Assembly: GCF_004022215.1 (NCBI RefSeq)
Contig: NZ_SAUZ01000009.1
Coordinates: 1-64,000 of the forward strand
Reading direction: 5' to 3'
Length of the DNA: 64,000 nt
Source: Paenirhodobacter populi
GTDB lineage: Bacteria > Pseudomonadota > Alphaproteobacteria > Rhodobacterales > Rhodobacteraceae
The position numbers and the translations under genes are program-made. Positions 1-64,000 of this stretch are shown piece by piece (within the stretch, counting starts at the first letter, position 1; every line of letters begins with the position of its first letter). Below the pieces are notes generated by a model. The model had not been told where the DNA came from. It saw only the letters and a list, made by a program, of their open reading frames with translations, and did no database searches.

Positions 1-217
1 CGGCGATGGCGGTGAGGAAAGCGGCGCGCTCGGCCCGGCTCGCGTAGCCATAGGACCAGAACGCCTCCTCCGCCGCCTCCGCCGCCCGCTCGACCAACTC
101 CACCGTCCCCATCGAGAACCGATGCGCAGGACCGAACGCCGGCTCGTTCTCGAAGAACTCCTCGCCGCCGACCCAGTCGCCTGCGATCAGATGCCTGCCA
201 TGCGGGGTGAATGTCAT
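1..217 (-). CDS. Aldehyde dehydrogenase, alpha-ketoglutarate semialdehyde dehydrogenase type (N-terminal part only)
   Basis: The reverse strand opens with ATG at 217 behind a GAAAGGA ribosome site and stays open to the window edge, giving the first 72 or so residues. They begin MTFTPHGRHLIAGDW and end SRAERAAFLTAIA, which is the N-terminus I know from the NADP-dependent ALDH branch that includes alpha-ketoglutarate semialdehyde dehydrogenases. These oxidise 2,5-dioxopentanoate to 2-oxoglutarate, the last step of non-phosphorylative pentose and sugar-acid catabolism. The catalytic Cys and Glu lie outside the window. The gene sits 18 bases behind the sugar permease gene, so it is the distal gene of the transporter operon. 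A FAH-type dehydratase at 9709, which could supply the substrate, supports the assignment. The substrate itself is inferred. Confidence 0.78.
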   Translation of the reverse strand, partial: MTFTPHGRHLIAGDWVGGEEFFENEPAFGPAHRFSMGTVELVERAAEAAEEAFWSYGYASRAERAAFLTAIA

Positions 218-235
218 GGGATGTCCTTTCAAAGA

Positions 236-1231
236 TCAGCCGAAATAGCGCACGCGGAAGGCGTCGATCGCCACGGCGATGAAGATCATCACGCCTCCGA
301 TCATGCCGACATAGAAGGACGGCACGTTGATGATGGCGAGGCCGACCTGAATCACCGTCAGCAGCAGCACCCCGCCAAGCACGCCCAGCACGTTGCCCCG
401 GCCGCCGAAGACGCTGACGCCCCCGATGATCGGCGCCGCGATCGCGTAGAGCAGATAGCTCGACCCCTGGTTCGAGGTGATCGCCATCTGCCACGAGGCC
501 AGCAGCACCCCCGCCAGCGCCGCCAGAAAGCCCGAGATGGTATAGGCGATGACCTTGACCCGATCGACCCGGATACCGGCCGAATTCGACGCCACCGGAT
601 TGCCGCCCACCGCATAGATCGACCGGCCGAGCACGGTGCGTTGCAGCACCACCCCCATCGCGATCAGCGCGATCAGGAACACCACCGGCATCAGGGGCCA
701 GCCGCCGATCGTCGCCTGCCCGATCCAGACATAGCCGTCGGACAGGTTGGTCAGCGTCTTGCCCTGCGTCAGCGCCAGCAGCGCGCCTTGCAGGATGATC
801 ATCATCGCCAGCGTCTCGATCAGCGACACCATCTTGAGCCGGGTGATGCAGATCCCGTTGAAGAAGCCGATGAAGGTCCCCACCGCCAGCCCGACGAGCA
901 TCGCGATGAACCACGGCAGGCCGAGGTCGGAATAGGCCAGCGCCCCCACCGCCGCCGAAAACCCGGCATTCGCGGGGATCGACAGGTCGATCTCGGCTAC
1001 CAGCAGCGGCAGCGCCACCGCAAGGCCGAGCATTCCCAGCACGGTCGCCTGCACCATCACGTTTTGCAGGTTGAACACGGTCAGGAAGAATTCGTTGAAG
1101 GCGCCGAACAGGATCACCAGCGCGATCAGCCAGATCCAGACGACGTTGTGCAGCACCCAGCCCAGAATGGCGGTGCCGTTCACCCGGGCCGCGGCCGGGG
1201 CGGTTGTGCTGTTGACGGTTGCATTGCTCAT
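236..1231 (-). CDS. Sugar ABC transporter permease (RbsC/XylH type)
   Basis: 331 residues, almost wholly hydrophobic, with about eight to ten membrane helices. Family landmarks are the EIDLSIPANAG stretch near residue 80, the GGNPVASNSAGI loop near residue 215 and IIGGVSVFGGRG near residue 270. The protein should form the inner-membrane channel of a carbohydrate importer (CUT2 class), working as a homodimer with the double ATPase encoded just upstream. A start 11 codons further out is possible. I chose the ATG at 1231 because AGGAG lies just ahead of it and because the outer start would lie next to the stop of the ATPase gene. The gene lies between the ATPase and the KGSADH-type ALDH in one operon. 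Confidence 0.92.
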   Translation of the reverse strand: MSNATVNSTTAPAAARVNGTAILGWVLHNVVWIWLIALVILFGAFNEFFLTVFNLQNVMVQATVLGMLGLAVALPLLVAEIDLSIPANAGFSAAVGALAYSDLGLPWFIAMLVGLAVGTFIGFFNGICITRLKMVSLIETLAMMIILQGALLALTQGKTLTNLSDGYVWIGQATIGGWPLMPVVFLIALIAMGVVLQRTVLGRSIYAVGGNPVASNSAGIRVDRVKVIAYTISGFLAALAGVLLASWQMAITSNQGSSYLLYAIAAPIIGGVSVFGGRGNVLGVLGGVLLLTVIQVGLAIINVPSFYVGMIGGVMIFIAVAIDAFRVRYFG

Positions 1232-1260
1232 GCCCGACTCTCCTGTCTTGTGCGGATGCG

Positions 1261-2772
1261 TCATGCCTGCACCGAGGCGCGCAGACGCTCGACGGTGATG
1301 TCCTCTCCCGTCAGGGTTTCCTTGATGTCGCCCTGCCCGAAGACGCAGACGCGATCGACGGCGCGGACGAGTTCGTCGGTGTCGGTCGACACGATGATGA
1401 CCGCCACGCCGGTGTTGCTGAGCGCGTCGATGATGCGCAGCACGTCCTGTTTCACGCCGACGTCGATGCCGCGCGTGGGTTCATCGACGATCAGCAGGCG
1501 CGGATCGGTGGCCAGCACCCGGCCAAGGCAGACCTTCTGCTGGTTCCCGCCGCTGAGCGTGTCGACGGCATATTCCGGGCCGGGGGATTTGACCCCCATC
1601 GCGCCGAAGTAGCGCGAAACGACGGCGGCCTCGGCCGCGCGGTCGATGAAACCGAAGCGCGCCCGCGACGGCAGCGAGGACAGCGCGATGTTCTGCCCGA
1701 TCGACATCTGCCCCACCGCGCCGTCCCGGCGCCGGTCATCGGACAGAAAGGCGATCCCGGCGTCGAGCGCCATGCGCGGATCGCCCGGCAGGCCGGTTTC
1801 CACGCCGTTCATCGTCAGCCGTCCGCGCGCCGGATAAAGGCCGAAGATCGCCCGGGCGAGCTCCTTGGCCCCCGCCCCGGGCAGGCCGGTGAAGCCCACG
1901 ATCTCCCCCGGTGCGATGTCAAGCGCCGACAGCGCCAGATGCCGCCCCCGCACCTCGCGCAGGCTGATCGCCGGCGCCTTGCCCGCATGGTCGCGCCGCG
2001 CGCGCTGGAACAGCGTCAACCCGCGCCCGAGCACGAGTTCGGACAGCTGTTCAGAGGTCATGGCGCGCACATCCTCGGACCCGCCGGCAAGGCTGCCGTC
2101 GCGCAGGACGGATACCGCGTCGCAGATCTCCAGAATCTCGTCGTTGTAATGCGAGATGAAGATGAAGGTCACGCCTTCCGCCTTCAGCCGCCGCATGAAG
2201 TCGAAAAGCTGGCGACGGTCGGCGACGGTCAGCGCTGCGGTGGGTTCGTCGAGGATGATGACCGTGCCGCCGGAAAACATCGCGCGCAGGATGTTCAGCT
2301 TGCGCCGCGCCACCGCGTCGAGCCGCCCCGCCAGCGCCGCCGGATCGATCCCCGATCCGTCGAGCATCCGCGCCGCATCCGCCCGCAGGGCCTTCCAGTC
2401 GACAAGCCCGTTGCGCACCGGCCAGATGCCCAGCATCAGGTTTTCCGCCGCCGTCATGTTGTCGATGATCATCGGTTCCTGCGTCACCAGGAACACGCCC
2501 GCCTCTTCCATCGCCTTGACGTCCACCCGCTCAAGCGGCCGGCCGTTCATGACGATCCGCCCCGAGGTCGGCGTGCGCTGGCCGGAGATGACCCCCACCA
2601 GCGTCGATTTGCCGGCGCCGTTCTCGCCCAGAAGCCCGTGGATCGTGCCGCGGCGGATGTCGAGCGTCACGCCCCGCAGCGCCTTGACCGGGCCGTAGCT
2701 TTTGGCCACGTCGTCGATCCGCAGGATCACGTCATCCGTGGCGGTCCAGCCGCCTGTGTCGTGTATCGTCAT
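1261..2772 (-). CDS. Sugar ABC transporter ATP-binding protein, double nucleotide-binding domain (RbsA/XylG type)
   Basis: 503 residues with two ABC domains, as in RbsA, MglA and XylG. Domain 1 has Walker A GENGAGKST (49-57), a Q loop near 98, Walker B VIILDEP (171-177) and an H-loop SHY near 208. Its signature position reads LDAVARRKLNILRA instead of a recognisable LSGGQ. Domain 2 has the usual degenerate Walker A (GLPGAGAKE, about 296-304), an intact LSGGNQQK (406-413) and Walker B LLIVDEP (426-432). Only the site pairing the first Walker A with the second signature looks canonical. The gene lies between the binding protein (68 bases upstream, with a stable hairpin in the gap) and the permease. 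Confidence 0.93.
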   Translation of the reverse strand: MTIHDTGGWTATDDVILRIDDVAKSYGPVKALRGVTLDIRRGTIHGLLGENGAGKSTLVGVISGQRTPTSGRIVMNGRPLERVDVKAMEEAGVFLVTQEPMIIDNMTAAENLMLGIWPVRNGLVDWKALRADAARMLDGSGIDPAALAGRLDAVARRKLNILRAMFSGGTVIILDEPTAALTVADRRQLFDFMRRLKAEGVTFIFISHYNDEILEICDAVSVLRDGSLAGGSEDVRAMTSEQLSELVLGRGLTLFQRARRDHAGKAPAISLREVRGRHLALSALDIAPGEIVGFTGLPGAGAKELARAIFGLYPARGRLTMNGVETGLPGDPRMALDAGIAFLSDDRRRDGAVGQMSIGQNIALSSLPSRARFGFIDRAAEAAVVSRYFGAMGVKSPGPEYAVDTLSGGNQQKVCLGRVLATDPRLLIVDEPTRGIDVGVKQDVLRIIDALSNTGVAVIIVSTDTDELVRAVDRVCVFGQGDIKETLTGEDITVERLRASVQA

Positions 2773-2802
2773 GTCGGTCCTCCCCTACCGATGGGCGAAA
2801 CT

Positions 2803-2824
2803 GCCGGAGCGGTGCCGCTCCGGC
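2803..2824 (-). promoter_or_regulatory. Intercistronic stem-loop between binding-protein and ATPase genes
   Basis: A perfect inverted repeat: a 10-base arm GCCGGAGCGG (2803-2812), two bases, then CCGCTCCGGC (2815-2824). No T-run follows on the reverse strand. Hairpins directly after the binding-protein gene are common in ABC importer operons. They protect the upstream message or reduce read-through, so that binding protein exceeds membrane components. The role here is inferred from position. Confidence 0.55.
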
Positions 2825-2840
2825 GATGCCGATGCGGCGA

Positions 2841-3923
2841 TCAGGTGTAGGGAATGCCCCAGTCCTTTTCCGCGACCGCCCCCCAGTGGCGCGGATCCCC
2901 CGCATTGTCGGCATTGATGACGAAGGGCGGGATGATCAGGGTCGGGCCGGTCTTGCCCTCGACGATCTCGCCCCTTTCCCAGAAGTATTTCGGGTTCTCA
3001 TAGGTGCCGAGCGGCACCGCCTCGCCGTTCAGCGCGTGCTTCACGATCATCTCGACCGCGATCTCGCCATAGGCGATCGGGTCCTGCGACACGCATGCAT
3101 CCATGAAGCCGTCCTGAATCCATTTCAGCGCGACCGGCTCGCCGTCGATATCGACGAAGATGACATGGCCATCCTCGCCCACCTTCTTCCAGCGGCCGCG
3201 CTGCTGAAGCGCCGTGGCGATGCCGCGCGCGGGCGAATCCGAAGGCGCGTGCACCGCGTCGAGATCCGGAAATTCCGACAGGGTGGACAGCGTGACCGAC
3301 AGCATCTGGTCGAGCTGGCCCTCGGTCGGGCGTTGCAGGTAGCGGATCTCGGGATACTGGGCGAAGACGGAATCCATCCCCTCCTTGCGCAGCCGCCATG
3401 CGACCGAGGCGAGCGCGCCATAGCAGTTCAGCACCGTGCCCTTCGGGCTGCCGTATTTCTGCGTCAGGCGATCGACGATCTCCTGCGCCGCCATCACGCC
3501 GCCCAGAAAGTTGTCGAAGCTGACGGTGATCGCCACCTCGCCGCCATCGGCCGGGGTGTCGATGATCCCCACCGGGATGTTCTGCTGGTTGTAGCGGCGG
3601 ATGGCCGAGACGATCGCCTGACTGTCGATCGGGTCCGAGATGATCGCCGAGGGCCGCGACAGCAGCAGGCTCTGCCATTGCTCAAGCTGCCGGGTATTGT
3701 CGAAATTGGCGTTGGTCGCCTGAAAGGCGCCCGAATTGGCCTGAACGGCGCGCTTCACCGCCTCTTCCTGAATGACGAAGAAATAGTAGTCGAGGCTCTT
3801 GTTCGAATAGGGGATCGACAGGCGAGACTGCGCGAACGCGCCCTGCCCCATCATCACCCCAAGACCAAGCGCCGCGCCCCCTGCCAGCACACCGCGCCGG
3901 TTCACTCCCTTACGCATCTCCAT
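2841..3923 (-). CDS. Periplasmic sugar-binding protein of the ABC importer (type 1 fold)
   Basis: 360 residues. The N-terminus has a twin arginine (NRRGVLAGG, about 8-16), then a hydrophobic stretch ending GAFAQ near residue 32, so export is probably by the Tat route. The mature part looks like the RbsB/XylF-type Peripla_BP_4 group: SIPYSNKSLDYYF after the signal, SRPSAIISDPIDSQAIVSA near 90-105, and GIIDTPADGG near 120. It should capture the sugar and deliver it to the permease/ATPase pair. The start at 3923 follows GGGAGG at good spacing; the second Met two codons in cannot be excluded. It is the first gene of its operon, with operator A only 26 bases upstream. The ligand is unknown. Confidence 0.9.
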   Translation of the reverse strand: MEMRKGVNRRGVLAGGAALGLGVMMGQGAFAQSRLSIPYSNKSLDYYFFVIQEEAVKRAVQANSGAFQATNANFDNTRQLEQWQSLLLSRPSAIISDPIDSQAIVSAIRRYNQQNIPVGIIDTPADGGEVAITVSFDNFLGGVMAAQEIVDRLTQKYGSPKGTVLNCYGALASVAWRLRKEGMDSVFAQYPEIRYLQRPTEGQLDQMLSVTLSTLSEFPDLDAVHAPSDSPARGIATALQQRGRWKKVGEDGHVIFVDIDGEPVALKWIQDGFMDACVSQDPIAYGEIAVEMIVKHALNGEAVPLGTYENPKYFWERGEIVEGKTGPTLIIPPFVINADNAGDPRHWGAVAEKDWGIPYT

Positions 3924-3948
3924 GGCATCCTCCCTGATGCGACTGCAT

Positions 3949-3965
3949 ATGTAGTAATACTAGAT
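3949..3965 (-). promoter_or_regulatory. Operator A of the RpiR-type regulon, sugar-transporter promoter
   Basis: The forward strand reads ATGTAGTAATACTAGAT, one of four near-identical copies in the locus. On the reverse (coding) strand a TTGACA -35 match lies at 3978-3983. A -10 candidate, TATTAC, sits 18 bases downstream inside the operator, so a bound protein would block the promoter. A second A+T-rich hexamer (TATAAT, complement of 3964-3969) lies too close to that -35 to pair with it. The motif resembles the TGTARTWWWAYTACA pattern I remember for HexR, an RpiR-family protein. Assignment to the local regulator is an inference. Confidence 0.7.
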
Positions 3966-4132
3966 TATAAGTGATTCTGTCAAGAGATTGCGGCGGACCG
4001 GCCTGTCTGAAATCGCGGATCTAGTGCGGCGATTTCATCGGGTGACCTGATTTTTATCCCGTAATCATAGCCGATTACGCCGAGATCCTGAGAGGGAGCA
4101 CGGCCTGACGGCGCAGGCCATGCCCTTACGGA

Positions 4133-4149
4133 ATGAAGTTTTACTATAT
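4133..4149. promoter_or_regulatory. Operator B of the RpiR-type regulon
   Basis: ATGAAGTTTTACTATAT, matching the other three copies except for A in place of T at position 4 and the purine variation at position 11. It overlaps the end of rpiA (the last base of the stop codon) and lies 184 bases from operator A. That places it as an auxiliary upstream site for the transporter promoter, possibly for looping. Confidence 0.55.
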
Positions 4150-4856
4150 TATCGCATCCGGACGTAGGACGTGCCGTCGAAACAGCCCACCACCATGCCC
4201 GCCGCCTCGCGCGTGAAGAGGCCGTTTTCCACCACGCCCGGAATGCGGTTCAACTCGATCTCCAGCGGTGCGGGATCGGCGATCACCGGGCCGCAATGGC
4301 AATCGAGGATGAAGTTCCCGCTATCGGTCACCACCGGCTGGCCGTCGCGCATCCGGCGCTCGATCCGGATGTCGCGGATGCCGTGATCGGCAAGGCATCC
4401 GGTCACCATGCGCTCGGTCTGTTTCCAGGCGAACTGCACCACCTCGACCGGCAGTGGAAACCGGCCCAGACAATCGACGATCTTGGTTTCGTCGCAGATG
4501 CAGATCATCCGTTTCGAGGCATGGGCGACGATCTTTTCCCACAGGAGGCAGGCGCCCCCGCCCTTGATCATGTTGAAGCGGCGGTCGATTTCATCCGGCC
4601 CGTCGATGGTCAGGTCGATCTCGCCGATCTCGTTCGGGTCGGTGATCCCGATCCCCACCTCGCGGGCCACGTCGATGGTGGACCGCGAGGTCGTGGTGCA
4701 GGTCAGCTTCAGCCCCTCGGCCACATGCCGGCCCAGTTCGCGCACGAAGAAATGCGACGTCGTGCCCGAGCCGAGCCCGAGCTTCATCCCGTCGCGCACG
4801 AAATCCTGAATCACGCGCCGCCCGGCGACCCGTTTGGCCTCGTCTTGCTGGCTCAT
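4149..4856 (-). CDS. rpiA: Ribose-5-phosphate isomerase A
   Basis: 235 residues, close to the usual RpiA length. Family motifs are present in order: GLGSGTT (27-33), a TTTSRST loop near 54-60, DGPDEID (85-91) holding active-site aspartates, and KGGGACLLWEK (98-108) with the catalytic Lys/Glu pair. The enzyme interconverts ribulose 5-phosphate and ribose 5-phosphate in the cytoplasm. It is the last gene of a leftward operon with the RpiR regulator, HAD phosphatase, sugar kinase and ALDH, so the kinase product probably feeds the pentose phosphate pool as ribulose 5-phosphate. GGAGGA precedes the start. As part of a catabolic operon it is probably a pathway-specific copy and not the housekeeping one; that part is inference. 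Confidence 0.93.
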   Translation of the reverse strand: MSQQDEAKRVAGRRVIQDFVRDGMKLGLGSGTTSHFFVRELGRHVAEGLKLTCTTTSRSTIDVAREVGIGITDPNEIGEIDLTIDGPDEIDRRFNMIKGGGACLLWEKIVAHASKRMICICDETKIVDCLGRFPLPVEVVQFAWKQTERMVTGCLADHGIRDIRIERRMRDGQPVVTDSGNFILDCHCGPVIADPAPLEIELNRIPGVVENGLFTREAAGMVVGCFDGTSYVRMR

Positions 4857-4899
4857 TCCTTCCTCCTCCCGCGCGGTCCCTGCCGCGCCTCTTCCGGTT

Positions 4900-5742
4900 T
4901 CAGATCTTGTCGGTCTGCCAACTGTCCAGCGCGGGCAGCTGGTCCGGGAACTGGCTGCCGCTTGCGATGGCGATGGCGGTTACCAGCATGTTGGTGACCA
5001 GATGGTGGTTCAGCCGCGACGCGAGCGGCGTCATCAGCTCGGTCCGGTCGTAGGGCAGCACCGCGATCACCGCGTCCGACACCTGCGCAAGCGGGCTGTC
5101 CCCGGCGGCGACCGACACCACCCGCGCGCCCCCCGCCCGCGCGGCGACGGCGACCTCGACCGTCTGTTTCGTATGCCCCGACTGGGAAAAGATCAGCGCG
5201 ACCTCCCCCGGACGGGCGCTTTCGGCGTGCATCCATTGCACCTGCCGGCCAAGCAGCGCCTGACAGCGCATCCCCAACCGCTGGAACTTGTGTTCCGCAT
5301 CCAGCGCGTTGACCTCGGAAATCCCGGTGGCGTAGATCCCGGTCCAGCTTGCCGCCTGCAACAGCCGCGCCCCCTCGGCCACCTGCGCGGGATCCAGATC
5401 CTCGGCCAGCCGCTGGATCGCGTTCAGCGAATTGCGGCAGGTCTTGCGCACGATGTTGTCGATGCTGTCCTGCGGCCCGATCTGTTCATAGACGAACGGC
5501 GCCGAGGGCACGAGGCTCTGCGCCAGATGCAGCTTGAAATCCTGATAGCCGTCAAAGCCGAACCGGCGGCAGAACCGCATGATCGTCGGATCGCTGACCG
5601 AGCAGGTCTCGGACAGGCGCGCCATGCTCATATGGATCACCTTCGAGGGCGCGGAGCCGACGAAATCGGCGACGCGCCGTTCGGCGGGGCGCATGTCCTC
5701 GCGCTCCTGAAGGATCCTTTGCAGCAGGCTGGCGGCGGTCAT
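4900..5742 (-). CDS. RpiR/MurR-family transcriptional regulator (HTH plus SIS sugar-phosphate domain)
   Basis: 280 residues. The N-terminal HTH_6 region (about 1-75) contains SMARLSETCSVSDPTIMRFCRRFGF, typical of RpiR proteins. A SIS domain follows (about 125-260), with SQSGHTKQTV at 186-195 as the phosphate-sugar loop. Such proteins sense phosphorylated sugars and repress, or less often activate, catabolic genes. The start at 5742 is set by AAGGAG eight bases before ATG; longer versions run into the HAD gene. It is the only local DNA-binding protein among the sugar genes, so it is the natural candidate for the four 17-bp operators at 3949, 4133, 9487 and 9672. The inducer is unknown; a kinase product such as a ketopentose phosphate is plausible. 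Confidence 0.92.
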   Translation of the reverse strand: MTAASLLQRILQEREDMRPAERRVADFVGSAPSKVIHMSMARLSETCSVSDPTIMRFCRRFGFDGYQDFKLHLAQSLVPSAPFVYEQIGPQDSIDNIVRKTCRNSLNAIQRLAEDLDPAQVAEGARLLQAASWTGIYATGISEVNALDAEHKFQRLGMRCQALLGRQVQWMHAESARPGEVALIFSQSGHTKQTVEVAVAARAGGARVVSVAAGDSPLAQVSDAVIAVLPYDRTELMTPLASRLNHHLVTNMLVTAIAIASGSQFPDQLPALDSWQTDKI

Positions 5743-5756
5743 GGTCTCTCCTTGGG

Positions 5757-6428
5757 CTATTCGGCGGCGCTGGCTTTCCGCCCGTGCTGCAACAGATCGG
5801 CCAGACGGGTCAACCGATGACCGGCGGGAACCGCGACTTCGGCGCCGCCGCCCCATGGCACGACGTAGAAAGGCACCCCCGCCGCCGCCGCCGTCGCCTG
5901 ATCGACGCGGGTGTCGCCGACATAGGCCCATGTGCCCGGAGTCAGGTCCATCGCCGCCGCCACGGCGCGCAGATGCCCGGGGTCCGGCTTGCACGCCGGC
6001 ACCGCATCGGCGCCGATCGCCGCCTCGAACAGCCCGTCCAGTCCAAGCTGCGACAGCACCTTGCCCGTCACCGCATGGTTCTTGTTGGTGCAGATGCCAA
6101 GCCGCACCCCGGCCGCGTGCAGCGCGCCCAGATCCTCGCGCACATGATCGAAGAAGCGCGTCCGCCCGGCCGGATCGTCCAGATAGGCCCGCAGATAGCC
6201 GTCGAAGGCCCGCGCCACGGCGGCTTCGTCATGCGCGATGCCCTTGTCGTCGAGGATGTCGCGGATCAGCCGGTGCGGGCCGTTGCCGATGAAACGTTCG
6301 ACATAGGTGGGATCCAGCTCCGGCCAGCCGTTGCGCGCGAAACCCGCGTTCAGGGCCGCCGCGATATCGGGGGCGCTGTCGATCAGCGTGCCGTCGAGGT
6401 CGAAGATCAGGGCTGAATAGGCTGGCAT
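5757..6428 (-). CDS. HAD-family hydrolase, phosphoglycolate phosphatase-like
   Basis: 223 residues. HAD motif I is FDLDGTLIDS (9-18) with Asp10 as nucleophile and Asp12 as acid/base. Motif II is CTNKN near 118-122, and motif IV is YVGDTRVDQ near 170. The short alpha-helical cap between residues 15 and 85 matches the Gph/PGMB subclass. The enzyme dephosphorylates a small phosphorylated substrate. Placed between a sugar kinase and an RpiR regulator, it could remove 2-phosphoglycolate or an unproductive sugar phosphate formed by the pathway. The gap to the regulator is 14 bases and to the kinase stop 11 bases, so the genes are co-transcribed. The true substrate cannot be read from the sequence. 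Confidence 0.85.
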   Translation of the reverse strand: MPAYSALIFDLDGTLIDSAPDIAAALNAGFARNGWPELDPTYVERFIGNGPHRLIRDILDDKGIAHDEAAVARAFDGYLRAYLDDPAGRTRFFDHVREDLGALHAAGVRLGICTNKNHAVTGKVLSQLGLDGLFEAAIGADAVPACKPDPGHLRAVAAAMDLTPGTWAYVGDTRVDQATAAAAGVPFYVVPWGGGAEVAVPAGHRLTRLADLLQHGRKASAAE

Positions 6429-6439
6429 CGGGCGGGCTC

Positions 6440-7957
6440 CTAATGGTCAAGAACGGGATCGCCGAGCGCGGCGAAGCTGTCGCGCAGCAGCGGATAGAGG
6501 CTGCGGTAGATCGGATGGGCACGGGCATAGAGGCGCACGGCCCCGGGCTCCGGGCTTTCGCGGGTCAGGGCGCGGCAGCGCGCGGCGGCGACACCGGCAT
6601 CGGGCCAGACGCCCACCGCCATCCCGGCCACCAACGCGGCGCCGAAGGCCGCGCCCTCCGCCGCGCCTTCGGTGGTGACCACGTCGCAATCGAAGAGATC
6701 GGCCTGCATCTGCCGCCACAGGGGCGCCCGCGCCCCGCCGCCCGAAGCCTTGACGATATGCCCGTCGATCCCCATCGGCCGCATCAGGGCGTGCATGTCG
6801 GCAAAGGCATGGACCACGCCCTCCATCAGCGCGCGGGCGGCATCGCCCCGGCCATGCCGCGCGGTCAGCCCGACAAAGGCGCCGCGTGCCTCGGTATCCG
6901 GATGCGGGCAGCGCTCGCCGTTCAGATAGGGCAGGAACAGCAGCCCCCGCGCACCCGGCGGGCTTGCCGCCGCCTCGGCGACGATCGCCTCGAAGGACAG
7001 CGCGGCACCGTCCGCCCCCCGGCAGAACGTCTCGCGGAACCAGCTCATCGCCCCGCCGGCGTTCAGCGACACGCCCATGCAGTGCCATTTGTCCGGCGCG
7101 ACATTGCAGAACACCTGCAATCTGCCATCCGGGTTTTCCTGTGGCGCGTCGAGCGCGGCGGCAAGTATCCCCGCCGTGCCGATGGTGGTCTGCAATTCGC
7201 CCGGCGCGATCACGCCCGAGCCGATGGTCTGGATCACGCTGTCGCCGCCACCGCCCGCGACGGGTACGCCCTCGGGCAGGCCGAACAGCGCCGCACCGCG
7301 GGCCGAGACCCGCCCGGTGACCACCTGCGATTCAAACACCGGCGGCAGAATGTCCGGGTCGATCCCCGCAAGTTCGATCAGCCCCGTCGCCCATCGCCGG
7401 GCGCGGACGTCGAACAGCCCGGTGCCCGAGGCGTCCGAGACCTCGGACGCCACCTCCCCCGTCAGGCGCAGGCGCAGATAGTCCTTGGGGTTCAGCATCA
7501 GGGCCATGCGCGCGAACAGATCGGGCTCGTGATTGCGCATCCACATGATCTTGCCGCCGGTATAGCCGACCAGCATCCGGTTGTTCGTCAGCGACAGCAG
7601 CCCCTCAACCCCGCCCGCCGCCTCGGTCAGGGCGGCGCATTCCGGGCCGTTGCGCTGATCGTTCCACAGGATCGCCGGGCGCAGCACCCGGTGCCCCGCG
7701 TCCAGCGGCGTCAGCCCGTGCATCTGCCCCGACAGGCCGATGCACAGGATCTCGACCCCCGGCGCCCGGGCAAGCGCCCCGGCCACCGCCTTGCGCGCGC
7801 CGATGACCCACAGTTCGGGGTCCTGTTCCGTCCAGCCGGGATGCGGCTGCGACAGCGGATAGGTCGCGGTATCCGCCGCGATCACCGCGCCATCGGTGCC
7901 GATCAGCAGCGCCTTGCACCCCGAGGTGCCGATGTCGATGCCCAGAAGCGCCTGCAT
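6440..7957 (-). CDS. xylB: FGGY-family carbohydrate kinase, xylulokinase-like
   Basis: 505 residues, a normal length for XylB. The first actin-like lobe starts GIDIGTSGCKALLI. GLSGQMHGL (near 75) and LWNDQRN (near 100) are the sugar-binding features of xylulokinases. The second lobe carries the GGGGDS nucleotide loop near residue 235 and ASGGGARAPLW near 405. Expected reaction: ATP plus D-xylulose (or a related ketopentose such as D-ribulose) to the 5-phosphate. With rpiA in the same operon, ribulose 5-phosphate is as likely a product as xylulose 5-phosphate, so the symbol is by similarity only. The gene starts three bases after the stop of the upstream ALDH gene. Confidence 0.85.
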   Translation of the reverse strand: MQALLGIDIGTSGCKALLIGTDGAVIAADTATYPLSQPHPGWTEQDPELWVIGARKAVAGALARAPGVEILCIGLSGQMHGLTPLDAGHRVLRPAILWNDQRNGPECAALTEAAGGVEGLLSLTNNRMLVGYTGGKIMWMRNHEPDLFARMALMLNPKDYLRLRLTGEVASEVSDASGTGLFDVRARRWATGLIELAGIDPDILPPVFESQVVTGRVSARGAALFGLPEGVPVAGGGGDSVIQTIGSGVIAPGELQTTIGTAGILAAALDAPQENPDGRLQVFCNVAPDKWHCMGVSLNAGGAMSWFRETFCRGADGAALSFEAIVAEAAASPPGARGLLFLPYLNGERCPHPDTEARGAFVGLTARHGRGDAARALMEGVVHAFADMHALMRPMGIDGHIVKASGGGARAPLWRQMQADLFDCDVVTTEGAAEGAAFGAALVAGMAVGVWPDAGVAAARCRALTRESPEPGAVRLYARAHPIYRSLYPLLRDSFAALGDPVLDH

Positions 7958-7960
7958 GGC

Positions 7961-9442
7961 TCAGGCTCCGACGCCGTGATGCAGCCGGACATGCTTGAAG
8001 TTGAAATACTCAAGCAGCCCCTCGCGCCCGTGTTCATAGCCGATGCCGCTTTGCTTGCGGCCGCCATAGGGGGCGTTCATGATCCCGGCATCGACATTGT
8101 TGATCGCCACATTGCCGTAATCGAGGCCCGCCGACAGGCTCTGAATCTCGGTCAGGTCGCGCGCATAGACATAGGAGGCCAGCCCATAGGGCGTATCGTT
8201 CGCATGCCGGATCGCCTCAGACAGATCGTCATAGGGGGCGACGCCGACGAGGGGGCCAAAAGTCTCCTCCGTCATCACCAGCATTTCATGCGTGCAATCG
8301 GCCAGAACCGTCGGGCGGAAGAAATGCCCGCCCGCATATTCCGCCCCCTCGGGCGCATGACCCCCGGCGATCAGCCGCGCCCCTTTGGCCAGCGCATCCG
8401 CCAGATGCGCCCGTGTCTTCGCCAGCGGCTCGGCCAAGGCCATGGCCCCAAGATCGGCATCCGGGTGCGCAAGTCCGTCTTGCACGCTCAGCGCCTCCGC
8501 CGCGCGGCCGAGGCCCGCCAGAAATTCCTCATAGACCCCACGCTGCACGTAGATGCGGTTGATCGCGATGCAGATCTGCCCGCAATTGCGAAAGCTGCGC
8601 CGGGCCGCGCCCTTGACCGCCGCCGCGATATCGGCGCTTGCGGTCACCACCATCGGGCAATTGCCGCCGAGTTCGAGCGACATCCGCTTCACCTGCGGGC
8701 AGCTTTGCTGGATATGCAGGCCGACGGCGCTTGACCCGGTGAAGGCGATCTTGTCGACCTGCGGATGGTCGACCAGCGCCTGCCCGACCTGCGAGCCCCT
8801 GCCCGTCAGCACGTTGACGACGCCGGGCGGGATCCCCGCCTCGGCGCATTTCGCGGCGATGGCCAGCGCGGTGAAGGGCGTGATCTCGGCCGGCTTGATG
8901 ACGATGGCGCAGCCCGCCGCAAGGCTCGCGCAGAGCTTCCAGCCTACCAGTTCCGCCGGATAGTTCCACGGCGTGATCGCGCAGACGACGCCGATCGGTT
9001 CGCGCACCACGAGGCTTTGAAATCCCGGCTGATCGTTCGGGATGATCTCGCCATGCACGCGGGTGGCCTCTTCGGCATAGAAATGGCTGGCCTCGGCGAG
9101 CTTGAGGATCTCGCCTTTCGCCTCGTTCACGGGCTTGCCCTGCTCCACGGTCATGATCCGCGCCATCTCCGCCGCATCCGCCGCGATCAGGTCGCCCAGC
9201 CGGTGCAGCGCCGCCGCCCGCGCCTTGGGCACCTGCGCCGCCCAGGGACGGAACGCGCGGCGGGCGGCGGTGACGGCCTCGTCGACCTCCGCCGGGGTCG
9301 CCGCCGCGATATGGCCGATGACCGCGCCGGTCGCCGGGTTCTCGACGGCAAGCCGCGCCCCTTCGCCGGGCCGGAACGCGCCGCCGATGAAAAGCATGCC
9401 GTCCATGCGCGCAATCGATTGGAATGGAGTCTGATCTGTCAT
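7961..9442 (-). CDS. NAD(P)-dependent aldehyde dehydrogenase
   Basis: 493 residues from the ATG at 9442. An outer start 39 codons further out would cross operator C and is rejected. Standard ALDH features are present: TPWN (157-160), the KPAEITP cofactor loop (183-189), the FTGSSAVG turn (234-241), the general base Glu257 in LELGG, and catalytic Cys291 in CGQICIA. It is the first gene of the leftward kinase/phosphatase/regulator/rpiA operon, directly behind operator C. It probably oxidises an aldehyde made during sugar breakdown, such as glycolaldehyde or lactaldehyde, or a sugar-derived semialdehyde. It is distinct from the KGSADH-type ALDH at the left edge, so the locus encodes two. Confidence 0.9.
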   Translation of the reverse strand: MTDQTPFQSIARMDGMLFIGGAFRPGEGARLAVENPATGAVIGHIAAATPAEVDEAVTAARRAFRPWAAQVPKARAAALHRLGDLIAADAAEMARIMTVEQGKPVNEAKGEILKLAEASHFYAEEATRVHGEIIPNDQPGFQSLVVREPIGVVCAITPWNYPAELVGWKLCASLAAGCAIVIKPAEITPFTALAIAAKCAEAGIPPGVVNVLTGRGSQVGQALVDHPQVDKIAFTGSSAVGLHIQQSCPQVKRMSLELGGNCPMVVTASADIAAAVKGAARRSFRNCGQICIAINRIYVQRGVYEEFLAGLGRAAEALSVQDGLAHPDADLGAMALAEPLAKTRAHLADALAKGARLIAGGHAPEGAEYAGGHFFRPTVLADCTHEMLVMTEETFGPLVGVAPYDDLSEAIRHANDTPYGLASYVYARDLTEIQSLSAGLDYGNVAINNVDAGIMNAPYGGRKQSGIGYEHGREGLLEYFNFKHVRLHHGVGA

Positions 9443-9486
9443 GAGCCTCGCCGCCTCCCCCTGCGGGTGATCCCTGTGATTCAGGA

Positions 9487-9503
9487 ATATAGCATAACTA
9501 CAT
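9487..9503 (-). promoter_or_regulatory. Operator C of the RpiR-type regulon, ALDH/kinase/rpiA operon promoter
   Basis: On the reverse strand the site reads ATGTAGTTATGCTATAT, differing from operator D at one base. It ends 44 bases upstream of the ALDH start. The end of the site overlaps a TATATT hexamer that would serve as -10 for the leftward operon, with a poorly matched -35 around CTTGCC. The placement fits repression by occlusion. The regulator gene lies in this operon, so control would be autogenous. Confidence 0.7.
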
Positions 9504-9671
9504 TCTGGCAAGGGGAATTTTCTGGTGCCGCGAGGGAATGCCGATGGGGCGGCGTTCAAGATCAGGCCATATTCACATGATTTCCATCCATAATATCGGA
9601 ATTCTGGCTGTCACTGTGGAAAAATCACCCCGCGCCATCACCGATCCCGCTTGACCAGAATCAATTGGTAT

Positions 9672-9688
9672 ATGTAGTTTTGCTATAT
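9672..9688 (+). promoter_or_regulatory. Operator D of the RpiR-type regulon, FAH/dehydrogenase operon promoter
   Basis: ATGTAGTTTTGCTATAT, 20 bases before the ATG of the rightward operon. A TTGACC -35 match lies at 9651-9656, so the site covers the expected -10 region. The sequence TTGAC followed by AGAATCA recurs in front of operator A, so the two promoters look related beyond the operator itself. Together with operator C this makes the 266-base divergent region a two-sided control point. Confidence 0.7.
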
Positions 9689-9708
9689 ACCGAGGAGGAG
9701 ACCCAAAA

Positions 9709-10851
9709 ATGCTACCCACCACCCCCGACAAGGCAAAGCTCGTCGGCCGCGTCTGGCGTCCGGGCATCGGCCCGTCCGTCGTGATCCTGCGCGACGGCGT
9801 GCTGATCGACGTGACCGATTCGGTCACATCCATGGCCGATTTCCTTGACAACGATCCGGCCGGGCGCTTCGACGCGCTGACGGGCGAGGTCGTCGGCACG
9901 CCCCAGGACCTCGTGCTGGAGACCGCGGAAATGGGGTATCATTCCGACCGTCCCTGCCTGCTGGCGCCCTGCGATTTTCAGGCGCTGAAGGCCTGCGGCG
10001 TGACCTTCGCGCGCAGCATGGTGGAACGGGTGATCGACGAACGCACCTCGGGCGATCCGGCCCGCGCCGACGCGCTGCGCCAGCGCATCGGCACGCTGAT
10101 CGGCGGCAGCCTGTCGAACATTCAGGCGGGGTCGGAGCGCGCCGCCGGGGTCAAGGCCGCGCTGATCGCCGAGGGGCTGTGGTCGCAATACCTAGAGGTC
10201 GGCATCGGCCCCGACGCCGAGGTCTTCACCAAGTCCCAGCCGATGTCCTCGGTGGGACCGGGCGCGCAGATCGGGGTGAACCGGATTTCGTCGTGGAACA
10301 ACCCCGAGCCCGAGGTCGTGCTGGCCGTCGACAGCCGGGGCACCATCCGCGGCGCCACGCTTGGCAATGACGTCAACCTGCGCGATGTCGAGGGGCGTTC
10401 GGCCCTGCTTCTGGGCAAGGCCAAGGACAACAACGCCTCCTGCGCCATCGGGCCGTTCATCCGGCTTTTCGACGAAGGCTTCACGCTGGCCGATGTCGAA
10501 ACCGCGACGCTGACCATGGCGGTCACCGGGCTGGACGGGTTCCGCATGTCGGGCGAGTCGAACATGGCCGAGATCAGCCGCAAGCCCGCCGATCTGGTCG
10601 CGCAGACGATCAACCCCTCGCACCAGTATCCGGACGGTTTCATGCTGTTCCTCGGCACGATGTTCGCGCCCACGCAGGACCGGGAGGAGAAGGGCTCGGG
10701 CTTCACCCACAAGCCGGGCGACGTGGTGGAAATCTCCACCCCGCTGCTTGGCACCCTGCGCAATACCGTCGTCACCTCGGACGAGGCCGCGCCCTGGACC
10801 TTTGGCACCCGGGCGCTGATGCGCAATCTTGCCGGGCGGGGGCTGCTGTGA
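9709..10851 (+). CDS. Fumarylacetoacetate hydrolase-fold protein, probable 2-keto-3-deoxy-pentonate dehydratase
   Basis: 380 residues. The C-terminal FAH fold carries SSWNNPEPEVVL (near 195-206) with the metal-binding Glu residues, GNDVNLRDVEGRSALLLGKAKDNNAS (near 220-245) and the KPGDVVEISTP strand near 340. This longer FAH subgroup is often encoded with KGSADH-type ALDH genes. Members act as dehydratases of 2-keto-3-deoxy-pentonates, giving alpha-ketoglutarate semialdehyde. The gene for the next enzyme appears to be the truncated one at the left edge. GAGGAGG precedes the ATG. It is the first gene of the rightward operon, and its stop overlaps the next start (GTGA). The substrate stereochemistry cannot be told. 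Confidence 0.82.
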   Translation: MLPTTPDKAKLVGRVWRPGIGPSVVILRDGVLIDVTDSVTSMADFLDNDPAGRFDALTGEVVGTPQDLVLETAEMGYHSDRPCLLAPCDFQALKACGVTFARSMVERVIDERTSGDPARADALRQRIGTLIGGSLSNIQAGSERAAGVKAALIAEGLWSQYLEVGIGPDAEVFTKSQPMSSVGPGAQIGVNRISSWNNPEPEVVLAVDSRGTIRGATLGNDVNLRDVEGRSALLLGKAKDNNASCAIGPFIRLFDEGFTLADVETATLTMAVTGLDGFRMSGESNMAEISRKPADLVAQTINPSHQYPDGFMLFLGTMFAPTQDREEKGSGFTHKPGDVVEISTPLLGTLRNTVVTSDEAAPWTFGTRALMRNLAGRGLL

Positions 10852-11813
10852 CCGGATGCCCCTTGAAACTGGTCGTCACCGATCAGGCCTTCGGCAACAC
10901 CCGCCACGAACGCGCGGCCGCCGAGGCCGTGGGCGCGCGCTTTGCCGAATATCAGTGCCGCAGCGAGGATGAGGCGCTGGCCGCCGTTGCCGGCGCGCAG
11001 GCCGTGCTGAACAATTTCGCCCCGATGACCCGCAAGGTGATGGCGGCGATGGCGCCGGGCGCGGTGATCGTGCGCTATGGCGTGGGTGTGGACAATGTGG
11101 ACCTTGCGGCGGCGCGGGATCTGGGCGTGCGGGTGTGCAACGTGCCCGATTACGGCGTCGATGAGGTGGCGGACCATGCGGCGGCGATGACCCTCGCGCT
11201 CGCGCGCAAGCTTGGCCGCTATGACGCGGGTATCCGCGCGAGGGAATGGAAGATCGACCGGATGGTCGACGGGCTGCGCTCGCTCCGCGACACGACGGTG
11301 GGGCTGATCGGGCTTGGCCGCATCGCGCGGGCCTATGCGGCGCGGATGGCGGTCTTCGGCTGCCGGATCACCGGGTTCGACCCCTTCGTGACCGAGGATC
11401 AGGCCCGCGCCATCGGCATCACGCCCCTGCCCCGCGAAGAGGTGATCGCCAACGCCGATGTCCTGTCGCTGCATGTGCCGCTGACGCCGGAAACGCGCCA
11501 TCTGCTCGACGCGGACGCCATCGCCCGGATGCCCGCGGGCGCGATCCTGATCAACTGCTCGCGCGGGGGGTTGGTGGATGAAGCAGCGCTCGCCGCGGCG
11601 CTGGCCTCGGGGCATCTGTCGGGCGCCGGGCTCGACGTGTTCGAGAAGGAACCCCTGCCCGCCGGCTCGCCCCTGCGGGCCGCGCCGAACATCCTTATGT
11701 CGCCGCATGCGGCGTTCTTTTCCGATGCCTCGGTCGATACGCTGCAACGGCTGGCCTCGGAAGAGGCGCTGCGGGCCCTGCGCGGCGAACCGCTGCGCTG
11801 TCCGCTGACCTGA
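10848..11813 (+). CDS. D-isomer-specific 2-hydroxyacid dehydrogenase
   Basis: 321 residues from a GTG that overlaps the upstream stop as GTGA, which implies translational coupling. The NAD-binding domain holds GLIGLGRIARAYA near 150-162. Catalytic positions follow: NCSRGGLVDE (Arg), a Glu in DVFEKEPLP and SPHAAFF (His). The protein resembles phosphoglycerate dehydrogenase/CtBP-type members. It should reduce a 2-keto acid or oxidise a 2-hydroxy acid; in this context a sugar-acid intermediate or glyoxylate/hydroxypyruvate is likely. The SDR follows after 11 bases with its own GGAGGAG site, so both belong to the operator D operon. The exact substrate is unknown. Confidence 0.88.
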   Translation: MTGCPLKLVVTDQAFGNTRHERAAAEAVGARFAEYQCRSEDEALAAVAGAQAVLNNFAPMTRKVMAAMAPGAVIVRYGVGVDNVDLAAARDLGVRVCNVPDYGVDEVADHAAAMTLALARKLGRYDAGIRAREWKIDRMVDGLRSLRDTTVGLIGLGRIARAYAARMAVFGCRITGFDPFVTEDQARAIGITPLPREEVIANADVLSLHVPLTPETRHLLDADAIARMPAGAILINCSRGGLVDEAALAAALASGHLSGAGLDVFEKEPLPAGSPLRAAPNILMSPHAAFFSDASVDTLQRLASEEALRALRGEPLRCPLT

Positions 11814-11824
11814 AGGAGGAGCAG

Positions 11825-12586
11825 ATGGACTACAGGACGAAACAGGATCTGACGGGCCGGCTCGCGCTGGTCACCGGCGCGGGTCAGGGCATCGGCGCGG
11901 CGATCGCCGAGGCCCTTGCCGCGACCGGGGCCGAGGTGATCTGCACCGACATCCTGCGCGAGAGGGCCGAGGCCACGGCCCGCGACCTGACGGACAGGGG
12001 CCTGAAGGCACGGGGTGAGGTGCTGGACGTCACCGACAGCGCCGGGATCGACGCGCTGGCCGGGCGGCTGCCGCCGCTCGACGTGCTGGTGTGCAATGCG
12101 GGCATCGTCACCAACACCCCGGCCGAGGACATGACCGACGCGGAATGGGACCGGGTCATCGCGGTGAACCTGACCGGCGTGTTCCGCACCTGTCGCGGCT
12201 TCGGGCGGCGGATGATCGCGGCGGGGCGCGGGTCGATCGTCAACATCGGCTCGATGTCGGCGCAGATCGTCAACACACCGCAGCCGCAATGCCATTACAA
12301 CGCCTCCAAGGCCGGGGTGCATCACCTGACGAAATCGTTGGCCGTCGAATGGGCAAAGCACGGCGTGCGGGTGAATGCCGTCGCGCCGACCTATGTGGAA
12401 ACGCCGCTGCTGCATGGGCTGGAAAGCCAGCCGGGGCTGATCGCGCGCTGGCTCGACCTGACGCCCGCCGGGCGGATGGGCCAACCGCATGAGATCGCCT
12501 CGGTCGTGCAGTTCCTCGCTTCGGACGCGGCCAGCCTGCTGACCGGATCCATCGTCACCGCCGACGCGGGCTATACCTGTATCTGA
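11825..12586 (+). CDS. Short-chain dehydrogenase/reductase, probable polyol or sugar dehydrogenase
   Basis: 253 residues, classical SDR. TGAGQGIG (17-24) binds the dinucleotide, NAG is at 91-93, the catalytic Ser lies in IGSMSA (about 143-145), and Tyr158/Lys162 form YNASK. Asp at the end of the second strand (CTD, about 40-42) suggests NAD preference. The C-terminal region, with PTYVETPLL and a TADAGYTC ending, is like polyol and sugar dehydrogenases. A pentitol dehydrogenase would supply a ketopentose for the FGGY kinase; a sugar 1-dehydrogenase would feed the FAH-type dehydratase branch. The sequence alone does not decide between these. It is the last gene of the rightward sugar operon. 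Confidence 0.9.
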   Translation: MDYRTKQDLTGRLALVTGAGQGIGAAIAEALAATGAEVICTDILRERAEATARDLTDRGLKARGEVLDVTDSAGIDALAGRLPPLDVLVCNAGIVTNTPAEDMTDAEWDRVIAVNLTGVFRTCRGFGRRMIAAGRGSIVNIGSMSAQIVNTPQPQCHYNASKAGVHHLTKSLAVEWAKHGVRVNAVAPTYVETPLLHGLESQPGLIARWLDLTPAGRMGQPHEIASVVQFLASDAASLLTGSIVTADAGYTCI

Positions 12587-12603
12587 GGGGGTATCACGGC
12601 AAT

Positions 12604-12629
12604 CGCGCGGGTTCTGAAATGCCCGCGCG
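12604..12629 (+). terminator. Possible stem-loop after the SDR operon
   Basis: CGCGCGGG (12604-12611) and CCCGCGCG (12622-12629) form a perfect eight-pair stem with a ten-base loop, 18 bases after the SDR stop. No T-run follows, so this may be a Rho-assisted end or only message stabilisation. Confidence 0.35.
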
Positions 12630-12831
12630 GGATCGACCTGCCCGCACGGCGCGCGCGCCATCGCGTCAGGCCATGCCGGGCGCCCCATTTCTGCGGTTGC
12701 AATTCCGCGCCGTCCCATTAGGGTCCGTGGCAGATTGCCGCACCCTTCGCGGGGGCGGGGCCAGCGTTCATGCCGCGCCGGAACAGGATCCGGCCGGACT
12801 GCGAGCCTGTTTCCCTTCAGAGCCGGAGCCG

Positions 12832-13809
12832 ATGTTGACCAGTCCTGTTTCCGCCGACCACCATGCCGGGATGATCCGCCGCGTCGCGATGTCCTCCGCT
12901 CCGTCGCGGTCGGCGCTGGCGGCCTCGTGGAGCCGTTCCCTGCTGCATCACGGGCTTGAACCCGAATGCCGGCGGAGGCCCGAGCGCCTGTCCTCCGCCG
13001 CGCTGCGGGACCGGCGCGAGGCGGCCCGGACGCTTCTGCGGGTGGCGACGCCGATCCTCGACCGGCTGGCGGGCGTAGTGACGGAAACCGGCAGCGCGCT
13101 GATGCTGGGCCTTGCCGACGGCCTGATCGTCGAGGAACGCCTGCGCGACGCGGACCGCCCGATGTTCGGCGAGGTCGGCCTGACGACCGGCGCCCGATGG
13201 TCCGAGGCGGACGAGGGCACGAACGGCATCGGCACCGCGCTGGCGGAACGTCGCGCGATGGTGATCTGGCGCGACCAGCATTTCCACAACCGCAACCTCG
13301 CCCTGACCTGCATGAGCGCTCCGATCGAGGCGCCCGATGGCGGCAACGCGGGCGTGATCGACATTTCCTCTTGCCGCCGCGATCTGAGCGAGGGGCAGGC
13401 CCGGCTGATCGCCCTGACCGTGCAGGACGCGGCGATCCGCATCGGCAGCGAGCTGTTCCGCCTCGCGCATCCCGATGCGCGGCTGGTGACGCTGGCGACG
13501 GACCCGCATTCCGGCCCCTGCCTGATCGCCGTGGATGACAGCGACCTGATCGTTTCGTGCAACCGCGCCGCGCGCCGGATGCTGCGCCTGTCGGCCGAGG
13601 ACATCGCCCGCCATCCGCCCTTCGCCGATCTGATGCGCCAGGGCCGCGCCCGTGGCGACATCGCCGGGGCGGTCCGGTCCGAGGTGGTGCGGGCGCTGAA
13701 ACGGTCCGGCGGCAATGTGACCCTTGCCGCGCGCGATCTGCGGATCGGCCGCTCGACGCTGTATCGCAAGATCAAATCCCTCGGCCTGACCGGGCATCTC
13801 AAAAGCTGA
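12832..13809 (+). CDS. Short AcoR-like regulator (GAF plus Fis-type HTH, no AAA+ domain)
   Basis: 325 residues from ATG 12832, with GGAG shortly before; a longer open frame exists upstream but lacks a good site. The N-terminal and middle parts (about 15-200) match the GAF sensor region of acetoin/glycerol activators: the helix [18 protein letters not shown], then [15 protein letters not shown] and [16 protein letters not shown]. The C-terminus is a Fis-type helix-turn-helix, [23 protein letters not shown]. The central sigma-54-contacting AAA+ module is missing, so it should act on ordinary promoters. The neighbouring ALDH gene, 149 bases downstream on the same strand, is the likely target, with an aldehyde or alcohol as signal. 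Confidence 0.85.
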
Positions 13810-13817
13810 GTCTCAGA

Positions 13818-13833
13818 GTCCCGTTTTCGGGAC
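13818..13833. promoter_or_regulatory. Inverted repeat between the AcoR-like gene and the ALDH gene
   Basis: GTCCCG (13818-13823), TTTT, CGGGAC (13828-13833): perfect six-base arms. It is either a weak stem-loop terminator for the regulator gene (no T-run follows) or an operator for the ALDH promoter in the remaining 125 bases. The similar sequence ACGGGTCCCCGT near 13868 suggests a repeated binding site. Confidence 0.35.
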
Positions 13834-13958
13834 AAACGGGCTGCGGCACCTTCTCCGCCGGGGTTTCCACGGGTCCCCGTTTGCGCAAGGTTTCGGCATA
13901 CCACGGTATCCCGAAAGCCGCAGCCGGCCCCGGATACCTCCATGCCACAGGAGGAAAC

Positions 13959-15485
13959 ATGCCCGAAGATCAGATCCTCGCGGAAACCGCGTTCAAATCC
14001 TCGCCCTTCAAGGCACGCTATGAAAACTACATCGGCGGCAAATGGATGGCGCCGAAATCCGGGCGTTACATGCAGAACATCTCGCCGGTGACGGGCCATG
14101 TGGTCTGCGAGGTTCCGCGTTCCGACGCGGCGGATGTCGAGGCCGCGCTGGATGCCGCCCATGCCGCCCGCCGCGCCTGGGGCCGGGCCTCGAACGCCGA
14201 ACGCGCCGGGATCCTGAACAGGGTGGCCGACCGGCTTGAACAGAACCTGTCCGCCATCGCGCTGGCCGAGACATGGGACAACGGCAAGCCGCTGCGCGAG
14301 ACGATGAACGCCGACATCCCGCTTGCGATCGACCATTTCCGCTATTTCGCCGGGGTGATCCGCGCCGAGGAAGGCTCGATCGGCGAGATCGACCACGACA
14401 CGGTGGCCTATCACTACAAGGAACCGCTTGGCGTCGTCGGCCAGATCATCCCGTGGAACTTCCCCATCCTGATGGCCGCGTGGAAGATCGCGCCTGCGCT
14501 GGCGGCGGGCAACTGCATCGTGATGAAACCCGCCGAACAGACCCCGGCCTCGATCCTCGTGCTGCTGGAATTCATCGAGGACCTGCTGCCGCCGGGCGTG
14601 CTGAACATCGTCAACGGCACCGGGATCGAGGTCGGCGCCCCCCTCGCCTCCAGCAACCGCATCGCCAAGATCGCCTTCACCGGATCGACCCCGGTGGGCA
14701 AGTCGATCATGAAGGCGGCCTCCGAGCACGTCACCAACATCACGCTGGAACTGGGCGGCAAGTCGCCCAACATCTTCTTTGCCGATGTGATGGCGGAGGA
14801 GGACGATTTCCTCGACAAGGCGCTGGAAGGTTTCAGCTTCTTTGCCCTGAACCAGGGCGAGATCTGCACCTGTCCGAGCCGCGCGCTGGTGCAGGAATCG
14901 ATCTACGACCGCTTCATGGAAAAGGCGCTCAAGCGGGTCGAGGCGATTCAGGCGGGCGATCCGCGTGCCGCCGGCACGATGATCGGCGCGCAGGCCTCGA
15001 AACAGCAGTTCGACAAGATCCTCAGCTACATGGAGATCGGCCTGAACGAGGGCGCCAAAATCCTGACCGGCGGCACGGCGCAGAGCTTTTCCGGCGACAT
15101 CGAAGGCGGCTATTACATCAAGCCGACGATCTTCGAGGGCAACAACAGGATGCGGGTTTTCCAGGAGGAAATCTTTGGCCCGGTCGTTTCCGTCACCACC
15201 TTCAAGACGCTGGAAGACGCGCTCGAGATCGCCAATGACACGGTTTTCGGCCTTGGCGCCGGGGTCTGGTCGCGCGACATGAACACCGCCTATCGTGCCG
15301 GCCGGGGGATCGAGGCCGGCCGCGTCTGGACCAACTGCTATCACCTCTACCCCGCCGGGGCGGCCTTCGGCGGCTACAAGCAATCGGGGATCGGGCGTGA
15401 GAACCACAAGATGATGCTCGACCACTATCAGGAAACCAAGAACGTGCTGGTCAGCTATTCGCCGAAGAAGCTCGGATTCTTCTGA
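13959..15485 (+). CDS. Aldehyde dehydrogenase, acetaldehyde type (ExaC/AldA-like)
   Basis: 508 residues, starting at the ATG preceded by AGGAGG. ALDH landmarks: PWNFP (165-169), KPAEQTP (190-196), FTGSTPVG (240-247), Glu264 in LELGG and catalytic Cys303 in [10 protein letters not shown], with a second Cys two residues on. The C-terminus [20 protein letters not shown] is that of the NAD-dependent acetaldehyde/chloroacetaldehyde dehydrogenase group of about 506 residues. It oxidises short-chain aldehydes to acids in the cytoplasm, for example after alcohol oxidation. The adjacent AcoR-like activator supports aldehyde or alcohol control. No alcohol dehydrogenase gene is next to it. Confidence 0.93.
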
Positions 15486-15493
15486 GGCGGCGC

Positions 15494-15545
15494 GGGCGCG
15501 TCGGCTGCCGATGCGCCCGTTGGACAGCCCTAACGCGGGCTGTCC
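15494..15545 (+). terminator. Two tandem hairpins after the ALDH gene
   Basis: The first stem pairs 15494-15504 with 15508-15518 (one G-T step). The second pairs GGACAGCCC (15522-15530) with GGGCTGTCC (15537-15545) perfectly. They begin nine bases after the stop. Neither has a T-run, so a Rho-type or structural 3' end is more likely than an intrinsic terminator. Confidence 0.45.
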
Positions 15546-15705
15546 ATGACCTGCAGGAACAACACCTCGCCCCCACCGCCTCATAGGAATGGGGCGCATC
15601 GCCAATAGTCCCCGCGCCGATTTCCGCCGTCCCCGGCGGATGCGGATCGAACCATTTCAGGCCAGCCGCGTTGGCAAGGCAGAGTTCAGCCAGTCGGGGG
15701 CGATC

Positions 15706-16467
15706 ATGACCGGAACGCCGGATCCGAATTCCCGCGCGGCCTTGCAGGATCGTCGCGCGCGGCACCTGTTGCTGTGGAGCGGCCCCCTCCTCTTCCTGTT
15801 CGCTCGGCCGGCCTTCGCTGTCGTCGCGCAGGGACTGGTGGCGGCGATCTGTGCGGCGCGCGGCTCGGCCTCCGCCTGGCAGGACGCGGGGGCGTGGTTT
15901 TCGGTCTACGGGACGCTGATCGACGCGGGCTGCCTTGCGCTGCTCTGGTGGCTGACCCGCAAAGAGGGCCTTTCGCTGCGCGATCTGATCGGGTTCGAGC
16001 GGCGGAAACTGGGGCGCGATATCCTGCTCGGCTTCGCGCTGATCCCGCCCGGCCTGCTGTTCATTCTCGGGGGCATCGCCGCCAGCAGCCTGTTGATCTT
16101 TGGCCGCGTTGAAGGCCCGCAGCTCAGCGAACCCCTGCCGTTCGTCGCCGCGCTTCATGCCGTGCTGGTCTGGCCGCTGATCTGGGGCTTCACCGAGCAG
16201 ATGGGCTATAACGGCTATCTGGTGCCACGGCTGCAGGTGCTTGCGGGCCGCACATGGGTTGCGGTGGCCGTGGTGGCGTTCGTCTGGTCGTTCCAGCATG
16301 CGGTCATGCCGCTGACCTTCGATCCCGCGTTCATGCTGCACCGGGCCCTGTCGTCGATTCCGAATGCGCTGTTCATGATCATGGTCTATCTGCGCCTCCG
16401 CCGCCTCCTGCCGCTGGCGATCGCCCATTGGCTGATGGACGGCGCCTCGGCCCTGTCCGCATTCTGA
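15706..16467 (+). CDS. CPBP-like intramembrane protease family membrane protein with altered motif 1
   Basis: 253 residues with about seven membrane helices (first at 20-50). The tail has the CPBP/abortive-infection layout: a motif 1 region GFTEQMGYNGYL (161-172), a motif 2 region FVWSFQHAVMP (192-202) with His198, and HWLMD (241-245) with His241 and Asp245. Canonical motif 1 is EExxxR. Here the first Glu is Thr163 and the Arg is Tyr168, leaving only Glu164. The protein may be an atypical or inactive member. An outer start 39 codons upstream is possible, but ATG 15706 has a GGGGG site and begins nearer the first helix. It is convergent with the DUF2239 gene, and function is unknown. Confidence 0.7.
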   Translation: MTGTPDPNSRAALQDRRARHLLLWSGPLLFLFARPAFAVVAQGLVAAICAARGSASAWQDAGAWFSVYGTLIDAGCLALLWWLTRKEGLSLRDLIGFERRKLGRDILLGFALIPPGLLFILGGIAASSLLIFGRVEGPQLSEPLPFVAALHAVLVWPLIWGFTEQMGYNGYLVPRLQVLAGRTWVAVAVVAFVWSFQHAVMPLTFDPAFMLHRALSSIPNALFMIMVYLRLRRLLPLAIAHWLMDGASALSAF

Positions 16468-16485
16468 CAAACGGCCGGATGGACC

Positions 16486-17079
16486 TCACGCCAGACTGTC
16501 CGCATCCTCGCCATGGTCGAACGCAGGCGCCGCCAGCCGCCGTGCATAGTCCCGCAACTCGGCCGGCCAGGGATCGCTCAGCGCAAGGAAGCGGGCGCGG
16601 TCACCGGCGTAAAGCGCGCGCGCCGCCTCTTCGTAGCCCGTCTGGTTTCCCAGCATCGCCATCATGAACCGGTCCGAGGCCTGCTGCGCCTCGCGTGCGA
16701 CCTGCTTGTGCTCTTCCAGCTTGCGGGCCGTATCCACCAGCCGGCGCAGCGTCGCGGACGCGCCCCCGGACTGACGGGAAAGCCAGTCCCAATGGCGGGG
16801 CAGCAAGGTGACCTCGCGCGCGACAACCCCGAGTTTGGGGCGCCCCGGCGATCTGGGGGCGTCTTGCTGCGGCTCCTCCGACTGGCCAAGCCGGGCCGCG
16901 ATCTCTTCCTCCGTGCCGCGCAGATCGAAATCGACCTGTCGCCCGGTCTGGTCGTCGAAGATCAGGATCGCATCCGGAATACCACGATCCAGAGCCTTCC
17001 GGACCGCGATCCCGACGTTGCGCGAAGCACCGGCCATCAGAAGGCGCTGGCCGGCAAAGGCGGTGTATGAATTGGGCAT
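16486..17079 (-). CDS. DUF2239 family protein
   Basis: 197 residues. The order TAFAGQRLLMAG (5-16), ILIFDDQTGRQVDFDLRG (38-55), SPGRPKLGVVAREVTLLPRHWDWL (about 77-100) and GGASATLRRLVDTARK (about 104-119) is that of DUF2239, a soluble family of unknown function common in proteobacteria. The GRPKLGVV and PRHWDWL stretch is the conserved core. I do not recognise a catalytic motif. The gene stands alone, transcribed leftward from a promoter whose -35 element is flanked by two ACCCGG boxes, so it is probably under tight control by a regulator encoded elsewhere. Confidence 0.88.
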   Translation of the reverse strand: MPNSYTAFAGQRLLMAGASRNVGIAVRKALDRGIPDAILIFDDQTGRQVDFDLRGTEEEIAARLGQSEEPQQDAPRSPGRPKLGVVAREVTLLPRHWDWLSRQSGGASATLRRLVDTARKLEEHKQVAREAQQASDRFMMAMLGNQTGYEEAARALYAGDRARFLALSDPWPAELRDYARRLAAPAFDHGEDADSLA

Positions 17080-17114
17080 GGGATTCTCGCACAGGATATC
17101 TACAGTTGCGCCCC

Positions 17115-17156
17115 TTTTACCCGGATAAAATGAAATGTCAATAATACCCGGGTAAA
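17115..17156 (-). promoter_or_regulatory. DUF2239 promoter with two ACCCGGGT-type boxes
   Basis: Box 1, TTTTACCCGGATAAAA (17115-17130), and box 2 with core TACCCGGGTA (17145-17154) are related palindromes with centres 27 bases apart. Between them, on the coding strand, is a perfect TTGACA (complement of 17137-17142). The matching -10, TAAAAG, falls inside box 1. The boxes would therefore cover both sides of the polymerase site, a typical repressor layout. No gene for a matching regulator is adjacent. Confidence 0.65.
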
Positions 17157-17250
17157 TTTATGACGCACCGCGGCTGAAGAGCGGCGACAAGAGTTTGCAA
17201 AGGGTGTTTTCCCGGGATTTGGCGCGCAGGCGATGCGGTGACCGCGGACC

Positions 17251-17925
17251 TCAGCCAGACGACAGCGGCGCGGCATGCCCGGCGATGCAAAGCGCGACGG
17301 CGATATAGAACAGCACGCAGCCGGCCAGAACGAACACATGCCAGATCGTGTTGTGAAAGCGCAGCCGCTCGGACAGGAAGAAGCCCACACCCACGGTATA
17401 AACGACCCCGCCCGCGATCATCAGCGTGATGGTCGGCCCCGACAATGCCGCGAAAACCGGCCCGCCGACGACAAGGACGGCCCAGCCCATCCCCAGATAC
17501 AGCGCCAGCCCGAGCCACCGGAACCGTTCCGGATTGACCAGCTTCAGGATCGAGCCGATCGCCGCCGACCCCCACAGCCCCGCAAGCATGGCCGAGATCT
17601 GCGCCCCGGACATGAGCAGGAAGGGCGTATAGGTCCCGGCGATCTTGATATAGATCGCCGAGTGGTCCAGACGCCGCAGCAGGCCCGCCCATCTTTGCGC
17701 GGTGACCATGTTGTTGAGCGCCGAGAAGGTCAGCAGCAGCAGCAACGCCCCGCCGTAGATCGAAACGCCCCAGATCGCGTGACTGCCGGGACGGGACATG
17801 GCCGTGGCGATGATCAGGGCGGGCACGGCGGCGACAGCCAGCACCAGACCCAGCACGTGAACGATCCCGTCGCTGACGCGCTCGGCCTTGCTGTAGGAGG
17901 GGCGACTCGGCTGAAGCTGCTGCAT
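17251..17925 (-). CDS. Hemolysin III/PAQR family membrane protein
   Basis: 224 residues with seven predicted membrane helices. Family features are the early SDGIVHVLGLVLA helix (18-30), LDHSAIYIKIAGTYTPFLL (about 86-104) and the C-terminal FHNTIWHVFVLAG, supplying the conserved histidines and Asp thought to bind a metal. Bacterial HlyIII (YqfA/TrhA) proteins sit in the inner membrane; despite the name, a role in membrane lipid homeostasis is better supported than haemolysis. The gene is alone on the reverse strand, divergent from the glucose dehydrogenase gene, with about 400 bases between them. Confidence 0.9.
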   Translation of the reverse strand: MQQLQPSRPSYSKAERVSDGIVHVLGLVLAVAAVPALIIATAMSRPGSHAIWGVSIYGGALLLLLTFSALNNMVTAQRWAGLLRRLDHSAIYIKIAGTYTPFLLMSGAQISAMLAGLWGSAAIGSILKLVNPERFRWLGLALYLGMGWAVLVVGGPVFAALSGPTITLMIAGGVVYTVGVGFFLSERLRFHNTIWHVFVLAGCVLFYIAVALCIAGHAAPLSSG

Positions 17926-18332
17926 GCGCGGATGCTAGGTCCGATCGTCCGGCCGCACAACGAAAGACAACGGCAAATCGCGGGACCTCCCGCGATCGTC
18001 AGCGGACGGCCATTGACCCGACGGGCTCGGGGTCTGCGTGGATATTCCGGATGTGCCCGGTCATCTGGCTTGCGTCAGCCCGACAGGCGACGGCGCAGGA
18101 GGCGTTCGCCCGTTTCGCGGGGCGCAGGATATGGCCGGGCCGTCTGACGCGCCGATGCGAATCCCTGTTCAGGGGCTGAGGGCGCGCAGGAAAATGCGTC
18201 GCCACCGTGCATGCCACGGACCCGCTCCATGTGCCCCGATCGGTATGGACTTTATTTTCCATTTTGCGTTAGGTGCGACATTATGTCCGCGGGAGTCGTG
18301 CTGGCTCCGGGCAACCGACAAAGGAGCATGAC
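17926..18332. other. Gene-free divergent region between HlyIII and glucose dehydrogenase genes
   Basis: The 407 bases hold the promoters of both genes. An A+T-rich patch at 18250-18285 is the best place for the rightward promoter, but no good -35/-10 pair stands out. No convincing small gene or hairpin was found. Confidence 0.5.
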
Positions 18333-20762
18333 GTGGAAACGAAAGGGTGGCGGCCTTCTCCGGTTGCCAGAATCTGGCTCTGGCTGCTGGCAATCGTGTT
18401 GCTGGCGGCGGGGCTGTTTTTCGTGATCGGTGGCGGCAGGCTGATCACGCTTGGCGGCAGCTGGTATTTCCTGATCGCCGGGATCGCGATCCTTGCCGCG
18501 GCGGTCCAGATCGCCCGCGGCCGGGTGTCCGGTGTGGTGATCTTCGGCCTCACCTTCGTGGGGACCGCCCTGTGGTCTCTGGCCGAGGTCGGGCTGGACT
18601 ACTGGGGGCTGGTCTCGCGCCTGCTGGCGCTGACCGTCGGCACCGGCGTCGTGGCGCTTTCGGCGCCGCTGATGCGCGCGGGCGGGCGCGGGGTCCGCGC
18701 GCGCTGGCCGGTGGCCGCGGGGATCGTGCTGCTGCTGATCGGCGCTGCGGGCTTCGCCTCGATGTTCCGTCCCCATCCGACGGTGACGGCCGAGGCGCCA
18801 GTCGCCGGTCGGGTTCCGGTCGAACCGGGCACCGAGCAGAAGCACTGGGCGCATTACGGCAACGATGCCGGCAGCAACCGCTTTGCCGCGCTCGACCAGA
18901 TCAACACCGGCAATGTGCAGGATCTTCGGGTCGCATGGACCTATCACACCGGCGATATCCCGATCTCGAACGGCTCGGGGGCGGAAGACCAGCTCACCCC
19001 GCTGCAGATCGGCGACCGGGTGTTTCTGTGCACGCCCAAGAACAACGTGATCGCGCTGGATGCCGATACCGGCGAACAGATCTGGCGCCATGACGTGAAC
19101 GCCAGTGTCGGCGGCGTCTGGGAACGCTGCCGGGGTCTGGCCTATTTCGACATCAACGCACCGCTGGCGCAACCCAGCGTTCCCGGCTCCACCCCGGTCC
19201 CGCCCGCCACCCTGCCCGCGGGCGCGACGTGCGAGCGGCGCATCCTGATGAACTCGATCGACGCCAGACTTTTCGCCTTCGACGCCGATACCGGCGAAAG
19301 CTGCGGCGAGTTCGGCACCGGCGGCGTGGTCGATCTGAAGGACGGCATCGGCGAGGTGGCGAACCCCGCCTATTACACCCAGACATCGGCCCCGACGGTG
19401 GCGGGAACGACGGTGGTGGTGGGCGGCCGCATCGCCGACAATGTGCAGGTCGACATGCCGGGCGGCGTGATGCGCGGCTTCGACGTGATCACCGGACAGT
19501 TGCGCTGGTCCTTCGATCCGGGCACCGAGGATCCGAACCGCATCCTTTCCCCGGGCGAGCATTACGCCCGCTCCACCCCCAACGTCTGGGCGGGCATGTC
19601 CTACGATCCGGCGATGAACACCGTCTTCATGCCGGTCGGCAGCCCGTCGGTCGATCTCTGGGGCGCCACGCGCTCGACGCTCGACCTGACCTATGGCGCC
19701 TCGGTCCTTGCGGTGGATGCCACCACCGGGCAGAGGAAATGGGTCTATCAGACCGTCCACAACGATCTGTGGGATTTCGACGTGCCGATGGCGCCGACGC
19801 TGCTCGATTTCCCCACGGCAGACGGCAGCACCGTTCCGGCGCTGGTGGTGGGCACCAAGGCGGGGCAGATCTTCGTGCTCGACCGGCTGACCGGTCAGCC
19901 GCTGACCCGGGTCGAGGAACGCCCGGTCAGGCCCGGCACCATCCCCGACGAACCCTATGCGCCCACGCAGCCCTTCTCGGTCGGCATGCCGCAGATCGGC
20001 GCTGAGACCCTGACCGAGGCCGACATGTGGGGCGCCACCCCGTTCGACCAGCTCATCTGCCGCATCCAGTTCAGGCAGATGCGCTATGACGGTCTGTTCA
20101 CCGTGCCCGATACGGATCTGTCGCTCAGCTTTCCCGGCTCGCTCGGTGGGATGAACTGGGGCGGCATATCCGCCGATCCGCACAGCCACGTGATCTTCGT
20201 CAACGACATGCGGCTTGGCCTCTGGATCCAGATGTATCCGCAGGAACCGCAGGCCGGTCTCAGCGATGGCGGCGAGGCGCCGAATGCAGGCATGGGTCTG
20301 GTCCCGCTGGGGGGCACGCCCTATGCGGTGGTCAAGAACCGCTTCCTCTCGCCGCTCGGCATTCCCTGCCAGAAGCCGCCCTTCGGCACGATGACGGCGA
20401 TCGATCTCAAGACCCAGCAGATCCTGTGGCAGGTGCCCGTCGGCACGGTCGAGGACACCGGCCCCCTTGGCATCAGGATGGGCCTGCCGATCCCGATCGG
20501 CCTGCCGACGCTGGGGGGATCGCTGGCCACGCAGGGCGGGCTGCTGTTCTTCGCCGGCACGCAGGACTATTATCTGCGCGCCTTCGACATGGCGACCGGC
20601 AAGGAAATCTGGAAGGAACGCCTGCCGGTCGGCAGCCAGGGGGGACCGATGACCTATCAGTCGCCCAGAACCGGCAAGCAATATGTGGTGATCTCGGCGG
20701 GCGGCGCGCGGCAATCGCCGGATCGGGGCGATTATGTCATCGCCTACGCGCTGCCGGACTGA
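18333..20762 (+). CDS. gcd: Membrane-bound PQQ-dependent glucose (quinoprotein) dehydrogenase
   Basis: 809 residues, the usual size for the membrane quinoprotein. About five membrane helices fill residues 10-140. The periplasmic eight-blade propeller follows from about 170, opening EQKHWAHYGNDAGSNRFAALDQI. Repeated W-motifs include LDADTGEQIWR and VDATTGQRKWVYQ; TVHNDLWDFDVP is characteristic of the mGDH/quinate dehydrogenase group. It oxidises aldoses or polyols in the periplasm and passes electrons to ubiquinone. The start is GTG 18333: AAGGAG lies six bases before it, while the closer ATG at 18328 is out of frame. Substrate could be glucose or another aldose/polyol. PQQ synthesis genes are not in the window. 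Confidence 0.92.
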   Translation: METKGWRPSPVARIWLWLLAIVLLAAGLFFVIGGGRLITLGGSWYFLIAGIAILAAAVQIARGRVSGVVIFGLTFVGTALWSLAEVGLDYWGLVSRLLALTVGTGVVALSAPLMRAGGRGVRARWPVAAGIVLLLIGAAGFASMFRPHPTVTAEAPVAGRVPVEPGTEQKHWAHYGNDAGSNRFAALDQINTGNVQDLRVAWTYHTGDIPISNGSGAEDQLTPLQIGDRVFLCTPKNNVIALDADTGEQIWRHDVNASVGGVWERCRGLAYFDINAPLAQPSVPGSTPVPPATLPAGATCERRILMNSIDARLFAFDADTGESCGEFGTGGVVDLKDGIGEVANPAYYTQTSAPTVAGTTVVVGGRIADNVQVDMPGGVMRGFDVITGQLRWSFDPGTEDPNRILSPGEHYARSTPNVWAGMSYDPAMNTVFMPVGSPSVDLWGATRSTLDLTYGASVLAVDATTGQRKWVYQTVHNDLWDFDVPMAPTLLDFPTADGSTVPALVVGTKAGQIFVLDRLTGQPLTRVEERPVRPGTIPDEPYAPTQPFSVGMPQIGAETLTEADMWGATPFDQLICRIQFRQMRYDGLFTVPDTDLSLSFPGSLGGMNWGGISADPHSHVIFVNDMRLGLWIQMYPQEPQAGLSDGGEAPNAGMGLVPLGGTPYAVVKNRFLSPLGIPCQKPPFGTMTAIDLKTQQILWQVPVGTVEDTGPLGIRMGLPIPIGLPTLGGSLATQGGLLFFAGTQDYYLRAFDMATGKEIWKERLPVGSQGGPMTYQSPRTGKQYVVISAGGARQSPDRGDYVIAYALPD

Positions 20763-20785
20763 CAATCCCGTCAATGTGATACGGA

Positions 20786-20820
20786 AAAGCCCCGGCCCGC
20801 AGGTGCCGGGGCTTTCTTTT
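20786..20820 (+). terminator. Intrinsic terminator of the glucose dehydrogenase gene
   Basis: AAAGCCCCGGC (20786-20796) pairs perfectly with GCCGGGGCTTT (20805-20815), followed by CTTTT. It starts 23 bases after the stop codon and has all the features of a Rho-independent terminator. Confidence 0.9.
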
Positions 20821-20881
20821 CGGTTGCAAGGCCGCGCGAAAACCGCCCCATCTGTGGAAACCCGGACCGAGCGCATAGCCA

Positions 20882-21556
20882 ATGACCCACCAGCCACCGC
20901 TAACCTCCCTTGCCGCCCCCACGCCGCAGCCCACCGATACTGATGCCGATGCCGAACTGCGCGACACGCTGCTTGCCGCCGGTCTGGCGGAATTCGCGCG
21001 CTACGGGCTGGACGGCGCGCGGCTCGAACGGATCGCCGAGCGGGCGGGCTGTGCGAAGCGCATGGTCTACTACTATTTCGGCGACAAGAAGGCCTTCTAC
21101 CTCGCCGTGCTGGACGATGCCTATCAGGGGATCCGCGCGTCCGAGGAAAAGCTCAACCTCGACGCGCTGGAACCGCGCGCGGCGCTGCATCTGCTGGCGC
21201 GCAACAGCTTTCACTACCACGAGGCGCATGCCGACTTCACCCGTCTGGTGCTGGTCGAGAACCTGCAAGGCGGTGCCATGTTGCAGCGGATGCAGGAAGG
21301 CGACCGGCTGCGGCAGGCCGCGCTGGCGCCGCTGGAGCGGCTGTTGCTGCGCGGCGCAGAAACCGGCGCGTTCCGGCAGGGACTGAAGGCCGAGGATGTG
21401 CATTACCTCATCAGCGCGCTGTCCGCCTTTCGGGTGGACCATGCCGAGACATGGGAAAAACTGCTGCGGATCAATCTGTTGTCGGAACCGGACCGGACGC
21501 GGCATCTGGACCTGCTGCTGCAGACGCTCGACGCTTTCGTCTGCCCTCCCGCCTGA
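20882..21556 (+). CDS. TetR/AcrR-family transcriptional regulator
   Basis: 224 residues. The TetR helix-turn-helix lies at about 25-75: LLAAGLAEFARYGLDGARLERIA, then CAKRMVYYYFGDKKAFYLAVL. The C-terminal ligand domain (80-220) resembles the group with a DUF1956/TetR_C-type ending (HYLISALSAFRVDH). Such proteins are usually repressors relieved by a small hydrophobic ligand. No good ribosome site precedes the ATG, so translation may be weak or leaderless. It follows the glucose dehydrogenase terminator and precedes a stress-type cluster (YqjD-like protein, KatE). Its target cannot be told; a divergent partner is absent. Confidence 0.88.
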   Translation: MTHQPPLTSLAAPTPQPTDTDADAELRDTLLAAGLAEFARYGLDGARLERIAERAGCAKRMVYYYFGDKKAFYLAVLDDAYQGIRASEEKLNLDALEPRAALHLLARNSFHYHEAHADFTRLVLVENLQGGAMLQRMQEGDRLRQAALAPLERLLLRGAETGAFRQGLKAEDVHYLISALSAFRVDHAETWEKLLRINLLSEPDRTRHLDLLLQTLDAFVCPPA

Positions 21557-21670
21557 CAGGCGCCGCGCGCCCCGGGCGATCCGGGCCTCCTTTCCGGCGC
21601 GGCAACCCGGCGGCGCGGAACCGGACCAGAGCTGCAACGTTGATCTGCGGCATATCAGGAGAGATCAGAC

Positions 21671-21982
21671 ATGGCCGACATGACCGATGACATTCGCGAC
21701 GCGCTTGAAAAACAGATCGCCGATCTGAAGACGGAAATGGCCGGGCTCCGCAAATCCGTGGCCTCGCGCGTGAATGATGCCGAAGACACCTTCGTGGAGG
21801 TGAAGGACCGCGCCAAAGATGCGGCGCATCACATGCGGCACAAGGCGCATGCCGCCGCCGATACGATCCGCGACAATCCCGGCACCTCGGCAACCGTGCT
21901 TTCCGCCACCGTGATCCTCGGCTTTCTGGCCGGGCTGGTGGTCGCGGGGATGAGGGAACCCGGATCGCACCACCGTCGCTGA
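21671..21982 (+). CDS. Small ElaB/YqjD-like (DUF883-type) membrane-anchored protein
   Basis: 103 residues. An acidic/basic helical region (1-70, with KDRAKDAAHHMRHKAHAAADTIRDNP) is followed by one membrane segment (ATVLSATVILGFLAGLVVAGM, about 74-94) and a short charged tail. This is the layout of DUF883 proteins such as ElaB and YqjD, inner-membrane proteins that rise in stationary phase or stress and can bind ribosomes. AGGAG precedes the ATG by nine bases. Position directly before the stationary-phase-type catalase gene fits a stress role; that link is inferred. Confidence 0.8.
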   Translation: MADMTDDIRDALEKQIADLKTEMAGLRKSVASRVNDAEDTFVEVKDRAKDAAHHMRHKAHAAADTIRDNPGTSATVLSATVILGFLAGLVVAGMREPGSHHRR

Positions 21983-22070
21983 CCGGACCGCAAGGACGCT
22001 CCGGCGCGCTGCCGGGGACATTTCGCCAAGACCCACCTCCCCGAACCCACCTCAATGGAAGGCAGGAACG

Positions 22071-24119
22071 ATGGCCGAAAAGACATATCAGACCGAACAC
22101 GGCGCCGCGGGCGAAACGCAGCAACGGGGTGGCGAGGTTCTGACCACGAACCACGGCATTCCGGTTTCCGACAACCAGAACAGCCTGCGGGCGGGGGCGC
22201 GCGGTCCGACATTGCTGGAAGATTTCCTCCTGCGCGAGAAGATCTTTCACTTCGACCATGAACGCATCCCCGAGCGCATCGTCCATGCCCGCGGCTCGGT
22301 CGCGCATGGGGTGTTCGAATGCACCGATCCGATCCCCGATCTGTCCCGCGCCGGGCTGTTCGCCGAAAAGGGCAAACAGACGCCGGTCATCGTCCGTTTC
22401 TCGACCGTCGCGGGCGGGGCGGGTTCTGTCGACACCCCGCGCGACGTGCGCGGCTTTGCGGTGAAGTTCTACACCGAGGAGGGCAACTGGGATCTGGTCG
22501 GCAACAACATCCCCGTCTTCTTCATTCAGGACGCGATCAAGTTTCCCGACCTGATCCATTCGGTGAAGATGGAGGCCGACAAGGGCTATCCGCAGGCGGC
22601 CTCGGCCCATGACACGTTCTGGGACTTCGTCTCGCTGATGCCCGAAAGCCTGCATACGGTGATCTGGGCGATGTCCGACCGCGCCATTCCGCGCAGCTAC
22701 CGGATGATGCAGGGCTTCGGCGTCCATACCTTCAAGCTGGTGAATGACGCAGGGCAGGAGATATTCGTCAAGTTCCACTGGATTCCCCGTCTGGGGATGC
22801 AGTCGCTGGTCTGGGACGAAAGCGCCAAGCTGCAGGGGGCCGACAACGACTACCACCGGCGCGACCTGCATGAGGCGATCGCCGCCGGCGATTACCCGGA
22901 ATGGGATTTCGCCGTGCAGATCTTCGATCAGGATCTGGCCGACAGCCTGCCCTATGACGTGCTCGACGCGACCAAGATCATCCCCGAAGAGGTCGTGCCC
23001 CTGCGCGTGATCGGCCGGATGGTGCTGAACCGCAATCCCGACAACCATTTCGCGGAAAACGAGCAGGTGGCCTTCCTGCCCTCGAACGTCGTGCCGGGGA
23101 TCGACTTTTCCGACGATCCACTGTTGCAGGGCCGGCTGTTCAGCTATCTCGACACGCAGAAATCGCGGCTCGGCACGACGAATTTCCATCAGATCCCGGT
23201 GAATGCGCCGAAATGCCCCTATGCGAACATGATGCGCGACGGGCTGATGCAGACGCAGGTGCCGAAGGGCCGGGCGAATTACGAACCGAACAGCCTCGAT
23301 CAGGCGGGCGAGGATCCCGGTCCGCGCGCCTCGGCCTCGGGGTTCGCCACCGCGAAACAGCCGGTCGCGGGTGAAAAGCTGCGCATCCGGTCCGAAAGTT
23401 TCGGCGATCATTACAGCCAGCCGCGGCTGTTCTGGCGCTCGCAGACCGGGAACGAACAGGCGCATATCGCCTCGGCCTTCGTGTTCGAGCTGTCGAAGGT
23501 CGGGCTCGACCATGTGCGCACGCGGGTGCTGAGCCATCTGCGCAACATCGACGAGGATCTGGCGCAGCGCGTGGCCGACGGGCTGGCGATCGACCTGCCC
23601 GAGGCGGCGGTGCCGTTCCGCGATCCTTTGGACCTCGATCCCTCGGACGCGCTGTCGATCCAGAAGAACTGGCACGAGACGCTGGCGGGCCGCAAGATCG
23701 GCATCCTTTTCGCCGAAGGGTCGGACAAGGCCGAGATCGACGCGCTGGTGAAGGCCGTCACCGATGCCGGCGGCACCCCCTTCACCGTCGCGCCGAAGGT
23801 GGGCGGCATCAAGCTGAACGGCGGCGAGATGAAGGCCGACGGGCAGCTGGCCGGGTCGCCCTCGGTCATTTTCGACGCGGTGGCGCTGGTGCTGACGGAA
23901 GAGGCGGCGAAGAAGCTTGCGAAGGACGGCGCAGCGGTCGGGTTCGTGCTGGATGCCTTCGGCCATCTGAAGGCGATCGGGCATACCGCCGGGGCGCGGC
24001 CGCTGCTGGACCGCACGGGTATCCAGCCGGACGACGGGGTCACCGATCTCGCCCATCTGCCCGATGCCGCGATGCGCCGCTACTGGGCGCGCGAGCCATC
24101 GGTCCGCGATCTGGCCTGA
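22071..24119 (+). CDS. katE: Large-subunit catalase HPII (KatE) with C-terminal DJ-1-like domain
   Basis: 682 residues, typical of clade 2 large catalases, which remove hydrogen peroxide. Distal His72 lies in [12 protein letters not shown], distal Asn in [12 protein letters not shown] (144-155), and the haem-ligating Tyr359 in [14 protein letters not shown]. The beta-barrel core ends near 500. A flavodoxin/DJ-1-like domain covers about 540-680 ([20 protein letters not shown], then [10 protein letters not shown]). Clade 2 enzymes are robust tetramers made in stationary phase. The start follows an AGGCAGGAA stretch. A strong terminator follows the stop. It probably shares its promoter region or regulon with the small YqjD-like gene 88 bases upstream. 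Confidence 0.96.
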
Positions 24120-24134
24120 CTGTCCGGAAAGAGA

Positions 24135-24168
24135 ACGGCCCATCCCGCGAGGGGTGGGCCGTGTTTTG
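24135..24168 (+). terminator. Intrinsic terminator of katE
   Basis: ACGGCCCATCCC (24135-24146) pairs with GGGGTGGGCCGT (24151-24162) around a GCGA loop with one mismatch, followed by GTTTTG. It starts 16 bases after the katE stop. Confidence 0.88.
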
Positions 24169-24192
24169 TAATCGGGTCCGGGGCGCTGGCGG

Positions 24193-24262
24193 TGGGGGCG
24201 CAGGGGGCCAGCCCCCTCGGCCGTTCCGGCCTCACCCCCGGGATATTTATGGAAACACGAAA
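24193..24262. repeat. Dispersed intergenic repeat of Rhodobacteraceae type (single copy here)
   Basis: A G-run/C-run block with AGGGGGC-CA-GCCCCCT (24202-24217), then GGCC-GTTCC-GGCC (24219-24231), then CCCCCGGGATATTTATGG and AAACACGAAA (24235-24262). I remember CCCCGGAGTATTTTTGGAAAGATGAAA-like sequences as a very common intergenic element in Rhodobacter and Roseobacter genomes, and this resembles that family. It lies between two convergent genes. Family membership is from memory; only one copy was noticed here. Confidence 0.5.
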
Positions 24263-24323
24263 GGGGGAAGGGCGCGGGCTGGTCTGGCTGTGCTTTCATC
24301 CGTTCCGGAGGCGCGCCGGTGGG

Positions 24324-25379
24324 TCAGTCGCGGTCGGAGTCCTTCAGGAAGAAGCGCACCATTTCACGTGAGGCGTCCGGTCCTTCGGCATCGGCGAAGG
24401 AGCCTGCGGGCGATCCGCCGGACCAGGCGTGCCCGGCGCCTGCAACCGTCCAGACCTCGGACCGCACCGCGCCATCCGGGGTCGCATGGCGCGCCGTGCG
24501 ATAGGGGCGCCCGCCCGCCGTTCCGTCCTGTTCCTCCGCCACGCGCAGCGCCTCGCCCGAGAGGGCCGCGGCGTTCGACAGATGCACCGTCGTATCCGCG
24601 CTGCCGTGGAAGACGATCACCCGCGGTCCGTCTTCCGTCACCGCCGGGCGACCCCGGCCGCCGTGCCCGCCCATCGCCGCGAAGGCCGAGGGCACGTCAT
24701 GCGCCGCGCCGGCGGGCAGGCCGGAATGGATGCCGATCGCGCCGAACAGGTCCGGATAGCTTTCGCCCAGGATCGCCGCCATCGCGCCCCCCGCCGAAAG
24801 CCCGGCGACGAAGGTCCGCTCGGGGCCGAAGCCGAATTCCGAGCCCACCTGCCGCGCGATCGCCGCGAGGATCGCCGGCTCGCCCTGCCCCGCCGCCTGA
24901 TGCGCCGGCTCGAACCAGTTCCAGCAGCACAGCATGTTCGCGGCGCGCGGCTGTTCGGGCCAGATCACGATCAGGCCGGCCTCGGTGGCGACCTCGTTCA
25001 TCCGGGTGCCGCGGGCGAAATCCTCGGGCGTCTGCTTGCAGCCGTGCAGCATCATCAGCACGCCCTGACAGGTCCCCGCCGGGATGAAGATCCGGTAGTC
25101 GCGGTGCCCCTCGGCCCCGTCATACTGGCGCGCGACCATCCCTTCCATCTGGCGCACGGGGCCATCCGCAAGGCGGCGCAGATCGCCAAGGCCGGGCGGC
25201 CGCACGACAAGGCGGGAGAGCAGCCCGTCGCGCGGAGTGGCCTGTGGTTCCGTCCGCGGGGCCGCGTCCTGCGGCGTTCCGGACAGGGCGGCGCGGATCA
25301 CCCGCGTGGCATCGCCAAGATCGCCACGGCGAACGGCATCGGTCGCGCGACGCATCGCCGCGCGGAAATCATGTTTCAT
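24324..25379 (-). CDS. PHB depolymerase-type esterase (alpha/beta hydrolase)
   Basis: 351 residues. The domain from about 85 to 345 is the esterase_phb fold: RDYRIFIPAG strand, MLHGCKQTPEDFA oxyanion loop (110-122), nucleophile elbow GLSAGG with Ser195, an Asp in FHGSADTTVH and the His in GAGHAWSGG near the end. The N-terminal 80 residues are basic and low in hydrophobicity, with no signal peptide, so an intracellular enzyme is likely. Relatives cleave short polyhydroxybutyrate chains or other esters such as feruloyl groups. Rhodobacteraceae store PHB, which fits, but the substrate is open. It is convergent with katE, and 26 bases separate it from the CopG-type regulator gene upstream. Confidence 0.87.
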   Translation of the reverse strand: MKHDFRAAMRRATDAVRRGDLGDATRVIRAALSGTPQDAAPRTEPQATPRDGLLSRLVVRPPGLGDLRRLADGPVRQMEGMVARQYDGAEGHRDYRIFIPAGTCQGVLMMLHGCKQTPEDFARGTRMNEVATEAGLIVIWPEQPRAANMLCCWNWFEPAHQAAGQGEPAILAAIARQVGSEFGFGPERTFVAGLSAGGAMAAILGESYPDLFGAIGIHSGLPAGAAHDVPSAFAAMGGHGGRGRPAVTEDGPRVIVFHGSADTTVHLSNAAALSGEALRVAEEQDGTAGGRPYRTARHATPDGAVRSEVWTVAGAGHAWSGGSPAGSFADAEGPDASREMVRFFLKDSDRD

Positions 25380-25405
25380 CTGACTGCCTTTCTGTTACCG
25401 GATTG

Positions 25406-25810
25406 CTACGTCATCAGGTCGGCCAGCGCCGCCTTGATCTCGGGAGAGGCCTGAACAGCACCCAGAACCGTCAGCGAGGCGATGACCCTGCGCACCGCCT
25501 CGGGCCGCACGTCGGGGGCGAAACGCGCCAACCCCAGCACCTTGACATGCAGCCGTTCCCCCGCCGCCGCGAGCGCATCGAGGTCGGCGGCGGTGAATTC
25601 ACGCAGCCCGATCTCGAGCGTGTGCCGCTCGATGCTTTGCGCCATTTCCGGCGCATGCGCGGTGAGCTGGTTGCGGATCGCGGTGCGGATGAAATCGGAA
25701 CGGTTCGAGTAGAACCCCTCCTGCACCAGAAGGTCGATCCGGCCCAGATCCACGTAGCCAAGGTTGATCGTGATCTTTTCGCTGTCGGGAATTCGTTCTC
25801 TTGCTGCCAT
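25406..25810 (-). CDS. Ribbon-helix-helix (CopG-type) transcriptional regulator
   Basis: 134 residues. After a short basic start comes KITINLGYVDLGRIDLLVQEGFYSNRSDFIRTAIRNQL, the beta-strand and two helices of a CopG/MetJ-like RHH domain (about 10-50). The remaining 80 residues are helical, with no metal site I recognise. The ATG at 25810 is chosen because AAGGAG lies six bases before it; another ATG two codons out abuts that site. A perfect 18-bp palindrome lies just upstream, so it probably controls itself. The esterase gene follows after 26 bases and is likely co-transcribed, making it a regulator-plus-esterase unit. Confidence 0.85.
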   Translation of the reverse strand: MAARERIPDSEKITINLGYVDLGRIDLLVQEGFYSNRSDFIRTAIRNQLTAHAPEMAQSIERHTLEIGLREFTAADLDALAAAGERLHVKVLGLARFAPDVRPEAVRRVIASLTVLGAVQASPEIKAALADLMT

Positions 25811-25822
25811 TGCCATCTCCTT

Positions 25823-25840
25823 ACCATCCATATGGATGGT
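25823..25840. promoter_or_regulatory. Perfect 18-bp palindrome before the CopG-type gene (probable autoregulatory operator)
   Basis: ACCATCCATATGGATGGT is fully self-complementary. It ends just before the AAGGAG ribosome site on the coding strand. A TTGACT -35 match lies at 25852-25857 (complement), so the palindrome covers the expected -10 and start region. That is the expected layout for autorepression by a dimer of RHH dimers. The -35 overlaps the stop codon of the glucan synthase gene. Confidence 0.7.
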
Positions 25841-25853
25841 GTATGGCGTATAG

Positions 25854-28800
25854 TCAAGGGTCATGCCGATTTCCGACGATCTTTCCGGGCGGGAGGCGGA
25901 GGCGCAGCACATGCGCGCCGCCATCAAGGGGAACGCGGGCATCCTCCCCACCCCGCTCCGCGCCGTCGAGCAGGATGCGGGGGCCTTCGGCCACCTGTGT
26001 CACGCGGATGTCGATCCGGGTGCCCTCCACCCGCAATCTGGCCGAGAATCCGGGCCAGCCGCCGGGCAGGCAGGGATCGACGCGCAGATGGCCCCCCTCG
26101 CGCCGCAGGCCCAGAATGCCCTCCACCCCGGCGCGATACATCCACGCCGCCGAACCGGTATACCAGGTCCAGCCACCCCGGCCCGCGTGCGGCGCGACCG
26201 AATAGACATCGGCCGCCACGACAAAGGGCTCGACCTTGTAGCGCCGCACGGCGGCGGGCGTCAGGGCGTGATTGATGGGGTTCAGCATCGCGAAGAGCCG
26301 CGCGGCCCCGTCGCCATCCCCCATCCGGGTTCGCGCGAGGATCGCCCACATCGCGGCATGGCTGTATTGGCCGCCATTCTCGCGCAGGCCGGGCGGGTAG
26401 CCGGCGATATAGCCCGGATCGGGGCCGAACTCCGGGGCCGCATTGTCGAAGGCCGGGGTGAACAGCAGCGCGATCCCCGGTTCGGGGCGGATCAGTTCCC
26501 GCGTCATCGAGCGCATCGCCTGTGCGGCGCGGGCGGGATCGGCCTGCCCGGACAGGACGGCCCAGGATTGCGGGATGGAATCGATCCGGCAGGCCTTCCC
26601 CGCCGCCGTGCCGAGCCATGTGCTGTCATCGAAGGTCGCGCGGCGATACCAGGCGCCGTCCCAGGCCTCGCGCTCCAGTGCAGCGCGCAGATCCCCGGCC
26701 TGCGCCCGCCAGCGCGCGGCGCGGGCGGGATCGCGCGTTTCGGCTAGCGGCGCGAACAGCGCCAGCGTCCGCAGCAGCAGCCAGCCGAGCCAGACGCTTT
26801 CGCCCCGACCGCCCTCGCCCACCCGGTTCATCCCGTCGTTCCAGTCGCCGGTGCCGATCAGCGGCAGACCCAGCGGGCCGGTCAGCGCGAGACAGCGATC
26901 AAGCCCGCGTGCGCAATGCTCGAACAACGGCGCCTCGCGCCCCGAGGGATCGGGCAGGAAAAAGGCGTCGTGCTGCCCGGGCGCGAGCGGCGGACCTTCG
27001 AGGAAGGGCGCGGGTTCGTCCAGCACCGCCGCATCGCCGGTCGCCGCCACGTAATCGGCGACCGCGAAGCCCAGCCAGACGCAATCGTCCGAGATCCGCG
27101 TCCGCACTCCCTGCCCGGAATGCGGCAGCCACCAGTGCTGCACGTCGCCTTCGGGGAACTGCCGCCCGGCGGCGCGCAGCAGATGCGCCCGCACCCGGCC
27201 CGGCGTGGCCAGCGTCAGCGCCATACCATCCTGCAACTGATCGCGGAAACCATAGGCGCCGCTGGCCTGATAGAACCCGGCCCGCGCCTGCACCCGGCAG
27301 GCCAGCGTCTGATATTGCAGCCAGCCGTTCAGCATGATGTCCATGGCGCGGTCGGGCGTCTCGACCTGCACGGTGCCCAGAACCTCTCGCCAATGCGCCC
27401 CGACATCAGCGAAGATCCGGTCAAGATCCGCCACCCGCAGCCGCGCGATCAGGGCGCGGGCTGCCCCGGCCGAGGCGGTCTGGCCAAGGAAATGCACGAC
27501 CTCGATACCGGCGCCCGGCGCCAGCGTGACCGAGCGCGCCAGCACCATGCAGGGATCCAGCCCCGCGCCCGCCTCCCCTTCCGCAGCCAGCCCCGAGGTC
27601 AGCGCGAAGGGCGCGGACAGATCGCCGCCATGGCCCAGAAACCCGGTCCGGTCGGTGGTGAACCCGGTCTGCAGGCCGCGCATGTCGGAAAACATCACCC
27701 GGTCGGGAAAGGCCATGTTCCACGGATTGCGGGCAAAGATCGCGCCCGTTTCCGCATCCCGTTCGGTGATGACGAAGGGCGCCGAGGCGGCGCGCGACGG
27801 CCCCATCACCGGCTCGGCATAGCTCAGCACGGTCAGCCGCCGACGCCGCCCGGACAGGTTGCGTAGCGTCAGGCGCGAGATCTTGACCGGATCGTCCAGA
27901 GGCACGTATTGCAGCAGGTCGAAGGCGATCTCGCCCGCCTCGTGTTCGAACCGGCTGTAGCCGAAACCGTGGCGCGCAACATGGCGGCCCCGGCGGCGCA
28001 GAGGCCGGGCGGTGGGGGAAAACACCTCGCCGGTCATCTCGTCGCGGATGTAGAACGCCTCGCCCGTCGGATCCGCCACCGGGTCGTTCGACCAGGGCGT
28101 CAGCCGGTTGTCCCGGCTGTTTTCGGCCCAGGTGCTGGCGCTGCCGCTGGCCGAGACGTGAAAGCCGAAGCCGTCATTGGCGATCACGTTGACCCAGGGC
28201 GCGGGGGTCGAGGTGCCGGGTTCGAGGATCGTGACATATTCCCGCCCGTCGCGGTCGAACCCGCCGGTGCCGTTGAAAAATTCCAGCCGCGGCGGCGCGG
28301 GCGGCTCCGGGGTGGCGGACACATGTTGCCGCCACGCGCCCGCCGCGAACGGGGGCGGGCTGCGGTCGGTCTCCGCGGCCAGCATCGCGGTGATCTGCCC
28401 CTCCAGCGGCCCGCGCCGCGCCATCAGCACCACACGCGCGCTGGCCACCAGCAAGGCCCGCGTCTGGGGCTGCATCAGATCGGCGCGCAGCGCATGGACC
28501 GTGCCGCGGTCCTCGCCCTCGCCCGCACGGCCGCTGCGCACCGCCGCCTCGATCCCGGTCTGAAGGCTCTGGACGTAGGAGGACGGATGTTCGTTCAGCA
28601 CCACCAGATCGACATCCAACCGCTTCATCCGCCAGTATTCCTGCGCCAGCAGCAGTTCCTGCACCTGCGCCATGTCGGCCTGATCGTCGATGCGCAGCAG
28701 CACGATCGGCAGATCGCCCGAAATCGCCAGCGGCCACAGCCCCGACTGCTTGCCCGCGCCATGCGCGATCGCCCCCCGTCCCGCACGGAACCGCGCATCG

Positions 28801-31800
28801 GGATACAGAAGCGGCGCCGCCAGCCGCTGGAATTCCGCCGCCCGCGCCGCATCGACGCCCAGATGGCGCAACTGCACCTGCGCCTGCGTCCAGGCAAGCG
28901 TCTTGGCCCGGTCGAAGGCGCTGCGGTCGTGATGGCGGTCGATCAGGTCCAAAAGCTCTTCGCGCGTCGGCGCGACCACCGTCCAGAACGCCAGTCGGGC
29001 CACGCCCCCCGGTGCGATCCGCATCCGCTGGCGCAGGGCGAACACCGGATCCAGCACCGTGCCCACGCTGTCTGTCAGCCGCATGCCGGGGGCAAGGGCG
29101 CGGGCCGTCGTGACATCGTTGTCGCGACCCAGAAACGCCGCGCGGTCGGTTTCGTATTCCATCGGGGCCGAGGGCTCGCCCTCCACCACCAGAAAATGCG
29201 CGGCCCAGATGCCGGGCTCGTCCGGGCCGCGCCGCCGGCGCGTGGCGATCAGGGCGCCGAATTCCGGCAGATATTCAGTCTGCACGAACATCTTGGCGAA
29301 AGCGGGATGGGCCTCGTCGGTGGCGGGCGTGGTCAGCACCAGCTCGGCGAAGGAGGTGATCTCGACCTCGCGCGCCCGACGCGAGGTCGAGGTGACCGAG
29401 ATCCGGCGCACCTCGGCGTCATCCTCGCCCGAGACCAGCACATCCAGCATCGTCGAGAGCGCGCCGTCGCGCCGCGTGAACGTGGCGCGATCCTCGAAGA
29501 ACTGCACCTCGCCGTGATCGGTATCCGCGCCGGGCACAGGGTGGAGCACCCCCTCCCGCAGGTCGCGCAGCCAGAACCGCGTGCCACCCGTGTCGCGCGT
29601 CGCATCCGCCTGCCAGCGGGTGACCGCGATCCCGTCCCAACGGCTGTAACCGCCGCCGCGCGCCGTCAGCATCACCGAATAGCGCCCGTTCGACAGGATA
29701 TGCGTGACCGGCGGCCCCTGCGGCACACCCTCGATCAGCACCATGCGCTGCATGTCGACCGCCGAGGGGATGACGGGCGCGGTGATGCCTTCGGCGCGGG
29801 GGCTGGCGTTGACGATGTCGCGGGGGATGCGCTCCTGCAACAGGAGTTCGGCCGCGCGGATCATCGGTTCCGCGTGAAAGCGCGCCCGCATCCGCCCGTC
29901 CTGCAACGCATTGGCGATGGCGACGATGGTCATGCCCTGATGGTGGGCCATGTAGCTGCGCACCACCGCCACCGTTTCGCCATCGGGCACGCGCGTCGGG
30001 GTGAAATCCAGCGCCTCGACAAAGCCGAACCGCCCCAGCCCGCCCAAGGCGGCCAGCGCCGCATAGTTCCGCCGCGCCGCCGCCGGGTCGATCATCGCCG
30101 CCAGCCCGGTTGCATAGGGCGCGATCACCAGATCCGCCGCCAGCCCGCGCTTCAGCCCCAGACCGGGGATGCCGAAGGTGGAATACTGGTAGTTCAGCTC
30201 GATATCCCGCGCGTTGAAGCCGGATTCCGACACGCCCCAGGGCACGCCCCGCTTGCGGCCATAGGCCTGCTGGCGCGCCACCACCAGACGGTCGGTCTGC
30301 GCCAGAAGGCTGTCCTCGGGTTCCGCCATCACCAGCGCGGGCATCAGATATTCGAACATCGAGCCGGACCAAGACACCAGCATCGCCCCGCCCGGACAGG
30401 GCATCGCCGTGCGGCCGAGCCGGAACCAGTGACGCGCCGGCGCATCCCCCTTGGCGATGGCAAACAGGCTCGCCAGCCGCGCTTCGGAGGCCAGAAGGTC
30501 GTAGCAGCCGGGGTCGAGCGCGTTCTGCGCCACGGAATAGCCGATGGACAGCAGCTTGCGGTCCGGGTCGAGCAGGAAGCCGAAGTCCATCTCCAGCGCC
30601 ATGGCCCGCGCCTGCGCGGCCAGCGCGGTCAGCCGCCGGGGCAGATCGCGGCGGGCCTCGGGGTCCGCGTCGCGGGCGTGTTCGCCGATCTCGCCGCTCA
30701 GGGCGTCGAGCCAGTTCCGCAGATCCGTCCGCTCGCCGGGCGGCAACGCGGCCTCGGCCTTGGCGGCAAGGCGCAGGAGCGCGGGCCATGCCGGATCGCC
30801 GGGCAGGGTGATCCCGGCTTCGAGGTCATCGAGCAGGCCGGACGCCTCGGCCCCCTCCGCCGCCAGCCGCGCCAGATGCAGCGTGTCCAGAAGCCCCGCG
30901 CGGACGTCGCCGGGTTCGGGATCCGCGGCCCAGCCCTCGCAGGCATTGGCCAGCGCGATCAGATGCCCGGCCAGATTGCCGCTGTCGACCGAGGACACAT
31001 ACATCGGTTCCAGCACCCGGCCGTCCGCCGTGCCATACCAGTTGAAGAAATGCCCGCGCAGTCTGGGCAGCGCCTGCATCGCGGCCAGCGTCGCCTCGAT
31101 CCTCTCGGTGGTGCGCAGAAGCCCGGCCCAGCCGAAGTCCCGCGCGGCGACGGCGGACAGCAGGTAAAGCCCCATGTTGGTGGGCGAGGTGCGCCGCGCG
31201 ACCAGAGGCGCCGGGTCTTCCTGATAATTGTCGGGCGGCAGGTGGCTGTCGGCGGCGGTGACGAAGGTCTCGAAATAGCGCCATGTGCGCCGGGCGATCA
31301 GCCGCAGGTCGCGGGCCGCATCGGGCGAGAGAGCCGCGCCCCGCGCCGCGCGCTGCGGGCGGCTGATGCGATAGGTGATCAGGGGTGCGGCCAGCCACAA
31401 CAGCGCGAAGGGCAGGATCAGCGGCACCGCCCCCGGCGCCAGCGCCGCCGCCCCCGCGGCGATGCCCGCGCCCAGAACCACGCCCCCCGCCATGCCGCGC
31501 GCCTCGCGGGCCAGACCGGGGCGCGGACCGCCCGCGGATTGCGCGGCCGTCGTCCATTCCAGCAGATGCCGGCGCGAGACGGCAAGCCGCCAGAAGCTGC
31601 GCCCGATCGCATCCGCCATCCGCCACGCGGCATCGGCCAGAAGCGTGACCGCCAGAAAGACCTGCACCGCCACCATGCTCAGATCGCGGCCGGACTGGCG
31701 CAGGTGGCTGGTCAGGTGCAGGTCCCTGCGCCCCGGGATCAGCCCCGGCAGCGCGGGCAGGACTACCGGCAACGCCACCGCGCCCAGCACCAGCGCCGTC

Positions 31801-34304
31801 GCGACCGCCGCCCCCTGCCCCGGCATCAGCCAGCCGAGGGCCAGCGCAGCCAGCGTGAACGGCGCCACCAGCGACCGGCGCAGGTTGTCGAGCATCTTGA
31901 ACCGGCCAAGCACCGGCGTATCACGCCGCCGGATCCACGGCAGCAACTGCCAGTCGCCCCGCGTCCAGCGATGCTGACGGCGGGCGGCGACGTCGTGACG
32001 GTCGGGGAAAGCCTCGACCACCTCGACATCCGACACCAGCCCCGCGCGGGCAAAGATCCCCTCCAGCAGGTCATGGCTCAGGAGCGTATTCTCCGGCACC
32101 CGGCCGGTCATCGCCGCCTCGAAGGCATCGACATGATAGATGCCCTTGCCGGTAAAGGAGCCTTCGCCGAACAGGTCCTGATAGACATCCGACGACGCCG
32201 AGGCATAGGGGTCCATCCCCCCGGGGCCCGAGGTGGCGCGGCGAAACAGCGTGGCGGGATGGCCGCTTTCCAGCGCGGGCGTCACGCGCGGCTGCAAGAT
32301 GGCATAGCCCTCCGTCACCCGGCCCTGCGCCGGGTCCAGTTCCGGGCGGTTCAGCGGATGGGCGATCTTGCCGATCAGCCGCGCGGCGGTATCGCGCGGC
32401 ATCCGGGTATCGGCATCGAGCGTGATGACATGGCGCACATCGGCGGGCACCTGCGGCACCTGTCCGTCAGCGGTCACATAGCCGGTATCGCGCGCGCCGC
32501 GCAGCAGGCGGTTGAATTCATGCAGCTTGCCGCGCTTGCGTTCCCAGCCCATCCAGACGCCCTCGGCCGGATTGTGGCGCCGGGCGCGGTGCAGATGCAG
32601 GAAGCGCGGTCCCGCCAGACCGGGCGGATGGCGGTGGTTCAGGGCCGCGATCTCAGCGTCCACAAGGGCGATCAGCGCGGCATCGCCCGGCATCACCTCG
32701 CGCGGGGCGTCCAGCCCGTCGGTCAGCAAGGCAAAGCTCAGATCGCCGCCCGCGCCGGACAGGTGGTGGACCTCCAGCCGCTCGATCAGGCTTCGCATGT
32801 CCTCCGCATCGGTCAGCAGCACCGGCACCGCCACGACCGTGCGCAGCGCCGTCGGCACGCCGTCCTTCAGCTCCAGCCCCGGCAGGAGCGACGCCCCCAC
32901 GATCGCGGTGACGCCCCGGTCGATCACCGTCACGGCCACGGCGCTGGCGGGCAGCAGCGCGACCAGCGCCCAGATCCATGCCCAAGGCCCGGCCGCCGCC
33001 GCCATCAGCGCCCCGACCGACAGGGCGGTCAGCACGACCGTCAGGCCAAGGATCGCGCCGCCATATCCGCCAAGTCCCGCCGCGATCCCCCATCGGCTCA
33101 GGCGCAGGCGGACCGGAGGGTGAAAGCCGATCTCCGCCTCGAACGCCCGCCGCCCGGCGGCGATCAGGTGCCAGCCCGGATCGCCGCTGCGCGGATCGGG
33201 GCTGGCCAGCGCCATCGCCACCGCCCGCGTGGCCACCGCGACCTCGGTCAGGTCCGAGCCGCGCGCCAGATCCTCGACCGCGCTGCGATAGAGGTTCCGG
33301 CTGGGGAAATCCATCGCGCCATAGCCCGGATGATCGCGCAGCCGCGCCTCGACCAGACTGACGCTTTCAAAGAGATCGGACCAGTCCGTTTCGGATATGG
33401 CGCGCATGCTGGTGATGATGTTGCGCAAGGTGACGTTCGAGGCGCCCTGCCGTTCCTGCGCATGGCGCACCACGCTGTCGATCGAGGCGCCCTGAACGGC
33501 CAGCCGTTCCTCAAGCCAGCCGAGCGCGGGATTGGTGCGCGGGTCGCGGTCGCGCAGGCGCTTGGCAAGCTGGGCGGCAAAGACCTCGGACAGCGGCCCG
33601 GTCGAGCGGCGCTCGACCTCCGCGAAGAGCGCCACATGCGCCTGACCCGGGGCACAGATGCGGTCGGCCAGCAGGTCGGCCTCAAGCCGCCGGATGCCGC
33701 CCAGTGTCATCTGATCGGCCAGCCGGCGCAGGTTTTCCACCAGAACGATGCGCAGGGTGATGGCGACGGCCCACAGCTCGCCGATCGTCAGCGGCTGGAC
33801 GGTCTGGTAGGCGGTCAGGAAGCGGCGCAGCATGTCAGGGTCGAAATGGCTGTCGGTATGGGCGACGAAGGCCCAGGCGATGCCGAAGACGCGCGGATAG
33901 CCGGCGAAAGGCCCGCCATCCAGCTTGGGCAGCAGGCGATAATATCCGGGCGGCAGGTCGATGCGGATCTCGCGGATCTGCGCCTCGACCAGATGGTAGT
34001 TGTCCAAGAGCCAGTCCGCCGCCGGGACGATCTGCCGCCCCGCCGCCAGTTCGCGCGCATTCGCCCGATAGGCCAGCAGAAGCTGCGCGGCATTGTCGTC
34101 CAGACGGCGTTGCAGGGGTGGCACCCGGCGCGGACGCACCGCGATGGCCTGCGCCGCGGCAAGGGTGACGGCATGCTGTTCAAGCCGCTCGACCCCGAAA
34201 AGCTCGGCGCGGACGGGGGTCCTGTCGGACCACGGCAGGTCGTCGGACACGGGCGCGGGGCGCGCCATGCCGAACCCGGAACGCAGGTGCCGCGCGAATG
34301 TCAT
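25854..34304 (-). CDS. ndvB: Cyclic beta-1,2-glucan synthase (NdvB/ChvB type)
   Basis: 2816 residues, the expected giant size. The N-terminal cap (1-400) is followed by membrane helices near 405-470, then the GT84 glycosyltransferase domain with HVITLDADTRMP around 625 and HRWTRGDWQLLPW around 775, more helices near 815-860 and 935-975, a glycoamylase-like domain (about 1010-1450, with SGSMFEYLMP), and a C-terminal GH94 phosphorylase-like part (about 2000-2780, with GTGDWNDGMNRVGEGG near 2480) that sets ring size. It uses UDP-glucose to build periplasmic cyclic glucans for osmoadaptation and host interaction. The start follows GAAAGGA. No NdvA exporter gene is beside it. Confidence 0.94.
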   Translation of the reverse strand: MTFARHLRSGFGMARPAPVSDDLPWSDRTPVRAELFGVERLEQHAVTLAAAQAIAVRPRRVPPLQRRLDDNAAQLLLAYRANARELAAGRQIVPAADWLLDNYHLVEAQIREIRIDLPPGYYRLLPKLDGGPFAGYPRVFGIAWAFVAHTDSHFDPDMLRRFLTAYQTVQPLTIGELWAVAITLRIVLVENLRRLADQMTLGGIRRLEADLLADRICAPGQAHVALFAEVERRSTGPLSEVFAAQLAKRLRDRDPRTNPALGWLEERLAVQGASIDSVVRHAQERQGASNVTLRNIITSMRAISETDWSDLFESVSLVEARLRDHPGYGAMDFPSRNLYRSAVEDLARGSDLTEVAVATRAVAMALASPDPRSGDPGWHLIAAGRRAFEAEIGFHPPVRLRLSRWGIAAGLGGYGGAILGLTVVLTALSVGALMAAAAGPWAWIWALVALLPASAVAVTVIDRGVTAIVGASLLPGLELKDGVPTALRTVVAVPVLLTDAEDMRSLIERLEVHHLSGAGGDLSFALLTDGLDAPREVMPGDAALIALVDAEIAALNHRHPPGLAGPRFLHLHRARRHNPAEGVWMGWERKRGKLHEFNRLLRGARDTGYVTADGQVPQVPADVRHVITLDADTRMPRDTAARLIGKIAHPLNRPELDPAQGRVTEGYAILQPRVTPALESGHPATLFRRATSGPGGMDPYASASSDVYQDLFGEGSFTGKGIYHVDAFEAAMTGRVPENTLLSHDLLEGIFARAGLVSDVEVVEAFPDRHDVAARRQHRWTRGDWQLLPWIRRRDTPVLGRFKMLDNLRRSLVAPFTLAALALGWLMPGQGAAVATALVLGAVALPVVLPALPGLIPGRRDLHLTSHLRQSGRDLSMVAVQVFLAVTLLADAAWRMADAIGRSFWRLAVSRRHLLEWTTAAQSAGGPRPGLAREARGMAGGVVLGAGIAAGAAALAPGAVPLILPFALLWLAAPLITYRISRPQRAARGAALSPDAARDLRLIARRTWRYFETFVTAADSHLPPDNYQEDPAPLVARRTSPTNMGLYLLSAVAARDFGWAGLLRTTERIEATLAAMQALPRLRGHFFNWYGTADGRVLEPMYVSSVDSGNLAGHLIALANACEGWAADPEPGDVRAGLLDTLHLARLAAEGAEASGLLDDLEAGITLPGDPAWPALLRLAAKAEAALPPGERTDLRNWLDALSGEIGEHARDADPEARRDLPRRLTALAAQARAMALEMDFGFLLDPDRKLLSIGYSVAQNALDPGCYDLLASEARLASLFAIAKGDAPARHWFRLGRTAMPCPGGAMLVSWSGSMFEYLMPALVMAEPEDSLLAQTDRLVVARQQAYGRKRGVPWGVSESGFNARDIELNYQYSTFGIPGLGLKRGLAADLVIAPYATGLAAMIDPAAARRNYAALAALGGLGRFGFVEALDFTPTRVPDGETVAVVRSYMAHHQGMTIVAIANALQDGRMRARFHAEPMIRAAELLLQERIPRDIVNASPRAEGITAPVIPSAVDMQRMVLIEGVPQGPPVTHILSNGRYSVMLTARGGGYSRWDGIAVTRWQADATRDTGGTRFWLRDLREGVLHPVPGADTDHGEVQFFEDRATFTRRDGALSTMLDVLVSGEDDAEVRRISVTSTSRRAREVEITSFAELVLTTPATDEAHPAFAKMFVQTEYLPEFGALIATRRRRGPDEPGIWAAHFLVVEGEPSAPMEYETDRAAFLGRDNDVTTARALAPGMRLTDSVGTVLDPVFALRQRMRIAPGGVARLAFWTVVAPTREELLDLIDRHHDRSAFDRAKTLAWTQAQVQLRHLGVDAARAAEFQRLAAPLLYPDARFRAGRGAIAHGAGKQSGLWPLAISGDLPIVLLRIDDQADMAQVQELLLAQEYWRMKRLDVDLVVLNEHPSSYVQSLQTGIEAAVRSGRAGEGEDRGTVHALRADLMQPQTRALLVASARVVLMARRGPLEGQITAMLAAETDRSPPPFAAGAWRQHVSATPEPPAPPRLEFFNGTGGFDRDGREYVTILEPGTSTPAPWVNVIANDGFGFHVSASGSASTWAENSRDNRLTPWSNDPVADPTGEAFYIRDEMTGEVFSPTARPLRRRGRHVARHGFGYSRFEHEAGEIAFDLLQYVPLDDPVKISRLTLRNLSGRRRRLTVLSYAEPVMGPSRAASAPFVITERDAETGAIFARNPWNMAFPDRVMFSDMRGLQTGFTTDRTGFLGHGGDLSAPFALTSGLAAEGEAGAGLDPCMVLARSVTLAPGAGIEVVHFLGQTASAGAARALIARLRVADLDRIFADVGAHWREVLGTVQVETPDRAMDIMLNGWLQYQTLACRVQARAGFYQASGAYGFRDQLQDGMALTLATPGRVRAHLLRAAGRQFPEGDVQHWWLPHSGQGVRTRISDDCVWLGFAVADYVAATGDAAVLDEPAPFLEGPPLAPGQHDAFFLPDPSGREAPLFEHCARGLDRCLALTGPLGLPLIGTGDWNDGMNRVGEGGRGESVWLGWLLLRTLALFAPLAETRDPARAARWRAQAGDLRAALEREAWDGAWYRRATFDDSTWLGTAAGKACRIDSIPQSWAVLSGQADPARAAQAMRSMTRELIRPEPGIALLFTPAFDNAAPEFGPDPGYIAGYPPGLRENGGQYSHAAMWAILARTRMGDGDGAARLFAMLNPINHALTPAAVRRYKVEPFVVAADVYSVAPHAGRGGWTWYTGSAAWMYRAGVEGILGLRREGGHLRVDPCLPGGWPGFSARLRVEGTRIDIRVTQVAEGPRILLDGAERGGEDARVPLDGGAHVLRLRLPPGKIVGNRHDP

Positions 34305-34497
34305 GGGATCCTTTCCGCCCGGCGGGGCCCGGAGGCGATCGCGGCAGCCGCCGAAAGGCATCGCCGCCACGGATCGCGCTGCACGACCGGCGCCGGCCAC
34401 AAATGTTTCGGAACGCGCCGGAGAAGGATGTTCTCAGGCAAGGGCCAGAGGGCGCCAGACGCCGGACCGGCATCGGACGGCGCCCCCGGCGAAAGGC

Positions 34498-34629
34498 TCA
34501 GCCCTTCTTCTTCGGACTTGTGGAAAAGACGGTCAGCCCCTTTTCAAAGCTCGCCGCCGGCGCGGGCACCGGCTTTTTCTGCTTCGGCTTCTTGATTTCC
34601 TTGTTGCTGCGTTTCTGCCCTTTGGCCAT
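34498..34629 (-). CDS. Small basic hypothetical protein
   Basis: 43 residues from the ATG at 34629, with AGGGGA upstream. It is very Lys-rich: MAKGQKRSNKEIKKPKQKKP, then an APAAS linker and a KKK tail. I remember similar 40-60-residue proteins with the same MAKGQxRSNxExKKPK start in rhizobia and other alphaproteobacteria, all without function. The charge suggests nucleic-acid or ribosome contact; that is a guess. It lies about 190 bases upstream of the glucan synthase gene on the same strand. Confidence 0.65.
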   Translation of the reverse strand: MAKGQKRSNKEIKKPKQKKPVPAPAASFEKGLTVFSTSPKKKG

Positions 34630-35082
34630 GAGATCGTCCCCTGATATGTCCGGACCGGATGGCCGGATCTGGCGTCGTGGATGCGTCGGATCACCACGAG
34701 CCGAGGGCACATGCGCGCCTCTCGCCGCGGGAAGCTGCGATACATCGATGTCGTCTGACGATATGGCCGGCGGAGATCCCCTCGACGCCCGGCCGCGGAT
34801 CGCGTGATGCGTTACCTGAAGATGGGGCGGAGCCGGGAAATTGCAAGCAAAGGCTGAAATCTCCGTCAGGGGGCGCCGGGAACCCGAGGCGATCTTTTCA
34901 CGGGGCCGGAAACGATCCGGCCTCGACTAACGCCGTCAGGCGGCGCGGGAGCGATGATCCTCCGCGCCGATGAAGGGATTGTAAATCCCTGACAGCGATG
35001 GCGATGACCCGGACTGACCGGAATCCGAAATGATAGGCCGCACCCCGGCGGGATGCGGCCCTTTAATGTTCGCGCGTGATGT
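34630..35082. other. Gene-free stretch with successive hairpins
   Basis: No supported gene. Three inverted repeats follow each other: GGCCGGA/TCCGGCC near 34904-34922, GGCGCGG/CCGCGCC near 34940-34969, and AGGGATT-GTA-AATCCCT (34974-34990). A terminator-like hairpin comes next at 35036-35060. A structured non-coding transcript is possible but not proven. Confidence 0.4.
35036..35060 (-). terminator. Terminator-like hairpin downstream of the charged hypothetical gene
   Basis: GGCCGCACCCC (35036-35046) pairs with GGGATGCGGCC (35050-35060) with one mismatch around GGC. It lies 22 bases beyond the stop of the leftward gene ending at 35083. On the reverse strand it is followed by TATCATTT, and on the forward strand by CTTTAAT, so it could act in both directions. 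Confidence 0.6.
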
Positions 35083-35631
35083 TCAACCGCGCTCTCGGGA
35101 ACGTTCCCGGGCGGGCAATTCCCCCGCGTGATCCAGCGCACCCGAGGGCGCGGTGCGGCGCGCGGTCCCGGCGAGGGACGCCTTGCCACGATCCGCCTCG
35201 GGGTCCTGCGGATGCAGGGGGCCGCCCTCTTCGAGCATCGGCGAGGCCGCCTGCCCCTGCTCTTTCAGCGCCAGAGCCTTGCGCGCCAGATCGGCCTGAT
35301 CCTCCTCATCCGCCGATCCGCGCCTGTCGCGTTCGGCAACGGCCCGGTCAAGCGCCTCGTTCAGAAAGTCGAGCTTGCTCCGCATCCCGATATTGCCGGC
35401 TGCCGGGGCGGTGCCGGCGGGACCGGCCTTGCCGCGCGCCTCCCGGCCCTGACGGTCGCCGATGTCGCGCGCGCGGTTGCGGCGTTCCCGCAGAAGGGCG
35501 ACGAGATCGGACAGCGCGCGGTCCGAAAGCGCGCCCAGACCCGGCTGGCGGGCCTGATCGGCCAGCGCCAGCTCGTCCTTGTTCAGGGCACGTTTTTCGT
35601 CGTTGCCTGCGGGTGCGTCTTGCCTGCTCAT
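35083..35631 (-). CDS. Charged hypothetical protein
   Basis: 182 residues from the ATG at 35631, behind AGGAGG; a version 11 codons longer is less likely. It is highly charged and Ala/Arg-rich, with no signal peptide or membrane helix. DEKRALNKDELALADQARQPGLGALSDRALSDLVALLRERRNRARDIGDRQGREARGKA (split over residues 11-70) forms one long predicted helical segment, and a second helix covers about 83-127. I do not recognise a domain, though similar proteins seem to occur in other Rhodobacteraceae. Helical content and charge suggest a DNA-associated or stress protein, without firm evidence. Confidence 0.6.
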   Translation of the reverse strand: MSRQDAPAGNDEKRALNKDELALADQARQPGLGALSDRALSDLVALLRERRNRARDIGDRQGREARGKAGPAGTAPAAGNIGMRSKLDFLNEALDRAVAERDRRGSADEEDQADLARKALALKEQGQAASPMLEEGGPLHPQDPEADRGKASLAGTARRTAPSGALDHAGELPARERSRERG

Positions 35632-35729
35632 CTCATCCTCCTGTTCCTGCTTGCCCGTTCTCAACCCGCGCGGCGGAGGGAGGTTCCTGACAGACGCGAG
35701 GGCGCCCGATCACATTTCATCGGCGGGCC

Positions 35730-36701
35730 TTACAGTTCCGCGTGCATGTCGCGGAACAGGCGCGGCGCGATGCCGAAGCGGCGCTCGAAGGCCTCCGCCA
35801 GCCGCGCGGGCGGAAACAGCCCCACCTGCGCCGCGACCGATTTCAGCGAAAGCCCGCGCGACAGAAGCAGCCGCGCCGCATCCAGCCGGGCGATCTCGAC
35901 GAACCGGGCCGGCGTCTCGCCCGTCGCCGCGACGAATTTGCGGTGGAAGGTGCGTTCCGTCATCCCCGCCCGCGCCGCCAGCGACGGCACGTCGAGCGCC
36001 GCGTCGAGATGCGCCTGCATCCAGCCGATCAGGTCGGCGAAGGGGCTGTCCGCCCTGACTTGCGCCCTCAGGATCGGGCTGAACTGCGACTGGGACCCGG
36101 GGCGCCGCGCATAGAGCACCAGCCGCCCCGCGACCTCGCCCGCGATTGCCGCACCGATGTCGCGCGCCACCATCGCCAGCGCCATGTCGATGCCGGTCGT
36201 CACCCCCGCCGATGTCCAGAGCCTGCCCTCGACCACATAGAGCGCGTCGGGATCGACGGTGACCTCGGGAAAGGCCGCCGCGAAGGGCTTGCAGGCCTCC
36301 CAATGGGTCGCGATGCGGTGCCCGTCGAACAGCCCCAATGCCGCAAGCAAGAAGCCCCCGGAACAGACCGAACCGAACCGCTCCGCCTGCGCCGTCAGTG
36401 CCGGCAGGGCGGCGCGCAGCACCGGGTCCGCCATCGCCTGCAAGAGCGGCTCGCGTTCCGCCCCGACCACCAGCACGGTCTGCGCCTCTCCGGGATGCAG
36501 CGCGCCGATCGGCCGGGTTTCCAGCGTGACACCGGCGTTGCTCTCGACGCCGCCGCCTTCGGCCGAGGCAAGCACGACCTTGTAGGCGGCAGGCTGGCCG
36601 CGCTGGCGCAGGGCGCGATTGGCGCCGTTGAACACCGATGCGGGCCCGGACACGTCCAGCAGTTCAAACCCCGGATAGACGATGAAGACGACGCGATGCA
36701 T
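35730..36701 (-). CDS. GlxA-type transcriptional regulator (DJ-1/PfpI domain plus AraC HTH)
   Basis: 323 residues. The DJ-1/PfpI amidotransferase-like domain (1-190) includes VSGPASVFNGANRA and the nucleophile-elbow region SVCSGGFLLAALGLFDGHRIATHW. The AraC-type double helix-turn-helix is at 225-320: PSLAARAGMTERTFHRKFVAATGETP, then LKSVAAQVGLFPPARLAEAFERRFG. Proteins of this build are activators in amino acid, betaine and carnitine metabolism. It is divergent from another DJ-1/PfpI gene, and the intervening bases would hold the shared control region. The effector is unknown. Confidence 0.92.
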   Translation of the reverse strand: MHRVVFIVYPGFELLDVSGPASVFNGANRALRQRGQPAAYKVVLASAEGGGVESNAGVTLETRPIGALHPGEAQTVLVVGAEREPLLQAMADPVLRAALPALTAQAERFGSVCSGGFLLAALGLFDGHRIATHWEACKPFAAAFPEVTVDPDALYVVEGRLWTSAGVTTGIDMALAMVARDIGAAIAGEVAGRLVLYARRPGSQSQFSPILRAQVRADSPFADLIGWMQAHLDAALDVPSLAARAGMTERTFHRKFVAATGETPARFVEIARLDAARLLLSRGLSLKSVAAQVGLFPPARLAEAFERRFGIAPRLFRDMHAEL

Positions 36702-36840
36702 TGGCGGAAATTACCATGTATTTGTCATTCCTGCCATCCGCTCGCGGCTCTATCCTGTCCGTTATCCCAAAGAGGGAACAGCCGACATGAGCGATCCTGC
36801 GATACGGCGGCGCCACGGTCGGGCAAGCGGGGGAAGACCC

Positions 36841-37974
36841 ATGAACCGTCGCCACGTCATATGGGGCATTCTGGGGCTGGCGGCCCTTTCCGCGTCGGGC
36901 TTCGGCGCGTGGATCGCCACGCTGCCGCCCGCCACGGCGGCGGAGCCACCGCCGGTGCCGCCGCAGGAGGCGGAGGCGATGCTGCGATCGCTCGCGCCAC
37001 CACGCGAACGGCCGCTGATCGCCATTCCCGGCCTCAACGACGCGACCGAGACGACCGATTACCTGATGCCCGCCGGCATCCTGCGCCGCGCCGATGTGGC
37101 GGAGGTGTGGATGCTGGCGACCGGGCCGGGTCCGGTGCGGCTCTATCCCGCGCTGATCGTGGAGCCCGACGCCACCATCGCGGCCTTCGATGCGGCGCAT
37201 CCCGAAGGCGCGGATTACGTGATCGTGCCCGCCATGCGCCGGGATGACGATCCGGCGGTGCTCGGCTGGCTCAGGGATCAGGCGGCAAAGGGGGCGAGGA
37301 TCATCGGCATCTGCGCCGGGGCCAAGGTCGTCGCGGCGGCCGGCTTGCTGGACGGCAGGCGCGCGACGACGCATTGGTATTCCCTCGGCCAGATGCTGCG
37401 CCGCCATCCGACGATCGAGCATGTCGCGGACCGGCGCATGGTCTCGGACGGCGGCGTGACGACGACGACGGGCATCACCGCCTCCATGCCGATGATGCTG
37501 ACGCTGATCGAGGCGATCGCCGGACGGCCGAAGGCCGGGGCGGTCGCGCGCGACCTTGGCGTGCCGCGGTGGGACGCTCGGCACGCCAGCGGCGCGTTCC
37601 GGATGACCCGGCCCTTCGCGCTGACGGTGCTGGCCAACCGGCTGGCCTTCTGGAAACGCGAGGAGCTTGGCCTTCGCCTCGACCCCGGCATGGATGAGGT
37701 CTCGCTTGCCCTCGTGGCCGATGCCTGGTCGCGGACCTTTCGGGCACGGGTGACGACCTGCGCCGTGGCGGGCGCGGTGGAAAGCCGGAACGGCCTGCGT
37801 ATCCTTGCCGACCGGCCGGGCACCGACTGGCCCGAAGACCGCCGCCTGCCCGCCTGTCCCGACTGCAAGCCGGCCGGAGCGCTCGACCATGCGCTCGCCC
37901 GGATCGCGGCGCGCTATGGGGCGCGGACCGCCGATATCGTCGCCATGCAGCTTGAATACCCGATGACGGGGTAG
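36841..37974 (+). CDS. Membrane-anchored DJ-1/PfpI family protein
   Basis: 377 residues from ATG 36841, with GGGGGAAG ahead; an ATG 18 codons upstream is in frame but poorly placed. The N-terminus, MNRRHVIWGILGLAALSASGFG, is a signal anchor, putting the rest in the periplasm. The DJ-1/PfpI domain (about 50-240) contains RPLIAIPGLNDATETTDYLMP and IIGICAGAKVVAAAGLLDGRRATTHW, the latter with the Cys elbow. The C-terminal 130 residues lack a helix-turn-helix motif but keep the spacing of the GlxA relatives. It may be a ligand-binding paralogue of the divergent regulator. An AHSA1-type gene follows 34 bases on. Confidence 0.8.
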   Translation: MNRRHVIWGILGLAALSASGFGAWIATLPPATAAEPPPVPPQEAEAMLRSLAPPRERPLIAIPGLNDATETTDYLMPAGILRRADVAEVWMLATGPGPVRLYPALIVEPDATIAAFDAAHPEGADYVIVPAMRRDDDPAVLGWLRDQAAKGARIIGICAGAKVVAAAGLLDGRRATTHWYSLGQMLRRHPTIEHVADRRMVSDGGVTTTTGITASMPMMLTLIEAIAGRPKAGAVARDLGVPRWDARHASGAFRMTRPFALTVLANRLAFWKREELGLRLDPGMDEVSLALVADAWSRTFRARVTTCAVAGAVESRNGLRILADRPGTDWPEDRRLPACPDCKPAGALDHALARIAARYGARTADIVAMQLEYPMTG

Positions 37975-38008
37975 CGCCCTACATCTGACCAAACAGGAGG
38001 AGAAGACC

Positions 38009-38452
38009 ATGCCCAACACCATCCACCTTCACCGCGTGATCGCCACCCGCCCGGACAAGATCTATCGCGCCTTTCTGGAAAGCGATGCCGTGGCAAGCTG
38101 GCTGCCGCCCTACGGATACCTCTGCACGGTCCATGAACTGGACCCGCGCGTGGGCGGCAGCCACAGGATGTCGTTCCGGAACTTCACCACGGGCAAGAGC
38201 GGTGGCTTTGGCGGCACCTATCTCGACCTCGTGCCCGGGGAGCGTCTTGTCTACACCGACAGGCTGGATGATCCGAACCTGCCGGGCGAGATGCGCGTCA
38301 CCGTGACCCTGAAGGCCGTATCGGTCGGCACCGACGTCACCATCGAACAGGAAGGCGTGCCCGACGCGATCCCGCCCGAGGCGTGTTACCTTGGCTGGCA
38401 GGATTCGCTGCGCAAGCTCGCCCTGCTCGTAGAGCCCGAGATCGACCAATAG
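38009..38452 (+). CDS. SRPBCC/AHSA1 domain protein
   Basis: 147 residues. HRVIATRPDKIYRAFLESDAVASWLPPYGY at the start and a DPRVGGSHRMSF strand are typical of the AHSA1 branch of the START/SRPBCC fold, a ligand-binding cup. The end, YLGWQDSLRKLALLVEPE, is the closing helix over the pocket. AGGAGG precedes the ATG. It probably shares a transcript with the membrane-anchored DJ-1 protein 34 bases upstream. Function is unknown, as for most family members. Confidence 0.88.
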   Translation: MPNTIHLHRVIATRPDKIYRAFLESDAVASWLPPYGYLCTVHELDPRVGGSHRMSFRNFTTGKSGGFGGTYLDLVPGERLVYTDRLDDPNLPGEMRVTVTLKAVSVGTDVTIEQEGVPDAIPPEACYLGWQDSLRKLALLVEPEIDQ

Positions 38453-38522
38453 CCCGCATGCGGCGTCCTTTCGGGCGCAGTCCGGCCTGCACGGATGGCG
38501 ATCATGTCACCATTCGTGCAGC

Positions 38523-40316
38523 CTACAGACTTGCGATCGAGGCGTCGCTGGCGGTGTTCACGGCCACGAACGGCTGGGGCGAAGATGGCGCGACGACCTG
38601 CCAGGCCCGGTGCGCCGCCAGCACCAGACGCATCTGCGCCTCGTGGCCGGCGACATAGGCGGCGCCCTGCAGGGTTTCATCGGGATATTCCGCCGTCAGC
38701 CGCATGGGCGTCGCGCAGTGGTCATCCTCTGTCACGAAACAGGCGAAGCCGTTGAGCCAGAGGCATCCCATGTCTTCGGCATGCACGCGATACCAGCGAA
38801 GCTGGGCCTCGTTGAAGGCGACGAGGTCGGGAAACCGTGCAAGTTCCCCCGTCACATGACCGAGCAGGGCCGACGCGGTATAGCCCCAGCCGGCGTGGTG
38901 CCGGAGGAGCAGGAAGAGGCCCTTCGGGATCGTCCATTGCGCGAAACCGCGCGGCACATAGCCCGACAGCGGCCTTGTCCATTCATGCGCGGGATAGCCG
39001 TGCAGGTCGATATGCAGCCCCGCACCCGTGCGGGCCAGGGCCTGCCGCCGGATGTCCAGCTCCTCGCCGGGGACCGACGCATCCCGATGGGCGAAATCGT
39101 CCCCGTGGACGGTATAGCGCGCGGCGTGGTGCATGTGGCGGGGATTTTCCCTGACTAAACGGCCGTGCAGGGCATAGCCGTCGGGGTTTTCGAGGGGCGA
39201 TATGGTGAAATGCGCCCCCTCCCGGCGCAGCCGCATCGCCGCCCTGAGCGCCCCCATGACCGGCGTCGTTTCGTTCGCGTGCTGCCCGGCCGTGATCATC
39301 ACCGGCGCGCCGCGCCCCTGCACATGGCGCGCCCGCACGATCCGCCCCGCCCCGGACCGCGCGGTGAACTCATCCCCGCCGATCGCCTCCAGAATGCGCC
39401 CGATCCGGGTGACGGACGGGGCGCGGGTGACGGCGGCAAGGGCGGCCTCATCCGTTCCCGCCTGCTGATCGCCCGCATCGTCGCGGTCCCGCCGCGACCA
39501 TGGCCGCAGGGAAATCTTCAGCCCCGGCTGGCCCCGCCGCAATTCGGGCACGATCTGCCCGGGCCGCAGGCGCCTGTCCCCCGCCGCGCGCCCGGTGAGA
39601 TGGCCGAAATATTCCAGAAGCGAGAAATAGAGATCCTCGTGCATCGCCTCGGACAGGCTCAGCACCTCATCCCCATGACCCAGAGGCTCGTCCCGCGCGG
39701 GCAGGGTGACGGCGAGGTTGAGTTCCTCGAAAAACGGCTCCTGCGCGCCCCAGTCGCGGCGGGCGACGGCATTCAGGGCGGCGTCGAAGATCCGTTCGTA
39801 ATCGGTCCGCAGCGGGCGGGAGAGGGCCGGATCCTCGCACCGGATCCAGCCGCAGGGCGACCATTGCGGCGCGCCCGTCGCATCCCTGCGCAGGCGGTTG
39901 GGGGCAAGGACGCGGTGCTGCTGGATCCGGTCGGGATAGGTCAGGCTGACGGTGTAGTGATCGTCCTGCGGGGCGGGCGCGAAATCGACGGGCACCGGGG
40001 ACAGGAGCGCGGGCAGCGGATAGGCTTCCAGCAGGAACCGGCGGGGCGATGCCGCCGGATGGACGGGATAGCCGATGCTGACGGCGGTGAATCCGGGGGC
40101 CACCTCTTCGCGGAAGAAGGTCACGAGCGGCTTGTAGGCCGAGCGGAACCGCGCCCGGATGCCCCGCGCGGCCAGAAGCGCCTGCGCGGCACGGCGGGCC
40201 GCCTGATCGTCAAAGGTCCAGAAGCTCACCTCACCGGCGGGCGGCTGCCGCGTCAGCCGCGCCACGATCCGGTCGAGCGTGCGCGCCGGACGGAAGCTGA
40301 AGATCCCCTGCCCCAT
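38523..40316 (-). CDS. M14-family zinc metallopeptidase
   Basis: 597 residues. The zinc site matches M14 carboxypeptidases: His346 and Glu349 in GQHANETTP, and His439 in LHIDLHGYPAHEW. NPDGYAL (near 378) is the substrate-binding loop region. The first 300 residues form an extra N-terminal part of unknown fold, so the protein is nearly twice a simple M14 domain. No signal peptide is visible, so it should act in the cytoplasm. It follows the peptide permease gene after 21 bases on the same strand and is probably its operon partner, trimming or deacylating imported peptides. Confidence 0.82.
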   Translation of the reverse strand: MGQGIFSFRPARTLDRIVARLTRQPPAGEVSFWTFDDQAARRAAQALLAARGIRARFRSAYKPLVTFFREEVAPGFTAVSIGYPVHPAASPRRFLLEAYPLPALLSPVPVDFAPAPQDDHYTVSLTYPDRIQQHRVLAPNRLRRDATGAPQWSPCGWIRCEDPALSRPLRTDYERIFDAALNAVARRDWGAQEPFFEELNLAVTLPARDEPLGHGDEVLSLSEAMHEDLYFSLLEYFGHLTGRAAGDRRLRPGQIVPELRRGQPGLKISLRPWSRRDRDDAGDQQAGTDEAALAAVTRAPSVTRIGRILEAIGGDEFTARSGAGRIVRARHVQGRGAPVMITAGQHANETTPVMGALRAAMRLRREGAHFTISPLENPDGYALHGRLVRENPRHMHHAARYTVHGDDFAHRDASVPGEELDIRRQALARTGAGLHIDLHGYPAHEWTRPLSGYVPRGFAQWTIPKGLFLLLRHHAGWGYTASALLGHVTGELARFPDLVAFNEAQLRWYRVHAEDMGCLWLNGFACFVTEDDHCATPMRLTAEYPDETLQGAAYVAGHEAQMRLVLAAHRAWQVVAPSSPQPFVAVNTASDASIASL

Positions 40317-40337
40317 GCCCGGCGCCCGCGCGGCCCG

Positions 40338-41255
40338 CTACCGGCCGCGGATCCGCGGGTCCAGCGCATCGCGCAGCCCGTCGCCGATATAGTTGACCGA
40401 CAGCACCGTCAGCGAGATCGCCACCCCCGGCAGGATCACCCGGATCGGATAAAGCTGGATCTGGTCGACCGCATCGAACAGCAGCCGCCCCCATGTCGGG
40501 AAGTCCGGCGGAAAGCCGAGCCCGAGGAACGACAGCGAGCTTTCGGTGATGATCGCGCTGGCGATGCCCAGTGTCGCCGAAACGAGGATCGGCGACAGGA
40601 CGTTGGGCAGGATATGCCGCCAGACCATCTTGGAGGGCTTGGTCCCGATCGAGCGCGCCGCCAGCATGAATTCCCGCTCCTTCAGCGTCAGCACGTCGCC
40701 GCGCACGATCCGCGCCGTGTGCATCCAGCTTGTCACGCCGATGGCGATGACGATCAGGATGAACACGCCGGTTTCCGGCCCGAAGGCGCGCGAGAGCGTT
40801 TCGCGGAACAGCATCACCATCACCAGCAGCAGCGGCAGAAGCGGCAACGCAAGGAACAGATCGGTGACCCGCATCAAGAGCCCGTCGAGCCGGCGCGAAT
40901 AGCCCGCGCAGACGCCGACGAAGGTGCCCAGAACCAGCGACAGCAGCATCGCCAGCATACCGACCGCGAGGGACACCCGCCCCCCGGCCAGAAGCCGCGC
41001 CAGCAGGTCGCGCCCCAGTTGGTCGGTGCCGAAGGGATGGGCGGCGGACATGCCCTGATTGCGCATCCGCATGTTCACCTGCGTCGGGTCGATCTGCCAC
41101 AGATACGGGCCGAAGATCACCGCGAGCAGGATCACCGTAAAGACCACCAGCCCGAACATCGCCCCCTTGTGGTGGCGGAACTGCCGCCAGACGTCGCGCC
41201 ACTGGCTGGAGGGCGCCTCACTGATTTCGGAAACGGTCACGGTCGCTTCAGTCAT
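40338..41255 (-). CDS. Peptide ABC transporter permease (DppC/OppC type)
   Basis: 305 residues from ATG 41255. The N-terminal OppC region with HKGAMFGLVVFTVILLAVIFGPYL is the first helix. HPFGTDQLGRDLLARLLAGGRVSLAVG is the signature of DppC proteins. The coupling loop EREFMLAARSIGTKPSKMVWRHILPN (about 195-220) contacts the ATPase. Its ATG overlaps the DppB stop by eight bases, so the two are translationally coupled. It forms the channel with DppB; ATP hydrolysis comes from the double ATPase encoded divergently at 44350. Confidence 0.93.
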   Translation of the reverse strand: MTEATVTVSEISEAPSSQWRDVWRQFRHHKGAMFGLVVFTVILLAVIFGPYLWQIDPTQVNMRMRNQGMSAAHPFGTDQLGRDLLARLLAGGRVSLAVGMLAMLLSLVLGTFVGVCAGYSRRLDGLLMRVTDLFLALPLLPLLLVMVMLFRETLSRAFGPETGVFILIVIAIGVTSWMHTARIVRGDVLTLKEREFMLAARSIGTKPSKMVWRHILPNVLSPILVSATLGIASAIITESSLSFLGLGFPPDFPTWGRLLFDAVDQIQLYPIRVILPGVAISLTVLSVNYIGDGLRDALDPRIRGR

Positions 41256-42255
41256 AGCGGATCCTCGGGTCGAGGATGCCGTAAAGGACATCCGCGATCA
41301 GGTTGAACAGGACGATCAGCACAGCAAAGATGAAGGTCAGCGTCTGCACCATCGGCACGTCATTCGCCTGAATGGCCGAGATCAGCAGTTGCCCGATGCC
41401 GTTCACCTTGAACACCTGCTCGGTGATGATGGCGCCGCCGAAGATCGTCGGCACGCCAAGCGCGATGACGGTGATCACCGGGATCATCGAATTGCGCAGC
41501 ACATGGACCAGCACCACGACCTTTTCCGACAGGCCCTTGGCGCGGGCGGTGCGCACGTAATCCTGCCGCAGGTTGTCGAGCATCGAGGCCCGCATGAACC
41601 GGCTGATCTGGCTGGCGTTGAACAGCGCCAGCACCATGACCGGCAGCACCATCTGCCGGATCTGCTTCATCAGGCTGTCCCAGTCGTCGACGACGAGCGT
41701 GGTGTCGTAGATCGACGGGAACCATTGCAGCTTGACCGAGAACAGGATGATCAGCACCACGCCGGTGAAGAAGGTCGGCACCGAAAAGCCGATCATCGAC
41801 ACGAAGGTGCCGATCTGGTCGAACCAGCTGTATTGGCGATAGGCGGAAATGATCCCGATCGGCAGCGCGATCAGCACCCCGATGACATAGGCGAGCCCGA
41901 CCACCCAGAGCGTCTGCGGCAGGCGCTGCGCGATGATGTCGGCCACCGGCGACCGGGTCTGCCATGAGATGATCCGCTGCGCATCACCCACCAGATTCCA
42001 GCCGAACAGGCTGTCGAGGACGTTGAGCGGCTCGATCCAGAAGAACTGCTTGATCCAGAGGAAATAGCGCACGAGCAGCGGCTGATCGAGGCCAAGCGCC
42101 TGCCGCATCCGTTCCTTGACCTCGGGCGGCACGGTCAGCGGCATCTGCGCCATCGGATCGCCGGGGGCGAGGTCGAGCAGCAGGAAAATGATCAGGCTGA
42201 TGATCAGCAGCGTCGGGATCGCGATCAGCAGCCTTCGGATTGTGTAGTGGAACAT
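41248..42255 (-). CDS. Peptide ABC transporter permease (DppB/OppB type)
   Basis: 335 residues with six membrane helices. The opening MFHYTIRRLLIAIPTLLIISLIIF and LAPGDPMAQM are DppB hallmarks. The ATPase-coupling loop is RQDYVRTARAKGLSEKVVVLVHVLRNSMIPV (about 230-260). The loop between helices 1 and 2 is longer than usual (residues 30-105, rich in Trp and Phe: FLWIKQFFWIEP), a variant seen in some members. It sits in the inner membrane as partner of DppC. It starts 69 bases after the binding-protein stop, with a hairpin in that gap. Confidence 0.93.
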   Translation of the reverse strand: MFHYTIRRLLIAIPTLLIISLIIFLLLDLAPGDPMAQMPLTVPPEVKERMRQALGLDQPLLVRYFLWIKQFFWIEPLNVLDSLFGWNLVGDAQRIISWQTRSPVADIIAQRLPQTLWVVGLAYVIGVLIALPIGIISAYRQYSWFDQIGTFVSMIGFSVPTFFTGVVLIILFSVKLQWFPSIYDTTLVVDDWDSLMKQIRQMVLPVMVLALFNASQISRFMRASMLDNLRQDYVRTARAKGLSEKVVVLVHVLRNSMIPVITVIALGVPTIFGGAIITEQVFKVNGIGQLLISAIQANDVPMVQTLTFIFAVLIVLFNLIADVLYGILDPRIRYD

Positions 42256-42281
42256 GTCATTCCCGGTTGTGACGGGTGGCC

Positions 42282-42303
42282 GGCCCCGGCGGATGCCGGA
42301 GCC
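42282..42303 (-). promoter_or_regulatory. Intercistronic stem-loop between peptide-binding and permease genes
   Basis: GGCCCCGGC (42282-42290) and GCCGGAGCC (42295-42303) pair with a single mismatch around a GGAT loop, just after the binding-protein stop. The placement is the same as that of the hairpin at 2803, so it is probably an expression-balancing structure. Confidence 0.5.
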
Positions 42304-42324
42304 GGTGGATGCTGGCGGGCGGTC

Positions 42325-44028
42325 TTACTTCTCGCGATACCAGTCGGCGACGTTCCACAGCTGGCTGTCCCAGGCGTTGATGTCGACACCGCCGAGCGTG
42401 TTCGAGGCCGCCGACAGCGTGCCGCGATACACCAGCGGCAGGATCGTCATGCTGTCGCGGGTCAGCATGTCGTTCATCTTGCGCGCGATTTCGCCGCGCT
42501 TTTCCAGATCGCCCGTCTGGCCGAGCTGGACCGCCAGATCGTCATATTCCGGCACGCAGAAACGGCCGACGTTCTGGCCCTGCCACTGCGTCTGCGGGCT
42601 GGGGATCTTGGAACAGATGCGCTCGGCCAGATAGGCCTCGGGGTCGGCGCCGTTGAAGTTGTTCGCATACATCTCGACATCCGCCCAGAACTTGGGGAAG
42701 GTGTCGGGCGAACCGGGATCGCTGCCGAAGAAGACCGAGCCGTCGACGTTCTTCAGTTCCGTCTGCACGCCGATCTCGTTCCACCATTCCTTGATGATCG
42801 ACTGGAAATCCTGACGCACGGCATTGGTCGAGGTCTGGAACAGCAGGCTGAGCTTTTTGCCGTCCTTTTCGCGCACGCCGCCGGCGCCCACGGTCCAGCC
42901 GGCTTCCTCGAGCAGCGCCTTCGCCCCCTCGATGTCCTGCGTCAGGCAGCCGGTGTTGGTGTCGTCCGCATAGGCCGCCGGCGCGGGGACGAGGTTGCAG
43001 GTCGGCTTGCCGGCATCGCCATAGCCCACCTCGGCCAGCAGCGCCCGGTCGATCGCCATGGACAGCGCCTGACGCACCTTGATGTCGGTCAGGATCGGAT
43101 GCGGATGCTTCACCGTTCCCCGTTCGTCGGCAGGCAGCGAGGGCGAAGCGTCGGTCAGGTTGATCTCGAGCCGTTCCACCAGCGAGCCGAAGGCAAAGAC
43201 CATGCGGCCCTTGCCGCCCTTGAGCATCTCGTCCAGCACCTCGGGGGCAAGCTGGGTGTTCCAGGCGTAGTCGAATTCGCCGGTTTCCAGAACCGAACGC
43301 GCCGCCGAGGCCGCGTCGCCGCCGCCTTTCAGCGTCATCTTGGCAAAGGCGGGCTTCGCCGGGTCGCGGTAGTTCGGATTGGCCGACAGGGTAATGACGT
43401 CGTTCGGGCGGAATTCGTCGACCTTGAACGGGCCGGTGCCGATCGGATTGAAGTTCTGCTGGGTGCAGGTCGGGGCCTTTTCGCCAAGGCAATCGGCGAA
43501 TTGCTGCTTTTGCAGGATCGGCCCCTGCGCGCCCGCGAACGCCACATAGGGCACGGGCTTCGGCTCGGTGAACAGGATCCTGACGGTCGAGGCATCGACG
43601 GCCTCCACCTTGTCGATCCCCTCGTAGATCGAGGCCTGCGCGCAGCCGCCGCCCGGCGCGGTGCAGTATTCATAGGTGAAAACCACGTCCTCGGCGGTGA
43701 CGGGCGTGCCGTCCGACCATTTCAGATCGGGCTTCAGCTTGTAGGTGATGGACTTCATGTCCTCCGCGACGCCGCCGTTTTCCAGCGTCGGGATCTCGGT
43801 CACCAGCCACGGCACCATCTCGCCCGCCGGGTTGAAGCGGATCAGCGGTTCAAGGATGAGCGAGGAAGCTTCTTCGTCCTTGGTGCCCGCCGACAGATAG
43901 GGATTGAGGATCGAGGGCGCCTGATAATAGATCACCCGAACCTCGCCGTCGGAGCCGCGCTCGGCTTGCGCAACCTGTGCGAAAGCAAGCGACGCGGTCG
44001 CGCCCAACAGAAGTGTCTTCCAGGTCAT
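42325..44028 (-). CDS. Peptide ABC transporter substrate-binding protein (family 5)
   Basis: 567 residues from the ATG at 44028, behind AAGGAG. A Sec signal peptide (MTWKTLLLGATASLAFAQVAQA) is followed by a mature SBP_bac_5 protein: VIYYQAPSILNPYLSAGTKDEEA, YKLKPDLKWSDGTPVTAEDVVFTYEY (about 115-140) and the RQALSMAIDRALLAEVGYGDAG hinge (about 330-350). It should bind a peptide, or another oligomeric or N-modified compound, in the periplasm. It is the first gene of the leftward transporter operon, and its promoter lies in the 320-base divergent region. Confidence 0.92.
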   Translation of the reverse strand: MTWKTLLLGATASLAFAQVAQAERGSDGEVRVIYYQAPSILNPYLSAGTKDEEASSLILEPLIRFNPAGEMVPWLVTEIPTLENGGVAEDMKSITYKLKPDLKWSDGTPVTAEDVVFTYEYCTAPGGGCAQASIYEGIDKVEAVDASTVRILFTEPKPVPYVAFAGAQGPILQKQQFADCLGEKAPTCTQQNFNPIGTGPFKVDEFRPNDVITLSANPNYRDPAKPAFAKMTLKGGGDAASAARSVLETGEFDYAWNTQLAPEVLDEMLKGGKGRMVFAFGSLVERLEINLTDASPSLPADERGTVKHPHPILTDIKVRQALSMAIDRALLAEVGYGDAGKPTCNLVPAPAAYADDTNTGCLTQDIEGAKALLEEAGWTVGAGGVREKDGKKLSLLFQTSTNAVRQDFQSIIKEWWNEIGVQTELKNVDGSVFFGSDPGSPDTFPKFWADVEMYANNFNGADPEAYLAERICSKIPSPQTQWQGQNVGRFCVPEYDDLAVQLGQTGDLEKRGEIARKMNDMLTRDSMTILPLVYRGTLSAASNTLGGVDINAWDSQLWNVADWYREK

Positions 44029-44349
44029 TCCAGTCTCCTTGTTGAAATAAGGCCGCGCATTCTGTGTGCAACTGACCTGCATCCTGAATGTCCGACCGCA
44101 TCCACGGTGGATATGATGAATCACCGTCGACACGGTAAATTCCGGGAAAATTCAAACCAAGCGGACAAAAAAGGCAAGCGCCCGAAGATTTGGCGCATGA
44201 TTAGGCGCACTTTGCCTGATTCATTGGCAGTTGTCCCGCGCGATGTTTGACTTTTGGGCCATATCCTCCTTAGCCTACCCAAAACAGCCCATCCGGATGC
44301 GCGCCGGACGGCTTGCGGAAATCCGACGCGCATCAGACAGGAAGACCAG
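44029..44349. other. Divergent control region of the peptide transporter genes
   Basis: It holds both promoters. Rightward, TTGACT (44247-44252) with TAGCCT 18 bases on is a weak candidate. A perfect inverted repeat ACCGT-CGAC-ACGGT (44123-44136) and the nearby CCACGGTGG (44102-44110) share the ACGGT core and may bind a regulator. No gene is seen in these 321 bases. Confidence 0.4.
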
Positions 44350-46230
44350 ATGTTCGACACGCCGGGCAAACCGCCGACCTCCCCTTCCCCCGCGGCAGGG
44401 GATGCGCTGGTTTCGATCGAACATCTGCGGGTGCAGTTCCAGACCCATGACGGGCCGGTCCTTGGGGTCGAGGATGTCAGCTTTTCCATCGCGCCGGGCG
44501 AATGCGTCTGCGTGGTCGGGGAAAGCGGCTCGGGCAAGTCGGTGTCGTCGCTGTCGCTGATGCGGCTGGTCGAATTCGGCGGGGGCGAGATCGCCGGCGG
44601 CCGGCTGCTGTTCGAGCGCGGCGACGGCAGCGAGATCGACATCGCCAAGGCCGACCAGAACACCATGCGCAGCATCCGCGGCAACGAGATCGGCATGATC
44701 TTTCAGGAGCCGATGACCTCGCTCAACCCCGTCTTCACCGTCGGCCGGCAATTGACCGAGGGGCTGCGCGTCCACCGGGGCATGAACCGCGCGCAGGCCG
44801 AGGCGCGGGCGCTGGAACTGCTGCGGCTGGTGCGGATCAACGAACCCGAACGCCGGTTGCAGCAATATCCGCATGAACTGTCGGGCGGCATGCGGCAGCG
44901 GATCGTCATCGCCATGGCGATGGCCTGCGAACCGCGGCTGCTGATCTGCGACGAGCCGACGACCGCGCTCGACGTCACCATTCAGGCCGAGATCCTGTCG
45001 CTGATCGACCAGTTGAAGCGTGAAAAGAACACTGCGGTGATGTTCATCACCCATGACATGGCGGTGGTGGCGCAGATGGCCGATCGCGTCGTCGTCATGT
45101 TCCGCGGCAACAAGGTCGAGGAAGGCCCGGTGGCCGAGATCTTCGCCGCGCCGAAGCATCCCTATACCCGCGCCCTTCTGGCCGCCGTCCCCCGTCTGGG
45201 CGAGATGAAGGGCAAGGACGCGCCCGAACCGATGCGCCTTCTGGACCGCACCAGCGGCAAGGACATCTCTCCGCCGGCGCGCCCGCGCGATCCGGTGGCC
45301 GAGGCGGCGGCGCAGGTCCTGCTCGATGTCAAGCATCTGACCACCCGATTTGCGGTGAAACGCGGGCTGACGCGCAAGACCGTCGCCAATGTCCATGCGG
45401 TCGAGGATGTCAGCTTCAGCCTGCGCAAGGGGCAGACGCTCAGCCTCGTCGGGGAATCGGGTTGCGGGAAATCCACCTGCGGGCGATCGCTCATGCGGTT
45501 GGTGCCGCCCGAGTCGGGTCAGGTCTGGCTCGACGGCAAGGACGTGCTGATGATGACCGAGGCCGAGGTCCATCACGCCCGCCGCGACATGCAGATGGTG
45601 TTTCAGGATCCCTTCGCCAGCCTCAATCCGCAGATGCGGCTGTTCGATCAGGTGGCGGAACCCCTGCGCAACTACGACATCTGTTCGGGCAATGCGCTTC
45701 AGACGCGGGTGGCGGAACTGTTCGACCGGGTGGAGCTGCCGCGCGGCTTCATGCGCCGCTATCCGCATGAACTTTCCGGCGGTCAGCGCCAGCGCATCGC
45801 CATCGCCCGCGCGCTCGCGCTCAACCCCAAGCTGATCGTCGCGGATGAGGCGGTCTCGGCGCTGGATGTTTCGGTGCAGGCGCAGGTGCTGAACCTGATG
45901 ATGGAATTGCAGGCGGATCTGGGCCTGTCCTTCCTGTTCATCAGCCATGACATGGCGGTGGTCGAGCGCATCAGCCATCATGTCGCCGTCATGTATCTGG
46001 GCCGCATCGTCGAAATCGGGCCGCGCGCCAAGGTGTTCGGGAACCCCCGCCATCCCTATACGCGCGCGCTGCTGTCGGCGGTGCCGATCGCCGATCCGTC
46101 CCGCCGCGTGCTGCGCGGCGAGGTCGAATACAAACCCATCCCCTCGCCGATCTATCCGGTCGGCCATGTCCCGCCGATGTCGGTCTACGACGAGGTGGAG
46201 CCGGATCATTTCGTATTGAAAGACCTCTGA
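44350..46230 (+). CDS. Peptide ABC transporter ATP-binding protein, fused DppD-DppF type
   Basis: 626 residues with two complete ABC modules. Module 1: Walker A GESGSGKS near 57, signature LSGGMRQR near 177, Walker [13 protein letters not shown]. Module 2: GESGCGKST near 375, LSGGQRQR near 475, Walker [13 protein letters not shown]. Each module ends with the HPYTRALL region of the oligopeptide-transporter C-terminal extension. The ATG at 44350 follows AGGAAG; the frame is open further upstream without a better site. It powers the DppB/DppC channel encoded on the other strand. ArgE-like and hippurate-hydrolase-like genes follow directly. Confidence 0.93.
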   Translation: MFDTPGKPPTSPSPAAGDALVSIEHLRVQFQTHDGPVLGVEDVSFSIAPGECVCVVGESGSGKSVSSLSLMRLVEFGGGEIAGGRLLFERGDGSEIDIAKADQNTMRSIRGNEIGMIFQEPMTSLNPVFTVGRQLTEGLRVHRGMNRAQAEARALELLRLVRINEPERRLQQYPHELSGGMRQRIVIAMAMACEPRLLICDEPTTALDVTIQAEILSLIDQLKREKNTAVMFITHDMAVVAQMADRVVVMFRGNKVEEGPVAEIFAAPKHPYTRALLAAVPRLGEMKGKDAPEPMRLLDRTSGKDISPPARPRDPVAEAAAQVLLDVKHLTTRFAVKRGLTRKTVANVHAVEDVSFSLRKGQTLSLVGESGCGKSTCGRSLMRLVPPESGQVWLDGKDVLMMTEAEVHHARRDMQMVFQDPFASLNPQMRLFDQVAEPLRNYDICSGNALQTRVAELFDRVELPRGFMRRYPHELSGGQRQRIAIARALALNPKLIVADEAVSALDVSVQAQVLNLMMELQADLGLSFLFISHDMAVVERISHHVAVMYLGRIVEIGPRAKVFGNPRHPYTRALLSAVPIADPSRRVLRGEVEYKPIPSPIYPVGHVPPMSVYDEVEPDHFVLKDL

Positions 46231-46233
46231 AGA

Positions 46234-47400
46234 ATGCCCGTGGAACTGTCTCCGAGGGAGATCCTCGAAAAACTCGTGTCCTTTCCCACCGTCAGCCGCG
46301 ACAGCAACCTGCCGCTGATCGACTGGGTCGAGGACTATCTGACGGGCTGGGGTATCGAATGCCACCGCGTGCCGAATGACGAAGGCGACAAGGCCAGCCT
46401 TTATGCCGTGGCGGGACCGGCGGTCGAGGGCGGCATCGCCCTTTCGGGTCATACCGATGTGGTGCCGGTCGACGGGCAGGACTGGACGGTCTGCCCGCCG
46501 TTCGAGCTGACGGAACGGGATGGCCGCCTTTACGGGCGTGGCGCGGCGGACATGAAGGGGTTCGACGCCCTTGCCATCGCCGCGACGGTTCTGGCGCACA
46601 GATCGGGCGTCAGACGGCCCCTTTATCTGGCGCTGTCCTATGACGAAGAGGTCGGCTGCACCGGCTGCGTGCCGATGGTCGCGGAAATGGCCCGCCTGCT
46701 GCCCAAACCCGGGGCGGTGATCGTCGGCGAGCCCAGCCTGTTGCAGGTGATCGACGGGCACAAGGGCGGCAGCTCCTTCCACATCCATGTGAAGGGGGTC
46801 GAGGTGCATTCCTCGATCATGCACACGGGCGTCAGCGCGGTGATGGAGGCGGCGAAGATCGTCGACTGGGCGAACCGGATGAACGCGCAGAACAGCGCCC
46901 GGCCGCCCGGCCCGCTGTCCGAGGGCTTCGTGCCGCATTGGACGACGGTGCATACCGGCATGATCCGCGGCGGCACCGCCCATAACATCACGGCGGGCGA
47001 CTGCTGGCTGGATATCAGCTTCCGCGTCGTTCCGGATGAGGATTACCGGGCATGGAACGCCGCCCTGACCGAATTCGTCGATGACCTGCGCACGCAGATG
47101 CAGGCCGTGTCCCCCGCCGCCGACATCACGATGGAACAGGTGTTCACCGTGCCGCCCCTTGCGCCGGAACATGGCGGCGCGGCCGAAACCCTCGCCAAGG
47201 CCCTGACCGGCCGCAACAGCTGCGAGGTCGTCAGCTATGGCACCGAGGCCGGCCATTTCCAGCACCACGGCTGGTCCGCCATCGTCTGCGGGCCGGGCAA
47301 TATCGCACAGGCCCACAAGCCCGACGAATATATCGAGATCGCACAATTCAATGCCGGGTGGGACATGCTGCAACGCGCCGTCCGAAGCCTGACCGACTGA
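46234..47400 (+). CDS. M20-family deacylase, acetylornithine deacetylase (ArgE)-like
   Basis: 388 residues. Metal-site motifs: ALSGHTDVVPVDGQDW (His at about 73, Asp75), YGRGAADMKGF (Asp near 107), and YDEEVGCTG with the catalytic and metal-binding Glu pair near 141. A dimerisation domain sits at about 180-290. ArgE-like enzymes remove an acyl group from an amino acid. This gene starts three bases after the transporter ATPase gene and precedes a second M20 hydrolase, so it more likely hydrolyses an imported N-acyl-amino acid or peptide than works in arginine synthesis. Confidence 0.9.
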   Translation: MPVELSPREILEKLVSFPTVSRDSNLPLIDWVEDYLTGWGIECHRVPNDEGDKASLYAVAGPAVEGGIALSGHTDVVPVDGQDWTVCPPFELTERDGRLYGRGAADMKGFDALAIAATVLAHRSGVRRPLYLALSYDEEVGCTGCVPMVAEMARLLPKPGAVIVGEPSLLQVIDGHKGGSSFHIHVKGVEVHSSIMHTGVSAVMEAAKIVDWANRMNAQNSARPPGPLSEGFVPHWTTVHTGMIRGGTAHNITAGDCWLDISFRVVPDEDYRAWNAALTEFVDDLRTQMQAVSPAADITMEQVFTVPPLAPEHGGAAETLAKALTGRNSCEVVSYGTEAGHFQHHGWSAIVCGPGNIAQAHKPDEYIEIAQFNAGWDMLQRAVRSLTD

Positions 47401-47416
47401 CCGAAAGACTACCGCC

Positions 47417-48583
47417 ATGCCCGTCAAGAACCGTTTCGCCGAACTGCTGCCCGACATCACCGCATGGCGGCACGATTTCCACGAACATCCCGAACTGCTG
47501 TATGAGGTGCACCGGACGGCCGGGACGGTCGCGCGGCTCTTGCGCGAATTCGGCTGCGACGAGGTGGTCGAGGGCATCGGCCGCACCGGCGTCGTCGGTG
47601 TGATCCGTGGCCGGCAGACCGGATCGGGCCGGGTGATCGGCCTGCGCGCCGATATGGATGCGCTGCCGATCCTTGAGGCGACGGGGCGCGACTATGCCTC
47701 GAAAACCGCGGGGGTGATGCACGCCTGCGGCCATGACGGGCATACCTCGATGCTGCTTGGCGCCGCGCGCTATCTGGCCGAGACCCGCAATTTCGACGGA
47801 ACTGTGGTGGTCATGTTCCAGCCCGCCGAGGAAGGCGGGCGCGGCGCCAGAGCGATGGTGCAGGACGGCGTGCTGGACCGTTTCGGCGTGCAGGAGGTCT
47901 ATGGCCTGCACAACATGCCGGGCTATCCGGTCGGCGGTTTCGCGATCCGCGCCGGATCCCTGATGGCCAGCGCCGACAAGTTCGACATCGTGGTGACGGG
48001 TCACGGCGGTCATGCGGGCCGCCCGCATCTGACGGTGGATCCGGTGCTGATCGCCTCGCAGATCGTGGTGGGGTTGCAGACGATCGTGGCGCGCAACGTC
48101 GATCCGCTGGCGCAGGCGGTCGTTTCGGTCACCAGCTTCCGCACCGACTCGGACGCCCACAACGTCATCCCCGGAACGGTGCGCCTGCGCGGCACGGTGC
48201 GCGCGCTCGATACCGAGGTGCAGGACATGATCGAGCGCCGCATCGGCGAGGTCGCGGCCAGCATCGCCGCGGCCCACGGCGGGCAGGCCGAGTTCCTCTA
48301 CGACCGCGGCTGCCCCGTCACCGTGAACGAGACCGACGCGACCGCCCATGCCGTCGCGGTCGCGCGCGGCATATCCGCCACCGTCGCCGAAGACATCGCG
48401 CCGATCATGGCGGCCGAGGATTTCAGCTTCATGCTGAACGAACGGCCCGGCGCCTATATCTTCCTCGGCAACGGCGAATCCGCCCCGCTGCATCACGCCG
48501 GTTACGACTTCGACGACGAGGCCATCCCCTTCGGCTGCAGCTGGCTTGCCGGCATGGCCGAAGCCCGCATGCCGGCAGGCTGA
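47417..48583 (+). CDS. M20-family amidohydrolase, hippurate hydrolase-like
   Basis: 388 residues. WRHDFHEHPELLYEVHRTA opens the family. ADMDALPI (near 80) and HACGHDGHTSMLLGAA (102-117) supply metal ligands with the characteristic Cys, and FQPAEEGGRGARAMV (near 135-150) supplies the Glu pair. Members of this aminoacylase-like subgroup cleave N-acyl amino acids, hippurate, or indole-acetyl conjugates. Being the last gene of the rightward transporter unit, it is probably specialised for the imported compound, working beside the ArgE-like enzyme. It ends 18 bases before a convergent DUF1330 gene. Confidence 0.9.
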   Translation: MPVKNRFAELLPDITAWRHDFHEHPELLYEVHRTAGTVARLLREFGCDEVVEGIGRTGVVGVIRGRQTGSGRVIGLRADMDALPILEATGRDYASKTAGVMHACGHDGHTSMLLGAARYLAETRNFDGTVVVMFQPAEEGGRGARAMVQDGVLDRFGVQEVYGLHNMPGYPVGGFAIRAGSLMASADKFDIVVTGHGGHAGRPHLTVDPVLIASQIVVGLQTIVARNVDPLAQAVVSVTSFRTDSDAHNVIPGTVRLRGTVRALDTEVQDMIERRIGEVAASIAAAHGGQAEFLYDRGCPVTVNETDATAHAVAVARGISATVAEDIAPIMAAEDFSFMLNERPGAYIFLGNGESAPLHHAGYDFDDEAIPFGCSWLAGMAEARMPAG

Positions 48584-48601
48584 GCCGCGTCACCGGCCCC
48601 G

Positions 48602-48934
48602 TCACATCGCCTGACGGGAAAGGATGTCGGTCGCGCGGTGATCGCTCCCGACCCCGTCGATCAGGATGACGTCGCCCTGCGAATTACGGCTGCGCAGCGG
48701 CAGGATCGCCTGATAGGCCGGCGAGGCATACCATCGCCCGGCGGCCGCGCGGTCGGGAAAGCCGATGACGATCAGGTCCCCTTCCCACGCGCCTTCCAGA
48801 TGTTCCTTGTCGCCGCCGTGGATCACGAACCTGCCTCCGAAAGGCGCAAGCGTGGCGTCGATGGCTTCGAGATAGGCAACGATATCGGGCCCCATCCCGA
48901 CATGGCGCAGAAGCGCGACGGCATAGCTGGTCAT
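48602..48934 (-). CDS. DUF1330 family protein
   Basis: 110 residues. FGGRFVIHGGDKEHLEGAWEGDLIVIGFPDRAAAGRWYASPAYQAILPLR contains the family core: a ferredoxin-like fold with W-Y-SPAYQ-PLR conserved (positions about 33-82). DUF1330 proteins are small dimeric alpha/beta-barrel proteins of unknown function, similar in fold to antibiotic monooxygenases. The gene is preceded by AGGAGG on the reverse strand and follows an SRPBCC gene after about 40 bases, so the two are probably co-transcribed. Confidence 0.9.
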   Translation of the reverse strand: MTSYAVALLRHVGMGPDIVAYLEAIDATLAPFGGRFVIHGGDKEHLEGAWEGDLIVIGFPDRAAAGRWYASPAYQAILPLRSRNSQGDVILIDGVGSDHRATDILSRQAM

Positions 48935-48973
48935 GGTGATCCTCCTTGCAAGATCAGATGAAAAACCCCGGTG

Positions 48974-49480
48974 TCAGATCGGCGCCCGGATTTCCTGCCC
49001 CGCTCCGATTTCGAGCCTTGCCTTCAAGGCCATGTTCATCCTGTCGAAATCGGCACGGAACTGCCGCGCGTCGATGAACCAGAGCAACAGGCCCCGGAAC
49101 CTTTCGCCATGGACAAGGCGGGTGCCGCCGTCGCGCTGTTCGAGCAGGAAATAATGCTCGCCGTCCAGAATGCGCGGCAGCAGCAGGCGGCCGCGCCAGC
49201 GCAGCTCCCGTTCCGGCGCGACCTTCAGGACGGTCGGGCGAAAGGTCATCTCGCGGCCCGCCTGCGGCCGCATCGTGGCGGTAAGCCGCGCGCCCTCGGC
49301 CAGCTCGCCCTGCAATGAGACGATGAAGGGGTTCCAGTCCCGATAGCTTTCGGGATCGCCGAGCAGCGCCCACGCCTGCGCGGGCGGGGCGTCGATCCCG
49401 ACCTCGGTGACGATCGCGGCGCGCGGGGCGAAGACGAAGACACAGGCGACGATGACGGTAGCTACAAGCAGGATGCTCAT
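48974..49480 (-). CDS. SRPBCC domain protein with N-terminal membrane segment
   Basis: 168 residues from ATG 49480, behind a GGGGGGAA run. The first helix, [18 protein letters not shown], is a signal anchor. The START-like cup follows: [30 protein letters not shown] (about 27-56), and a final helix [17 protein letters not shown]. This is the polyketide-cyclase-like branch (SRPBCC, DUF of activator type) that binds a hydrophobic ligand. It is divergent from a LysR gene, which probably controls it, and is followed by the DUF1330 gene. Confidence 0.85.
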
Positions 49481-49539
49481 CGGGTTCCCCCCTGGGTGTT
49501 TCCTGCGAAAGAGATAGTCCACTGCCGGAAGAACGGAAA

Positions 49540-49567
49540 TTGACGAATATTCTTGCGATGATATACG
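49540..49567 (+). promoter_or_regulatory. Candidate LysR-gene promoter giving a leaderless message
   Basis: TTGACG (49540-49545), a 16-base spacer and TATACG (49562-49567). The ATG at 49575 lies only seven bases after the -10, so the message would begin at or next to its start codon. The palindrome GAATATTC (49545-49552) sits in the spacer and could be part of a LysR site controlling both directions. Confidence 0.4.
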
Positions 49568-49574
49568 GAAATGT

Positions 49575-50471
49575 ATGACTGATGCGATGCAAAGCTGGGA
49601 TCACTGGCGCAGCTTCCTTGCCGTGGTGGCCGAAGGCAGCCTTTCGGGCGCCGCGCGGGCGCTGATGCTGACCCAGCCAACGGTCGGACGCCATGTCGAT
49701 GCGCTTGAGGCGGGGCTCGGGGCGGCGCTCTTCACCCGGTCGCGGGGCGGTCTCAACCCGACGGAGCTTGCCCTCTCGCTGGTGCCCGAGGCGCAGGCCA
49801 TGGCGATGGCGGCGGACAATCTGCTGCGCACGGCATCGGGGGAGAGAAACGCGCCGCGCGGCACGGTGCGCCTGACGGCGAATGACATCGTCGGCACCTT
49901 CATCCTGCCACCGATGCTGGCCGCCTTCCGCGAAAGCCATCCGGCGATCACGATCGAGCTGTCTCTGTCCACCCGCAACGAAAACCTTCTGCGCCGCGAG
50001 GCCGATATCGCGGTGCGCATGGTCCGACCGGCGCAGGAGGCCATCGTCGCGCGTCATCTGGGCGCCGTCCGGATCGGGCTCTTCGCACATCGCCGTTACG
50101 CGGCCACCCATGGCCTGCCGCAGAGCGCGGAGGAGCTGTTTTCCCACCCGATCGTCGGCATCGATCAGGAGGAAGCCCTGATCGCCGGCCTGTCCTTCGG
50201 CGGGCACGCCCTGTCGCGGGACGATTTCGCCTTTCGCTGCGACAGCGCGGTGGCGCAGCTCATGGCGGTGAAGGCGGGTTTCGGCATCGGCGCCTGCCAT
50301 CTGGGGCTGGCGGCCGGTGAGCCGGAACTGGTGCGGGTGCTGCCCAAGACCGTGGAATTCGGATATGAGATGTGGCTCGCCATGCACGAGGATCTGCGCG
50401 ACACCCGCCGGGTGCGGCTGCTGTTCGACCATCTGGCCGAGGGTCTGCGTGCCTATGCCGGACGGCGGTAG
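49575..50471 (+). CDS. LysR-family transcriptional regulator
   Basis: 298 residues. The winged HTH (1-62) reads [46 protein letters not shown]. The substrate-binding domain (90-295) opens [23 protein letters not shown]. No Shine-Dalgarno sequence precedes the ATG; an ATG four codons on is also possible. LysR proteins usually activate a divergent gene, here the SRPBCC/DUF1330 pair. The 94-base shared region has a GAATATTC palindrome. The inducer is unknown. Confidence 0.92.
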
Positions 50472-50510
50472 GGAGCCCGGGGCCAAAGCCTCCGGCGGCG
50501 GTTCGCCGTG

Positions 50511-50612
50511 CACCGCGATCTCATCGAACGGGTTCATCGACATCTTGCCGTTTGCCAGATCGATCCCCGTTCCATCCGCCTTGACGCGCGCCTTCACATT
50601 GTAGTCGGGCAC
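50511..50612 (-). pseudogene. Remnant of etfB (electron transfer flavoprotein beta subunit, N-terminal piece)
   Basis: 34 codons on the reverse strand read [20 protein letters not shown] followed by [12 protein letters not shown]. This matches the start of EtfB (residues about 11-45: [35 protein letters not shown]), then the likeness stops. The first ten codons and the remaining 200 or so are absent. The piece is fused in sequence to a thiolase remnant, so it marks the end point of a deletion and is not a working gene. Confidence 0.75.
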
Positions 50613-51150
50613 CCGGGGTCAGGCCATGACCCCTGATCGCTGCGGCCGAGGCAACGATCAGCGCCGCCGTGCCGTCATTCACGCCGCTGGCATTGCCCGC
50701 AGTGATCGGCCGAAGGCCCGCCAGTTCCGCCAGCGTGGTCGCGCGGGGATGTTCGTCCTGCACGACCTCGGCCGCCCGGCCGCGGCCGAGCGGCACCGTC
50801 ACCGGCAATATTTCCCCGGCAAGCCGGCCGCTGGCCTGTGCCGCCGCCGACCACGCCTGCGAACGCAGCGCGAAACTGTCCTGATCGGCGCGGCTGATCG
50901 CATGCTCGCGGGCCAGAGTCTGCGCCGTCCCGGGCATGGAATCGGTGCCGTAGCGCGTCTGCATCTGTGGATTGATGAAACGCCAGCCGATGGTGGTGTC
51001 ATGCGGGACCATGCGGCGCCCGTCTTGGGCATCACGAAGGGGGCGCGGGTCATGCTTTCCACTCCGCCCCCGAGGGTCAGATCCATCTCCTCCGCCTGTC
51101 GCGGGCGCGGCCACAGCCTCCTTCCCCGAGCCGCACAGCCGGTTCGACAC
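50613..51150 (-). pseudogene. Remnant of an acetyl-CoA/beta-ketoadipyl-CoA thiolase, internal piece with frameshifts
   Basis: Reverse-strand reading starts VSNRLCGSGKEAV, the catalytic-Cys segment of thiolases. It shifts frame for GGGVESMTRAPFVMPKTG, then returns to the first frame with HDTTIGWRFINPQMQTRYGTDSMP, ISRADQDSFALRSQ, DEHPRATTLAEL and TAGNASGVNDGTAALIV. This matches about residues 85-255 of a 400-residue PcaF/AtoB-type thiolase. The N-terminus, the C-terminus with the second active-site Cys and His, and the reading frame are lost. It is fused to an etfB remnant. The surrounding bases up to 51390 show no gene. Confidence 0.8.
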
Positions 51151-51480
51151 TCCCCAACGATCTGAGCCCGGGTTTGCGACGGTTCAGGCGCCGACCCGGC
51201 TGAGACGACCGGGCGGCGCAACGCCTTTTGCCAACAGGATCAACCACATTCGCCCGGAGGCAGGAGGCGCACACCGAGGATATCCGACTTGTGCATCGCC
51301 TCGCGGGAAACTCCACCGCGGCCTCGGGCCCGGCAACCGGATTTCAGCCCAGACCCCCGGTTTTCCGTCACTTCCCGGCATTCGCCTATAACCGCCGATT
51401 ATCGAAGGCGGCACATTTTTATTTTTACCCGGCACCGCCCTGTGATGACCTGATCCTGTTTTCTAACAGCGAGGCAGGCC
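51151..51480. other. Gene-free stretch upstream of the DUF1028 operon
   Basis: 330 bases with no supported gene. It contains decayed sequence next to the thiolase remnant, the terminator-like hairpin at 51392, and the leader of the DUF1028 operon ending in an AGCGAGG ribosome site. Confidence 0.5.
51392..51426 (+). terminator. Terminator-like hairpin upstream of the DUF1028 operon
   Basis: CCGCC (51392-51396) pairs with GGCGG (51407-51411), then CACATTTTTATTTTT. It lies about 55 bases before the DUF1028 start. No gene ends just upstream on this strand, so it may insulate the operon from read-through out of the decayed region or act in the leader. Confidence 0.45.
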
Positions 51481-52242
51481 ATGACTTTCTCGATCATCGC
51501 GCGGGATACGCGGACCGGCGCCTTTGGCGCGGCGATCACCACCTCCGATCTTGCCGTCGGGTCGCGCTGCGTGCGGCTGTGCCACGGCAAGGGGGCCTTC
51601 CTGTCCCAGCACCGCACCGACAGCCGGCTGGGCGATCTCGGGATCAGTCTGCTTGCCGAGGGACGCAGTGCGGAGGAGGCGGTGGCCGAGGTCAGCCGGT
51701 CGATCGCCGACATCGGCTGGCGTCAGTTGGGCGCGATCGATGCGGCGGGGCCGGGCGCGGCCTTCCACGGGCAGCGGATGTATTCGATCTACACCCACAG
51801 CATCGGCCGGGACTGCCTTGCGCTCGGCAATATCCTCGCCAATGAGAATGTAACCCAGGCGATGGCCGCGGCCTTCGAGGCGGCGCCGGACGCGCCGCTC
51901 GCCGAGCGGCTGATGCGCGCGCTGGAGGCAGGCGAGGTCGCCGGTGGCGAAATCCTCGGGCCGTTGCGGTCCGCGGCGCTGCGGGTGACGGGTGAGGCCG
52001 GCATCGACGCCTATGACCTGCGCATCGACATTTCCGACGGGCGGGCGATCGCCGACCTGCGGAGGCTGTTCACCGCCTATGGCGACCGGCAGGCGGCGCT
52101 GCGCAAGGTGGCGCTGACGCCCGATGACGTGCCGGTGCAGCGCGCGCTCTTCGACGCGAGCCTCGCACGGATCCGCGAACGGGGCCTGACCGACCGCTTC
52201 ACCTCTCCCCTCCACCCCGGGGACTGGAGCGTCGCTCCCTGA
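51481..52242 (+). CDS. DUF1028 family protein (Ntn-hydrolase-like)
   Basis: 253 residues. MTFSIIARDTRTGAFGAAITTSDLAVGSRC is the family start, followed by DSRLGDLGISLLAEGRSAEEAV (about 48-69) and the conserved Ser/Thr and Asp pattern of DUF1028 proteins, which share the Ntn-hydrolase (proteasome-like) fold. No enzyme activity is established for the family. Its genes are often found next to peptide and amino-acid uptake genes and amidases. Here it leads an operon with a polar amino-acid importer, a second binding protein and a NodB-fold hydrolase, suggesting hydrolysis of an imported amide or a derivative. Confidence 0.9.
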   Translation: MTFSIIARDTRTGAFGAAITTSDLAVGSRCVRLCHGKGAFLSQHRTDSRLGDLGISLLAEGRSAEEAVAEVSRSIADIGWRQLGAIDAAGPGAAFHGQRMYSIYTHSIGRDCLALGNILANENVTQAMAAAFEAAPDAPLAERLMRALEAGEVAGGEILGPLRSAALRVTGEAGIDAYDLRIDISDGRAIADLRRLFTAYGDRQAALRKVALTPDDVPVQRALFDASLARIRERGLTDRFTSPLHPGDWSVAP

Positions 52243-52297
52243 TCCGGGACCAATGACCGCAAGACCTGACAATACAAACCAGACGACAGGGAAACAG

Positions 52298-53116
52298 ATG
52301 AAAAAACTTCTTCTCTCCACCGGCCTTGCCGTGTTCGCGGCCATCGGTGCGCAGGCCGCCGACCTGCCCAAGGCCATCGCCGAACGCGGCACGCTGCAAC
52401 TGACGGTCAACGGCACCTACGCGCCGATGGAATATGTCGATGTCGCCACGGGCAAGCTGACCGGCCTCGACATCGAACTGGGCACCGCGATCGCCGACAA
52501 GCTCGGGCTGACGGTCGAATGGTCGGATACCGCCTTCGCGCAGCTCATCACCTCGCTGACCACCGGGCGTTCCGACTTCATCATCAGCGGGCTGAGCGAT
52601 CGTCCCTCGCGCCGCGAGACGATGGATTTCGTCGATTATCTGGCCACCGGGGCACAGTTCCTTGTCAGCGCCGACAGCACCGCCGCGGAGATGACCGACC
52701 TGTGCGGCAAGAAGGTGGGGACCACGCGCTCGACCTCCTTCCCCGACGAGATCAAAAAGTGGAGCGAGGCGAACTGCGTCGCCGCCGGCAAGCCCGCCAT
52801 CGACTATGTGCCGGCCGAGAATTCGATCGACGCGCGCAACCAGTTGAAACAGGGCCGGCTCGACGCGGTGGTGCAGGGCAGCGAGACCCTGCCCTATGCG
52901 ATGGAGAACGAGCCGGGCCTCTACCGGATGCTGGGCGCGCCCTTCACCGTCGGCTATCAGGGTATCGCCTTCCGCAAGGAGGACACGCAGCTGCGTGAGG
53001 CCGTCACCGAGGCGCTGAGCGCGCTCATCGCCGATGGGACCTATGGGGCGATCCTGGCGAAATACGACCTGTCGGCGAATGCCGTCGAGAAACCGCTCCT
53101 CAACGCGGCGCCCTGA
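52298..53116 (+). CDS. Polar amino-acid ABC transporter substrate-binding protein (family 3), first copy
   Basis: 272 residues from the ATG at 52298, which follows AGGGAAA; a longer open frame lacks a site. A signal peptide (MKKLLLSTGLAVFAAIGAQA) precedes the SBP_bac_3 domain: RGTLQLTVNGTYAPMEYVD, LTGLDIELGTAIADKLG and DFIISGLSDRPSRRETMDFVDYL. The ligand is probably an amino acid or an analogue. Two Cys residues (about 141 and 165: DLCGKK and EANCV) could form a disulfide and are conserved in the second copy at 54798. Its stop overlaps the permease start (TGATG). Confidence 0.92.
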   Translation: MKKLLLSTGLAVFAAIGAQAADLPKAIAERGTLQLTVNGTYAPMEYVDVATGKLTGLDIELGTAIADKLGLTVEWSDTAFAQLITSLTTGRSDFIISGLSDRPSRRETMDFVDYLATGAQFLVSADSTAAEMTDLCGKKVGTTRSTSFPDEIKKWSEANCVAAGKPAIDYVPAENSIDARNQLKQGRLDAVVQGSETLPYAMENEPGLYRMLGAPFTVGYQGIAFRKEDTQLREAVTEALSALIADGTYGAILAKYDLSANAVEKPLLNAAP

Positions 53117-53973
53117 TGACAGATCGCAGCAAACTTGCCCCCGGCTACGACGACCTGCACGGCAAGCCCGTCGCCAAGCGGCTCCATTGGGGCCGCTGGA
53201 TGGCGGCGGGGATTCTCGTCATCCTGCTGGGCCTTCTGGTCCGGGCCTTCGCACGCGGCCAGATCGAATGGTCCGTGGTGGGCCAGTTCTTCACCGCGCA
53301 GGCGATCCTCGCCGGTATCGTCAACACCATGTTCATGGCCGTGCTGGCCATGTTCCTTGGCATCGTGCTGGGCATCATCGTGGCGATCATGCGGCTGTCG
53401 TCCAACCCGGTCCTCGTCTCGGTCGCCGCGGGCTATACCTGGCTGTTCCGCGGCACCCCGCTGATCCTGCAACTGCTGTTGTGGTTCAACATCGCGCTGG
53501 TCTTTCCGACGATCGGCATTCCCGGGCTGTGGGAAGGGCGCGCGGTCGACATCATGACACCCTTCGTCGCCGCGTTGCTGGGCCTGTCGCTGAATCAGGG
53601 GGCCTATACCTCCGAAGTGATCCGCGCGGGCATCATCTCGGTCGACGAGGGCCAGCATGACGCCGCCAGCGCCATCGGCATGAGCAGGATGCGCGCATTG
53701 CGCCGGATCGTGCTGCCGCAGGCGATGAAGGTGGTGCTGCCGCCGCTTGGCAACGAGTTCATCTCGATGATCAAGACCACCTCGCTCGCCAGTGTCATCC
53801 AGTATCCCGAGGTGCTGCACAGCGCCGAGAACATCTACTTTGCGAATTCGCGGGTGATCGAGCTGCTGATCGTGGCGGGGCTGTGGTATCTGATCGTGGT
53901 GTCGGCCCTGACGCCGCTGCAGATGCTGCTGGAACGGCATTTCTCGCGCGGAACGGCAAGGAGGGCGAAATGA
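53116..53973 (+). CDS. Polar amino-acid ABC transporter permease (HisM/GlnP type)
   Basis: 285 residues. A cytoplasmic start ([19 protein letters not shown]) is followed by about five or six helices. The HisMQ signature is [42 protein letters not shown], lying at roughly residues 160-205 and contacting the ATPase. A single permease gene suggests a homodimeric channel. The ATG shares a base with the upstream stop, and the stop overlaps the ATPase start (ATGA), so all three transporter parts are coupled. Confidence 0.94.
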
Positions 53974-54740
53974 CGATCCGTCCCATGGTTGCGATCCGCA
54001 ACGTCGACAAGACCTTCGGCAGCTATCAGGCGCTCGACGGCGTATCGCTCGACGTCATGCCCGGCGAGGTGACCTGCCTGATCGGCGCGTCGGGTTCGGG
54101 CAAGACGACGCTGCTGCGCTCGGTCAACCAGCTCCATCCGATCGACGCGGGGGCGATCTGGCTCGACGGCGAGCTTCTGGGCAAGCGTCAGGTCGGACAA
54201 CACCTGCATCTGCTCAGCGACAGGGAGATCGCCCGCCAGCGCCGCGCCACCGGCATGGTGTTCCAGCGCTTCAACCTGTTCCCGCACATGACCGCGGTGC
54301 AGAACATCATGGAAGGCCCGATACAGGTGCAGGGCCGCCCCGCCCGCGAGGTGCGCGCCGAGGCGATGGATCTGCTGGCGCGCGTCGGACTGGCGGACAA
54401 GGCGGGCAACTACCCGTCCGAGCTGTCGGGCGGGCAGCAGCAGCGCGTCGCCATCGCCCGGGCGCTGGCGATGAAGCCGAAGCTGATGCTGTTCGACGAA
54501 CCGACCTCGGCGCTGGACCCGGAACTGGTGGGCGAGGTGCTCGCCGTGATGCAGGAACTTGCGCGCAGCGGCATGACGATGATGGTCGTCACGCACGAGC
54601 TGGGCTTCGCGCGCGAAGTGGCCGACACGGTCGTCTACATGGATGCCGGCCGCATCGTCGAGTGCGGCGCCCCGACGCAGGTGCTGGCCGATCCGCGCGA
54701 GGAACGCACCCGGAATTTCATCTCCAAGGTCCTCAAGTGA
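53970..54740 (+). CDS. Polar amino-acid ABC transporter ATP-binding protein (HisP/GlnQ type)
   Basis: 256 residues from the ATG overlapping the permease stop. Walker A is GASGSGKTT near 38-46, the Q loop is in [12 protein letters not shown], the signature is LSGGQQQR near 152, Walker B is [14 protein letters not shown], and the H-loop is [13 protein letters not shown]. There is an unusual insertion ([21 protein letters not shown], about 73-93) before the Q loop, as in other GlnQ-type proteins. It energises the permease encoded just upstream. Confidence 0.95.
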
Positions 54741-54797
54741 TCCTCTCCGGAGGGACGACAGCCCCTCCTCATTTCCCTCTTGCGAAAGTTTCAGACC

Positions 54798-55610
54798 ATG
54801 AAAACCTTCCTGACGGCTGCACTGATCTGTGGAACTGCCTTCGGCGCGATGGCCCAGACCCTTCCCGAAACCGTGCAGCAAAGCGGCGTGCTGCGCATCG
54901 CCAATACGCCGAATTATCCGCCGCTCGAATTCCGCGATCCGGCGACGAACACGCTGACCGGTTTCGACATCGATCTGGCGACGGCGCTGGCCGAGAAGCT
55001 CGGCGTGAAGATCGAATGGCAGGAACTCGCCTTTGCGACGATGCTGCCCGCGCTGGAAACCGGGCGGATCGACGTGATCATGTCGGGGATGAGCGATCTG
55101 CCGACGCGGCATGAAACGGCGACCTTCGTCGATTACCTGCGCAGCGGGCCGCAATTCTTCGTCCTTTCCACCAATGCAGACGCCTTTACGGACGAGAAGT
55201 CGGTCTGCGGCAAGTCGGTCGGCGCCAGCCGCCGCACCTCCTACCCGCAGGAGATCGCCGCCTGGAGCGAGGCGAATTGCGGCGACAATCCGGTGAAATT
55301 CGTCGGCACCGACGGTTCGGCCGACGCGCGCACGCAGCTCAAGCAGGGGCGCATCGACGTCGCCGTGCAGGGCAATGAAACGCTGCCCTATGTGATGGAT
55401 CAGGAAGAAGGCACCTATCACACGATCGGCAAGCCGATTTCGTTCCAGTTGATGGGCATTGCCGTGCCGGTGAAGGAAACCGCCTTCCAGCAGACGCTGG
55501 CAGACGCGCTTGACGCGGTGATCGCCGACGGCACCTACGGCGCGTTGCTGGAAAAATGGCAGTTGCAGGAAAGCGGCGTGGAAAAGGCGACGATCAATGG
55601 CGCGCATTGA
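54798..55610 (+). CDS. Polar amino-acid ABC substrate-binding protein (family 3), second copy
   Basis: 270 residues. The signal peptide MKTFLTAALICGTAFGAMAQ precedes SGVLRIANTPNYPPLEF, LTGFDIDLATALAEKLGVKIEW and DVIMSGMSDLPTRHETATFVDYL. It is clearly a paralogue of the protein at 52298, with the same Cys pair (SVCGKS and EANCG). Two binding proteins for one permease/ATPase set suggest two ligands or two affinities. ATG 54798 is chosen; a TTG six codons out is possible, and neither has a good ribosome site. The last 14 bases overlap the next gene. Confidence 0.92.
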   Translation: MKTFLTAALICGTAFGAMAQTLPETVQQSGVLRIANTPNYPPLEFRDPATNTLTGFDIDLATALAEKLGVKIEWQELAFATMLPALETGRIDVIMSGMSDLPTRHETATFVDYLRSGPQFFVLSTNADAFTDEKSVCGKSVGASRRTSYPQEIAAWSEANCGDNPVKFVGTDGSADARTQLKQGRIDVAVQGNETLPYVMDQEEGTYHTIGKPISFQLMGIAVPVKETAFQQTLADALDAVIADGTYGALLEKWQLQESGVEKATINGAH

Positions 55611-56484
55611 GTCCTTTGACGACCTGCCCCGGCGGGCGCCCAATGCGGCGCCCCCTGCGCCGCTCTATCCCTGGCCCGAAGGCTATGGCGCAGCGATGTT
55701 CCTGTCCTTCGACGTCGATGCGGAATCGGCCTGGACGGCGAAGGATCCGGACAACTTCAACCGTCTGGTGACGATGAGTTATGGCGGCTACGAGGCGCGC
55801 GTCGGCACGCCGAAACTGCTTGAGCTGCTCGATCAGCTTGGCCTGAAGGCGACGTTCTTCATCACCGGATGGACGCTCGACGCCCATCCCGCGATGTGTG
55901 AGGCGATCCTCAAGGCGGGGCATGAGATCGGCCACCACGGCTATCACCACCTGCTGCCCGATCCCGGCAGCCCGCGGCTGATCGAGGAAGTGGATGCCGG
56001 TCTCGACGCGCTGAAACGCCGGCTGGGCGTGGTGCCCAAGGGCTATCGCGCGCCCTCGGGCGAGTTCTGCGAAGAGCTGCGCGTCGCGCTGGCGGAACGG
56101 GGTTTCGTCTATACCTCATCCTTCCGCGACGATGTCCGGCCCTATCGTCACATCCTGGACGACGGCCGCCCCGGCACCATCGAACTGCCGCCGACGGCAA
56201 GCTACGACGACTGGATGCTGGGTCTTTCGGCGCGGTTCAGCCCCCGGCCGATCTTTCCGAAGGAACATGTGCTTTCGATCTGGAAGGATGAGCTGGACGA
56301 GACCCGCGACTGGGGCGCGATGGTGACGACGGTGCTGCATCCGCAATGCTCGGGGCGGCCGATGCGGCTGCGGCTTTTGCGGGAGTTCCTGACCTACGCC
56401 CAGTCCTTCCCCGATCTCTGGATCACCACGGGCGAGGAGATCGCCGCGAACTACCTGCGCCACGAACAGGCGGAAGCACGCTGA
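55597..56484 (+). CDS. NodB-fold polysaccharide deacetylase family protein, possible cyclic-imide hydrolase or allantoinase-like enzyme
   Basis: 295 residues. The NodB fold is shown by LSFDVDAES (metal Asp near 38-40), KATFFITGWTLDAHPAMCEAI (about 85-105), GHEIGHHGYHHL (about 108-119, metal His pair) and KGYRAPSGEFCEEL (about 148-161). There is no signal peptide, so it is cytoplasmic, which argues against cell-wall polysaccharide as substrate. PuuE allantoinases and bacterial cyclic imidases share this fold and size. It ends the amino-acid transporter operon (14-base overlap) and lies near a hydantoinase locus, so a cyclic amide or imide is a fair guess. Confidence 0.82.
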   Translation: MARIESFDDLPRRAPNAAPPAPLYPWPEGYGAAMFLSFDVDAESAWTAKDPDNFNRLVTMSYGGYEARVGTPKLLELLDQLGLKATFFITGWTLDAHPAMCEAILKAGHEIGHHGYHHLLPDPGSPRLIEEVDAGLDALKRRLGVVPKGYRAPSGEFCEELRVALAERGFVYTSSFRDDVRPYRHILDDGRPGTIELPPTASYDDWMLGLSARFSPRPIFPKEHVLSIWKDELDETRDWGAMVTTVLHPQCSGRPMRLRLLREFLTYAQSFPDLWITTGEEIAANYLRHEQAEAR

Positions 56485-56490
56485 AACCCA

Positions 56491-56520
56491 AAAGGCCGCG
56501 ATTGTGTCGCGGCCTTTTTC
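56491..56520 (+). terminator. Intrinsic terminator of the DUF1028/amino-acid transporter operon
   Basis: AAAGGCCGCGA (56491-56501), loop TTGTG, TCGCGGCCTTT (56507-56517), then TTC. It is a perfect eleven-pair stem with a T-run, seven bases after the stop. Confidence 0.93.
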
Positions 56521-56597
56521 ATTCATCCGGCCTCAGGGCTCACCTGTTCCGCCCGAAAAATCGCCCGGCACGAGGCCGGGCGCAGGCGGGGGAAGAC

Positions 56598-57878
56598 CTA
56601 TCGGCAATATTTCCGATACAGGAACTCGGTCAGCACGGCGCAGCCTTCAAGGAAATCGTCGATCTCCATCGCCTCGAGCGGGTTGTGGCTGCCGTTTTCA
56701 TTGCGGATGAACAGCATCGCCATCGGAACGCCGGCGGCGGCGAAGGCGGCGGCGTCATGCGAGGCGGGCGAGCCGAGATCGATGAACCCCGTGCCAAGCG
56801 CCCGCGCCGCAGCGACCAGCCCGCCGCGCAGATCCGGGTCCACCGGGCCGACGGGCGCGCTCTTGCGCGGGCCAAGCTCGACGCGCACGGAATGGTTGGC
56901 CTCGGCCCGGGCGACGATGCGCAGGAATTCCTGCTCGATCTCGGCGAGCGTCTTTTCGTCATAGGCCCGCACGTCGATCGAGAAATGGAACAGCCCCGGC
57001 ACCGTGGTCAGCCCGTGAAAGGCCGCGTCGGTGTGGAAACGGCCGAAGGTGACGGCAAGCGGCGTGCCCTCGGCCTCCCGCGCGGTCCAGAGCTTTTCCA
57101 TCTCGGTCGCGATCTCGGCCCCGGCGATGGCGGCATCGTGGCGGAAGCGGTGCGGCGTGCCGACATGGCCGTGACGGCCGACGATCTTCGCATCGGGATA
57201 GCGGAAGTTGCCGGGAATGCCGGTGCAGATCCCGATCGGCCTGCCTTCCTCGACCAGCGAGGGCGCCTGCTCGATATGCAGTTCGATATAGGCTTCGAGG
57301 GTCGCCGGGTCGAGCGGGCGGGCGCCGTTGCGCAGCGCCTCGACATCGCAGCCGCAGGCCGCCATGTGGTCGGCCAGAGTGCGCCCGGTGTCGATCCGGC
57401 GGGCGGTGTCGTAGGTTTCCACCGGCAGCGTGCCAAGCGCCGCGCGCGAGCCGACATAGGAGGTCTGGAACCAGACGCTCTCTTCGGCGCGGATCCCCAT
57501 TGCGCAAAGGTTGATCCGCGGCCGCGCGTCAAGCGCGCGCAAGGCGCGGATCGCGACGAGCCCTGCCAGCGCGCCCGCCGCGCCGTCGAAATTGCCGCCG
57601 CGCGGCACACTGTCGAGATGCGAGCCCATCATCACCGTGCGCAGATCGTCCGCGGCGGTCCAGCGCGCATAGGTGTTGCCCGCCGCATCGACCGAGAGGC
57701 CAAGACCGCTTGCCTCGGCCGCCCGGGCCATCACCTCGTGACCGCGGTTCTCGCCGGGGCCATAGGTGTCGCGGGTGATCCCGCCGGCGGGATCGGTGCC
57801 GATCGCGGCCAGATCGTCGAAGAAGCCAGCCGCAAAGTCGCGCTGGCCGAACACCGCCATGCGAACCGTCTGGGCCAT
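56598..57878 (-). CDS. Zn-dependent hydrolase, N-carbamoyl-L-amino-acid hydrolase/allantoate amidohydrolase type
   Basis: 426 residues from ATG 57878, with AGGA six bases ahead. M20 metal-site motifs of the HyuC group: GSHLDSVPRGGNFDG (His87, Asp98), RAEES (Glu132-133), ELHIEQAPSLVEEG (His near 200) and a C-terminal SPASHDAAAFA (His near 386). It should cleave N-carbamoyl amino acids to amino acid, CO2 and ammonia, the second step of hydantoin use after the hydantoinase at 61890. It is transcribed away from the transporter genes, with the shared control region at 57879-58237. Allantoate or beta-ureido acids are alternative substrates. Confidence 0.9.
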   Translation of the reverse strand: MAQTVRMAVFGQRDFAAGFFDDLAAIGTDPAGGITRDTYGPGENRGHEVMARAAEASGLGLSVDAAGNTYARWTAADDLRTVMMGSHLDSVPRGGNFDGAAGALAGLVAIRALRALDARPRINLCAMGIRAEESVWFQTSYVGSRAALGTLPVETYDTARRIDTGRTLADHMAACGCDVEALRNGARPLDPATLEAYIELHIEQAPSLVEEGRPIGICTGIPGNFRYPDAKIVGRHGHVGTPHRFRHDAAIAGAEIATEMEKLWTAREAEGTPLAVTFGRFHTDAAFHGLTTVPGLFHFSIDVRAYDEKTLAEIEQEFLRIVARAEANHSVRVELGPRKSAPVGPVDPDLRGGLVAAARALGTGFIDLGSPASHDAAAFAAAGVPMAMLFIRNENGSHNPLEAMEIDDFLEGCAVLTEFLYRKYCR

Positions 57879-58237
57879 TGTGTCATCCTGTGCGGGGATC
57901 ATCGTTCGCTGTTTCCTGCTGCGTGCCCGTGAAACGACAGGCTGCCGCGTCCGGGAAGGGTCGAGGCCCGGCCCGGACGATGCGCCGGTCCTGCCGCCGC
58001 CGATACTGCGGCCGGTTCCGTTTCCGGACAATGCCATGCGGCCACCCGCGCCTATTGCTTATGCGCCGCCCGTATTTCCGCCGCGAATAGTCCGGGCCAT
58101 CCTATCCGGCGGGCGAATACTGCCCGCACAATCCGAATACCCCGCACGGCGATTGTGAAGGCGCGGACCTTGCCTTCGGCCGGAGCCGGGCGCCACTATC
58201 CCCCGATGTCCCCCAGCAAAGAGCCCTTCGTCCGAAC
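57879..58237. other. Divergent control region of the hydantoin-use genes
   Basis: No gene is seen in these 359 bases. They hold three CGAATA direct repeats (58084, 58114, 58134) and the inverted repeat GCGGGC-GAATACT-GCCCGC (58109-58127). Both are described as a candidate regulator site. Confidence 0.45.
58084..58139. promoter_or_regulatory. Three CGAATA direct repeats with an embedded inverted repeat
   Basis: CGAATA occurs at 58084-58089, 58114-58119 and 58134-58139, exactly 30 and 20 bases apart, which is close to whole helical turns. The middle copy lies in the loop of GCGGGC/GCCCGC (58109-58127). The array ends about 100 bases before the permease start. It looks like a multi-site activator target; no regulator gene is adjacent. 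Confidence 0.4.
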
Positions 58238-59179
58238 ATGATCCGCTATGTGCTGCGCCGGCTTCTGTCGACCATCCCGGTGATGCTGACGGTCGCCCTG
58301 ATCGTCTTCTCGATCCTCTATTTCTCGCCCGGAGATCCCGCGGCGCTGATCGCGGGCGAGACCGCAACGGCCGAGGATGTGTAGCGCGTGCGTCATGCGC
58401 TCGGGCTCGATCGGCCGTTCGCGCTGCAGTTCGGATCCTGGCTCTGGGGGGTGCTGCACTTCGATCTGGGCAATTCACTGTTCAGCAACATGCCTGTCGC
58501 CACGATGATCGGGCAGCGGCTGGAACCGACGCTGTCGCTGATGGCGGTGACGCTGGTGTTTTCCGTGCTGATCGCGGTGCCGGTGGGGGTCTGGGCCGCC
58601 TGGCGCAAGGGCGGCGGTTTTGACCGGGTGACGACGGTGATCGCCGTGGTCAGCTTCTCGATCCCGGTCTTCGCCTGCGGTTATGCGGGGGCATGGCTGT
58701 TCGCGCTCAAGCTCGGCTGGCTGCCGGTGCAGGGCTACACGCCGCTCTCCGAAGGGATCGTGCCGTGGTTCCGGCAGCTCATCCTGCCCGCCGCGTCGCT
58801 CGGCACCGCCTATGTCGCGCTGATCGCGCGGATCACCCGGGCCTCGATGCTCGAAACGCTCGATCAGGACTATATCCGCACGGCCCGGGCCAAGGGGCTC
58901 GGCGACGGCAGGATCCTGTTCCTGCACGCCCTCAAGAACGCCTCGGTGCCGATCATCACCATCATCGGTATCGGTGTCGCGATGCTGATCGGCGGCGCCG
59001 TGGTCACGGAAAGCGTCTTCGTCATCCCCGGGCTGGGCCGGCTGACCGCGGAATCGATCCTGCGGCGGGATTTCCCGGTGATTCAGGGCATCGTGCTGTT
59101 CTTCAGCTTTTCCTACGTGCTGGTGAACCTGCTGATCGATCTGGTCTATGCCTTCGTCGATCCCCGGATCCGGTATTGA
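58238..59179 (+). pseudogene. Peptide ABC permease (DppB type) interrupted by one in-frame TAG
   Basis: The frame opens with ATG 58238 (MIRYVLRRLLSTIPVMLTVA, then FSPGDPAALIAGETATAEDV) and meets TAG at 58382-58384, codon 49. It continues in the same frame with RVRHALGLDRPFALQFGSWLWG to a normal end at 59179. Without that codon it is a complete 313-residue DppB with the DQDYIRTARAKGLGDG coupling loop. A single GAG-to-TAG change would explain it. Restart at GTG 58388 would lose the first membrane helix, which is needed for topology. The other transporter genes look intact, so this is a fresh mutation, a strain-specific lesion, a sequencing error or read-through. Confidence 0.85.
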
Positions 59180-59189
59180 GGGGAACGCC

Positions 59190-60035
59190 ATGGCAGCCAT
59201 CACCCTCCCCATGCGCCGTATCGCGCGCCGCCACCCCGGTCTGGCCCTCGGCGCGGCGATCCTTGCGGCGCTCTGCCTGCTCGCGCTGTGCGCGCCGCTG
59301 GTCACGCCGGTCGATCCGGGCTTCGTCGACATGAGCCAGCGCGCGAAGGCGCCGTCGTGGGACCATATCTTCGGCACCGACATGCTGGGCCGCGACCTGT
59401 TCGCCCGCATCATCTACGGCGGGCGCCTGTCGCTGAGCATCGGCGTCGCGGTGGCGCTGATCGCGACGGTGGCGGGCACGGTGATCGGGCTTGTCGCGGG
59501 GTATGTGCGGCTGGCCGACGCGATCCTGATGCGGATCATGGACGGGGTGATGTCGATCCCCTCGGTGCTGCTCGCGGTCGCGCTGATGGCGCTGTCGACC
59601 GGCTCGATCGGCAATGTGATCGTGGCGATCTCGATTTCCGGCATCCCGAGGATCGCGCGGCTGGTGCGCGGCTCGGTGCTGTCGCTGCGCGAGGCGGTCT
59701 TTGTCGAGGCGGTGATCGGCGGCGGCGTTGGGACCGGACGGATCATCTTTCGCCACATCCTGCCGAATGCCGCCGCACCGATCATCGTCAACGCCACCTA
59801 TCTGTGCGCCGGCGCCATGCTGTCCGAGGCGGTGCTGTGCTTCATCGGCGCGGGCACGCCGCCCACGGTGCCGTCCTGGGGCAACATCATGGCCGAGGGT
59901 CGCACCCTGTGGATGGTCAAGCCGCATATCGTCGCCTTCCCGGCGCTGATACTGTCGATCGCCATCCTCGCGGTGAACATGGTCGGCGACGGGCTGCGCG
60001 ACATGCTCGACCCGCGTGCCGGGCGGCGGAACTGA
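59190..60035 (+). CDS. Peptide-type ABC transporter permease (DppC type), hydantoin locus
   Basis: 281 residues from the ATG at 59190, with GAGGGGAA ahead. The first helix is LGAAILAALCLLALCAPLV. The DppC signature is HIFGTDMLGRDLFARIIYGGRLSLSIG. The ATPase-coupling loop is REAVFVEAVIGGGVGTGRIIFRHILPN (about 170-196). It is the second channel subunit. The partner DppB upstream has the premature stop, so as written in this sequence the transporter would lack a full channel. The ATPase gene follows after nine bases. Confidence 0.93.
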   Translation: MAAITLPMRRIARRHPGLALGAAILAALCLLALCAPLVTPVDPGFVDMSQRAKAPSWDHIFGTDMLGRDLFARIIYGGRLSLSIGVAVALIATVAGTVIGLVAGYVRLADAILMRIMDGVMSIPSVLLAVALMALSTGSIGNVIVAISISGIPRIARLVRGSVLSLREAVFVEAVIGGGVGTGRIIFRHILPNAAAPIIVNATYLCAGAMLSEAVLCFIGAGTPPTVPSWGNIMAEGRTLWMVKPHIVAFPALILSIAILAVNMVGDGLRDMLDPRAGRRN

Positions 60036-60044
60036 GGGGACGGA

Positions 60045-61865
60045 ATGACCGACCAGAACGAACCGCTGCTGTCCGTCCGCAATCTGCGGGTCTCGCTGCC
60101 GACCGAGGATGGCGCGGCCGAGATCCTGCACGGCATCGACTTCGACCTGAACCGCAACGAGATCCTCGCGGTGGTGGGGGAGTCGGGTTCGGGCAAGTCC
60201 GTCACGGCGCTGACGCTGATGGGGTTGCTGCCCGCGCGGGTGTCGGGCTCGGTGCGCTTTGACGGACGCGAACTGACCGGCCTCACGCGCGAAGAGATGC
60301 GCCAGCTCCGCGGCCGGGGCATCGCGATGATCTTTCAGGAACCGATGACCTCGCTGAACCCGCTGCTGAAGGTGGGCTACCAGCTTGAAGAGGCGCTGCG
60401 CGCCCATGAACGGATGGACCGCCGCACCGCGCGCGCCCGCGCGCTGGACCTGATGCGCAAGGTGCGGATCCCGGATCCCGAGCGGCGGATGGACAGCTAT
60501 CCGCATCATTTCTCGGGCGGGATGCGGCAGCGGGTGATGATCGCCATGGCGCTGGCCGGGCGGCCGAAACTGCTGATCGCGGACGAACCGACGACGGCGC
60601 TCGACGTCACGATCCAGGCCGAGATCCTTGAGCTGATCCGCGATCTGCAGCGGCTCGAGGGGATGGCCGTGCTGTTCATCACCCATGACATGGGCGTGGT
60701 GGCGGAAATCGCCGACCGCACGATGGTGATGTATCACGGCCGCGCCGTCGAGACCGGCCCGACCGACGAGGTCTTCGCCGCGCCGAAGGCCGATTACACC
60801 CGCGCATTGCTGGACGCCGTGCCGCGGCTGGGGGAGATGGCCGGCCATGACGGTCCGCAGCGGTTCCGCGGTCTGGCCGGAACCGGAACCCCCGTCGCGC
60901 CGCGCTCTGCGGACCTGAAAAAACCGCAAACGGTGCTGGACGTGCGGCACCTGCAGAAACGGTTCGAGATCAAGGGCGGCATCTTCGGTCGCGTCACCGG
61001 CCGGGTGCATGCGATCGAGGACGTGTCCTTCAGCCTGATGTCGGGCGAAACGCTGGCACTGGTGGGCGAATCCGGCTGCGGCAAATCGACCACGGGGCGC
61101 GCGATCTCGCGGCTGATCGAGGCGGATGGCGGGTCGGTCATGCTTGACGGGTTCGACGCGCTGAACGTGTCCGGCGCGGATCTGCGGAGGATGCGGCGTT
61201 CGGTGCAGATGATCTTTCAGGATCCCTACGCCAGCCTCAACCCCCGCATCCGGATCGGCGCCTCGCTGTGCGAGGCCTATCTGGTCAACCGGCTGGGCAG
61301 CCCGGCCGAGGCGCAGGACAAGGCCGCGCATCTGCTGACCAAGGTCGGGCTGAACCCCGATGTCGCGCGCCGCTTCCCGCATGAATTCTCGGGCGGGCAG
61401 CGGCAGCGCATCGCCATCGCACGGGCGCTGATGCTCGACCCGCGGGTGATCGTCGCGGATGAGGCGGTCTCGGCGCTCGACGTTTCGGTCAAGGCGCAGG
61501 TGTCGAACCTGCTGATGGACCTTCAGGAAGAAACCGGCGTCGGCTACCTGTTCATCAGCCATGACATGGCCGTGGTCGAACGGATCGCGCATCGGGTCGC
61601 GGTGATGTATTCCGGCCGCATCGTCGAGATCGGCCCCCGCGCGGCCGTCTTCGGCACACCGTCGCATCCCTACACCCGGCGCCTTCTTTCGGCGGTGCCG
61701 GTGCCGGATCCGGCGCGGCGCAGGGCCGCACACGCCCCCGCGCCGTTCGAGACGCGAAGCCCGATCCGGCCCCCCGGCCACGTCACCCCGCCGCTCCGCT
61801 ACCGCGAAGTCGCGCCCGGGCATCTCGTCGAGGAAACCAGCATGTCGGAGTTCGCAAGAACCTGA
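60045..61865 (+). CDS. Peptide-type ABC transporter ATP-binding protein, fused DppD-DppF, hydantoin locus
   Basis: 606 residues with two ABC modules. The first has Walker A GESGSGKS near 45, a SGGMRQR signature near 160 and Walker [13 protein letters not shown]. The second has GESGCGKST near 345, SGGQRQR near 450 and [17 protein letters not shown]-type tails are present in both ([23 protein letters not shown]). Its length and build match the ATPase at 44350, so the two transporter systems are paralogous. The end [15 protein letters not shown] is followed by the hydantoinase gene after 24 bases. No binding-protein gene of this system is seen before the window ends. Confidence 0.94.
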
Positions 61866-61889
61866 CGCGAGAGGAAAGGCATCTGAGCA

Positions 61890-63350
61890 ATGGCTGAATT
61901 CGATACGGTGATCCATTCCGGCACGATCGTGACCTCGGAAGGCAGTTTCGCGGGCGATCTTGCCATCCGCGACGGGCGCATCGCCGCCATCGGCGAAAAG
62001 ATCGCCGGCGGCGCGCAGCGGATCGACGCGGGCGGGCGGCTGGTCCTGCCCGGCGGGATCGAGAGCCATTGCCACATCGCGCAGGAAAGCTCCTCGGGGA
62101 TCATGACGGCGGACGACTACCGCAGTGGCTCGGTCTCGGCGGCTTTCGGCGGCAATTCGAGCTTCATCCCCTTCGCCGCGCAGCATCGCGGGCAGAGCAT
62201 CCGCCATGTGCTCGACACCTACGGGGAACGCGCGAAATCCTCGGTCATCGACTATGGCTGGCATCTGATCGTCTCGGACCCGAGCGACGAGGTGCTGACC
62301 AAGGGCCTGCCCGAGGCCTTCGAGGCGGGCGTGACCTCGTTCAAGGTTTTCACCACCTATGATCTGCTGAACCTCGGCGATGCCGAGATGCTCAGGATCC
62401 TGTCGGTCGCAAAGAAATACGGCGCCATCACGATGGTGCATTCGGAAAACAACGCGATGATCAAGTGGATGAACGCGCGGCTGGCCGAGGATGGCCATAC
62501 CGCGCCGCGCTATCACGCGGTCTCGCGCCCCGAACTGGCCGAGGAAGAGGCGATCCACCGGATGATCTCTCTGGCCAAGCTGGTCGACGCGGCGTTGTTC
62601 GTGGTGCATGTCTCGACCCGCGGCGGGGCCGAGCTGGTCGCCCGCGCACGGGCCGAGGGGGCCAAGGTATTCGCCGAGACCTGCCCGCAATACCTGTCGC
62701 TGACCCGCGATGATCTGGACCGCCCCGGGCAGGAGGGCGCGGCCTATATCTGTTCCCCGCCGGTGCGCGACGCCGACACGCAGGAGGCGCTCTGGAGCCA
62801 TATCCGGCGCGGCACCTTTGACTGCATCACCTCGGACCATGCGCCCTACCGGATGGATGCGACCGGCAAGTTCGTGAACGGCGCCGATGCACCCTATACC
62901 AAGATGGGCTCGGGCATGCCGGGGATCGCGATGCGCCTGCCCTATCTGTTTTCCGAAGGGGTGGTGAAGGGGCGGATCACGCTGAACGATTTCGTGCGCT
63001 TCAGCGCGGCCAATCCGGCGCGGCTGTTCGGCATGACGCGCAAGGGGCGGCTGCATCCGGGGCTGGACGCCGATATTGCGATCTGGAATCCCGAACTGAC
63101 GAAGCGCGCCACGCTGGCCGACATGCACGACAACATGGACTACACGCCTTTCGAGGGGATGGAGATCACCGGCTGGCCCGAATCGGTGCTGACCCGGGGC
63201 GCATGGGTGATCCGCGACCGCGCGCTGGTGGCGCAGGAGGGACAGGGCCGGTTCGTCGCCCGCGCCCTGCCCGACCTTGGCGCGGCTCCGGGGTGGAATG
63301 CGATCGAAACCGATCCATCGCGCAATTTCGGCGCACGGATCCGCCCTTGA
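61890..63350 (+). CDS. Hydantoinase/dihydropyrimidinase
   Basis: 486 residues, cyclic amidohydrolase superfamily. Metal ligands are visible: His60 and His62 in GGIESHCHIA, the carboxylated Lys152 in SFKVFTTY, His184 in VHSENN, His240 in VHVSTRGG and Asp316 in TSDHAPY. Family members open hydantoins or dihydropyrimidines to N-carbamoyl amino acids. The first His-x-His is written HCH and not the more common HTH. It is encoded with a racemase and an N-carbamoyl hydrolase, so a hydantoin is the most likely substrate. The start ATG has GAGAGGAAAGG upstream. Confidence 0.93.
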   Translation: MAEFDTVIHSGTIVTSEGSFAGDLAIRDGRIAAIGEKIAGGAQRIDAGGRLVLPGGIESHCHIAQESSSGIMTADDYRSGSVSAAFGGNSSFIPFAAQHRGQSIRHVLDTYGERAKSSVIDYGWHLIVSDPSDEVLTKGLPEAFEAGVTSFKVFTTYDLLNLGDAEMLRILSVAKKYGAITMVHSENNAMIKWMNARLAEDGHTAPRYHAVSRPELAEEEAIHRMISLAKLVDAALFVVHVSTRGGAELVARARAEGAKVFAETCPQYLSLTRDDLDRPGQEGAAYICSPPVRDADTQEALWSHIRRGTFDCITSDHAPYRMDATGKFVNGADAPYTKMGSGMPGIAMRLPYLFSEGVVKGRITLNDFVRFSAANPARLFGMTRKGRLHPGLDADIAIWNPELTKRATLADMHDNMDYTPFEGMEITGWPESVLTRGAWVIRDRALVAQEGQGRFVARALPDLGAAPGWNAIETDPSRNFGARIRP

Positions 63351-63363
63351 GAGGAGGTCCGAC

Positions 63364-64000
63364 ATGCCCCGATTGCTGGTGATCAACCCGAATTCCAACA
63401 CCACCGTCACGGCGAACATCGATCGCGCGCTTGACCCATGGCGGGTGACGGGCGTGAAGATCGACTGCGTGACCAATGACGCAGGGCCGGACACGATCTC
63501 CAGCGACGAGGATGCGCAGCGCGCGGGCCGCGACGTCTGCGCCATCGCCGCAAAAGCGCGGGCGGATGCGATCCTCGTCGCCTGCTTCTCGGATCCGGGT
63601 GTCGACATGTTGCGCGGGCAGACCGCACGCCCGGTGTTCGGCATACAGGAATGCGCGATCCTGACGGCGCTTGCCCGCGCGCCGCGCTACGGGATCATCG
63701 CGCTGTCCGAACGCGCCGTGCCCCGGCACCGGGCGCGGATCGAAAAGCTTGGCCTGACGGAACGGTTCGCGGGCGAACTGGGCCTGTCGGGCTATTCGGC
63801 GCTGGCCGTCGGACAATCCGATGCCGCCTATGCCGAGACACGGACCGCGGCAGACCGATTGCGCGGCCTTGGCGCCGGGGCGGTCGTGCTGGGCTGCGCA
63901 GGCTTCGGCCCGAGACGCGCGGCGTTGGAAGCCGATCTCGGCATGCCGGTGATCGACCCCGTTCTTGCCGGGGCGGCCATCGCGGTCGGGGCGCTTCTGG
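63364..64000 (+). CDS. Hydantoin racemase (Asp/Glu/hydantoin racemase family), cut by the window edge
   Basis: 212 residues are visible, starting from the ATG 13 bases after the hydantoinase stop with GAGGAGG ahead. LLVINPNSNTTVT (4-16) is the family opening. Cys74 in VACFSDPG and Cys178 in VLGCAGFGP are the two catalytic cysteines. The usual length is about 240 residues, so about 25 or 30 remain outside. It interconverts D- and L-5-substituted hydantoins, letting the hydantoinase and the N-carbamoyl hydrolase use both forms. Confidence 0.92.
   Translation, partial: MPRLLVINPNSNTTVTANIDRALDPWRVTGVKIDCVTNDAGPDTISSDEDAQRAGRDVCAIAAKARADAILVACFSDPGVDMLRGQTARPVFGIQECAILTALARAPRYGIIALSERAVPRHRARIEKLGLTERFAGELGLSGYSALAVGQSDAAYAETRTAADRLRGLGAGAVVLGCAGFGPRRAALEADLGMPVIDPVLAGAAIAVGALL

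Follow-up and report, generated by a model that had tools for sequence, protein, structure and literature searches.

Four candidate operators of a local RpiR-family regulator in a probable pentose-use gene cluster of Paenirhodobacter populi

Gene content of the locus

The analysed DNA, hereafter the window, was the whole 64,000-nucleotide stretch at positions 1–64,000 (forward strand) of contig NZ_SAUZ01000009.1 in the Paenirhodobacter populi assembly GCF_004022215.1. The following genes lie at the locus:

236–1264, reverse strand: sugar ABC transporter permease (perm), scoring below curated cut-offs
1261–2772, reverse strand: sugar ABC transporter ATP-binding protein (atp), below the curated cut-offs of sugar-specific models
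2841–3923, reverse strand: ribose-type sugar-binding protein (sbp), from profile matches and solved-structure relatives
4149–4856, reverse strand: ribose 5-phosphate isomerase A (rpiA), above the curated cut-off
4900–5742, reverse strand: RpiR-family regulator (rpiR) with HTH_6 and SIS domains, in fourth place within the aldh unit
5757–6428, reverse strand: HAD phosphatase, phosphoglycolate-phosphatase-like (gph), below the curated cut-offs of phosphoglycolate phosphatase models
6440–7957, reverse strand: FGGY kinase of the xylulokinase family (xylB), above the TIGR01312 cut-off
7961–9442, reverse strand: aldehyde dehydrogenase, succinate-semialdehyde-type (aldh), below curated cut-offs
9709–10851, forward strand: fah
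10848–11813, forward strand: D-2-hydroxyacid dehydrogenase family protein (hadh), from profile matches
11825–12586, forward strand: short-chain dehydrogenase (sdr), from a profile match
12619–13809: second regulator gene, GAF plus Fis-type HTH, directly 3' of sdr

These genes probably form three units, aldh-xylB-gph-rpiR-rpiA, sbp-atp-perm and fah-hadh-sdr, with three putative promoters. The initial annotation had placed the gene at 4900–5742 in the RpiR family, and this was confirmed by an N-terminal HTH_6 domain (PF01418, 78.5 bits against a cut-off of 28.3) and a C-terminal SIS domain (PF01380, 40.4 bits against 25); its remark that the locus holds no other regulator was not strictly true, given the GAF-Fis gene behind sdr. 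The cluster probably serves the use of a pentose. The closest solved relative of the sbp product was an unspecified periplasmic sugar-binding protein, with ribose binders next, and the accessible part of an article on pentose pathways (PMC6336799) mentions neither xylulokinase nor RpiR.

Candidate operators and promoters

Four 17-bp copies of one sequence, pointed out in the initial annotation, were all found at their positions and on their strands, and -35-like hexamers accompany three of them:

3949–3965, reverse strand: candidate operator O-sbp (gene-strand sequence ATCTAGTATTACTACAT), 25 bp upstream of the sbp start codon
3978–3983, reverse strand: -35-like TTGACA of the putative sbp promoter, cttgaca being kept in relatives
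4133–4149, reverse strand: candidate operator O-rpiA (gene-strand sequence ATATAGTAAAACTTCAT), starting within the rpiA stop codon, at its final base
9487–9503, reverse strand: candidate operator O-aldh, 44 bp before the aldh ATG
9506–9511, reverse strand: -35-like TTGCCA of the putative aldh promoter, a weaker assignment
9651–9656, forward strand: -35-like TTGACC of the putative fah promoter, CTTGAC being kept in relatives
9672–9688, forward strand: candidate operator O-fah, 20 bp before the fah ATG

The consensus ATGTAGTTWTRCTATAT with at most three mismatches occurred at four places (five strand hits) in the window, whereas 100 dinucleotide-preserving shuffles of the window gave a mean of 0.01 matches and a maximum of 1 under the same rule. 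In the whole genome of the strain (4,777,466 bases; 4.78 Mb), only these four places matched with up to three mismatches, against one match per strand for a reversed-pattern control. The looser form ATRTAG-N5-CTAYAT was exact in the copies at 9487 and 9672 and had one mismatch in the other two, and the palindromic form ATNTAGYNNNRCTANAT, searched without mismatches, was present at three places genome-wide, all within the cluster locus. With mismatches allowed, the palindrome loses its specificity: searched with one mismatch, ATRTAGYNNNRCTAYAT occurred at six places in the same genome against four for the control, and the scan of 147 other family genomes at one mismatch, with 0–6 places each, mostly below the control, is at chance level and uninformative.

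The promoters were assigned by eye from conserved hexamers; a consensus promoter scanner called no promoter at any of the three places. At fah and sbp, the candidate operators stand directly 3' of the conserved CTTGAC -35-like hexamers, with O-sbp, the strongest site of the rpiA-sbp gap, 12 nt behind TTGACA and O-fah 15 nt behind TTGACC, and the right half of O-aldh falls in an extended -10-like sequence, TGCTATATT (9486–9494). The second copy had been described as lying 184 bases behind a promoter; the distances between site centres are 184 bp on the sbp side and 185 bp on the aldh-fah side.

Conservation of the sites in orthologous clusters

The regulator gene was detected only in its own genome among 18 genus genomes (E up to 1e-40) and 289 class genomes (E up to 1e-50), and the best matches outside its own genome in a search of 149 family genomes were 33–35% identical. 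As genus and family gave no other copy, the comparison loci were taken from wider genome contigs. Forty-three loci were found, five of which (L072, L073, L074, L076 and L077; 26–31% identical) were dropped as non-orthologous. The 38 others carry the same gene cluster with this regulator inside, 67–92% identical and at the same position in all 38, although L071 has only its end. Loci L067 and L068 (broken frames) and L071 (regulator mostly missing) were kept in the site counts and left out of the tree and the pocket comparison. The cluster is apparently transferable and occurs in genera as far apart as Paracoccus, Pseudomonas and Acinetobacter. Given this kinship of the loci and their partial spread by transfer, they do not amount to 38 independent tests.

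Sites were scored with a matrix built from the four window copies only, against a single-base shuffle as the null. The region upstream of aldh scored above the 95% null in 38/38 loci and above the 99.9% null in 31 of them, and the rpiA-sbp gaps spanning 150 bp or more did so in 29/29 and 26/29 loci, respectively, so that sites do stand before the orthologous operons. None of the nine gaps shorter than 150 bp (Pseudomonas, Erwinia, Yersinia) passed the 95% null with either sbp-side site; these nine loci keep the site pair upstream of aldh. The second site upstream of aldh passed the 95% null in 33/38 loci and the second sbp-side site in 20/29 long-gap loci. For O-rpiA, one of the two top hits lay at most 40 bp from the rpiA end in 28 of the 29 long-gap relatives, and at +3/+4 from that end in 27 (with no score floor); its right half is degenerate in many relatives, and four Kaistia loci (8.8), L053 and L054 (8.0) and L063 (0.3) have weak post-stop sites, half-sites at best. 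Because fah was not found in 12 of the 38 loci and lies elsewhere in one more, the site corresponding to O-fah faces another gene in those 13. The Yersinia similis locus (L071) retains the operators, although its regulator was matched over no more than the final 77 residues.

When seven close relatives were aligned, the operators and -35 hexamers stood out as conserved islands, with drifted DNA between them. In a Paracoccus pantotrophus locus fetched later, the top four matrix hits in 18.8 kb were the four expected places; this locus is closely related to loci of the earlier set.

The sites co-occurred with the regulator: against the 38/38 orthologous loci that passed, none of 29 regions upstream of fah homologues in class genomes without the regulator passed, the best score being 5.35 against corresponding scores of 12.2 or more in the orthologous loci. 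These control loci reached no further than about 1.5 kb to either side of fah, and the absence of the regulator was taken from the 289-genome search, apparently of the same sample.

The regulator and its relatives

The protein is assigned by its sequence to a third RpiR group, whose members grouped in a single clade (100/100), with RccR and the HexR-like proteins outside it, in a midpoint-rooted tree with unsure deep order. Its recognition helix, VSDPTI/VxRFCR, is nearly the same as that of RccR (ISEPTIVRFCR; L125). The phosphosugar positions (139, 183, 185 and 188 in RccR) are S, S, S and T in 36/36 members, whereas the contacts of RccR with KDPG are altered: H164 is replaced by K, Q, N, T or R in the 36 members compared, K270 by D in all 36, the window protein included, and R277 by I in 35 (again with the window protein) and by L in one. 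Three MAFFT modes gave the same residues at 164, 270 and 277; a lysine occupies the neighbouring position 276 in 36/36 members, and the strong divergence of the tails leaves room for an alignment shift. Since K270 and R277 are changed and the phosphate contacts kept, the pocket suggests a sugar phosphate other than KDPG as the effector.

A literature search, with most subscription literature and RegPrecise outside its scope, gave no earlier report of binding by the protein and no prior work on the regulon, including in the accessible parts of PMC5489143, PMC5902321 and PMC5343134.

Comparison with described RpiR-family systems

The initial annotation had likened the motif to the HexR site, which was right in kind, although the RccR site is closer. 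RccR of Pseudomonas is reported to recognise the 15-bp operator TGTAGT-N3-ACTACA, with TGTAGTAAAACTACA and TGTAGTTTTACTACT as footprinted sites (PMC5489143). Over the 15 central columns of the window matrix (maximum 21.3), these sites scored 20.7 and 16.6, and the Vibrio HexR consensus TGTAATTAAATTACA (PMC11906056), one base per half-site apart from TGTAGT-N3-ACTACA, scored 11.9. The four window sites match 12–13 of the 15 bases of TGTAGT-N3-ACTACA-type palindromes, a resemblance in sequence alone. The two systems also have in common HTH_6 plus SIS, a nearly identical recognition helix and the phosphate-binding positions, as well as sites in the core promoter (putative in the window) and two sites at one promoter, those of RccR at aceE being 68 bp apart with apparent cooperativity (PMC5489143). 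At the same time, RccR is a global carbon-flow regulator with KDPG as its ligand and additional 28-bp sites (PMC5489143, PMC10810197), whereas the window protein is encoded inside its own presumed target cluster. Identity with RccR was rejected on 35% sequence identity, the separate clade and the changed K270 and R277.

HexR, likewise a sugar repressor of the RpiR family, differs in its half-site, given as TTGT-N7/8-ACAA in Pseudomonas (PMC5902321); its reported targets are zwf, edd and gap-1. HexR-like proteins retain K270 and R277, which the window group does not. With the separate clade, this difference in the pocket and 187.1 bits against the NCBIfam HexR cut-off of 296, identity with HexR was rejected as well. 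RpiR/AlsR of Escherichia coli is an RpiR-family repressor of a ribose-5-phosphate isomerase gene, as the window protein would be, and the enzymes of the AlsR cluster are different from those of the window cluster. The NCBIfam AlsR model gave 118 bits for the window protein, below its cut-off of 400. The repression by RpiR/AlsR concerns rpiB (PMC5902321).

Proposed regulation and alternative explanations

The four sites are very probably operators of the RpiR protein encoded at 4900–5742, which would act as the local repressor of the pentose-use cluster, a sugar switch of an ordinary type. When no sugar is present, dimers (or tetramer halves) would occupy the TAGT-N3-ACTA-type palindromes between the -35 and the start of the three promoters and keep RNA polymerase off, and since rpiR lies inside the aldh unit, under O-aldh, the regulator would also repress itself. 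A phosphorylated intermediate from the cluster, e.g., a pentulose 5-phosphate produced via the XylB-type kinase, may then bind the SIS domain, upon which the protein would release the DNA. O-rpiA, behind the rpiA stop codon, could serve the sbp promoter as an auxiliary operator or a roadblock. This scheme supplies operators that can be tested and a probable class of inducer for an uncharacterised pentose-use cluster, a candidate regulator-operator pair for sensors, and a useful comparison in which an operator word near that of RccR is probably coupled to a different ligand.

Activation instead of repression, or both together, is possible, if doubtful, with an RpiR tetramer bridging each pair formed by a promoter site and one about 150–245 bp away. 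Site pairs are present in both regions, full-length RpiR regulators crystallise as tetramers, and the RccR copies at aceE offer a parallel; NanR of Streptococcus pneumoniae, likewise of the RpiR family, has five near-palindromic sites dispersed across a single sugar cluster, and a preprint proposes such tetramers for it, although NanR is a reported activator with another operator and another sugar (PMC12713135). The overlap of the main sites with the putative core promoter favours repression. As for bridging, pair distances ranged from 146 to 246 bp, with two at 82 and 84 bp, and the equal 184/185-bp spacing of the window was not general in relatives. That spacing had suggested fixed-phase DNA looping, a candidate rejected since the distances in relatives vary without helical phase (mean vector 0.10–0.28 at periods of 10, 10.5 and 11; 39 and 28 pairs).

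It is very unlikely that another host regulator, either of the RccR/HexR type encoded elsewhere or the GAF-Fis neighbour, binds the sites while the local RpiR protein controls something else. RccR does recognise a near-identical 15-mer, and two Pseudomonas hosts of the cluster possess RccR and a HexR-like protein beside the regulator, these being 33–37% identical to it. However, three listed matches out of the five other RpiR-family proteins in the genome of the strain are only 22–28% identical to the regulator, and from this difference no RccR or HexR orthologue is evident there; no second match at E 1e-10 was obtained from the genomes of Acinetobacter and Paracoccus aminovorans that were searched. 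Of the two regulators in the window, only the RpiR gene recurs in the 38 clusters, the GAF-Fis gene having a single 30% match (L052); that search was limited to window proteins, so another shared regulator could be missed, and in two annotated Paracoccus plasmid copies the RpiR gene is the only annotated regulator inside the cluster. The high A+T content of the sites within GC-rich surroundings and the kinship of the clusters would also accord with a likeness arising from A+T-rich promoter DNA or from common descent of intergenic DNA, with no bound protein. This reading, already disfavoured, has a negligible probability in view of the shuffled and reversed-pattern controls, the retention of operators and -35 hexamers amid drifted DNA, and the occurrence of one palindrome at four separate places.

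A wider proposal appears rather improbable as a whole: that the protein represents a third HexR/RccR-like subgroup, which would have kept the DNA code TGTAGT/ACTACA and exchanged the effector pocket, sensing a pentose phosphate instead of KDPG, with paired operators bridged by tetramers. In Pseudomonas strains that carry RccR, the operators of the cluster would have drifted to CTAGY-type half-sites, possibly as a safeguard against crosstalk.

Gene cluster and candidate operators

The cluster genes and the four 17-bp sites are arranged as listed below; the curated NCBIfam cut-offs were passed by rpiA and xylB, and most other cluster genes were assigned at the family level only.

Features of the sugar gene cluster
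236-3923, minus: sbp, atp and perm (sugar ABC transporter), from 3923 downwards after the gap behind rpiA
3949-3965, minus: candidate operator O-sbp
4133-4149, minus: candidate operator O-rpiA
4149-4856, minus: rpiA, above cut-off
4900-5742, minus: rpiR (RpiR-family regulator), 14 nt behind gph, inside the aldh unit
5757-6428, minus: gph, family level
6440-7957, minus: xylB, above cut-off
7961-9442, minus: aldh, family level
9487-9503, minus: candidate operator O-aldh
9672-9688, plus: candidate operator O-fah
9709-12586, plus: fah, hadh and sdr

A further gene starts on the minus strand at the very beginning of the window, and in two Paracoccus plasmid copies of the cluster the permease gene is followed by one annotated as an NADP aldehyde dehydrogenase. 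A regulator gene with GAF and Fis-type HTH domains (12619-13809, plus) immediately follows sdr and precedes an aldehyde dehydrogenase gene (to 15485); it lies outside the conserved cluster. The genome also carries a second fah homologue, 56% identical (G000:C13:1379-2509).

The four 17-mers of the initial annotation were confirmed in the window sequence. With up to three mismatches, the consensus matched four places in the window against 0.01 expected (100 dinucleotide-preserving shuffles) and no fifth place in the whole genome (4,777,466 bases, 91 contigs), where the reversed control pattern gave one match per strand. The palindromic form ATNTAGYNNNRCTANAT without mismatches occurred at three places genome-wide, all within this cluster. 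A related palindrome pattern with one mismatch was found at six places in this genome against four for the control, and at 0-6 places in each of 147 other family genomes. The palindrome with mismatches is unspecific, so the case for the sites rests on their quality, position and conservation rather than on the rarity of weak matches.

Conservation in orthologous loci

One search of genome contigs yielded 43 loci, of which five remote ones (26-31%) were dropped. In the 38 kept, from Paracoccus, Labrys, Kaistia, Rhizobiales, Pseudomonas, Erwinia, Yersinia, Acinetobacter and others, the rpiR orthologue is 67-92% identical over the matched part and the order aldh-xylB-gph-rpiR-rpiA-sbp-atp-perm is identical throughout. 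The far side of aldh is variable: fah was not found in 12/38 loci (six of them without a near sdr) and lies at the far end in L065.

Orthologous intergenic regions were scanned with a matrix from the window's four sites alone, with single-base shuffles of those regions as the null. The proposal that the sites are conserved before orthologous operons held: upstream of aldh the best site exceeded 95% of the null in 38/38 loci, which are related clusters rather than independent tests, and 99.9% in 31; the second site exceeded 95% (9.56) in 33 and reached at least 7.4, the weak threshold, in all 38. In the 29 loci whose rpiA-sbp gap measures 150 bp or more, the best site exceeded 95% in all 29 and 99.9% in 26, and the second exceeded 95% in 20 and reached at least 7.4 in 27. 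None of the nine loci with a shorter gap (seven Pseudomonas, Erwinia, Yersinia) passed, as expected if short-gap clusters have no separate sbp promoter.

In 28/29 long-gap loci, counted without a score floor, one of the two top matches was no more than 40 bp away from the end of rpiA: in 27 it stood +3 or +4 from the last codon and in L065 +23. Scores ranged between 23.5 and 8.0, apart from a single value of 0.3 (L063). In Kaistia L040, L041, L044 and L045 this site keeps its left half only. The second site upstream of aldh stays in these four loci, in Aureimonas L053 and L054 and in others without fah found. In seven close members the other intergenic sequence has drifted, which suggests that the motifs are islands under constraint. 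An 18.8-kb Paracoccus pantotrophus copy, closely related to loci already used, was added once the matrix had been fixed; its top four matches were exactly the four expected places (22.5, 19.2, 16.7, 12.1; next 7.3). Upstream of 29 control fah homologues (53-62% identical) the best score was only 5.35; none of rpiR, xylB, rpiA, sbp, gph and hadh had a relative within about 1.5 kb on each side, and a search of 289 genomes, apparently the same draw, found no regulator of the rpiR kind in theirs.

Promoters and proposed regulation

In the relatives' sequences, CTTGAC on the fah side and cttgaca on the sbp side are conserved upstream of the operators. The aldh operators mostly have the form ATGCTATATT or one close to it, whose right half also forms an extended -10-like element, preceded by a weaker cttg. 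A generic sigma-70 scanner called no promoter at these places; these conserved -35-like and -10-like elements would put the candidate operators over the core promoters, a repressor's place. On the favoured reading, the local repressor would shut three promoters and, rpiR lying inside the aldh unit, also control its own gene, until a sugar phosphate that the cluster produces lifted repression. The site at 4133-4149 may be an auxiliary operator, a roadblock for rpiA read-through or a loop partner.

Against the operator reading stand the near-control counts of the one-mismatch palindrome, the weak half-sites in some loci, the second site kept without fah, and a Yersinia similis locus (L071, 8001-8231) where the match to the regulator covers its last 77 residues only and both sites upstream of aldh persist. 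The sites are real and well conserved, and the initial interpretation is very probably correct in substance. Looping at a fixed helical phase is unsupported by the site distances; the pairs may instead be bridged by a tetramer without fixed phase. No description of the regulon was found in the literature searched, which covers few subscription papers.

Relation to RccR and HexR, and the effector

The solved structures nearest to the RpiR protein were 8ju9 and 8k3b (E about 1e-45), cited as RccR (PMC12713135) and as P. aeruginosa RccR with KDPG (PMC10810197), respectively. The RccR short site TGTAGT-N3-ACTACA is described in PMC5489143 as footprinted and SPR-measured, and aceE carries two copies spaced by 68 bp. 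When scored against the central 15 columns of the window matrix (maximum 21.3), the two RccR sites reached 20.7 and 16.6, and the Vibrio HexR site TGTAATTAAATTACA (PMC11906056) reached 11.9. So the suggested likeness to the HexR site stood as to motif type, but the RccR site is nearer. The recognition helix reads VSDPTI/VxRFCR in this regulator's group, ISEPTIVRFCR in Pseudomonas RccR and VSEPTVNRFCR in the HexR-like protein. In a midpoint-rooted tree of 50 proteins, with several long branches and an unsure deeper order, 36 orthologues grouped in a single clade (100/100), separate from RccR and the HexR-like proteins; all three types (the last putative) occur in two Pseudomonas genomes. The protein is a new RpiR-family member and very probably a local sugar repressor of an ordinary kind.

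Nine KDPG contacts are listed for RccR in PMC10810197. In an alignment on which three MAFFT modes agree, 36/36 members have S, S, S and T at the four phosphate positions and retain H148 and R152. At the H164 position they have K, Q, N, T or R; K270 is replaced by D in all 36, and R277 by I in 35 and by L in one. K270 and R277 are both present in the two RccR and the two HexR-like proteins. Because the C-terminal tails have diverged and a lysine adjoins position 277 in 36/36, loss of the KDPG site is probable rather than proven. These two features also lower the odds of a joint reading, which we consider unlikely, of a third HexR/RccR-like subgroup with the same DNA word, an exchanged effector pocket, drifted Pseudomonas operators and tetramer-bridged pairs. 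The putative operators are of RccR type and the ligand is probably different from RccR's; some phosphorylated compound other than KDPG seems more likely, and a pentulose 5-phosphate would be the simplest candidate, since a xylulokinase-type kinase and RpiA share the rpiR unit.

In Pseudomonas L042, L043, L046, L050, L051, L055 and L064 the aldh-side operators are CTAGY-type (e.g. AGCTAGCAATACTATAT, ATCTAGTAATGCTACGT) and lack a TGTAGT half-site. Two of these genomes were checked, and both carry RccR together with a HexR-like protein. The CTAGY type possibly insulates from RccR, but it may be one lineage event.

Spread of the cluster

The regulator was found in 1/18 genomes of the genus and 1/289 of the class (E up to 1e-50), each time the present one. 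Together with the plasmid-borne cluster in two Paracoccus species (L132, L133) and a regulator in Kaistia hirudinis (L069) that branches apart from the other Kaistia regulators, this patchy occurrence makes the cluster look transferable; the L069 branching and the plasmid location suggest that it was transferred whole, with its operators.
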